A DNA stretch of 22,232 bases from a virus: IMG/VR virus record IMGVR_UViG_3300045923_000004, positions 1 through 22,232 of that record; one strand, 5' to 3'. This document shows positions 1 through 22,232 of the stretch, piece by piece. The first letter of the stretch is position 1, and the number at the start of each line of letters is the position of its first letter. The translations under genes were made by a program, and so were the position numbers. The notes under the pieces are model-generated. The model made no database searches. It was not told the DNA's origin and worked only from the letters and a program-made list of their open reading frames with translations.

Positions 1-33
1 GAAGACATTCGGGCTCTGGCGGATGCCGCTTAA
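1..33 (+). CDS. C-terminal end of an upstream gene (partial)
   Basis: Frame 1 is open from the window edge and reads EDIRALADAA followed by TAA at 31-33. Only ten codons are visible, so no function can be given. It is called because the open frame ends exactly where the next promoter begins, the usual arrangement in this genome. It could be chance. Confidence 0.45.
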   Translation, partial: EDIRALADAA

Positions 34-58
34 CTCTTAAGATAGAACAGAGTATAAT
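30..58 (+). promoter_or_regulatory. Phage early-type promoter, ACTCTTA-N13-TATAAT (copy 1)
   Basis: A -35 hexamer TTAACT (30-35) runs into CTTA (36-39), and TATAAT lies at 53-58 after a 17-base spacer. The same ACTCTTA-N13-TATAAT arrangement recurs at 4172, 8533 and 9594. The predicted start of transcription, seven bases after the -10, is base 65, the A of the RNA ligase start codon, so the transcript may be leaderless. Confidence 0.75.
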
Positions 59-64
59 TGATAC

Positions 65-952
65 ATGGATGAATTGCGTGAGTTCGTTGAGAACAACCCT
101 AAGCTGGTGACTCGTCGTGAGTCTGTCCGGTATCCGGGTCTATACGTCATCAAATACACCCGAAAGGTGTTCTACGATGCTCTCTGGAATGACGTTCTAG
201 AAGAGTGTCGAGGTCTTGTTGTCGATGCGGAATGGAACCGCGTCGTCAATCCCTTCCGAAAGATCTACAATCGCGGCGAGCGGGGAACGGATTTCCCGCT
301 TGACGAGCCGGTGGTAGCCGTCCAGAAAGTCAATGGCTTCATGGCGGGAGCAACTTACATTGAAGGATATGGAGTCGTGGTGTCAACTACCGGCTCCCTG
401 GACTCACCATTTGTGGAGATCGCGGAACGTCATCTGCGGTCCAAGATTTGTAATTGGATAGACAAGGTTGGTCACAAGATCACTTGGCTATTCGAGATTT
501 GTGATCCCTCTGACCCGCACATCATCCAGGAGACTCCTGGCGCCTATCTAATAGGCGCGCGTTACGTGACCGGTGATATGATGTCAGAGGGAGCGCTAGA
601 TTCTATGGCTCCTGGTATGGGTGCAATGCGGCCTAACCATCTGCGTATACCGTTCGAGTCCGTCCTGTTGGCTATGACCAACTGCCGACTCGAAGGCTTT
701 GTGGTTCACTCCCATCGCCTGCAGAAGTCACTGAAGATCAAGTCACCATACTATTTGGTGACCAAGTTCCTTGCTCGTATGCGGGCGGAACGTTTCCTGG
801 AGCGGATCAATGATCCAAAGCTGCGGGAGACCGTCGATGAGGAGTTCTACCCTCTGTTGGACCATTTATGGGCCAACCAGATATCATTCAACCTACTAAA
901 CGATGAGCAGGCCAAGATTGCCGTCATCCGTAAATTCTTGGAGACTATGTAA
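65..952 (+). CDS. T4 Rnl1-type RNA ligase
   Basis: This is an ATP-dependent RNA ligase of the nucleotidyltransferase superfamily; the 295-residue chain is shorter than T4 RNA ligase 1 (374). Motifs seen in order are the upstream ECRGLVVD element (47-54), the motif I lysine K88 in KVNG (the residue adenylylated), WLFEI (141-145, motif IIIa), EGFVV (210-214, motif IV) and SLKIKSP (222-228, motif V with two lysines). The T4 enzyme repairs host tRNAs cut in the anticodon loop by defence nucleases, and a similar role is inferred here; the HAD phosphatase at 3667 could prepare ends. No Shine-Dalgarno sequence precedes the ATG, which sits at the predicted +1 of the promoter at 30-58. The next gene overlaps the stop by one base. 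Ligase identity is firm, substrate is not known. Confidence 0.88.
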   Translation: MDELREFVENNPKLVTRRESVRYPGLYVIKYTRKVFYDALWNDVLEECRGLVVDAEWNRVVNPFRKIYNRGERGTDFPLDEPVVAVQKVNGFMAGATYIEGYGVVVSTTGSLDSPFVEIAERHLRSKICNWIDKVGHKITWLFEICDPSDPHIIQETPGAYLIGARYVTGDMMSEGALDSMAPGMGAMRPNHLRIPFESVLLAMTNCRLEGFVVHSHRLQKSLKIKSPYYLVTKFLARMRAERFLERINDPKLRETVDEEFYPLLDHLWANQISFNLLNDEQAKIAVIRKFLETM

Positions 953-1107
953 TGACTAAAGCCGAATTGAAGAAGAAAATGGAAGATTTCATCCAATCAC
1001 AAGATAACCGTGATAGAGATGAAGCATATGGGACTGATCGAACATTCGCAATATCAGTGCTGAAAGAATTTGCCGAAACTATCAACATAGAATTGGGAGT
1101 GGAATAA
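952..1107 (+). CDS. Small hypothetical protein, 51 aa
   Basis: A 51-codon frame starts at the ATG overlapping the ligase stop (TAATG at 950-954) and ends with the TAA that overlaps the clpP ATG by one base. Such double overlap is typical of translationally coupled phage genes and is the main support. The product is charged and probably helical, starting MTKAELKKKMEDF, with no membrane segment or recognisable motif. Function is unknown. Confidence 0.65.
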   Translation: MTKAELKKKMEDFIQSQDNRDRDEAYGTDRTFAISVLKEFAETINIELGVE

Positions 1108-1727
1108 TGGATAAGTCTTTGATGCCTGTTGGTTTGGGTATGATTCCTGCCGTCATCGAATCCGGTGCGCGCGGTGAACGAACTTATGACATCTATTCAC
1201 GCTTGATGCGTGAACGGGTCGTCTTTCTGGTTGGACCTATCGACGACTGGTGCGCCAACGTGCTGGTCGCCCAGCTGCTGTATTTGGAGCATGAGAGTCC
1301 TGAGCAGACCATCAGTCTCTACATCAATTCTCCAGGCGGCTCAGTAACATCAGGTCTGGCAATCTATGACACGATGAAGTTCATCCGCGCACCCATCAGC
1401 ACGATCTGTATCGGTGAGGCGGCAAGCATGGGAGCATTCATCCTGGCGTCAGGTACTAAGGGCAAGCGCTTCATTCTACCCAACGCCGAGGTTATGATTC
1501 ACCAGCTGTCCGCCGGTTTCGCCGGTCAGGGAACCGACATCGCTATCCACGCGGCTATGATTGCTCGCACCAAAGCGAAGCTGAACCGCATCATGGCGAC
1601 CGAAACTGGTCACACTGCAGAAGAGGTAGAGAAGGCTTCTGAGCGTGATAATTTCTTGACCGCTGAAGAGGCTTTGGGTTTTGGTATCGTTGACCGAATC
1701 GTGACGAGAGCTCCTTCTGAAGACTAA
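1107..1727 (+). CDS. clpP: ClpP-like serine protease subunit
   Basis: The 206-residue chain matches bacterial ClpP over its whole length. The catalytic triad is Ser107 (in GEAASMGA), His132 (in MIHQ) and Asp181 (in ERDNF); spacings of 25 and 49 residues equal those of E. coli ClpP (111/136/185). The oxyanion/substrate-strand region NSPGGSV (75-80) is intact. ClpP forms a 14-mer that degrades proteins fed by ClpX or ClpA, including tmRNA-tagged proteins. No ATPase partner is encoded in this window, so host ClpX/ClpA is the likely partner (inference). GEAASMGA differs from the common GQAASMGA by Glu for Gln. The gene is coupled to the 51-aa gene upstream and is followed by CTAAATA over its stop codon. 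Confidence 0.95.
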   Translation: MDKSLMPVGLGMIPAVIESGARGERTYDIYSRLMRERVVFLVGPIDDWCANVLVAQLLYLEHESPEQTISLYINSPGGSVTSGLAIYDTMKFIRAPISTICIGEAASMGAFILASGTKGKRFILPNAEVMIHQLSAGFAGQGTDIAIHAAMIARTKAKLNRIMATETGHTAEEVEKASERDNFLTAEEALGFGIVDRIVTRAPSED

Positions 1728-1739
1728 ATATAGAAAACG

Positions 1740-1756
1740 TTAACGAGTACCGTTAA
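1740..1756. repeat. Short perfect inverted repeat
   Basis: TTAACG (1740-1745) and CGTTAA (1751-1756) are separated by five bases, in the gap between clpP and the next promoter. There is no T-run after it, so a weak terminator or an operator for the promoter at 1772 are both possible. Confidence 0.35.
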
Positions 1757-1771
1757 TAAGTTAAATTCGAC

Positions 1772-1799
1772 TTGACTTCTCGTACAGATTAGGTATAAT
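1772..1799 (+). promoter_or_regulatory. Sigma-70-like promoter TTGACT-N16-TATAAT
   Basis: A near-consensus -35 (TTGACT, 1772-1777) and perfect -10 (TATAAT, 1794-1799) are separated by 16 bases. It lacks the CTTA extension of the other phage promoters. The predicted start is base 1806-1807, the position of an ATG with no Shine-Dalgarno sequence. Confidence 0.65.
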
Positions 1800-1806
1800 A
1801 GTTCAT

Positions 1807-1983
1807 ATGTTTAAAGTGATTGTTTTGATCCATATCATAGCCAGCGGGCACGTCGATATAGTAGAGACTATTATGCCCGTTCAGACATATGAGAGAGCAC
1901 AGCAAGTTTGCGCTTATCAACTGCACCAAATTCAGCCCGCAGTAGGAACGTATCTTACATGTGATATAGAAGGAATAAGTTGA
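1807..1983 (+). CDS. Small hypothetical protein, 58 aa, hydrophobic N-terminus
   Basis: The frame starts at an ATG located at the predicted +1 of the promoter at 1772-1799 and ends with a TGA that overlaps the TTG start of the HNH gene (TTGA, 1980-1983). The N-terminus (MFKVIVLIHIIASG) is hydrophobic and short, compatible with a membrane anchor but not a full signal peptide with cleavage site. Two cysteines are present. No family is recognised. Support comes from the promoter placement and the overlap with the next gene. Confidence 0.5.
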   Translation: MFKVIVLIHIIASGHVDIVETIMPVQTYERAQQVCAYQLHQIQPAVGTYLTCDIEGIS

Positions 1984-2500
1984 ACTATTCCCTTCATTAT
2001 AAACGGTTGGTAACGAGGTCTCCTCAGAGGAAACCCAAGGAGGGTTACTTTGAACGGCACCATATCGTCCCGAAGTGTATGGATGGATCAGATTTGGTTT
2101 CCAATCTGGTCTATCTAACACCAGAAGAACACTATGTCGCTCATCAGTTGCTGGTAAAGATGTATCCGGAAATCTGGGATTGATACGAGCCGCTAACGTG
2201 ATGAATAAGGGTAGCGGTAACAGTAAAACATATGGTTGGCTTCGACGGCAACTTAGCTCGGCGCAAACAGGTAGCAAGAATCATATGTTTGGGGTTAGAG
2301 TATTTGGAAAAGTCAATCCTAATTTCGGTCGTAAATGGTCTGAAGAAAAGAAACAGGCTATGAGCGCCCTAAAGAAAGGTTGTCGTGATAGTAGTGAAAC
2401 GAAAGCAAAGAAGAGTAAGTCTAAGAGCGCCACCCATAGGGCGAACATAGCCAAGAGCAAGTTAGGTAATATAAATGGCTTCAAGCGGAAAGTAGCATGA
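1980..2500 (+). pseudogene. HNH homing endonuclease split by a frameshift
   Basis: The first frame (TTG at 1980, stop TGA 2181-2183) encodes the HNH core: ERHHIVPKCMDGSD, then YLTPEEHYVAHQLLVKMYPE, as in phage free-standing HNH endonucleases. The second frame (from about 2162 to the TGA at 2498-2500) continues with the typical C-terminal part, LIRAANVMNKG, YGWLRRQ and a basic DNA-binding tail (NFGRKWSEEKKQAM). Joining them needs a -1 shift near 2167-2180; a single missing A in the GAAATC run would explain it. The intact protein would be about 174 residues. Start choice: AAGGA lies a few bases upstream and TTGA overlaps the preceding stop. The end overlaps the phosphoesterase ATG. A truncated but active HNH domain is also possible. 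Confidence 0.75.
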
Positions 2501-3066
2501 GTATCTGGTTCACGAGCGATTTGCATTTTTCTCATAAGAATATAGCCAAGTTCTGTCCGAAGACTCGACCGCATTCTGATCCTATGGAAATGGACAACCA
2601 TATGATTAATCGCTGGAATACTCAAGTTAAACCAGAAGATACGGTTTGGGCACTCGGAGATATTTTCTTCTGCCAGGCCGACCGGGCCAAGACCATCATG
2701 GAGCGCCTGAATGGGCACAAGCATCTGGTCTACGGCAACCACGACCAAGTGATACGCGGAGACAAGGTCCTTCAGGGCATGTTCGACTCAATCCATGAGT
2801 ACAAGGAAATACACGTTGACGGCAACATGTTGTGCTTGTTCCATTATCCTATCTATGAGTGGAACAAGATCCACCACAACGCCATCCACTTACATGGTCA
2901 CATCCATGAGCGGTTGAGCGGCGTGCCGGGCAAGATCTTGAACGTCTGTGTTGACTCACCTACGTTCGGTGACGGCTCTTATTCTTTGTACCACAGTGAC
3001 ATCGTTTTGGCGGCGGCTAGGAAGTTGCCTGAGCGTCCTCATGGTTCAGCCGGGAAGACACAATAA
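2497..3066 (+). CDS. Calcineurin-like metallophosphoesterase
   Basis: The 189-residue product has all five metallophosphoesterase motifs: D8-x-H10 (SDLHF), G54-D55, G80-N81-H82-D83, H116 (FHYP) and the closing G134-H135-I136-H137. Such single-domain enzymes bind two metal ions and hydrolyse phosphomonoesters or diesters; in phages they are placed next to nucleic-acid repair genes, and the substrate cannot be read from sequence. It starts at ATG overlapping the end of the HNH gene (ATGA) and its stop overlaps the next gene (TAATG), so it is in a coupled run with the exonuclease and HAD phosphatase. The C-terminal 20 residues beyond the fold are basic. Confidence 0.88.
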   Translation: MSIWFTSDLHFSHKNIAKFCPKTRPHSDPMEMDNHMINRWNTQVKPEDTVWALGDIFFCQADRAKTIMERLNGHKHLVYGNHDQVIRGDKVLQGMFDSIHEYKEIHVDGNMLCLFHYPIYEWNKIHHNAIHLHGHIHERLSGVPGKILNVCVDSPTFGDGSYSLYHSDIVLAAARKLPERPHGSAGKTQ

Positions 3067-3665
3067 TGGCACGACGTAATTACATGGTGGACGTTGAGAC
3101 CCTGGACGTGGAAAGTACGTCCGTGGTCCTCTCCTGCGCCATCATCGAGTTCAGCCTGGATGAAGTTCCAGACTATCAGAAGATCTTCGGCCGCGCTCTC
3201 TTTGTCAAGTTTGACGTGGAAGAGCAGGTCGCCAAGTTTAAGCGCACGATCAAGAAGAGCACTCTTGAGTGGTGGGCGACTCAGCCTCTGAGCACCCGCA
3301 CAAAGAGTTTGGTGCCGTCAACCTTTGATGTGGATGCGGCTACCGGCTTACAGATGATTCGCGACTATGCGGACCTGGACTCCAATTCTGACAAGAACCG
3401 GAACGTCAAGTTCTGGGCACGTGGTATCCTTGACCAGAGCACTCTGGATAGCCTGAGCAACGCAACGAGCGGTGATATCCTGGTCCCGTACAACAATTGG
3501 TTTGATGTACGCACGTTCTTGTTCGCTCTGTACGAGAGTGAGAGCGGCTACATTACAGTGCCTGGTTTCGACCACAGGAACGTGGTCACCAAGCACGACC
3601 CGGTGCATGACTGTGCCAACGATTTGATGATGATTTTGAGTGGCAATTTGCCCAAGGCAGAATAA
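3066..3665 (+). CDS. DEDDh 3'-5' exonuclease, DexA/RNase T-like
   Basis: The 199-residue protein has the exonuclease residues D9 and E11 (VDVETLD), a middle aspartate (likely D124, in WARGILDQ), and H178 with D183 (HDPVHD, spacing H-x4-D), i.e. a DEDDh set. WW (70-71) followed by a QP loop and YNNWFDVRTF (143-152) are typical of the phage/Rv2179c-like branch that includes T4 DexA. T4 DexA (227 aa) degrades ssDNA or RNA 3' ends. It overlaps the gene upstream by one base, and the next start (TTG 3667) follows its stop at once. The family is confident, the preferred nucleic acid is not known. Confidence 0.82.
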   Translation: MARRNYMVDVETLDVESTSVVLSCAIIEFSLDEVPDYQKIFGRALFVKFDVEEQVAKFKRTIKKSTLEWWATQPLSTRTKSLVPSTFDVDAATGLQMIRDYADLDSNSDKNRNVKFWARGILDQSTLDSLSNATSGDILVPYNNWFDVRTFLFALYESESGYITVPGFDHRNVVTKHDPVHDCANDLMMILSGNLPKAE

Positions 3666-3666
3666 G

Positions 3667-4167
3667 TTGAAGTATTTGTTTCTGGACATCGACGGTGTCC
3701 TCAATAATTATCCATGGTATGAAAAGATGTACAAGGAGAATCCTCCTTCCATCCGTAATAACATGACACCTGAAGAGCGCGCCCTGATTGACTTTGATCC
3801 GGCCAACGTTGCTCAGCTGGAACGCATCGTCGTTTCTCAACCAGACCTTTGGATCATCATATCTTCTTCCTGGCGTCGTCTCCATTCTTTGGCCGAAATA
3901 CGCGGCTACATAATCAATAAGGGTGGAATAGAAGCCGGCAAGCGTGTCAAGGATAAGACGACCCACCAGCCGGCATTGTTCAAGATTCGCGGTCAAGAGA
4001 TCAATCACTGGTTGGAGAATTATTCCGACGAGCCGCACCCTTATGTAATCTTGGATGACGACAGTGACATGCTTCCTGAACAGAAAGCCGGTCATTTTGT
4101 ACAGACACATTATTTGGGTGGACTAACACCGGAATTGGCAGACGAAGCCATCAAGATCTTAGGGTAG
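3667..4167 (+). CDS. HAD-superfamily phosphatase
   Basis: The 166-residue product opens with the HAD nucleophile loop MKYLFLDIDGVLNN (D7, D9), followed by motif II in IIISSSW and the acidic motif IV in VILDDDSDM. It resembles single-domain HAD proteins associated with RNA repair. The TTG at 3667 is chosen because it puts the HAD strand at the very N-terminus and lies about eight bases after an AAGG sequence; a TTG at 3640 would add nine residues overlapping the exonuclease. With the RNA ligase it could remove 3' or 2',3' phosphates, by analogy with the phosphatase half of T4 Pnkp (inference). It ends in TAG, uncommon here; read-through would add three residues. Confidence 0.8.
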   Translation: MKYLFLDIDGVLNNYPWYEKMYKENPPSIRNNMTPEERALIDFDPANVAQLERIVVSQPDLWIIISSSWRRLHSLAEIRGYIINKGGIEAGKRVKDKTTHQPALFKIRGQEINHWLENYSDEPHPYVILDDDSDMLPEQKAGHFVQTHYLGGLTPELADEAIKILG

Positions 4168-4168
4168 A

Positions 4169-4197
4169 TATACTCTTAAGGTTGAACGGAGTATAAT
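4169..4197 (+). promoter_or_regulatory. Phage early-type promoter, ACTCTTA-N13-TATAAT (copy 2)
   Basis: ACTCTTA at 4172-4178 and TATAAT at 4192-4197 are separated by 13 bases, exactly as in copies 1, 3 and 4; the spacer is also similar to copy 1 (both contain GAAC-GAG). The canonical -35 position holds TATACT. The predicted start falls at 4203-4204, on the ATG of the next gene. Confidence 0.75.
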
Positions 4198-4202
4198 AAG
4201 TT

Positions 4203-4388
4203 ATGTGGAAGAATTTCAAAGAATTCCTTGATCGTGAACAGAAAGTCGTCGGCGTAGTCGGCAACTTCTTGGTACCATTCACCATAGGTTACTTACTCAA
4301 CTCCGTCATGACGATTCACAATTGGCGGTTTTGGGTTATCATTGTTTTAGTATTGGCGTATCGAGGCACTAGAGGCAAAAATGGCTAA
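4203..4388 (+). CDS. Small membrane protein, 61 aa
   Basis: This 61-residue protein has a charged N-terminal segment (MWKNFKEFLDREQK) followed by two likely membrane helices, VVGVVGNFLVPFTIGYLL (15-32) and FWVIIVLVLAY (43-53), and ends with a basic tail. It is the first gene after promoter copy 2 and its ATG is at the predicted +1; a GGAG at 4188 is rather far upstream and overlaps the promoter. It overlaps the next gene by eight bases. A role in the host inner membrane, such as an early takeover or exclusion function, is possible, but nothing in the sequence proves it. Confidence 0.65.
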   Translation: MWKNFKEFLDREQKVVGVVGNFLVPFTIGYLLNSVMTIHNWRFWVIIVLVLAYRGTRGKNG

Positions 4389-4788
4389 GCAGACTCAATC
4401 TTTTCGTTTATTCCAGCTGCTAAAGAGCGGCGAACCGGTCAAGACTCAGGTTTTGTCCGAGACTCTGAAGATCCATATCTTCTCAGTGCCGGTCTACATC
4501 CATGAACTGAAGAACCAGTTCAAGGCTGAGATCAAGTCCATCCGCGAAGGCCGCAAGGTTGTTGCGTATCAGCTGATCAACGCCGACAAGGTAAAGGTGC
4601 CAGAGTTCCGCAAGAACAGCTATGGTGAAGTGCCAAAGGCTAAGACCAGCGTCGTGCAGTCCATTGCCGAGGAACTGGAGTCAGCCAACACTGGTGTGGT
4701 CGGCGAGCGCGAGTTCGCGGACATTAAGTCCAGTCTTGGTCTTGGCGGCGGCTTTGGTGGCTTTGGTAATACCGGCAGCGACTACTAA
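4381..4788 (+). CDS. Hypothetical protein, winged-helix-like N-terminus
   Basis: The 135-residue protein begins with a segment resembling a winged helix domain: RLFQLLKSGEPVKTQVLSE, a likely recognition region, and KVVAYQLIN as the wing (about 8-68). The middle is a linker and the C-terminus is rich in glycine and phenylalanine (LGLGGGFGGFGNTG, 119-132). DNA binding is inferred from the fold pattern only. It overlaps its neighbours on both sides (8 bases upstream, TAATG downstream), so it is co-translated with the small genes after promoter copy 2. Confidence 0.7.
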   Translation: MAKQTQSFRLFQLLKSGEPVKTQVLSETLKIHIFSVPVYIHELKNQFKAEIKSIREGRKVVAYQLINADKVKVPEFRKNSYGEVPKAKTSVVQSIAEELESANTGVVGEREFADIKSSLGLGGGFGGFGNTGSDY

Positions 4789-4976
4789 TGCTGTTGGCGC
4801 AGACCGCCAGAGGCATCCTAAGCGGGGATATCGGTGCCACGTTTCAAGACAAGATTGAAGCGTACAAATTCTACAACGACAACTTCATGTTGGGAGAGCT
4901 AACACCATCCCAAACAGAAGAGTTCAGAACACTGGTTGAGGGTGGAATAATCGAAGTTCCTGCTTTCCAGTCATAA
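4788..4976 (+). CDS. Small hypothetical protein, 62 aa
   Basis: A 62-residue acidic protein whose ATG overlaps the previous stop and whose own TAA overlaps the next ATG. It contains an FYNDNFMLGELTPSQTEEF helix-like stretch but no known motif or membrane segment. The coupled position in the operon is the main evidence that it is real. Confidence 0.6.
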   Translation: MLLAQTARGILSGDIGATFQDKIEAYKFYNDNFMLGELTPSQTEEFRTLVEGGIIEVPAFQS

Positions 4977-5158
4977 TGGCACGCAAGGTAGAATACATCG
5001 TCATAGACGATTACGGGGACGATTGGGAAGAAGGTTCAATTGCTTTCGGACCATTCGATACACGAGAAGAAGCAGATGAACAAGCCGAGGCAGAGAATTA
5101 TCACTCTGCTTCCATCGTCAAGGTGGTAAACGGTAAGCGTGTGGAGCAATTACGATGA
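4976..5158 (+). CDS. Small hypothetical protein, 60 aa
   Basis: A 60-residue, strongly acidic protein (VIDDYGDDWEEGS) ending with GPFDTREEADEQAEA and a beta-like SIVKVVNGK. The strand-helix-strand order vaguely resembles small SPOR-like or DUF folds, but this is too weak for a name. It overlaps the previous and next genes by one and four bases. Confidence 0.6.
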   Translation: MARKVEYIVIDDYGDDWEEGSIAFGPFDTREEADEQAEAENYHSASIVKVVNGKRVEQLR

Positions 5159-5559
5159 TTTACCAATTTAAATTACTTCAACCACAAGAGTACGCGGGCC
5201 AAACCCTACCTATCGGCACGATCATCGAGATAGAGATGAAGTATGCCGAATACGATGAGTTCTTCAAGGACAATGAAAAGACCCTTGAACGTTACATCGG
5301 CACGGCTCCTTCTGTGGTTTGGGATGGTGTCCATTACGGCACCACAACATCTGATCGAGCCAGCGATGGCTTCAAGGAAGTCCTGGCCAAGATCGGTGAG
5401 AATCATCCATCCAGTCCTCTGGCCGACCGGTTCCGCAAGAACAAGACCATCAAAGAGATCAGGACCAAAGAGACGGTCAAGAAGCATCGCGACAAGGCAG
5501 CTAAGGCCGCCAAAGATGCGGTATCCAAGCGCAAGGGTAAGATGTGGGATAGACCTTGA
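5155..5559 (+). CDS. Hypothetical protein, 134 aa, basic C-terminal helix
   Basis: The 134-residue product has an N-terminal half with beta-like segments (MIYQFKLLQPQEYAG, TIIEIEMKY) and a C-terminal half of long basic helix (about 95-130) rich in Lys, Arg and Ala, such as KKHRDKAAKAAKDAVSKRKG, compatible with nucleic acid binding. No family is recognised. The ATG overlaps the preceding stop (ATGA), and its TGA overlaps the TTG of the nuclease gene. Confidence 0.65.
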   Translation: MIYQFKLLQPQEYAGQTLPIGTIIEIEMKYAEYDEFFKDNEKTLERYIGTAPSVVWDGVHYGTTTSDRASDGFKEVLAKIGENHPSSPLADRFRKNKTIKEIRTKETVKKHRDKAAKAAKDAVSKRKGKMWDRP

Positions 5560-6269
5560 TCTTCACCCATAGCTTCGTAGAGGCTCCTCCCCTGCCGGTA
5601 GAGACGGCTGCTGATGGTGTACGACATTACGTCACACCTGCCGGCAACCAATACGAGAGCGTGACTACGTTCATCTCCCGTCATTGGGACAAGGCTTTCT
5701 TAGAGGCATGGAAGAAGCGTATCGGTGAGGCTAAGGCCAACAGTGAGAGCGCCAGAGCAAGGAACCGAGGCAGTATCTTACACAAGAGCATTGAGCACTA
5801 TCTGCGCAATGAAGAATTGGATCTAAGAAAGACGCTATCAGCACATGTGCTGACGAAGACTCTCTTCATCCAGGTCAAGCCTCTACTAAACCGGATCAAT
5901 AACATTCGGCTGATTGAAAAACCACTTTGGAGCGACGAGTTAAAGCTAGCCGGTACTCCTGACACGATTGCAGATTTTGATGGCTTGCTTTCCACGATTG
6001 ACTTTAAGGGGAGCACGCGAGACAAGAAAGAAGAGTACATTACAACGTATTGGTTGCAGTGCGCAATCTACAACACGATGTACAATGAGCGCTATGGTGA
6101 GATGCCTAGCCAGTCTGTGATTATTATGGCGGTTGAGGATAACCCTCAACCGCATTTGTTTGTTGAACCTTCTTACAAGGGTCTCCAGCGGCTCCAAGAG
6201 TTCGTAGAAGACCCGGTGAAGTTTCAAGCCGATTTGGTGAAAGCAAAGAAAGCAGTGGCCAAGAAATGA
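5556..6269 (+). CDS. PD-(D/E)XK exonuclease, RecB/MGME1-like
   Basis: The 237-residue protein carries the RecB-family nuclease pattern: VTTFIS and W(KK)RIGEAKA near the N-terminus, the GSILHKSIEHYL helix (72-83, H76), GTPDTIADFDG (133-143, D136), the core TIDFKGS (147-153, D149 and K151) and Q168-x3-Y172 in the following helix. This layout matches single-domain phage nucleases related to the genome-maintenance exonuclease MGME1, which degrade single-stranded ends. It probably acts in DNA processing, recombination or host DNA degradation. The start is TTG at 5556, overlapping the previous TGA; no strong Shine-Dalgarno is seen, so coupling is likely. Its stop overlaps the next ATG. Confidence 0.85.
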   Translation: MIFTHSFVEAPPLPVETAADGVRHYVTPAGNQYESVTTFISRHWDKAFLEAWKKRIGEAKANSESARARNRGSILHKSIEHYLRNEELDLRKTLSAHVLTKTLFIQVKPLLNRINNIRLIEKPLWSDELKLAGTPDTIADFDGLLSTIDFKGSTRDKKEEYITTYWLQCAIYNTMYNERYGEMPSQSVIIMAVEDNPQPHLFVEPSYKGLQRLQEFVEDPVKFQADLVKAKKAVAKK

Positions 6270-6472
6270 ACCATTATCATGATCAGTTTCCTTTCAGGAT
6301 TCAACTGAACCGGGATTACTATCCAAAGATATCGGAGATCTACCAGCAACTTCGTACGTTCGGTGAAATAGGCGGCGAGTGGACGGCATATGATATGTTC
6401 GGGTATCAGCATATCTACTTCAAGAAGGAAGAAGATTTGAAGAACTTCCAGGAATGGGTCAAGACGCTGTGA
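6266..6472 (+). CDS. Small hypothetical protein, 68 aa
   Basis: A 68-residue, aromatic-rich protein (MNHYHDQFPFRIQLNRDYY, FGYQHIYF) with a helical C-terminus. No known motif. The ATG overlaps the nuclease stop and its end overlaps the SET-domain gene. Confidence 0.65.
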   Translation: MNHYHDQFPFRIQLNRDYYPKISEIYQQLRTFGEIGGEWTAYDMFGYQHIYFKKEEDLKNFQEWVKTL

Positions 6473-6894
6473 AAGAGAAGAATTGGCAGGCTTGGAAGTA
6501 TCTCATGGTCAAAGACAATGAGCACGGCCAATCTGGTTTGTATGCGATGATTGATATTCCATACAAGACAGTCATAGGCGCATTTGGTGGCAAGATAGAA
6601 TGCGTCAGTCCTATACCTGAAAGGATCACCAACTCTATCATTCAGATTGCGATCAACCGAGAGCAGGACATACTTTTGATCCTGACCGGAGAGAAAGATT
6701 TTCGGTGGGAGGGTATCAGCTATATGAACCACTCCTGTGAACCTAACGCCAACATGGTTGCTCAAACTATAATCGTTGCCAATCGAGACATCAAACGTGG
6801 CGAAGAGATTACGGTAGACTACAACAGTTGGAACTTCATTGGTGAGGGTGTGCCTTGCTGGTGCCCAAAGTGTGATGGTAAGGTGACCATATGA
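6454..6894 (+). CDS. SET-domain protein lysine methyltransferase
   Basis: The 146-residue protein contains a near-complete SET domain with post-SET zinc site. Seen: the N-terminal SET strand GLYAMIDIPYKTVIGAFGG (28-46), the SAM-binding/catalytic YMNHSCEPN (90-98), EEITVDY (117-123, catalytic Tyr123), and post-SET C135-x-C137-x2-C140, which with C95 can bind one zinc. SET enzymes transfer methyl from S-adenosylmethionine to lysine side chains and are chiefly eukaryotic; compact versions occur in bacteria and in viruses such as chlorella viruses. The phage target is unknown; host ribosomal, nucleoid or RNA-polymerase proteins are candidates. Start is uncertain: ATG 6454, or GTG 6469 that overlaps the preceding TGA (GTGA). 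The next gene overlaps by four bases. Confidence 0.88.
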   Translation: MGQDAVKEKNWQAWKYLMVKDNEHGQSGLYAMIDIPYKTVIGAFGGKIECVSPIPERITNSIIQIAINREQDILLILTGEKDFRWEGISYMNHSCEPNANMVAQTIIVANRDIKRGEEITVDYNSWNFIGEGVPCWCPKCDGKVTI

Positions 6895-7265
6895 ACAATC
6901 CCATGGGACCTATGGAGTTCGAGGAGTGCCCAAAGTGCACTGGCCGTTCCCATGAAACATTGTGCGACAGCTGCAAACACAATAAGGAAACGATCAATTC
7001 TCTGTGGAAAATGATTCAGCAGCCCGAGGAAGCCTACCTTACTCCGCCACCCATAAAAGGCGACGTGGCGCTTCCGAACGGCTGCCATCTTTTCTGGCAT
7101 ATGACCGAACAGGGACGTGAGTATTTCTCAGACGAGATAGGCGGTGGTGTCTATGTCTGGCACACAGCGCTGGTAGATAGTGAAACACTGATAGCTGCAG
7201 TGAATCAAGAGAACATATTTCGCCGCCGAGAGTACGAGATAGAACAACGAAAAGCGAAAGGCTAA
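6891..7265 (+). CDS. Hypothetical protein with N-terminal zinc ribbon
   Basis: The 124-residue protein has CPKC (13-16) and CDSC (25-28), a plausible four-cysteine zinc site, followed by a domain with no recognised family (YLTPPPIKGDVALPNG, YFSDEIGGGVYVWHT) and a charged C-terminal helix. It overlaps the SET gene by four bases, so both are likely made together. It resembles phage proteins of unknown function with a ribbon used for protein or nucleic-acid contacts. Confidence 0.65.
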   Translation: MNNPMGPMEFEECPKCTGRSHETLCDSCKHNKETINSLWKMIQQPEEAYLTPPPIKGDVALPNGCHLFWHMTEQGREYFSDEIGGGVYVWHTALVDSETLIAAVNQENIFRRREYEIEQRKAKG

Positions 7266-7268
7266 ATA
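7262..7268 (+). promoter_or_regulatory. Candidate late-promoter box CTAAATA
   Basis: CTAAATA overlaps the stop codon upstream of the tRNA gene, seven bases before its 5' end. The same heptamer stands at gene boundaries at 1724-1730, 9276-9282 and 14056-14062 on this strand. It differs from the T4 late box TATAAATA at the left end, so it is a candidate only; the TAA stop contributes three of its bases. Confidence 0.35.
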
Positions 7269-7274
7269 GAACAT

Positions 7275-7350
7275 CGATGTGTAGCTCAAACTGGCTAGAG
7301 CAGGATCTCTAAAATCCAAGATCAGGGTTCGATGCCCTGCACAACGGCCA
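7275..7350 (+). tRNA. tRNA with CUA (amber-reading) anticodon
   Basis: A cloverleaf can be folded by eye. Acceptor 7275-7281/7340-7346 has 6 of 7 pairs (A7277 opposes A7344). T8-A9 is followed by D stem GCTC/GAGC (7284-7287/7298-7301) with GG in the loop. The anticodon stem is GGAT/ATCC (7303-7306/7314-7317), loop CTCTAAA (7307-7313) with U33 and anticodon CTA at 7309-7311. The variable loop has five bases, and the T arm is CAGGG-TTCGATG-CCCTG (7323-7339). The discriminator is G and CCA is encoded (7348-7350). A CUA anticodon pairs with UAG, making this a suppressor-type tRNA. Oddities: only four clean anticodon-stem pairs and one acceptor mismatch, so activity is not certain. Charging amino acid cannot be told. 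Confidence 0.78.
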
Positions 7351-7366
7351 AATTCAGGGGAAAAGA

Positions 7367-7828
7367 ATGCTAGTATCACTTGTCAAAGATCTTCATGACA
7401 CACGCACATCAGTCACCACGATTGATGAAGTTCATTTGCCAAATACGGCTGTGAACACTGGTCATACCACTCCACAGGGCTGGGCTATTTGGAGCATCGT
7501 TCCCGAGCACATCGAGCAATGGGGTAAGAAGGTTGCCGCTGAAGTCAAGGCAAAGGTAGAGGTCAAGGCCAACACCGTCGTCACTGAAGTCAAGACTGAA
7601 GTGAAGAAAGTCGAAGCAGAGGTTAAGGTTGCTCCAGTAAAGACTGAAGTTGCCAATGTTGCTGCTAAGGTCGAAACGGTAGCCAACACGGTTGCCACAG
7701 AAGTCAAGACTGAAGTGAAGAAGGTTGTTGCTGAAGTCAAGGCCGAAGCCAACACCGTCGTAACAGAAGTCAAAGCCGAGGCAGCTAAGGTTGTCACCGC
7801 AGTTGAGAACTTGGTCAAGAAGATCTAA
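7367..7828 (+). CDS. Repetitive amphipathic-helix protein (coiled-coil/LEA-like)
   Basis: The 153-residue product has a non-repetitive N-terminal part (1-52, containing GWAIWSIVPEHIEQWG) and a long Val/Lys/Glu/Ala-only helical region (53-153). The unit ANTVVTEVKTEVKKV or variants begins at residues 68, 106 and 128. The helix has a regular valine/alanine face and a Lys/Glu face, as in apolipoprotein, phasin or late-embryogenesis-abundant proteins. It may coat a surface, form a coiled-coil rod or stabilise proteins; no catalytic role is visible. AGGGGA precedes the ATG at a good distance. It lies just after the suppressor tRNA. Related only by composition, so no family is given. Confidence 0.75.
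   Translation: MLVSLVKDLHDTRTSVTTIDEVHLPNTAVNTGHTTPQGWAIWSIVPEHIEQWGKKVAAEVKAKVEVKANTVVTEVKTEVKKVEAEVKVAPVKTEVANVAAKVETVANTVATEVKTEVKKVVAEVKAEANTVVTEVKAEAAKVVTAVENLVKKI
7586..7722 (+). repeat. Internal DNA duplication in the helical-repeat gene
   Basis: The same 23-base string (GAAGTCAAGACTGAAGTGAA plus three bases) occurs at 7586-7608 and 7700-7722, a 114-base or 38-codon offset, with weaker related copies around them. Near identity at DNA level points to recent tandem duplication or repeat-mediated recombination. Confidence 0.8.
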
Positions 7829-7947
7829 ATGAACGGCACAGAAACAATCATCAGAGTAGAAGTATAATCATGGCGACCAAGATATAGAAAGTTCCTGACA
7901 CGTAGAACTTTTGTTATGCACGAGGTCTAAGTTACCTATATAGGAGT

Positions 7948-8499
7948 ATGCCAGCATATTCTTATCTCTTGCACCATAAACCTACAAACACATTTTACTA
8001 CGGTGTTCGCTGGGCTAAAGATTGTCACCCAGATGAATTTTGGAGAACATATTTTACATCAAGTAAAAAGAACGTTCCATTACTTCGCACACTATTTGGT
8101 GATGATAGTTTCGAGTTTGAGATCCGGAGGGTATTCAAGTCTGGTAAGAAAGCGGCAGACTGGGAACACAAAGTATTGCGTAGAATGCGCGTATTGGATA
8201 AACCCGATCTTTGGTTGAATAGGACAACAAACACATCTTGGTTATATGATATAAATCCATTCAAAGGGAAACACCACTCAAACGAAACCAGGCAGCGTAT
8301 AGCCACCACTCTTGTTCAGAAAAGCATAAGACCGCCCAATACAAGGGGTATGACTCCTTGGAATAAGGGCATCCCACATTCAGAAGAACAAAAGAAGAAA
8401 ATGAGTGGAAAGAAGTGGATCAACAACGGTACTCTTGAGCGTAAAATACATAATGAAGAAAAGATACCGACCGGTTGGAAAAAAGGCAGAATGTTGTAG
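7948..8499 (+). CDS. GIY-YIG-type homing endonuclease with NUMOD3-like motifs
   Basis: The 183-residue protein starts with a phage variant of the GIY-YIG fold: YSYLLHHKPTNTFYYGVRWA (4-23), then W-x2-YFTSSKK, FEFEIRRVFKSGKKAADWEHKVLRR with a conserved glutamate (E73). The C-terminus has two NUMOD3-like DNA-binding units, NPFKGKHHSNETRQRIA and GMTPWNKGIPHSEEQKKKMSG, plus a KWINNG element. Such free-standing endonucleases cut DNA lacking the gene and spread by gene conversion. It sits between the helical-repeat gene and the PTH2/tmRNA pair; TAGGAG precedes the ATG. The 119 bases before it have no gene longer than 12 codons. It ends in TAG; read-through would add nine residues. Confidence 0.8.
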   Translation: MPAYSYLLHHKPTNTFYYGVRWAKDCHPDEFWRTYFTSSKKNVPLLRTLFGDDSFEFEIRRVFKSGKKAADWEHKVLRRMRVLDKPDLWLNRTTNTSWLYDINPFKGKHHSNETRQRIATTLVQKSIRPPNTRGMTPWNKGIPHSEEQKKKMSGKKWINNGTLERKIHNEEKIPTGWKKGRML

Positions 8500-8531
8500 A
8501 ATTACATCAGAGGACCTCCCTCGTTGTAATT
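8500..8531. terminator. Inverted repeat, possible terminator or operator
   Basis: AATTACA (8500-8506) pairs perfectly with TGTAATT (8525-8531), and an inner GAGG/CCTC pair extends the hairpin. There is no T-run, and the right arm touches the -35 of promoter copy 3, so it may instead be an operator. Confidence 0.4.
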
Positions 8532-8558
8532 GACTCTTACGAAAGATTCAGTTATAAT
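8530..8558 (+). promoter_or_regulatory. Phage early-type promoter, ACTCTTA-N13-TATAAT (copy 3)
   Basis: TTGACT (8530-8535) followed by CTTA, and TATAAT at 8553-8558, give the best -35 match of the set with a 17-base spacer. Transcription should start near 8565, ten bases before the ATG of the PTH2-like gene. Confidence 0.78.
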
Positions 8559-8574
8559 AGATGGAGACTCAAAA

Positions 8575-9279
8575 ATGATGAATTTCAAAGCAGCATTCAA
8601 AGCGTGTGCCGACGCCAAGGATATTTCCAGCGTTGACATCGTACAATACGCTATCCTTCGCGCCATGAAAGCGAAGACGGCTCAGACTATTGAGGACCGT
8701 ATCAAGATAGCATCAACCTTTATCCGCCGGCACTTTCGTTCTGTGAAGAATAGAAAGATGCTCGATAATGGGGTTGATCCAGAAAGAGCGGTTAGGAGAG
8801 CGACCGAAATTACTAAGAGTGCTAAGGTCATCTGTGGCATTCTAGAAAAGAGTATGTTTACTGATGAACGTGAGCGCATCCTCTACAAAAACATCGCGGT
8901 GGCTTTATATGAGCAGTACAAGATCCCTGCGGATCTTTACACCAGACATTACGTCTACATCTTCGTGCGTCAAGATATGACGCCGGAGTATCAGCTAGTC
9001 CAGGCTAGCCATGCGGCGGCTCGCATGGGACAACGTCTAGGATCCAATGGCATTGACCAGGGCAAGTTTGATGAGTTGTATTTCAGTGTGATTGGTGTCC
9101 CTGATCTTCATGGTCTTGCCAAAGCATTGGAAGACTTCAAGCAGCGCGGTATCAAGACCTATCCGTTCATTGAGCCAGACATCGGAAACGTGATGACAGC
9201 ATTCGCTTCCGACCCGGTTTGGTCACATGATCGTAAGGGATTGCTATCTTACAAGAGATTGGTCTTCAAGAAGGACTAA
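8575..9279 (+). CDS. Peptidyl-tRNA hydrolase 2-like protein
   Basis: The 234-residue protein has an N-terminal helical part (1-120) of unknown role and a C-terminal domain resembling the PTH2 fold: YVYIFVRQDMTPEYQLVQAS (126-145), HAAARMGQ (146-153), a strand YFSVIGVPD, helix LHGLAKALEDFKQRGI, and FIEPDIGNVMTAFA. PTH2 enzymes cut peptides off tRNAs released from stalled ribosomes. The assignment rests on pattern memory, so catalytic ability is unproven. The ATG at 8575 is chosen (or 8578) because it follows GGAG by eight bases and lies downstream of the promoter; frame-open codons before it lie inside the promoter. Its stop is directly followed by the tmRNA gene. Confidence 0.65.
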   Translation: MMNFKAAFKACADAKDISSVDIVQYAILRAMKAKTAQTIEDRIKIASTFIRRHFRSVKNRKMLDNGVDPERAVRRATEITKSAKVICGILEKSMFTDERERILYKNIAVALYEQYKIPADLYTRHYVYIFVRQDMTPEYQLVQASHAAARMGQRLGSNGIDQGKFDELYFSVIGVPDLHGLAKALEDFKQRGIKTYPFIEPDIGNVMTAFASDPVWSHDRKGLLSYKRLVFKKD

Positions 9280-9283
9280 ATAG

Positions 9284-9567
9284 GTTTGAATGATTGTAAA
9301 CGCCTGACTAAAGGCATGTTGGACTGGGGTTCGATTCCCCACGGTTCCACCAAATTTCAGGACCATGCTAGAGGGTCCATTATGGGGCCGATCGGTTTCG
9401 ACAGCGTGAGTAATACACCAAGTGCAATCCGGTATGCTACGACCGTAACAGTGCAAAACCATAAATGCATCTAACGATGACATCTATGACACCGTAGAGT
9501 TGGCTCTAGCAGCCTAACCCTCGGGTCTGAGTTTCGGCCGCTTCCTTGTAAACAGAATAAGCGGCCA
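9284..9567 (+). ncRNA. ssrA: Circularly permuted two-piece tmRNA
   Basis: The tmRNA 3' (acceptor) piece comes first, ending in CCA at 9350-9352, and the 5' (coding) piece starts at 9384. Acceptor stem GGGGCCG (9384-9390) pairs with CGGTTCC (9342-9348) in all seven positions, including G3-U70, the alanyl-tRNA synthetase identity pair, with discriminator A9349. The T arm is TGGGG-TTCGATT-CCCCA (9325-9341). P2 pairs CAGCGTG (9402-9408) with CATGTTG (9315-9321), leaving the GAC linker as in E. coli. GACTAAAGGCATG and CCAAGTGCA match conserved tmRNA segments. A 31-base spacer (9353-9383) with a GGACC/GGTCC hairpin would be removed. The tag frame is at 9467-9517, followed by a GGCCGCTT/AAGCGGCC hairpin (9536-9566). 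Ends are approximate. It would rescue stalled ribosomes by trans-translation. Confidence 0.92.
9467..9517 (+). CDS. tmRNA proteolysis-tag reading frame
   Basis: The internal frame resumes at GCA (9467) and reads ASNDDIYDTVELALAA before TAA (9515-9517). The AND-like start and LAA end match known tags; the C-terminal LAA is what ClpX recognises. The resume codon is inferred from the conserved context upstream and from the frame being open to an LAA-stop. Confidence 0.85.
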   Translation, partial: ASNDDIYDTVELALAA

Positions 9568-9590
9568 CTCTTTAACTTAATCAGGCCAGT

Positions 9591-9619
9591 TTTACTCTTA
9601 CAGTTTCCAGGCGTATAAT
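9591..9619 (+). promoter_or_regulatory. Phage early-type promoter, ACTCTTA-N13-TATAAT (copy 4)
   Basis: TTTACT (9591-9596) plus CTTA, and TATAAT at 9614-9619, repeat the same geometry. The predicted start near 9626 gives a 30-base leader with AAGGAAAT before the ATG at 9656, so this copy drives a conventional leadered mRNA. Confidence 0.75.
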
Positions 9620-9655
9620 AGATAATGTGAACTCCCTTAAACAAGGAAATACATT

Positions 9656-10321
9656 ATGAAAACCGCGCAGTGGTTATACCGGCTGTCGATGGTTATTATG
9701 GTTGGAGTGTTGATCTACGCATTGTATCAGACTTATTTGACTGTGAAGTGGTGGCACAATTTCCACCAGCAACATCAACAGATGGAACAAACCATCACTG
9801 ATCAATCGGGTAAGATCACAGAACTGGAACGGAAAGAAAAGTTCTACGAAGATATAGTCGTGACTCAACAGAATGAGATCGCGGCGAAAGCAGCCGCCAA
9901 GAAAGCCAAGGCCGACTTTGTGGCTTCTGAATTGAGATGTCTTGCGGATAATACGTATGCAGAGGCCGGGTTTGAACCGGCTGATGGCCAGTTGGCTGTA
10001 GCAACGGTGGTGATGAACCGGGTGGTTGATCCTCAGTATCCAAAGACAGTTTGTGGTGTTGTTTACGAGCGGCACTTGAATAAAATGAACAACAAGATCG
10101 TTTGTCAGTTCAGTTGGACGTGTAAGCCTCGCCATCGTATGGCCACGGCAGTTTACAAGTCCATTATGGAGATGGTGAAGGGTGTTTATTTCAAACATGT
10201 ACGCAGTGACGAAGTTGCCGACGCAACCCTCTACCACGCCGACTATATCCAGACTCCTAACTGGGCAACCGATGAAACCAAGCTGGCTCAGATCGGTCAT
10301 CACATTTTCTATTCCCACTGA
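9656..10321 (+). CDS. Membrane-anchored SleB/CwlJ-type cell-wall hydrolase
   Basis: The 221-residue protein has an N-terminal membrane anchor (about 7-27, LYRLSMVIMVGVLIYALYQT), a coiled-coil-like stalk (35-90) and a SleB-type hydrolase domain: CLADNTYAEAGFEPADGQ (95-112) with the catalytic glutamate E103, VATVVMNRV (115-123), CGVVYE and QFSW. This family cleaves the glycan strands of peptidoglycan. Topology suggests the enzyme domain lies in the periplasm tethered to the inner membrane, so a lysis or wall-remodelling function is likely. It is the first gene after promoter copy 4, with a good Shine-Dalgarno. Confidence 0.85.
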   Translation: MKTAQWLYRLSMVIMVGVLIYALYQTYLTVKWWHNFHQQHQQMEQTITDQSGKITELERKEKFYEDIVVTQQNEIAAKAAAKKAKADFVASELRCLADNTYAEAGFEPADGQLAVATVVMNRVVDPQYPKTVCGVVYERHLNKMNNKIVCQFSWTCKPRHRMATAVYKSIMEMVKGVYFKHVRSDEVADATLYHADYIQTPNWATDETKLAQIGHHIFYSH

Positions 10322-10329
10322 GGTCTATT

Positions 10330-10644
10330 ATGTTTGATATGAGTCCTCCTTTGAATGACGTGGAGCGCATGACTCCCGTAAGCACCGAACCTCTTAAGTT
10401 TCCACGTTGGGAAGTTCCCTCCTGGAACGAGTCACCCGACTCTGATCGCACCGACGAAGAATACTTCGATGCTGATGGCCGTATGGTGGGCGGAGTCCGC
10501 CCTTTCGGCAACAAGTGGTCTGCCTGGCGATTCAATAACACTAGTGTGACCGATAACACATCACACGTTGTGGGTGTTGATCTAGGTATCTATTATACCA
10601 AAGAACAGGCCAAGGCATCTGTGGTAGCTTTCTCTCTGAAATGA
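10330..10644 (+). CDS. Hypothetical protein, 104 aa
   Basis: A 104-residue acidic protein, rich in Pro, Ser and Asp at the N-terminus (ESPDSDRTDEEYFDADG). The second half has FGNKWSAWRFNNTS and a C-terminal YTKEQAKASVVAF helix. No family is recognised. It follows the hydrolase after eight bases and overlaps the next gene (ATGA), which supports it being translated. Confidence 0.65.
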   Translation: MFDMSPPLNDVERMTPVSTEPLKFPRWEVPSWNESPDSDRTDEEYFDADGRMVGGVRPFGNKWSAWRFNNTSVTDNTSHVVGVDLGIYYTKEQAKASVVAFSLK

Positions 10645-10907
10645 AATCGATCATCCACGTCAATGCCCAGCTGATCAAGCGCAATATTAAGAACAAGACC
10701 ACTCATCCGGTGGTCCGCGTTCAGCAGGGTTCCAAACAACGTTACTGCTCGGAAGCCATCATAGATGGTCCTAGCAGGATCGTATACAGTCCAGAGCGAC
10801 CGCTAAGTTGTGGCGCCAGGCTTTGGATTGAGACAGAGGCAGACGTCACTCTCGTTGACGAGACAACCTACGCAAAGATGCGGGAGATCATGAATGATAA
10901 GAATTGA
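10641..10907 (+). CDS. Hypothetical protein, 88 aa
   Basis: An 88-residue basic, beta-rich protein (IIHVNAQLIKRNIKN, VVRVQQGSKQRYCSEA, IDGPSRIVYSPERPL). The composition is that of a small beta-barrel or RNA-binding protein, but no motif is decisive. It overlaps the preceding gene by four bases and GMP reductase by 14 bases. Confidence 0.65.
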   Translation: MKSIIHVNAQLIKRNIKNKTTHPVVRVQQGSKQRYCSEAIIDGPSRIVYSPERPLSCGARLWIETEADVTLVDETTYAKMREIMNDKN

Positions 10908-12030
10908 TCCGGCTCCTAAGCTCGATTATTCCCAGGTGATGTTGGTTCCCCGTTATAGCCAAGATGGGCCCTCATCCCGCAATAGTGTATACCTAAAAAA
11001 CAAGGATTACATCATCCCTGTAATCGCCGCCAACATGGATGGTGTCGGTACATTTGAGATGGCCCGCGAACTTTGTCGCTGGGACTTGATGACGGCACTC
11101 CAGAAGCACTACACGTTAGAAGAACTGTTAGAGTTCTATCTTCATACTCTTGAAGAAGGCTATACCAAGAACGTGGTCTATTCCATGGGGATCAATCAAC
11201 CTGATTTGATCAAATGGAAAAACTTCTATGAAGAGTTAACGGCTCGCGGTCACGTTATTCCTACGGTCTGTGTTGATGTGGCTAATGGCTATACAGAAGC
11301 AACGGCGGATGCCATACGCTGGATCAAGTCTTCATTCAACACAACCATCATGGCTGGTAATGTGGTCACCAGAGAGGGAGTCTTCCGTCTCGCCGAGGCC
11401 GGTGCCAACATAATCAAGATTGGTGTGGGTCCGGGCTCTGTTTGTACGACCCGTAAGCTGACAGGTACAGGTTATCCTCAATTTAGCGCAGTACTGGAAT
11501 GCGTCCAGGCAGCCAAGGCATGGGTAGAGAAGTTCCCATTCCCTATTACACATGGACCTCGTGTGATGCAACCTCCCAAGATTGTAGCAGACGGTGGTAT
11601 TACATGTCCTGGTGATGTGGCCAAAGCCTTTGCGGCCGGTGCCGATTACGTCATGATCGGCGGTATGTTCGCTGGTCATGATGAGGGTGGTGGCACGCCA
11701 TGTGATGCCCTAGGCAATGAGAAATACATTCAAGGTGCTACCGGTACGATTTTCAACTATGCGCCAATGTCTCATCGTAAGTTTTATGGTATGGCCAGCA
11801 AGTGTGCTCAAGATAAACACAATGGCGGTGTGGCTGAGTATCGAGCCAGTGAAGGTAAAGAGGTCGTGGTGCCCTATAGGGGCAAGGTCTCCAACACTGT
11901 AAAGGAATTGCTGGGCGGTCTACGGAGCGCCTGTGCCTATCAGGGATGCCAGCATCTAGAGGACATAAGTAGTGATGTCCAATTCATCCAGGTAGCCAAC
12001 CAGACAAATAATATCTTTGGGGCATCATAA
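10894..12030 (+). CDS. guaC: GMP reductase (IMPDH/GMPR family)
   Basis: The 378-residue TIM-barrel enzyme reduces GMP with NADPH to IMP and ammonia. GMPR-type features are [10 protein letters not shown] near the N-terminus, the catalytic loop [20 protein letters not shown] (177-196) with Cys184 (E. coli GuaC Cys186), [26 protein letters not shown] and [18 protein letters not shown] followed by [10 protein letters not shown]. The loop reads [10 protein letters not shown] as in GMPR rather than the IMPDH form, and there is no CBS insert. It fits the E. coli enzyme length (347) with short extensions. It would shift purines from guanine to adenine nucleotides during infection. The start overlaps the upstream stop region; the stop overlaps the next ATG. 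Confidence 0.92.
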
Positions 12031-12263
12031 TGGCCGAGCAAAAGTTTCCTTATCGCATTATCATCTACTTGGTTGGCACGGATGAGCGCCGAGTGTACGG
12101 TCCTCCTATGGATTACTCCGAGGCCCAGTTCAAAGATCTTCAGTTGAAGATCGCCAAGACCCACAAGGATCCTAACAGCACGTTCGAGACCGTGGATCTT
12201 GACGGCAACGCGGTCTTTGTTCCATCACGAAACATTCAATACATAGTATTAGAGAAGGGCTAA
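12030..12263 (+). CDS. Small hypothetical protein, 77 aa
   Basis: A 77-residue protein with a beta-strand start (FPYRIIIYLVGTD), a helical middle (SEAQFKDLQLKIAKTHK) and beta-strand end (IQYIVLE). The pattern suggests a small alpha/beta or SH3-like fold, with no assigned function. It is coupled to guaC and to the gp33 gene by one-base TAATG overlaps. Confidence 0.65.
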   Translation: MAEQKFPYRIIIYLVGTDERRVYGPPMDYSEAQFKDLQLKIAKTHKDPNSTFETVDLDGNAVFVPSRNIQYIVLEKG

Positions 12264-12484
12264 TGCCAACTTTAGCAGAAAAAGAAGCTTTCAGTCTCCT
12301 AATTCAGGAGAATGCTCAGAAGCAAGGAATAGAGCATATGGAGGCGATCATAGACTATTGCGAAAAGACTGGTTTAGAAGTAGAAGTGGCCGCGACCTTG
12401 CTTTCAGCAACTCTTAGGAGTATAATTGAAATAGAGGCGCGCAAAAAGCGTTACCTACAGAAGAGCAGCCAGTTACCGGTATGA
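12263..12484 (+). CDS. 33: Late-transcription coactivator, T4 gp33-like
   Basis: The 73-residue helical protein matches the phage late-transcription coactivator family: FSLLIQENAQKQGIEHMEAI, DYCEKTGLEVEVAATLLS and a basic end (ARKKRYLQ). In T4, gp33 (112 aa) binds the RNA polymerase flap and the sliding clamp and, with sigma gp55, activates late promoters. Shorter forms like this one are common in T4 relatives. The order 33-59-32 is the T4 order. A TATAAT at 12421-12426 lies within its last codons but without a proper -35. Start chosen by TAATG overlap. Confidence 0.82.
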   Translation: MPTLAEKEAFSLLIQENAQKQGIEHMEAIIDYCEKTGLEVEVAATLLSATLRSIIEIEARKKRYLQKSSQLPV

Positions 12485-13092
12485 GCCAGCACAACATTGA
12501 CCCGTTCAAGATCTTTCAGATTTACCACGCGGTCTTGTTGCACTACACAACCGACTACGACTATCAACTGTACCATGGCCAGACTTCCTACAAAGAAGCA
12601 ACCTTTGAACGCCGCAAAGACAAGTATGCCTACCACAAGATGGTGCGCATGTTCGATGACGGGTACAGCGCCAAGGATATTGAATACTACTTTGCTTGGA
12701 TGTTCTTTAGGACAGACAAGTGGGTAACGACACGAGAGATAAGTAACAACACGCTGCTCAGTTATGAGCTAGAGTGGAAGAACTACAGTGTGGGTGGCCG
12801 GTTGACTTGCTTCAACATGGACATCAAACACATTCAGGAAGCCGGAGGGTTTGATCCACAGACAGTTTTCAATCTTTGTTATCAGGGTGATGTACATTGG
12901 GCATCAATGCTCATCCTGGATAAGCTAAGAGGCGCTTTCGCCGTCATGGATAAGAAGCTGCAAGGTCAACTCCTTTGGGATGACAAATACAAGAAGCTGA
13001 AGAAATTCAGACCGTTTTACAATAGCATAGAACCGATACACGAAATTGATTTTAGACATCACATACCGGAGAACTTGATATGTCAAGAGTGA
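12481..13092 (+). CDS. 59: Helicase loader, T4 gp59-like
   Basis: The 203-residue protein (T4 gp59, 217) begins IDPFKIFQIYHAVLLHYTTD, YDYQLYHGQT and FERRKDKYAYHKMVR, which is the signature of the N-terminal domain of gp59; the second half is the helical C-terminal domain (FNLCYQGDVHWASMLILDKL). T4 gp59 loads the gp41 helicase on gp32-covered forked DNA. Position between the gp33 and gp32 genes supports the call. It overlaps gp33 by four bases and the AAA+ gene by 13 bases. Confidence 0.85.
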   Translation: MSQHNIDPFKIFQIYHAVLLHYTTDYDYQLYHGQTSYKEATFERRKDKYAYHKMVRMFDDGYSAKDIEYYFAWMFFRTDKWVTTREISNNTLLSYELEWKNYSVGGRLTCFNMDIKHIQEAGGFDPQTVFNLCYQGDVHWASMLILDKLRGAFAVMDKKLQGQLLWDDKYKKLKKFRPFYNSIEPIHEIDFRHHIPENLICQE

Positions 13093-14015
13093 ATAATAAG
13101 GTTGACGACGATGAGCCAAGCGATCGCGTTGGTGAAGTCAATGAGTTCTATAAAGGGACTCAAATGTGGGCAGTCAGCAACGGTGACTCCTACTTCCCTT
13201 GCGCGACCACGGAGCCAAAGCTTCCACCTGGTCAATACGTCATCAACTTCAGCGACCAGAAGGGTATCTTCTTCGTAAAGAAAGACATCAATCTGGACAA
13301 GCTGTTGGTACTTCCCGACTCAAAGGCCGAGCGGGTTCTAGAGTCCATCAATCACTTTTGGGCATGTGAGCCCAAGTTCCGCGAGCATGGCTTCCTTTGG
13401 AAGCGTGGCATTATGCTTTGGGGTCCTCCTGGCTCTGGCAAGACCGTCCTGTGTCAGCAGCTTTCCAAGCAGATCGTCGACAAGGGTGGCATCAGTGTCT
13501 ACTTGAACGATCCAGGCTTCACGGCCGAGGGTCTGCGGGTTCTCCGCATGATCGAGAAGACCCGTCCCATCGTTGTTATGATAGAGGACATTGACGCTAT
13601 CGTTGACAAGAAGGGTGAGAGCGCGATGCTGGCCCTGTTGGACGGCGAACTACAGATCGACAACGTCGTATTCGTAGCCACGACCAACTATCCAGAGCGC
13701 CTGGACAAGCGTCTAGTCAATCGGCCCAGCCGGTTTGACGAGATCATCAAGATTGGAATGCCTTCTGCGGCCGCACGTGAGCAGTACATCAAGTACAAGG
13801 TTCCTCGTTTGGCGAAGGACGAGCATGCCGAGGAACTTGCGAAGTGGATTGCTGGCTCAGACAACATGAGCATTGCGCACATCCGCGAGATCATCATCTC
13901 CATCGAGTGCTTGGGTAACAGCGTCGACCAGACTCTGGCTCGCATTCGTAAGATGAATCAGACGAAGCCTTCTTCTACTCAGGAATCTGACAAGAGTTTC
14001 GGCTTCGGCGAGTAA
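13080..14015 (+). CDS. AAA+ ATPase between gp59 and gp32 genes
   Basis: The 311-residue protein has an N-terminal domain (1-108) with no recognised motif and a classical AAA core: Walker A GPPGSGKT (115-122), Walker B VVMIEDID (165-172), sensor 1 ATTNYPERL (200-208, N203), and NRPSRFD (214-220) with arginine-finger candidates R215 and R218. The core is close to the FtsH/katanin/BCS1 group. A helical lid follows (about 235-290). The tail is Ser/Gln-rich and ends FGFGE. T4 has no gene between 59 and 32, so this is an insertion or replacement in a conserved replication module. Substrate is unknown; remodelling of replication or recombination complexes is a guess from position. Confidence 0.85.
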   Translation: MSRVNNKVDDDEPSDRVGEVNEFYKGTQMWAVSNGDSYFPCATTEPKLPPGQYVINFSDQKGIFFVKKDINLDKLLVLPDSKAERVLESINHFWACEPKFREHGFLWKRGIMLWGPPGSGKTVLCQQLSKQIVDKGGISVYLNDPGFTAEGLRVLRMIEKTRPIVVMIEDIDAIVDKKGESAMLALLDGELQIDNVVFVATTNYPERLDKRLVNRPSRFDEIIKIGMPSAAAREQYIKYKVPRLAKDEHAEELAKWIAGSDNMSIAHIREIIISIECLGNSVDQTLARIRKMNQTKPSSTQESDKSFGFGE

Positions 14016-14027
14016 ATAAAGTTGAGA

Positions 14028-14061
14028 ATTTAGGTCGGTTCGGTGGCGGACCGACCTAAAT
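14028..14061 (+). promoter_or_regulatory. 12-bp perfect inverted repeat upstream of the gp32 gene
   Basis: ATTTAGGTCGGT (14028-14039) and ACCGACCTAAAT (14050-14061) flank a 10-base loop. There is no T-run. It lies 62 bases before the gp32 start and its right arm overlaps CTAAATA (14056-14062). In T4 the gene 32 mRNA leader folds to allow autogenous repression, so this hairpin may be an RNA target for gp32, or a terminator of the 33-59-AAA run. Confidence 0.6.
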
Positions 14062-14123
14062 AACCCTATATTATGAAGACTGTGAAACCACAATAAAACT
14101 GATACAACATAAAGGATAATAGC

Positions 14124-15143
14124 ATGTCTAGTCTAGCAAATCTTAAGAAGAATTCAAGCCTGTCCAAGTTGACAAAGGCTCTGAAAGATACCCAACAGGG
14201 TTCCAACCGTTCCGATGACCGATACTGGCAACCAGAAGTGGATAAGGCCGGCAACGGTTTTGCCATCATTCGTTTCCTTGACGCTCCTGCCGTAGATGGT
14301 GAGGATGGTCTGCCTTGGGTGACTCTGTTCACACATGGCTTCCAAGGTCCAGGCGGATGGTATATCGAAAACTCCCGCACGACCCTTGGCCGTGACTTCC
14401 AGGATCCAGTAAGCGACTTCAATAGCAAGTTGTGGGATTCAGGCGTCGAAGCCAACAAGGAAATTGCCCGTAAGCAAAAGCGTCGCTTGAGCTACATCAG
14501 CAACATCCTTGTGATCAAGGATCCAGTACACCCTGAGAATGAAGGCAAAGTGTTCCTATATTCTTACGGCAAGAAGATCTTCGACAAGATCAGGATGCAG
14601 ATCAACCCAACCGACGAAGAGATCGCCGGTGCGGCATTGGAAGGCAACAAGCTTGAGCCAGTGAACGTGATCAGCTTCTGGGAAGGTAAGAACTTCCGCT
14701 TGAAGATCCGCAAGGTCGAAGGCTACCGCAATTATGACACGTCTCACTTTGAGGACGCGGTCACAGCGGTTGCTGATACCGACAAGGAGATCGAAGCGAT
14801 CTGGAAGAAAGAATACAGCCTGAAGGACTTGGTCGCTGCCGATAAGTTCAAGACGTACGAAGAGCTTGAGGCTCGTCTGAACAAGGTCCTGGGATTGGAC
14901 GGCGCTCCTCCTGCTCCAAAGAGCACAGTGAAGAGCAAGCCAGTCACCACGGATGAGGACAACACTCCTCCATGGGACGACGCGAAGCCAGCCGCACAGG
15001 CTCCAACTGCCAAGGTCCAGGAGAAGGAAGTTGCCAAGACTCCAGTGAAGAAGCAAGCTGCTCCTGCGAAGGAACCAGTAGCTGCCGGTGATGACGACGA
15101 TAGCATGTTGAACATGTTCCGTGGTCTAGCTGATCAGGAGTAA
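14124..15143 (+). CDS. 32: ssDNA-binding protein, T4 gp32-like, without zinc cysteines
   Basis: The 339-residue protein (T4 gp32, 301) coats single-stranded DNA in replication, recombination and repair. Family signatures are FAIIRFLDAP (46-55), HGFQGPGGWYIEN (71-83), KRRLSYISNILVIKDP and GKVFLYSYGKKIFDKI, plus an acidic C-terminal tail (DDDDSMLNMF) like the protein-interaction tail of gp32. T4 gp32 binds zinc with one His and three Cys; here the His (71) remains but the protein has no cysteine, and serine or aspartate occupies the Cys positions. The linker (275-320) is Pro/Ala/Lys-rich and longer than in T4. AAAGGA precedes the ATG at a good distance. Confidence 0.92.
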   Translation: MSSLANLKKNSSLSKLTKALKDTQQGSNRSDDRYWQPEVDKAGNGFAIIRFLDAPAVDGEDGLPWVTLFTHGFQGPGGWYIENSRTTLGRDFQDPVSDFNSKLWDSGVEANKEIARKQKRRLSYISNILVIKDPVHPENEGKVFLYSYGKKIFDKIRMQINPTDEEIAGAALEGNKLEPVNVISFWEGKNFRLKIRKVEGYRNYDTSHFEDAVTAVADTDKEIEAIWKKEYSLKDLVAADKFKTYEELEARLNKVLGLDGAPPAPKSTVKSKPVTTDEDNTPPWDDAKPAAQAPTAKVQEKEVAKTPVKKQAAPAKEPVAAGDDDDSMLNMFRGLADQE

Positions 15144-15170
15144 TCCAAAGACAATCTTCGGATGGGATCA

Positions 15171-15197
15171 GGGACTCGAAAGAGTCCCTTTTCTTTT
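15171..15197 (+). terminator. Rho-independent terminator after gp32 gene
   Basis: GGGACTC (15171-15177), a GAAA tetraloop and GAGTCCC (15182-15188) are followed by TTTTCTTTT (15189-15197). It closes the + strand core genes where the converging minus-strand cluster ends (stop at 15198-15196). The opposite side lacks a T-run, so it works in one direction mainly. Confidence 0.93.
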
Positions 15198-17019
15198 ACA
15201 TTGAATAAACGCCAGCGAAGCTGACGGGATGATCGAACAATTGAGCAGTTGGACCGGCAAATGATGATTCATCATTGCGTGTCTTGATCACGACGTCGCC
15301 GCTAGAGTCTTGATTGCCTGCTACAATCGTCTTATTGATGACTGGAGCAACAACCGTCATCTCTGGTAGGGACTCAGTTGCTTCTGCTCTTTCTGGAACA
15401 AGACTGCTGGCCGTTGCCGCAGACTTACCATCATGGGCTGCATAATAGGCCACACGAGCAGCATCACGAGCAGCACCAGTCAGTGCTGTACCGGCTGCGG
15501 CAGGTTCTGCTGTAGCAACCTTAGAGATAGCAGCCTTGGTGTATTGCTCAGGGTGAGCCTTCATGCGCGCCTTGGCTTCCATTGTCTCATGATCACGACC
15601 CATCAGAGGGTTAGCAGCAATCTGAGAGAAACCGATGACGTCTTTCTGAGCTTGTGTAAGATCCTTGGCATCTACTTCCTTGCCACCGATCAGATACTTG
15701 CCGTTGGTGAAACCTTTGCCGTCGCGCTCTACCTTGATGCCATACTGCTCCAGGTACTTGTCAACAGCACTCTTAGCCTCCAGAGCATCCTTACCAGAGG
15801 CCATTCGATATGTGCCATAGGCTACTACACCCAGAGCTCCTGTCTCTACAGCGGCAGTTCCGGCAGCGATAATACCCTCGGCTCCTTCGAGACCTCCGGT
15901 CAAGAGCTTCCACAGCTGCTTGCCACCCATCTTAATAGCAGAGCCGATCTTACCAATCACCTTGAGTAACTGCTCACCAACCCACTTGGCCGTTGAAGCG
16001 AAGGCACCAAGGAGCTTCTTACCTAGCCATGCTAGAGCATCAGAAAGCAGACCTGATAGAATCTGATTCAGATTCTTGTTCATCAGTCCTTTCATAATCT
16101 TGTCGAGCTTGTCTTCGATCTCTTTATCTCTTTCCTTCTGTTCCTTCTCTACCTTGATCTGATGCTGCACCATCTTCATGGTTGCGGCTTCTTTTACGTC
16201 ATCGTTCTTAACTTCAGTATGAACCGGTTGGATCTGGGCAGAGGAAACAGGGATAGCAGGAGCCGGCACGACAGCTTCAGGACGAGCGGCTTCTACAGCA
16301 GCAGGACGAGCAGCTTCTACAGCAGCAGGAACCTCGGCAGGAGTCAGCTTGGTAGCCTTACCATTCGCGATGTTGTCCTTTGCTTTGAGAGCCATCCTTA
16401 CAATCTCTGAAACGTCATCGACGTTTGCAGGGACATGTTGAATCATCGCATGGGCTTCGGCTTTCTTGAAACCAAGACCCTGAAGAGCGGTTACAGCATC
16501 ATTGACAGCTTCAGTATTACGAGACATGTGCCCATTGACGACGCGCTGCGCAGACATTACCTGGGCTTGTGCGGTTGCCTGATGAAAGGAAGCAGGAGCC
16601 GGTTGACGCAACCTCTCCGCTTTATACTGTCTTACTTCAGTGTAGAGATAGTCAACCTTCTTTACCAGGTCGGCTATCTGCTTGGAGATTTGTGAGGAAG
16701 GATCTGCGGCGGCAAGAGTATTGTTATGCTGAGCAAGGATCTGGGCAGAGCGCTCCATTTCATTCTTGTTAGCCATAGAGGCGGAGATGGATCCACCAAT
16801 ACCCTTACCCAATACACGAGTCAATAGACCGTGACGGAAGGCGCCACCATTGTTAGACATAGTGGCTTGTGCATTCTTGACTTCTTTGGCACGAGCCTGA
16901 GCATCCTCAAATTTCATCTGAGGATTGGCAGCCTTTAGTTGTAGAGCAATCTCATTGATGGATGCACCGGTGCCACCCTTCACTGATACTCTTCGTCTTG
17001 GTCTCTTTCTATCTGCCAT
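15196..17019 (-). CDS. Probable tail tape-measure protein (gp29 position)
   Basis: The 607-residue protein is near the length of T4 gp29 (590). It has a basic N-terminus (MADRKRPRRRVSVKGG), helical and coiled-coil parts (85-135, 275-315), a Pro/Ala linker (228-258), a central amphipathic/hydrophobic block (318-404, e.g. LLSDALAWLGKKLLGAFA), and a C-terminal region with Ala-rich helices. Residues about 173-213 (ALQGLGFKKAEAHAMI, then DVSEIVRMALK) resemble the C-terminal helical domain of RuvA or a UBA fold. The gene directly follows the frameshifted tail chaperone frames (TAATG overlap), the usual site of the tape-measure gene. At about 0.15 nm per residue it would fit a tail near 90 nm. Other virion roles are possible. 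Confidence 0.6.
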   Translation of the reverse strand: MADRKRPRRRVSVKGGTGASINEIALQLKAANPQMKFEDAQARAKEVKNAQATMSNNGGAFRHGLLTRVLGKGIGGSISASMANKNEMERSAQILAQHNNTLAAADPSSQISKQIADLVKKVDYLYTEVRQYKAERLRQPAPASFHQATAQAQVMSAQRVVNGHMSRNTEAVNDAVTALQGLGFKKAEAHAMIQHVPANVDDVSEIVRMALKAKDNIANGKATKLTPAEVPAAVEAARPAAVEAARPEAVVPAPAIPVSSAQIQPVHTEVKNDDVKEAATMKMVQHQIKVEKEQKERDKEIEDKLDKIMKGLMNKNLNQILSGLLSDALAWLGKKLLGAFASTAKWVGEQLLKVIGKIGSAIKMGGKQLWKLLTGGLEGAEGIIAAGTAAVETGALGVVAYGTYRMASGKDALEAKSAVDKYLEQYGIKVERDGKGFTNGKYLIGGKEVDAKDLTQAQKDVIGFSQIAANPLMGRDHETMEAKARMKAHPEQYTKAAISKVATAEPAAAGTALTGAARDAARVAYYAAHDGKSAATASSLVPERAEATESLPEMTVVAPVINKTIVAGNQDSSGDVVIKTRNDESSFAGPTAQLFDHPVSFAGVYSM

Positions 17020-17237
17020 TAGCCTCTGCCTGTCTTCTTAGCCGCTCTTCTAGCCGCGTTCTCGAGCTTGATCTTCTCATTCTCAGCCGCTACCGTGCTC
17101 GTTATCATAGCAACGTAAGCGTCCCGTTCCCAGGGCATCATATCATCAAATCTAGTAAAGTCAATTTTTTGATGATAAAGCAAACTGAAGTTCAATTTGA
17201 ATTGAGCTTCCAAAGTATCATGACAAAAGCCTACACG
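17019..17237 (-). CDS. -1 frame extension of the gp26-like tail assembly protein
   Basis: This frame is open from the slippery site to TAA at 17021-17019 and adds 72 residues to frame-0 residue 266, giving a 338-residue fusion. It contains FDDMMPWERDAYVAMI followed by a charged helix (ENEKIKLENAARRAAKK), the pattern seen in frameshift extensions of tail chaperones. There is no ATG-type start with a Shine-Dalgarno at its head; only a TTG at 17213 could start it alone, so translation by frameshift is favoured. Its stop overlaps the tape-measure ATG. Confidence 0.7.
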   Translation of the reverse strand, partial: RVGFCHDTLEAQFKLNFSLLYHQKIDFTRFDDMMPWERDAYVAMITSTVAAENEKIKLENAARRAAKKTGRG

Positions 17238-18034
17238 AAAAAATCTTGGATTCCCTCCAAGACGATTTTGTGATCATAGCCGCACTTGGCGCACTTGATT
17301 CCTGTTTCCAATCTCGTCTGGGGCGCGTTCTTAATAAACTCGCGAATCTTTTCGTATTTATCACCAGGTAGTGCAAGGAGGAATTCTTTCAACTCCTGCT
17401 CTGTACAATCGCTGGCTGGATAGGCACTATCCTTATCATAGATCACATCCAAACAGTTAGATGCGACCACCAACTCTACATCGTTCTCAGGGACACCCTG
17501 GAGCTTACGGAATAGGTCGAAGGTTGGAAACTTCATCCTGACACCGATATCATCAGTAAACTTGATCTGAAGCTGGGTGTCTTTATTGACAACAGGGATG
17601 TTCAGGAAGTCAACCGGTACGTCTAGCACCATACCACAGTCTACCATTTCAGGTGGAGCACTAGGATCTGGTGGAGGAGCATCAACCAGTGTCATTACAC
17701 CATTGGACATAACCTTTACAGGCTTTGGCTTCTTGACGACTTTGTTCTTACATTGAAAATGAGTCGTTCCTCTTTCACCGATACTTCGAGCACGGAGAGC
17801 CAAGAAGATCATCTCCAGGTCGATCATCGCCATCTGGTCTACGTTGAACTCACCAATGACGCAGTTGGAAATAATCTGCTTCAGCGATTCGGTTGTAGTA
17901 CCAATATCACCAGCACTAACGGCCATGAGCATTAGCTTCTCTTCACGGACTGTGAATGGGCGAATCTTGATGGGATCTTTCTGGGAAAGTAGTTGGACAT
18001 CATATATTGGATATGCTATTTGTGGTAGCTTCAT
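17231..18034 (-). CDS. 26: Baseplate/tail assembly protein, T4 gp26-like
   Basis: The 267-residue protein resembles the T4_baseplate family (T4 gp26, 208): MKLPQIAYPIYDVQLLSQKD at the N-terminus, IKIRPFTVREEKLMLMA, IGEFNVDQMAMIDLEMIFLALRARSIGE, then CGMVLDVPVDF and a central Cys-rich part. Near the C-terminus CAKCGYDHKIV suggests a small zinc or beta unit. In T4 the protein is needed for baseplate hub assembly. It ends in TAG, two codons after a -1 slippery site, so part of the product is probably extended by 72 residues. Read-through of the TAG would instead give 12 residues. The upstream sequence GGTGA precedes the ATG. Confidence 0.82.
   Translation of the reverse strand: MKLPQIAYPIYDVQLLSQKDPIKIRPFTVREEKLMLMAVSAGDIGTTTESLKQIISNCVIGEFNVDQMAMIDLEMIFLALRARSIGERGTTHFQCKNKVVKKPKPVKVMSNGVMTLVDAPPPDPSAPPEMVDCGMVLDVPVDFLNIPVVNKDTQLQIKFTDDIGVRMKFPTFDLFRKLQGVPENDVELVVASNCLDVIYDKDSAYPASDCTEQELKEFLLALPGDKYEKIREFIKNAPQTRLETGIKCAKCGYDHKIVLEGIQDFFV
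17237..17258 (-). promoter_or_regulatory. Programmed -1 frameshift signal
   Basis: On the minus strand, GAT TTT TTC GTG TAG contains the slippery heptamer T-TTT-TTC (17243-17237), two codons before the frame-0 stop. GGAGGG (17258-17253) lies nine bases upstream of it, the placement of the Shine-Dalgarno stimulator in dnaX. A hairpin GAAG-TCAAT/ATTGA-CTTC (17210-17187) lies 26 bases downstream, rather far to act as a stimulator. Confidence 0.78.
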
Positions 18035-18050
18035 TATAAATCACCTTGAA

Positions 18051-18917
18051 TTAAATAGATTGAATCAACTTGTTGACCTGTTGGCTGACGGCAGCACCTG
18101 CAGTACGCAGGTCAGTTTGTACAGCGGTTGTGATACCAGCCGTAGATAGGACACCTGAAGGGAACGGCAATTGGAATGGTTGACCGAACTGTGTTGCAGA
18201 ATTTGTGACGGTCGTATCAGATATCCACTTGCGGAATTGGAAGCCCAATTGTAGACGATGAATAGAATCATTGTCCCATGACTGGCTTAACGGCGCGCAA
18301 GATATAGGACATGCGTCAATAAGTTTGACAGCATAGGCAGGATTACCTTCGTTGTCGTATTGGAAGCACGTGATATCTGCTTCCCAGTTACGCTGACCAT
18401 CAGATGTCTCTGCGTAATTTACCAGACCTGTCTGGGCAGGAACCATGTAGTCCATCCACGCATCAAAGAATCTCTTTTCCCACATGTCGCCGGTTACGAC
18501 AACTGTGAAAGATGCTTGCCCATATTGGTTGTGGTGAGGAATACGTTCAATGAAAGAATACTTGCGATACTCAATCATGTTGATATCGCGCCCAGGAAGC
18601 TCGGAGACTTCACACTGGAGACTAAGATCCTGCATACTCACGCCTGGATCTATCGTACCGGATGAGCGCAGACCACTAGGCACAGAGAAACGCACATCGA
18701 ACTTATCAGCACGAGCCGTTTCACGGTGCTTGTGTAGATTACCAACGAACTTGTTAATATTAAAGTTCTGATTCTGTAGAGGAGCCGTCAGGTTGGTGAT
18801 CCCGATTCCATTACGATTCAATTGAATGTCGAATACACCTGGCAACCCTGGGATAGCCAACTGCGCCTCAGCACTTGAGTCAAGTGGGTTAAAGGGGTTT
18901 AGGTTGAAGTCAGCCAT
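18051..18917 (-). CDS. Tail-tube family protein, T4 gp54/gp19-like
   Basis: The 288-residue protein has the gp19/gp54 tube fold pattern: INKFVGNLHKHRETARADKF, then beta strands with LQCEVSELPGRDI, FTVVVTGDMWEKRFFDAWMD, ADITCFQYDNEGNPAYAVKL, DACPISCAPLSQSWDN and HRLQLGFQFRKWI. Its length is nearer to the baseplate-tube initiator gp54 (320) than to the tube protein gp19 (163), and N- and C-terminal extensions (1-50, 250-288) are low in complexity. It would lie on the top of the baseplate under the tube. A CTAAATA box is 58 bases upstream. Overlaps the gene before it by one base. Confidence 0.8.
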   Translation of the reverse strand: MADFNLNPFNPLDSSAEAQLAIPGLPGVFDIQLNRNGIGITNLTAPLQNQNFNINKFVGNLHKHRETARADKFDVRFSVPSGLRSSGTIDPGVSMQDLSLQCEVSELPGRDINMIEYRKYSFIERIPHHNQYGQASFTVVVTGDMWEKRFFDAWMDYMVPAQTGLVNYAETSDGQRNWEADITCFQYDNEGNPAYAVKLIDACPISCAPLSQSWDNDSIHRLQLGFQFRKWISDTTVTNSATQFGQPFQLPFPSGVLSTAGITTAVQTDLRTAGAAVSQQVNKLIQSI

Positions 18918-19444
18918 TAGTAGGGTTTGCCTTTCTTAAATTGCGTCACAGGAAGCATGATCATGTTCTCCCAATATTTAGGGTCAATGTCTAAGAACGG
19001 AGAACGAACATGATTGAACAGGTATCGCTTGATGCAGACCTTGTATGCGTCTAGTTGTGGTACGTCGCGCAGAGTTGGATATTCAACCTTCAGTTTGCTA
19101 CTCAGGTTATAGGTTTTCTTGAAGCCATCAAACATCTTACGATTAGAGGCGAAGGCTTCCAACTGCTCAAAGAAAGACAGCCGCGCGCCTGGTGGTAGAT
19201 AGTGAAAGTTTAACCCAAGGAAGCCATCAGCATAATAGTTGAGCGGCAATACCAGAGGGAACCGGTCATAGTAAGGCAATTCTTTCTTGAGCTTTGGATC
19301 ATACCAGAAGAAGTTCAGTCGACCCAGCTTAGGGACTCCAAGGATCTTACCGATACCCTGAGCCTGAAGCATTGATGCATTGGTAGCGAATCCAAGAATG
19401 ACCTTCTTGAACCACGCGATAGAATTGTCTTGGGGATTTGCCAT
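18917..19444 (-). CDS. Conserved T4-type tail-cluster protein, function unknown
   Basis: The 175-residue protein contains GRLNFFWYDPKLKKELPYYD followed by RFPLVLPL and GFLGLNFHYLPPGAR, a pattern I associate with T4-like structural regions but cannot name with confidence. The length is near T4 gp28 (177) and gp3 (176); neither similarity is visible enough to assert. No membrane segment or catalytic motif is seen. It sits between the gp4-like and tube genes. A virion or assembly role is inferred from position. Confidence 0.65.
   Translation of the reverse strand: MANPQDNSIAWFKKVILGFATNASMLQAQGIGKILGVPKLGRLNFFWYDPKLKKELPYYDRFPLVLPLNYYADGFLGLNFHYLPPGARLSFFEQLEAFASNRKMFDGFKKTYNLSSKLKVEYPTLRDVPQLDAYKVCIKRYLFNHVRSPFLDIDPKYWENMIMLPVTQFKKGKPY
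18975..18981 (-). promoter_or_regulatory. Candidate late-promoter box CTAAATA before the tube gene
   Basis: The minus strand reads CTAAATA here, 58 bases upstream of the tube gene ATG at 18917. It lies inside the preceding coding region. It may drive late expression of the tail-tube gene. Confidence 0.35.
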
Positions 19445-19447
19445 GGA

Positions 19448-19894
19448 TTATTTAGTGCCTTTCTTGAAGATGTCATCTTCCGTCAGAATCTGAAAACCCC
19501 AGCCCTGAGTCTCGGCAAAAGCCTTAGCGAACTTCCATTTGGCCTGGTTCTTGGCAAACTCTGCAAGCTCTCCATAGTAACGCTTCGTCTTACGCTTTGG
19601 TGTCTTAGGAGGAGAGCAATATTTCTTTGGCTTGACTTCTAGGATCAGGCGCTTCTCTGTGCCATTAGGTAGCTTGGCTAACACAACAAAGTCAGGGAAG
19701 TACCGGTGGACCTTATTATCTATCGGTGACATGTACGGTATGGCTAGCTCTTCAGATGACCATTCGATGATCTGGTCCCATTCGTCTAGTTTCACCATCA
19801 CATTGCGTTCCCAAAGAGAGCGCCACACAATCTGCTCCACTTTGCCCCTGTACTTAGCCGGGTTCCGAGGAGTAAAGATCCCTTTGTAGGACAT
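19448..19894 (-). CDS. 4: Head completion nuclease-like protein, T4 gp4
   Basis: The 148-residue protein (T4 gp4, 150) matches the phage head-completion/TnsA-like nuclease family: SYKGIFTPRNPAKYRGK, IVWRSLWERNVMVKLDE with an Arg and a Glu, YMSPIDNKVHRYFPDFVV (PDF with catalytic Asp) and LILEVKPKK (E-x-K). In T4 the protein is needed to finish filled heads before tail joining, perhaps by trimming DNA. It heads the minus-strand cluster, divergent from the gp48-like gene. Its TAA is part of a CTAAATA box before the next gene. Confidence 0.85.
   Translation of the reverse strand: MSYKGIFTPRNPAKYRGKVEQIVWRSLWERNVMVKLDEWDQIIEWSSEELAIPYMSPIDNKVHRYFPDFVVLAKLPNGTEKRLILEVKPKKYCSPPKTPKRKTKRYYGELAEFAKNQAKWKFAKAFAETQGWGFQILTEDDIFKKGTK
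19449..19455 (-). promoter_or_regulatory. Candidate late-promoter box CTAAATA on the minus strand
   Basis: On the minus strand CTAAATA overlaps the stop codon of the gp4-like gene, four bases before the ATG of the 175-residue gene. This is too close for a late promoter with an ordinary leader, so it may be only a stop-codon coincidence. Confidence 0.25.
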
Positions 19895-19907
19895 GGTCTA
19901 GAATACC

Positions 19908-19915
19908 TATAAATA
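19908..19915 (+). promoter_or_regulatory. T4-type late promoter TATAAATA
   Basis: A perfect TATAAATA, the T4 late -10 consensus, lies 26 bases before the ATG of the gp48-like gene, in the divergent gap between tail clusters. It fits with the gp33-like coactivator encoded in the same window. Confidence 0.8.
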
Positions 19916-19941
19916 GACAGTAATCATCTATGTAGGTCTCC

Positions 19942-21105
19942 ATGGCACTACCTGTTCAAGTAAACCCCTCTTTGTCTTCCACGACACCGACCGCGCAGTC
20001 TCAATCAGCAGGCTCCGGTCCTTTGTCTGCTGCGGACGGAGATCCATTTGGCCTTCAACAGCTTCAGTACCCTCTGTCCGGTATCGGTCAAGAGGTTCCT
20101 AACTATGTGGTGTTCTACATAAACTTGCCGACTGCGTCCAAATATGTGACGAGCGCCAACAAGGTAGCCGGTGCTAAGAGCGCATCCACACAGAACTATG
20201 ACACTCTATTAAGCCAGGGTGGTACATATCAACCCGTAGCCAATAATCAGGCCATAGGTTCTTCTGCGCTATTAAATGGTGCGGTGACTGCCTTAACTAA
20301 GAGTCCGGCAGCCGGTATTAGTAGTCTAGCTCCAACTGCCATCGGTTCTGCTGTAACCGAGACCCTGAACCTACGTCCACGTCTATCACGCATCAAGCAG
20401 ACAGTTGCTCTGTATATGCCTGATACTCTAGCCACAACTTACGAGCACGACTATTCTGGTATTGATGCAACGACTGCTTACGGTGATGCCGCACGATTTG
20501 CTGCTCTAGCTGGTAGCGTTCAACAGATAGGAGACACTATCAAGGACATCATTGGTACGGGCCAGCGCGTCATAACCAATGCTCCTAACAAACAGTTTAA
20601 CAAAGCTGCCAGCGCTGAGTTGGTCAGCAGAGCAGCAGAAGATGCAAATGCAGGTGTGGTGGGCCCAGGTTTCACAGATCTTCAAATGAAGTCTATGGGT
20701 CGTGCCATTAACCCTCATGCTGAGATGGTCTTCAAGGCGACCAAGAATCGTGGATACAATTTCGTATTCGACTTGGTACCTCGTTCCCAGGCAGAAGCAA
20801 TAGCGATCCAGAACATCATCAAGACGTTCAAATTATATGCTGCTCCAGAAGTAACAAGTGAGAACGCAGGTCGTTATTACATTCCACCCGCACTATTCGA
20901 TATCAAGTTCTATTTCCAAAGCCAAGAGAACCCAACCATAGCTCGCGTATCTACTTGTGCACTTACAAGTCTGAACGTCAACTATAATGGTGGCAACCAG
21001 TTTGCTACGTTCAATGACGGTTCTCCAATCTTTATCAACATCACTCTCTCATTCACAGAAGTCGATATCATCACTAGACAACTTATCGATCAGTTTGGCT
21101 ATTAA
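19942..21105 (+). CDS. 48: Baseplate tail-tube cap, T4 gp48-like
   Basis: The 387-residue protein (T4 gp48, 364) shows a Ser/Pro-rich N-terminus, LQYPLSGIGQEVPNYVVFYI, LRPRLSRIKQTVALYMPDT, and the C-terminal block FKATKNRGYNFVFDLVPRSQ, IIKTFKLYAAPEV, YYIPPALFDIKFYF and TFNDGSPIFINITLSFTEVD. The last segment is the tube-like beta structure of the cap. In T4, gp48 and gp54 form the platform for tube polymerisation; the gp54-like gene is on the opposite strand close by. A weak GTAGGT precedes the ATG; the TATAAATA box is upstream. Confidence 0.8.
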   Translation: MALPVQVNPSLSSTTPTAQSQSAGSGPLSAADGDPFGLQQLQYPLSGIGQEVPNYVVFYINLPTASKYVTSANKVAGAKSASTQNYDTLLSQGGTYQPVANNQAIGSSALLNGAVTALTKSPAAGISSLAPTAIGSAVTETLNLRPRLSRIKQTVALYMPDTLATTYEHDYSGIDATTAYGDAARFAALAGSVQQIGDTIKDIIGTGQRVITNAPNKQFNKAASAELVSRAAEDANAGVVGPGFTDLQMKSMGRAINPHAEMVFKATKNRGYNFVFDLVPRSQAEAIAIQNIIKTFKLYAAPEVTSENAGRYYIPPALFDIKFYFQSQENPTIARVSTCALTSLNVNYNGGNQFATFNDGSPIFINITLSFTEVDIITRQLIDQFGY

Positions 21106-21106
21106 T

Positions 21107-21781
21107 ATGGAATACTTCGACCAATTCCCCAATTTGTACTATACGTTCGACCCAGAGCGTATTGAGTTCTACACGCTGAAAAACATATTCACACGCGTGA
21201 ACTTGTTGAGTTCAGTGATGCAGAATTCTCTTGTATATTATCAGTACAGTTTTAAGGACTCTGATACCCTTGAGAATCTGGCCTATAAGTATTACGGTGA
21301 TGCCAAGCGTCATTGGATAATCATATTTGCTAACTTGATCATTGATCCTTACTTCGATTTACCTTTGCGTCAAGATGACTTCGCTAACAACGTAATCCTA
21401 GCGTATGGGTCAGAGGCTAATGCTCAGAGTACTCTGTTTGGTTACCAACAGAACACTACTGTCACAACGAGTTTCCAAGGCCAGTCAAACACTCAGAGCA
21501 CACTCGCTTGGTTGACTCCTACACCATTTACATTCAATTTCACTACAGGGGAAGTCGTTCCTGCAAGCCTACCAGGTCTCGGTGAGAGCATTACAACGTA
21601 CACAGGTACGGCTCAAGCACCAGACGGAAGCATCGTTACGACGACCACGACCTTGACAGGTGTTAGTGTTTACGACAATCTAGTAGCCGTCAATGAAGCC
21701 AAGCGCAATATAGTTTTGATTGACGCAAGCTACGCTCCACAGATAGAGGCTCAATTCCAGTCCCTATTGTCTTCATCTTAA
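21107..21781 (+). CDS. 53: Baseplate wedge protein, T4 gp53-like
   Basis: The 224-residue protein (T4 gp53, 196) begins MEYFDQFPNLYYTFD, continues with LKNIFTRVNLLSSVMQNSLVYYQYSFKD and has the LysM-like segment DTLENLAYKYYGDAKRHWII followed by FDLPLRQDDF. In T4 gp53 clamps neighbouring wedges. The region 100-170 is a Thr/Gln-rich insertion. The ATG at 21107, one base after the gp48-like stop, was chosen over an earlier in-frame codon because the family begins here. The stop overlaps a short dead-end ATG. Confidence 0.85.
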   Translation: MEYFDQFPNLYYTFDPERIEFYTLKNIFTRVNLLSSVMQNSLVYYQYSFKDSDTLENLAYKYYGDAKRHWIIIFANLIIDPYFDLPLRQDDFANNVILAYGSEANAQSTLFGYQQNTTVTTSFQGQSNTQSTLAWLTPTPFTFNFTTGEVVPASLPGLGESITTYTGTAQAPDGSIVTTTTTLTGVSVYDNLVAVNEAKRNIVLIDASYAPQIEAQFQSLLSSS

Positions 21782-21795
21782 TGGCTCCCTAGATC

Positions 21796-22232
21796 ATGAC
21801 TGATACATCCTCTTCAGATACACAAGGTCTACTGAATACTACTGATTATCAACTAAACACTTTGGTAATCGTAACCAGTGACGGTGCTTACAATGATGTC
21901 ACTCAGCTTATGGTTGAGTTGAACATCTACGAAGATATCTGGTCTCCCTGTATGTCTGGTATGTTGGTCATGGGTGATGCTCTGGATATGATCAGCAGCA
22001 ACAAGATGCACGGCAATGAGTATTTGTTAGTTAGCGTTGACAAACCAGGACTCAACAAACCAATCGTCAAGACGTTCCGCATCTACAAGATAGGTGAGCG
22101 TTCCCTTGGATCCAACGGTCTACAGAATTACAAGATCTTCTTTTGCTCAGAAGAATTCTTCCTATCTACACAAGTGTTGGTCAGCAAGTCATATAAGGGT
22201 CTGTCAATTGATAAGATGGTAGAGGATCTTCT
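21796..22232 (+). CDS. Baseplate hub-like structural protein (partial)
   Basis: An open frame runs from ATG 21796 to the window end (145 codons). It reads MTDTSSSDTQGLLNTTDYQL, then VELNIYEDIWSPCMSGMLVM, GNEYLLVSVDKPGLNKP, FRIYKIGERS, NYKIFFCSEEFFLS and VSKSYKGLSIDKMVEDL. This is the N-terminal part of a conserved virion protein of T4-like phages that I associate with the gp27-type hub. It continues the gp48-gp53 late gene run. The C-terminus is outside. Confidence 0.7.
   Translation, partial: MTDTSSSDTQGLLNTTDYQLNTLVIVTSDGAYNDVTQLMVELNIYEDIWSPCMSGMLVMGDALDMISSNKMHGNEYLLVSVDKPGLNKPIVKTFRIYKIGERSLGSNGLQNYKIFFCSEEFFLSTQVLVSKSYKGLSIDKMVEDL

What the first reader, a model, noticed from the sequence alone, without database searches (positions are those of the whole stretch)
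7275..7350. tRNA with amber-reading CUA anticodon
The loop CTCTAAA with U33 gives anticodon CTA, which reads UAG. Amber suppressor tRNAs in phages are linked with stop-codon recoding or with timed read-through. In this window only three genes end in TAG, and none has TAG in frame inside a conserved domain, so wholesale recoding is not seen here.
Basis: seen in the sequence. Interest (0 to 1): 0.75.

Follow-up and report, generated by a model that had tools for sequence, protein, structure and literature searches.

The report
Phage stop-codon-reading tRNA beside rescue genes
A large bacterial virus carries a tRNA that reads the UAG stop codon although its own genes use UAG normally, and in its relatives this tRNA keeps company with genes that rescue ribosomes which have run past a stop, pointing to deliberate loosening of stop signals during infection.

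Summary
In detail: window 7275-7350 (+) is a cloverleaf tRNA with anticodon CUA. It is a maintained gene: in eight related phages the stems change by compensation while the CUA anticodon stays. Wholesale recoding is not seen: TAG ends 70 of 888 conserved genes in eleven CUA-carrying records, and no in-frame TAG was found inside conserved genes.

(1) In the window's family the CUA tRNA lies alone, upstream of a PTH2-fold gene followed by a permuted tmRNA, same strand, 0.5-3.6 kb from tRNA to tmRNA; 23 of 34 loci found through the PTH2-like gene have a CUA or UCA tRNA within about 4.5 kb. Isolate XacN1 shows CUA tRNAs about 1 kb before an unannotated tmRNA. (2) The top anticodon-stem pair 27-43 is usually broken or G-U: Watson-Crick in 19 of 85 phage CUA tRNAs against 80 of 100 pattern-matched Trp tRNAs. 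Published E. coli work ties that change to stronger UAG, and even UAA, read-through.

Best reading: a tuned natural amber suppressor in a read-through/ribosome-rescue neighbourhood. Charging, expression and targets are unknown.

The parts
7275..7350 (+). tRNA gene with anticodon CUA (amber-reading), encoded CCA, G73
   Evidence: ARAGORN; RF00005 41.1 bits; compensatory conservation in eight family tRNAs
7309..7311 (+). anticodon CTA
   Evidence: ARAGORN position 35 of the gene
7302..7302 (+). nucleotide 27 (A), opposed to A43 at 7318: the unpinned top pair of the anticodon stem
7318..7318 (+). nucleotide 43 (A), opposed to A27
8530..9279 (+). protein with a C-terminal PTH2-like (peptidyl-tRNA hydrolase 2) fold; likely true start ATG 8575; domain from about 8944
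   Evidence: AlphaFold model of alignment A3, mean pLDDT 82.4; Foldseek best 14 PDB matches are all PTH2-family structures; PF01981 in 2 of 11 members, best E 0.0031
9260..9608 (+). permuted (two-piece) tmRNA, tag ASNDDIYDTVELALAA; Rfam core 9292-9517
   Evidence: ARAGORN; RF04321 129.2 bits
9515..9517 (+). stop codon of the tmRNA tag, TAA (not TAG)
7367..7828 (+). repetitive coiled-coil-like ORF directly after the tRNA (between tRNA and PTH2-like gene in this phage)
   Evidence: no Pfam family
7948..8499 (+). NUMOD3 homing-endonuclease-like ORF, ends in TAG; probably a mobile insertion inside the neighbourhood
   Evidence: PF07460
17231..18034 (-). baseplate hub (gp26-like) gene ending in TAG, also TAG in relative G3; in-frame extension 12 aa here, 6 aa in G3
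   Evidence: PHROG 150

Best explanation
The gene is a working amber suppressor tRNA kept by selection in a lineage of large T4-like phages that otherwise use the standard code. Its weak top anticodon-stem pair makes it a stronger UAG reader and may let it read UAA at lower efficiency. During infection it lets some ribosomes pass UAG terminators, of host messages, of phage messages, or both. Ribosomes that run off or stall, and peptidyl-tRNAs that drop off, are handled by the phage's own tmRNA and PTH2-like protein encoded just downstream; the tmRNA tag ends in TAA or TGA in every case read, so UAG suppression does not lengthen it. Shown: the tRNA, its conservation, the 27-43 bias, the neighbourhood, normal TAG use. 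Inferred: expression, charging, read-through, the protein's enzymatic activity and the functional coupling.
For: Compensatory stem changes with a fixed CUA anticodon in 8 of 8 family tRNAs. CUA tRNA upstream of PTH2-like gene and permuted tmRNA, same strand, in 9 of 9 family records in which ARAGORN finds it there. Nearest tRNA to the PTH2-like gene is CUA in 10 of 11 records, including 1 of 37 (G1), 39 (G3), 28 (G12) and 33 (G16) tRNAs. Of 34 loci found by the PTH2-like protein, 20 have a CUA and 3 more a UCA tRNA; control: 5 of 80 loci found by a PD-(D/E)XK gene. Permuted tmRNA in 17 of 17 family records searched. 27-43 Watson-Crick in 19/85 CUA against 80/100 CCA tRNAs picked by the same pattern, p 2e-15. 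Literature: 27-43 unpinning raises UAG read-through and allows UAA reading by a CUA tRNA (PMC13092985 section 20); suppressor tRNAs create non-stop ribosomes handled by tmRNA (Ueda 2002, as cited in PMC3985003).
Against: No target gene found. TAG is not clearly avoided as a stop in most CUA carriers, so suppression must be weak, brief or harmless. The PTH2-like proteins have Gln or Arg where PTH2 has its catalytic Lys (my reading; the PTH2 motif is recalled), so enzymatic activity is doubtful. No SmpB in 11 of 11 records, so the tmRNA needs host SmpB. The 27-43 weakness is not universal: Watson-Crick in 4 of 6 CUA tRNAs of the more distant PTH2 loci (L503, L509, L511, L514, L516=L517, L518) and, by eye, in L496 and L497. 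Across unrelated phages tmRNA presence differs (18/50 CUA records against 4/50 CCA records), but the CUA records are longer: at 100 kb or more it is 13/34 against 1/10. The window copy has an A3-A70 mismatch.
Confidence: 0.5

Rival explanations
1. Programmed read-through of one or a few phage genes: the tRNA makes C-terminally extended versions of particular proteins late in infection.
For: The baseplate-hub gene ends in TAG both in the window phage and in G3. Phage recoding with late-gene timing is known (summarised in PMC10746230, passages).
Against: The extensions of that gene are 12 and 6 aa; most TAG-ended genes end in TAA or TGA in the homologue; no TAG extension aligns well to a homologue. 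G1 and most records are fragments, so a target outside them is possible.
Confidence: 0.15
2. A passenger: one tRNA of a large array that drifted to CUA and is tolerated because suppression is mild.
For: Several phages of this kind carry 28-56 tRNAs; discriminators vary and nearest isotypes differ (Asn, Gly, Arg in the family); mismatches in acceptor and anticodon stems.
Against: Solitary position away from the array, fixed anticodon with compensating stems over wide divergence, repeated linkage to the PTH2-like gene.
Confidence: 0.15
3. Not used for decoding UAG: a tRNA-shaped processing signal or a decoy that soaks up a host nuclease or synthetase.
For: It lies 9 bases after one ORF and 16 bases before the next, so tRNA processing would cut the message there.
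Against: Such roles do not require a constant CUA anticodon; three PTH2 loci have UCA, another stop-reading anticodon.
Confidence: 0.1
4. The host (not the phage) gives UAG a sense meaning, and the tRNA only follows the host.
For: No direct evidence; the host is unknown.
Against: The phages themselves end genes with TAG at ordinary rates.
Confidence: 0.03

Closest known systems
CUA suppressor tRNAs of standard-code phages XacN1, RsoM2USA, Summit/DLP_5
   Same: CUA tRNA in a large phage with normal TAG stops and no identified target gene (PMC5852040, PMC8504454, PMC9022506: passages). XacN1 and DLP_5 tRNAs also have non-Watson-Crick 27-43, and XacN1 has a tmRNA about 1 kb downstream.
   Different: Those passages describe neither a tmRNA neighbour nor the 27-43 feature; XacN1 shows no PTH2-like match in its first 50 kb.
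Suppressor tRNAs of TAG-recoded (code 15) phages such as Lak and crAss-like phages
   Same: CUA tRNA, large phages.
   Different: There TAG lies inside many genes; here no in-frame TAG in conserved genes, and mean ORF length hardly grows when TAG is read as sense.
E. coli su7 (tRNA-Trp CUA) and its 27-43 mutants; tRNA-Thr2 with natural G27-A43
   Same: CUA anticodon with a disturbed top stem pair, shown to raise read-through (described in PMC13092985 section 20; the name su7 is recalled).
   Different: Laboratory constructs against natural phage genes; discriminators here are mostly A or G, some T.
Permuted tmRNA of phage Melnitz and other aquatic phages
   Same: Two-piece tmRNA in a myophage (PMC9004378, passages).
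   Different: No suppressor tRNA is mentioned there (0 hits for 'suppressor').

Membership tests
tRNA (RF00005) | cloverleaf scoring above the curated cut-off | tested here: met
   41.1 bits against 29, full length
Amber suppressor tRNA | CUA anticodon in a 7-base loop with U33 | tested here: met
   anticodon conserved in relatives (the loop of G13/L152 reads CCCTAAA, without U33)
Amber suppressor tRNA | charged and reads UAG in the cell | not testable with these tools
   needs an experiment
tRNA-Pyl (pylT) | 3-base variable loop, very short D loop, no ordinary D/T-loop motifs (recalled) | tested here: not met
   ordinary D and T arms in the ARAGORN drawing; the 'Pyl' label is only ARAGORN's name for CUA
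TAG-recoded phage (code 15) | in-frame TAG inside conserved genes, few TAG stops | tested here: not met
   no in-frame TAG; TAG ends 70 of 888 genes in CUA carriers as counted
Permuted tmRNA (RF04321) | full-length covariance match above cut-off and a tag ORF | tested here: met
   129.2 bits, tag ending in TAA
PTH2 peptidyl-tRNA hydrolase | PTH2 fold | tested here: met
   Foldseek: the best 14 of 260 matches are PTH2-family
PTH2 peptidyl-tRNA hydrolase | catalytic Lys/Asp/Thr (recalled) | tested here: inconclusive
   invariant D202 and T208 fit, but the Lys position reads Gln, or Arg in G19; not filed as a proven enzyme
PTH2 peptidyl-tRNA hydrolase | sequence match above Pfam cut-off | tested here: not met
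   PF01981 found in only 2 of 11 members, best E 0.0031; none for the window protein

The most novel reading that the evidence does not exclude
A phage 'termination-override' module: a stop-reading tRNA (CUA, sometimes UCA) tuned by an unpinned 27-43 pair, together with a PTH2-like protein and a permuted tmRNA, weakens UAG (and perhaps UAA) termination across the infected cell as a takeover device, while the rescue parts keep ribosomes available for phage messages.
Probability: 0.3. Interest if true: 0.88.

Novelty: new variant of a known kind. Interest (0 to 1): 0.7.

Why it matters
Several phage papers report a CUA tRNA with no target and leave its purpose open. Linkage to a PTH2-like gene and a tmRNA, plus a structural signature tied to stop read-through, turns that open question into one test: does such a phage raise read-through at UAG in its host, and are the read-through ribosomes tagged by the phage tmRNA? 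If so, phages change the termination step itself without changing their own code. The 27-43 signature could also help tell working suppressor tRNAs from passengers.

Tried and rejected
Wholesale TAG recoding: rejected. Conserved read-through extension of TAG-ended genes: none found. Same-frame ORF pairs split by a stop and spanned by one homologue: 19 rows for TAA, TAG and TGA together; I judged the TAG ones to be antisense frames or chance from strand and coordinates. TAG avoidance in CUA carriers: no clear effect (70/888 against 17/319; that tally counts G16 as a non-carrier, though a degenerate CUA tRNA was later seen there; moving G16 gives 79/1037 against 8/170). One carrier, G19, has 1 TAG of 161, unexplained. 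Pyrrolysine tRNA: rejected on structure. RNA folding energy as proof: uninformative. General tmRNA/CUA co-occurrence over unrelated phages: only suggestive, confounded by record length; by hand, 5 of the 18 CUA records with a tmRNA have both within 5 kb (two of the five near-identical), against 2 of the 4 CCA records. Phage release factor as recoding machinery: PF00472 found in 6 of 10 records, but as short open frames of 132-191 aa, not full RF1/RF2. Single parental isotype: none. Isolated close relatives: none at DNA level. PDB search by sequence profile: no PTH2 hit; the fold search gave it. One search was an empty script.

The 27-43 counts: searches use 86 distinct CUA and 461 other tRNAs; within these, the loci fetched by protein homology or by place gave 2 of 12 CUA and 146 of 187 others Watson-Crick; one search is the pattern-matched control. 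The pattern fixes the D arm and A39 but neither 27 nor 43. Some CUA loci may come from recoded phages; one search shows only a few loci (of 103) with a raised TAG-sense ratio.

Full report
What is there. ARAGORN places a tRNA with anticodon CUA at window 7275-7350, plus strand; Rfam's tRNA model agrees at 41.1 bits over its full length. The loop is CUCUAAA with U33, the CCA end is encoded and the discriminator is G. The label 'tRNA-Pyl' is only ARAGORN's name for CUA: D and T arms are ordinary. The copy has an A3-A70 mismatch and A27 opposed to A43, and its predicted fold alone is not better than shuffles. It lies 9 bases after ORF 6891-7265 and 16 bases before ORF 7367-7828.

Where it is. The window is a virus record of 22,232 bases, 99.7% identical to bases 29,848-52,077 of a 76-kb record, here G1. 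The genes are T4-like (RNA ligase, AAA clamp-loader-like ATPase, baseplate hub), with no close isolate. G1 carries 36 other tRNAs, all at 11.5-21.5 kb; the CUA tRNA stands alone at 37.1 kb. The related G3 (167 kb) has 38 others, most at 109-119 kb, and a solitary CUA tRNA at 95 kb.

It is maintained as a tRNA. Eight family tRNAs were compared by position. Pairs 28-42, 29-41 and 30-40 are kept in 8 of 8, with three to five pair types; the seven acceptor pairs are kept in 6 to 8 of 8 with three or four pair types each; the CUA anticodon is in all eight. A decaying passenger would not show this.

No recoding. Of 36 window genes that I listed, 21 end in TAA, 12 in TGA, 3 in TAG. Over 15 records, homology-supported genes end in TAG in 70 of 888 cases in the eleven records counted as CUA carriers and 17 of 319 in the four others (G16, counted there as a non-carrier, later proved to hold a degenerate CUA tRNA). 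I found no conserved gene interrupted by an in-frame TAG bridged by a homologue on the coding strand, and no extension after a TAG that aligns well to a homologue. In G1 and G3 the extensions behind TAG are short (medians 12 and 8 codons), like those behind TAA and TGA.

The neighbourhood. Downstream lies ORF 8530-9279 and then a permuted tmRNA at 9260-9608. The ORF had no clear family. An AlphaFold model from 11 relatives (mean pLDDT 82.4) matches PTH2-type peptidyl-tRNA hydrolases: the best 14 PDB matches are of that family. The Asp and Thr of the PTH2 site seem kept, but the catalytic Lys reads Gln or Arg (motif recalled), so I call it PTH2-like. In nine family records with an ARAGORN CUA tRNA the order is CUA tRNA, PTH2-like gene, tmRNA on one strand, with 156-2,524 bases between tRNA and PTH2 homology, 13-595 from there to the tmRNA, and 516-3,632 from tRNA to tmRNA. 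A permuted tmRNA was found in 17 of 17 family records searched; the tag ORFs that I read, from nine records, end in TAA or TGA.

Is the linkage more than family descent? Searching with the PTH2-like family gave 34 loci. With 4.5 kb or less on each side, they hold a CUA tRNA in 17 by ARAGORN, in L496, L497 and L501 by Rfam or by reading the loop, and a UCA tRNA in 3 more (L499, L502, L513): 23 of 34. Several are near-duplicates (L489/L490, L493/L494, L499/L502, L516/L517). Of the 11 without, L495, L500, L506 and L507 begin within 412 bases of the PTH2 match. A tmRNA is in 21 of 34. In L511 and L518 the CUA tRNA follows the PTH2-like match by 16 and 18 bases; L503 and L509 have all three parts in another order. 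As a control, 80 loci found with a PD-(D/E)XK gene, up to 16 kb long, have a CUA tRNA in 5, four of them in the window's family. In 10 of 11 records the tRNA nearest to the PTH2-like gene is the CUA one; G19 is the exception. In the isolate XacN1 two CUA tRNAs (36,047-36,205) precede an unannotated tmRNA (37,201-37,621) on the same strand, without a PTH2-like match in the 50 kb read.

Wider co-occurrence is weaker. Of 50 records picked by the CUA pattern, 18 have a permuted tmRNA above the cut-off; of 50 picked by the matched CCA pattern, 4. CUA records are longer; at 100 kb or more the counts are 13 of 34 and 1 of 10. I treat this as suggestive.

The 27-43 signature. In phage CUA tRNAs the top anticodon-stem pair is rarely Watson-Crick: 24 of 86 distinct, against 347 of 461 other tRNAs in the same loci; 19 of 57 clusters against 309 of 404; 19 of 85 CUA against 80 of 100 Trp-CCA tRNAs found with the same pattern, Fisher p 2e-15; 0 of 8 in the window's family. 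XacN1 (A-C, twice) and DLP_5 (G-A) agree, against 21 of 30 Watson-Crick for the other tRNAs in the stretches read. Pairs 28-42 to 30-40 show no comparable loss. Pair 31-39 is broken in 20 of 85 CUA and 0 of 100 CCA. Against generality: of six more distant PTH2-linked CUA tRNAs, four are Watson-Crick at 27-43.

What it likely does. Section 20 of PMC13092985 (read in full) reports that an unpinned 27-43 pair raises UAG read-through by a CUA version of tRNA-Thr, lets a CUA tRNA-Trp read UAA, and raises UGA read-through by tRNA-Trp. PMC3985003 (passages) cites Ueda et al. 2002: suppressor tRNAs create a non-stop situation that calls for tmRNA; [quoted passage not shown] The parts found side by side are thus those expected if the phage lets ribosomes pass stop codons and must deal with the consequences. 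That coupling is inference. So are expression, charging and read-through.

What is known. CUA tRNAs without a target are reported for XacN1 and Summit, and a CUA tRNA with only presumed targets for RsoM2USA (passages). Permuted tmRNA in myophages is known (passages of PMC9004378). My searches (open-licence full texts only) listed no paper that I recognised as describing the suppressor tRNA - PTH2 - tmRNA neighbourhood or the 27-43 bias in phage CUA tRNAs; most listed papers were seen only as titles and abstract openings. I rate this a new variant of a known kind.

Noticed in passing
L364 37201-37621 (XacN1): A permuted tmRNA (tag ANANTFDYALAA) lies in a stretch without annotation, about 1 kb after two CUA tRNAs.
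   Followed up: partly
L499 4296-4370, L502, L513 1838-1915 and 1974-2049: tRNAs with UCA anticodon (opal-reading; ARAGORN labels them SeC though only 75-78 nt) near the PTH2-like gene.
   Followed up: partly
L289-L292; G003 110868-111053; G009 1915-2082: Short RF-1-domain proteins (open frames of 132-191 aa, GGQ motif) in 6 of 10 related records, possibly further ribosome-rescue factors.
   Followed up: partly
G019 (350 kb record; loci L344-L361): Only 1 of 161 conserved genes ends in TAG in a phage with two CUA tRNAs: possible TAG avoidance in this one phage.
   Followed up: no
L511 5040-5113: tRNA with an unusual anticodon loop (ARAGORN four-base anticodon 'aata') directly after a CUA tRNA in an array of about 30 tRNAs.
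   Followed up: no
window 6454-6894: SET-domain protein in a phage (PF00856, E 1.3e-12).
   Followed up: no
window 10894-12030: IMP dehydrogenase / GMP reductase-like gene (PF00478, E 3.3e-60), kept in relatives.
   Followed up: no
phage CUA tRNAs (loci L170-L288): Pair 31-39 is broken in 20 of 85 CUA tRNAs and in 0 of 100 matched CCA tRNAs.
   Followed up: partly

Follow-up and report, generated by a model that had tools for sequence, protein, structure and literature searches.

Probable complete gene for a betaproteobacterial-type two-piece tmRNA in a lineage of T4-like phages

tmRNA releases stalled ribosomes and labels incomplete proteins for degradation. A 2022 survey found tmRNAs of any kind in 402 of 18,146 phage genomes and recorded 53 unique two-piece structures; the same paper presents the phage two-piece form alongside the Methylophilales phage Melnitz (PMC9004378). 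The two-piece tmRNA of Caulobacter is functional (reviewed in PMC3985003) and serves as a model for the mode of action of the tmRNA considered here. Whether phage tmRNAs tag proteins and why phages retain them has apparently not been tested in the literature that could be searched. We analysed a 22,232-base viral record from IMG/VR; this whole stretch is called the window. Its positions 9284-9569 very probably constitute a complete two-piece (circularly permuted) tmRNA gene of betaproteobacterial type that belongs to a T4-like phage lineage.

The window aligns over positions 1-22,230 to a 76,220-base contig (G001, the 76-kb twin) with 99.7% identity, and both are free of differences within 9200-9650. 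Judged by its genes, which comprise gp32, a gp59-like loader, baseplate hub, tail tube, tail-tube cap, DNA end protector and RNA ligase, it is a contig of a T4-like phage. ARAGORN predicts a permuted tmRNA (tmRNA*) at 9260-9608 with the tag ASNDDIYDTVELALAA. In an independent Rfam cmscan, RF04321 (tmRNA_permuted, gathering cut-off 47 bits) matches 9292-9517 with 129.2 bits and E=2e-25 over the complete model (1-213). The order acceptor-spacer-coding, the alanine identity with the helices and the tag frame agree with this family as well as the score does. RF01850 (beta_tmRNA) matches 9251-9545 with 92.4 bits, above its gathering cut-off of 84 bits, and surpasses in separate searches both the alphaproteobacterial (68.3 bits) and the cyanobacterial model (40.5 bits). 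Because of the covariance-model E-values, the tmRNA is beyond chance. No riboswitch in the window reached the cmscan threshold. A first-pass annotation, made from the letters, had proposed a phage-encoded, circularly permuted tmRNA with its own tag; ARAGORN, Rfam and the T4-like contig support all parts of this proposal, and the covariance-model match that it had named as a check is significant with RF04321, the betaproteobacterial model ranking before the alphaproteobacterial one. Anatomy, covariation, conservation and synteny of the window tmRNA, as well as the lack of a detected SmpB, were obtained from the sequence.

The features are compiled in Table 1. Each base pair claimed in the first-pass annotation was verified by a script, base by base: The seven acceptor pairs including G3-U70, A73, the T arm, P2, the GAC linker and the 31-base spacer are all present, and the open frame that had been seen to end in a stop is the ARAGORN tag frame, with a GCA resume codon and the end ALAA. 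The 8-bp hairpin after the tag was found in addition to these pairs, and the related phage contig L106 carries GGCAGCTT...AAGCTGCC at its position. The end points proposed at first, 9284-9567, fit these data reasonably well, and the acceptor piece would have its mature 5' end somewhere in about 9284-9292.

Table 1. Features of the two-piece tmRNA locus and its surroundings (window positions)
Feature	Position	Strand	Basis and remarks
Full-length ClpP peptidase	1107..1727	+	Catalytic Ser, His, Asp motifs (AASMG, MIHQ, RDN); 8 kb upstream of tmRNA
tRNA, anticodon CUA (amber suppressor type)	7275..7350	+	ARAGORN and Rfam; 2 kb upstream of tmRNA; C1-G72, G73, encoded CCA, A3-A70 mismatch
Sigma-70-like promoter TTGACT-17-TATAAT	8530..8558	+	11/12 consensus matches; upstream of PTH2-fold gene
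Candidate PTH2-fold protein	8575..9279	+	Foldseek; peptidyl-tRNA hydrolase II-like C-terminal domain, N-terminal extension
Acceptor piece	9292..9352	+	ARAGORN, Rfam, relatives, base check; P2 3' strands, GAC linker, T arm, 3' acceptor strand, A73, encoded CCA
P2 extension	9292-9296 with 9425-9429		5/5 pairs
P2	9402-9408 with 9315-9321		7/7 pairs, two of them G-U
GAC linker	9322-9324		
T arm	9325-9329/9337-9341		Loop TTCGATT
Acceptor stem	9384-9390 with 9348-9342		G1-C72, G2-C71, G3-U70, G4-U69, C5-G68, C6-G67, G7-C66
A73	9349		
CCA	9350-9352		
Intervening spacer, 31 nt	9353..9383	+	Base check; 5-bp hairpin; removal by processing predicted
Coding piece	9384..9569	+	5' acceptor strand GGGGCCG, D-loop-like GGTTTCGAC, P2 5' strands, PK1 region, tag frame, 3' hairpin
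Tag reading frame ASNDDIYDTVELALAA-stop	9467..9517	+	ARAGORN, base check
3' hairpin GGCCGCTT...AAGCGGCC, loop CCTTGTAAACAGAAT	9536..9566	+	9536-9543 with 9559-9566, 8/8 pairs
Promoter-like site TTTACT-17-TATAAT	9591..9619	+	Downstream of tmRNA, before cell-wall hydrolase gene at 9656

The candidate PTH2-fold gene ends 12 bases ahead of the acceptor piece. Its listed open reading frame starts at 8530 with the -35 box of the promoter match, and the gene was taken as 8575-9279. To judge by the consensus matches, this gene and the tmRNA are probably located on one transcript because the next promoter-like site is found only after the tmRNA. The structure model of the protein is of low confidence (mean pLDDT 52.6), and the fold match, in which the top eight PDB matches in Foldseek are PTH2 structures (best E=7e-3), is suggestive. 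No PF01981 or other Pfam match for a PTH2-like domain was obtained even at E=10. In aligned columns, the protein shares 51% identity with one encoded by L106, in which alone, besides the window's own copies, the gene-neighbour comparison found a homologue. In the phages ME3, CBB, XbC2 and Arash, homologues are encoded about 0.5-4 kb from a CUA tRNA; in CM1 and XacN1, no CUA tRNA lies within 6 kb of the homologue. The PTH2-fold gene is separated from the CUA tRNA region by an inserted GIY-YIG/NUMOD3 homing endonuclease-like gene (7948-8499). Elsewhere, the window encodes a phage SET-domain protein (6454-6894, Pfam E=1.3e-12), a phage IMP dehydrogenase/GMP reductase-family gene shared with the relative G002 (10894-12030) and, just before gp32, an AAA ATPase (13080-14015) with a match to PADLOC IetA defence models (E=2.6e-16) and 73% identity to a G002 protein.

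The tmRNA is found in the company of other translation genes. The 76-kb twin carries 37 tRNAs, which cover all 20 amino acids plus CUA, and 36 tRNAs for all 20 amino acids form an array at 11.5-21.5 kb of this contig (L207-L210). G002, the nearest sizeable relative (166,743 bases, gp32 60% identical), carries ClpP (64% identical), the PTH2-fold gene, a CUA tRNA and 39 tRNAs in total. Near-complete tRNA sets resembling that of the twin were observed in G002, G003, G005, G007, G010 and G035. Ten phage contigs with a tmRNA, 65-221 kb in size, were surveyed: Seven have tRNAs for 19-20 amino acids (24-52 tRNAs), and eight encode a ClpP homologue (31-100% identity); since this survey comprised tmRNA-bearing contigs only, the association is a lead, not a result, and no significance is claimed. 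Genome-wide UAG recoding was considered and is not supported, as nine of the 81 open reading frames in G001 end in TAG. A far-reaching reading, which we consider less likely than not, is a phage-owned quality-control kit for translation composed of tRNAs for 20 amino acids, the amber-suppressor tRNA, the PTH2-fold protein from the same transcript, the two-piece tmRNA and the phage's own ClpP. It would sustain translation and the degradation of tagged proteins when host tRNAs, tmRNA or mRNAs are attacked, and in some cultured phages it would bring a two-piece tmRNA into one-piece hosts. A narrower version of our best explanation (given below), compatible with it and in our judgement rather doubtful, casts the tmRNA as the quality-control partner of the amber-suppressor tRNA: Read-through of UAG in host or phage genes would yield nonstop complexes, which the phage tmRNA would clear. 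In E. coli, suppressor read-through is dealt with by SsrA (Ueda et al. 2002, as cited in PMC3985003), four of the ten contigs (the twin, G002, G007 and G035) carry a CUA tRNA, and in a further contig, L081, one directly follows the tmRNA. However, no suppressor tRNA is seen in the other six of the ten, and the TAG stops retained in G001 also count against this version.

Our best explanation, which we consider probable, is a complete two-piece tmRNA gene whose product would perform trans-translation; we infer its expression, processing, charging, tagging and benefit as follows. Transcription, probably starting at the promoter in front of the PTH2-fold gene, would yield one precursor. By analogy with known two-piece tmRNAs, host tRNA-processing enzymes would remove the 31-nt spacer, and the resulting acceptor and coding pieces would stay joined through the acceptor stem and P2. 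The tmRNA would be charged with alanine by host AlaRS via G3-U70, and host SmpB would deliver it to ribosomes that have stalled on mRNAs which are truncated or read through. Subsequently, the tag would be added, and its ALAA end would direct the product to ClpXP-type proteases, possibly including the phage ClpP, a possible partner in the degradation of tagged proteins. The likely benefit would be a continued supply of free ribosomes and the clearance of broken proteins during the destruction of host mRNA and perhaps also of the host's tRNA and tmRNA; in this setting, the tmRNA would belong together with the complete tRNA set of the phage. A search of 20 phage records (the twin and 19 others) detected no SmpB, and use of host SmpB is therefore expected. 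Trans-translation under phage control, dependent on host SmpB, is plausible. The missing SmpB would also suit a decoy or inhibitor whose tRNA-like body would titrate away the host's SmpB, AlaRS or tmRNA and in this way suppress, not perform, trans-translation in the host; as cited in PMC11915505, a CDS-less phage tmRNA form (DS6A) inhibits the endogenous tmRNA in E. coli. We regard this function as unlikely because the coding piece, the resume alanine codon, the open tag and the degron end, none of which a decoy needs, are conserved in relatives. Among 58 distinct viral tags, the last residues are AA in 51 and LAA in 41; conserved ends combined with diverged tag bodies point to selection for a protease-recognised end. 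A permuted tmRNA on the minus strand of L081 (3274-3728), the one followed by the CUA tRNA, has a long tag, AKASTFKYMQVPASVALAAIDGEFALAA, with an internal ALAA.

A permuted-tmRNA pattern search of IMG/VR matched 103 viral stretches. The initial remark that phage tmRNAs are few holds as a proportion (402/18,146, PMC9004378), but not as a novelty in view of these stretches. Covariation, which supports the tmRNA call independently, was analysed in 24 non-redundant tmRNAs from gp32-bearing T4-like phage contigs, aligned with MAFFT without structure. The acceptor pairs are standard in all 168 cases (7 pairs x 24 tmRNAs), G3-U70 is invariant, and three of the seven positions exhibit compensatory changes (G-C, C-G, A-T and T-A type pairs); T arm and P2 pairs covary likewise. 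The gene order nuclease - tmRNA - hydrolase - gp59 - gp32 is found in many T4-like contigs as in the window, with a nuclease of the PD-(D/E)XK type and a cell-wall hydrolase. At the same place, G002 carries a permuted tmRNA (100.7 bits, tag ATENASEEFRLAA read by hand) that ARAGORN missed. ARAGORN also misses the tmRNA of the nearest relative (L106, 3829-4110), which has a 16-nt T arm that may close as 6 bp with a GCGA tetraloop, lacks the usual T-loop and contains an internal TATAAT in its acceptor-piece region. Distances between tmRNAs correlate with those for gp32 (Mantel r=0.53, p=0.0002, 24 rows). In a tree with 18 bacterial two-piece tmRNAs, which has few strong branches and long end branches and was used solely to place the window tmRNA among phage tmRNAs, it groups with the viral ones (97% SH-aLRT) on a long branch (0.69). 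The highest core identity to it in this set, 64%, belongs to a viral tmRNA. Its long branch possibly reflects relaxed constraint or an altered function. Because the place between nuclease and hydrolase/gp59/gp32 is kept in many relatives, we favour an old, maintained lineage gene over a recent host capture. Capture from a host, as initially suggested, is as a recent event unsupported by the synteny, the correlation with gp32 and the phage tmRNAs as nearest tree relatives; the best fit of the betaproteobacterial model is compatible with an old origin there. A passive remnant of a host tmRNA, acquired at a tmRNA att site through integration or imprecise excision, accords with the frequent use of tmRNA genes as integration sites and with fragments in prophages (PMC9004378), but is already disfavoured and highly improbable, as the gene is complete, its position and covarying pairs are conserved across diverged phages, the genome is T4-like and no integrase was found among the window proteins searched.

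When the window tmRNA itself served as blastn query, 50,697 phage records yielded zero matches, and related tmRNAs were then used as queries. These revealed two-piece tmRNAs above the Rfam cut-off in Pseudomonas phage PaMx31 (L255), Xanthomonas phage XacN1 (L256), Achromobacter phages Axy11 (L257) and JWDelta (L261), Stenotrophomonas phage BUCTxx99 (L259) and Acinetobacter phage BUCT628 (L260). The tmRNA is unannotated in all six records, that of PaMx31 being devoid of any annotation. Pseudomonas, Xanthomonas and Acinetobacter hosts generally have a one-piece tmRNA. Brevundimonas phage Bajun also has a two-piece tmRNA above the cut-off, which is already annotated. The unannotated copies in PaMx31/SM1, XacN1, BUCT628 and BUCTxx99 open the tagging question to laboratory testing.

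The two-piece phage tmRNA as a kind is already known from the 53 structures (PMC9004378). What may be new is the conserved synteny in the T4-like lineage together with the translation-kit company (tRNA set, amber-suppressor tRNA, ClpP and PTH2-fold gene), and the same may apply to the tmRNA genes without annotation in cultured phages of Pseudomonas, Xanthomonas, Acinetobacter, Stenotrophomonas and Achromobacter. The window locus and its relatives show that T4-like phages maintain the two-piece tmRNA as a gene of their lineage. Like the window tmRNA, that of Melnitz (PMC9004378) is phage-encoded, circularly permuted and provided with a complete tag in a T4-like myovirus background. It is, however, of the alphaproteobacterial type, precedes a transcription coactivator gene and has a link to a glutamine riboswitch, whereas the window tmRNA is of the betaproteobacterial type and lies between the PTH2-fold gene and the cell-wall hydrolase gene. 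RF04321 was built from bacterial alpha, beta and cyano sequences (PMC11915505), and the window core shows no difference from it. One of the bacterial loci, a 'Bacillota' MAG contig with an Alcaligenaceae-type two-piece tmRNA (L191), is probably misbinned. With betaproteobacterial RF01850 tmRNAs (for example the Alcaligenaceae, Herbaspirillum and Azoarcus loci L189-L206), the window tmRNA shares the permuted order, the acceptor/T-arm layout, P2 and, in the hairpin after the tag, a loop motif of the CCTTGT..AC.AA type. It differs from them in a shorter stretch between the tag stop and the 3' hairpin and in the tag body, ASNDDIYDTVELALAA instead of the typical ANDERFALAA or ANDESYALAA types.

Follow-up and report, generated by a model that had tools for sequence, protein, structure and literature searches.

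All elements of the locus considered here lie on the minus strand of a 22,232-nt stretch of viral DNA, referred to below as the window. A gp26-like open reading frame of 267 aa (17231..18034) is preceded by T4-type gp54/tube, gp2 and gp4 genes, and the tail-tube-type gene (T4 gp54/gp19 type; 18051..18917, minus strand; phrog_45 tail tube, E 1.6e-24) lies just upstream of it. We propose that the gp26-like product is the short form of a tail assembly chaperone (TAC-N). By direct reading of the sequence, the frame-0 ORF ends in ...GGA ATC CAA GAT TTT TTC GTG TAG, which places the heptamer T TTT TTC (17237..17243) in the X XXY YYZ phase of the gp26-like frame, with a single sense codon (GTG) between its A-site codon and the TAG. 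A GGAGGG element, a putative Shine-Dalgarno (SD)-like stimulator, is found 9 nt 5' of the heptamer (17253..17258). After a slip at this site the -1 frame would be read as RVGFCHDTLEAQF...KTGRG for 72 codons up to a TAA (17019..17237), and the predicted products are a protein of 267 aa in frame 0 and a fusion of 338 aa (266+72; TAC-NC). The TAA of this extension (17021-17019) and the ATG (17019) of a following 607-aa ORF (15196..17019) overlap as TAATG. The initial annotation of this DNA had given the same product lengths and the same 72-codon open frame, had placed a GGAGGG nine bases upstream of the heptamer and had stated that the -1 frame reaches the tape-measure start; re-reading of the sequence returned the same values for each of these.

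The 607-aa protein is a candidate tape measure by its position and size, and by the matches of its counterparts in relatives, several of which hit the tape-measure families phrog_9570 and phrog_1272. The window's own protein had no PHROG match and none to tape-measure families, and a search of viral contigs with it returned as its only match a contig with an identical copy. Relative to the extension stop, the downstream start in relatives was located at -14 to +55 nt, mostly at -8 to +6 nt (98 loci). Residues 171-213 of the candidate tape measure match a RuvA C-terminal-like domain (PF07499, E 1e-8).

In profile searches the 267-aa protein was assigned to PF12322 (T4_baseplate; E 5.2e-50, 170.6 bits versus a curated cut-off of 24.5) and to phrog_150 (E 4.7e-55), the family of T4 gp26. 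The -1 extension by itself, read from the slip site, matched phrog_634 (gp51, 'baseplate hub assembly catalyst') with an E of 2.6e-15, and hhalign aligned the fusion profile to that of T4-type gp51 with a probability of 99.4 and an E of 5e-21, in an alignment of 239 columns that runs through the junction. As judged by these profile comparisons, the extension is a gp51 domain, forming the C-terminal part of the long form, and the 266+72 fusion corresponds end to end with T4 gp51. The extension was modeled as three helices (pLDDT 74), and a fold search with this model gave no meaningful match.

Conservation of the heptamer and the -1 frame, and possible stimulatory elements

Relatives of the locus were gathered by gp26 similarity alone, and after removal of those at least 90% identical 130 loci were left, window included. 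These loci share ancestry, and counts over them are not independent trials; read in this way, TTTTTT[C/T/A] in slippery phase was present in 130/130 non-redundant loci, with a C after the six T in 80, a T in 47 and an A in 3 of them, and the heptamer mostly stood one codon ahead of the gp26 stop. This conservation exceeded what the encoded amino acids would give. All 130 loci had a T at the end of the codon before the T6 run, and all had TTT as the first Phe codon; usage for the same amino acids in other parts of the gene predicts 63% and 71%, respectively.

The -1 extension closed within the contig in 123 loci and was 53-80 aa long. A stop-free interior of the extension arises by construction, and the informative quantities are its minimum length, the stops in the other frames and the pattern of substitutions. 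None of the closed extensions was shorter than 53 codons, which at the stop density of frame 0 has a chance of ~0.009 per locus, and across the extension region the other two frames contained 675 and 835 stops. Substitutions at positions 1/2/3 of the -1 codons numbered 19577/10875/32535, the pattern expected of coding sequence, and the 123 closed loci shared the conserved pattern h..L.Nyy.tNF.lmQHHkYSLtElenMiPwER. On this sequence evidence, the heptamer and the open -1 frame are conserved far beyond chance. The initial annotation had proposed a programmed -1 frameshift, with the heptamer and the open -1 frame as the features to look for in related phages; both were recovered across the relatives, and the proposal is supported by them.

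We also considered elements that might stimulate a slip. The GGAGGG element of the window is predicted to form an anti-SD duplex of -9.8 kcal/mol. Anti-SD pairing averaged -6.3 kcal/mol among the relatives. Synonymous shuffles averaged -4.5 and other parts of gp26 -1.2, and the pairing beat the shuffles in 97 of the 130 loci; part of this signal is accounted for by the conserved L-E-G codons. Duplex energies gave a clearer SD-like signal than 4-mer counts, which showed a slight excess only (109 versus 102 in synonymous shuffles). Downstream of the heptamer, no conserved hairpin or pseudoknot was found (0 consensus pairs in 10 sequences), and the folding z was -0.93 in the window with a mean of -0.93 over 123 loci. 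An Rfam search of the junction had no match.

Proposed chaperone fold and two protein forms, and other explanations

The gp26-like protein gave an AlphaFold2 model with a pLDDT of 93. A search of its sequence against the PDB had no match, and Foldseek with the model, on its own, gave no significant match. Among Foldseek's 700 top chains, the best fold matches of the model were 2ob9 (HK97 gp13; Z 7.7), 3fgx (Z 7.4) and 3klu (Z 7.0), all of which are tail assembly chaperones (PMC9603447); the fourth was 5ir0, a Vibrio cholerae PICI protein of unknown function (Z 5.4), and the value that followed was 2.6. The match to the solved chaperones spans only residues 1-95 of the gp26-like protein, with Z below 8, and it backs a chaperone fold of the N-terminal domain without amounting to proof of it. 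Gene position, the two predicted forms and the modeled fold, taken together, are best explained by a tail assembly chaperone of the lambda G/GT type, and we hold this explanation to be very probable. What the two forms bind, and in what ratio they would be made, is taken by analogy from lambda. The earlier suggestion that gp26-like proteins act as tail chaperones with two forms is thus upheld by sequence and modeled structure. Counting against a chaperone, gp26 of Dickeya phage LIMEstone1 is annotated as structural and confirmed, whereas lambda virions do not contain G/GT (PMC5009743).

The extension could be expressed in other ways. It might encode a separate small gp51, made by reinitiation or from a start of its own (TTG 17213, or an ATG further on), as is suggested by the internal ATG used in the public annotations of Syn1 and Mosig and by the ATG that overlaps the gp26 stop in Vibrio V07, K474, K489 and several Ackermannviridae. 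However, the ATGs annotated in Syn1 and Mosig come after conserved residues, the conserved part of the extension has no conserved start codon ahead of it, and the -1 frame is closed by a stop at a median of 9 codons 5' of the slip, with the conserved block ~5 codons after it. In addition, T4 encodes the homologue without a break at the junction, and coding need alone does not account for the invariance of the heptamer; we regard a separate gp51 as very improbable. The initial annotation had itself named a start at TTG 17213 among the observations that would speak against frameshifting. The codons aligned with it were TTG in 46, TTA in 30, CTN in 44 and ATA in 3 loci, that is, non-TTG in 77/123, and this TTG was rejected as an independent start.

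Alternatively, RNA polymerase might slip on the T6-T7 stretch and yield mRNAs with an extra U, in line with a conserved element made of six or seven T. Against this, the usual length of six T is short by the standard of known transcriptional slippage, and relatives retain the SD-like element, whose action is on ribosomes, more strongly than synonymous shuffles do. We consider this mechanism slightly less probable still. The lowest probability falls to read-through of the TAG by the phage's CUA-anticodon tRNA (7275-7350), in which the second form would be a frame-0 product with the predicted peptide AFVMILWKLNSN. The presence of this tRNA speaks for such read-through, as does the fact that gp26 is among the 3/36 scored window genes that end in TAG; against it, the stop codon at the gp26 end varies among relatives and the -1 extension is conserved. 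Amber read-through was rejected as the source of the second form, since only 12 residues would be added before a TGA.

The reading that we favor, with high confidence, is that short and long tail assembly chaperones are made from one gp26-like gene by -1 frameshifting. The site and its conservation, the coding selection in the -1 frame, the homology of the fusion to gp51, the gene copy numbers described below and the chaperone-like modeled fold are read from sequence and model; that ribosomes shift frame here, how often they do so, what the two forms bind and what they do in tail assembly are inferred. The majority of ribosomes would terminate at the TAG and release the 267-aa short form. A minority would be paused by SD-like pairing at GGAGGG, slip by -1 on T TTT TTC with tRNA-Phe in the P and A sites, and read 72 more codons to a stop that overlaps the ATG of the candidate tape measure gene, giving a 338-aa long form with the gp51 domain at its C-terminus. 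If the analogy to lambda G/GT holds, the tape measure would be coated by many short and few long forms, and the latter may recruit tail tube subunits through their gp51 domain. The slip site would have been lost in T4 and its nearest kin, where a duplicated gene would encode the long form, gp51, in one frame.

Comparison with T4 and other phages

In T4 gp51 (249 aa), residues 1-201 matched PF12322 (E 3.9e-52) and residues 147-246 matched phrog_634, and by these matches T4 gp51 is a gp26 paralogue with the same extension, encoded in one frame. T4 gp26 corresponds to the short form of the window and T4 gp51 matches the frameshift fusion end to end; unlike in the window, gp26 and gp51 of T4 are two genes in opposite directions, and T4 gp26 has neither slip site nor extension. 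In a census of PF12322, two copies were found in T4, 44RR, Acinetobacter phage MD-2021a, Slopekvirus, Jiaodavirus and Mosigvirus, whereas a single copy was found in the two contigs nearest to the window, cyanophage Syn1, Pelagibacter phage Mosig, Nanhuvirus LPCS28, Cinqassovirus Ah1, Schizotequatrovirus V07, Moby, pf16, Ochrobactrum OC and Ackermannviridae. In a tree, phages with two genes had their gp26 copies in one group and their gp51 copies in its sister group, separate from the single-copy genes (support 97/95); the long branches of this tree call for caution. The copy-number contrast and this tree together fit a single duplication within Straboviridae that replaced the frameshift.

Six loci (L183, L184, L192, L193, L186 and L194) showed other sites. 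In those of Ackermannviridae, a -1 extension follows gp26 and ATTTTC replaces the heptamer; the extension matched phrog_634 in one of them (E 7e-4), and some of them have TAATG; Kuttervirus SP1 has no ATG at the gp26 stop. Vibrio K474/K489, from the same six loci, have CTTTTTG or CTTTTCA together with TAATG and keep the -1 extension. We consider it moderately probable that frameshifting is ancestral in T4-like phages, that the T4 line duplicated the gene and let gp26 and gp51 specialize, and that the Ackermannviridae-type loci moved to the non-canonical ATTTTC site. If this is true, one two-form chaperone is decoded in at least three ways, and the T4 line would provide a natural case of a recoding event replaced by gene duplication.

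Cyanophage gp51 was described as ~20% as long, without the first ~200 residues (PMC3037559); the truncation would be apparent only, because in these phages gp26 supplies those ~200 residues. Public gp51 annotations in two of the loci (L014:2558-2689 and L015:2558-2692) use an internal ATG start by which the first 17-19 conserved extension residues are lost, and this suggests that gp51 starts are wrong in many phage records. The 'baseplate hub' protein gp26 and the 'assembly catalyst' gp51 would become two forms of one chaperone, with a concrete function.

Tail assembly chaperones made by a -1 frameshift of the lambda G/GT type were reportedly described by Xu, Hendrix and Duda in 2004. The window locus is like lambda G/GT in that the gene lies just ahead of a candidate tape measure gene, the predicted slip is near its 3' end, the -1 extension reaches the next gene and both forms share their N-terminus. 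It differs in its heptamer (T TTT TTC versus G GGA AAG in lambda), in its larger short form (267 aa), the second half of which lies outside the chaperone-like domain, and in its contractile, T4-type tail. For T4-like phages, Vladimirov, Gautam and Davidson (Virology 566:9, 2022) are said, going by their title, to have identified tail assembly chaperones, and the title reportedly stresses a mechanism other than frameshifting. A later paper cites this work on the poly-T slippery sequences of T4-like chaperone genes (PMC12846349), and from title and citing paper these chaperones appear to be of the same kind as the window locus. In a 2016 review, frameshifted chaperones were reported in most long-tailed phages, with T4 as the exception (PMC5009743). 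Given that T4-like chaperones and poly-T sites are already in the literature, the window locus belongs to a known type of system; going by that title and citing paper, the copy-number contrast and the duplication reading may already be covered by the 2022 study or may extend it. The chaperone locus of Vandenendeviridae/Andersonviridae also has a conserved -1 frame into an extension and a T-rich site, GTTTTT (PMC12846349); it shares both traits with the window but belongs to another phage group and has another motif.

The plus strand of the window carries further genes of note. The tRNA gene with anticodon CUA (7275-7350) is called tRNA-Pyl by ARAGORN, scores 41.1 bits with the Rfam tRNA model and is a possible amber suppressor. 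A phage-borne permuted tmRNA is found at 9260-9608 (RF04321, 129 bits), with the predicted tag ASNDDIYDTVELALAA, and other phage-borne genes encode a ClpP-like protease (1107-1727), an IMPDH/GMP reductase-like enzyme (10894-12030) and a SET-domain protein (6454-6894).
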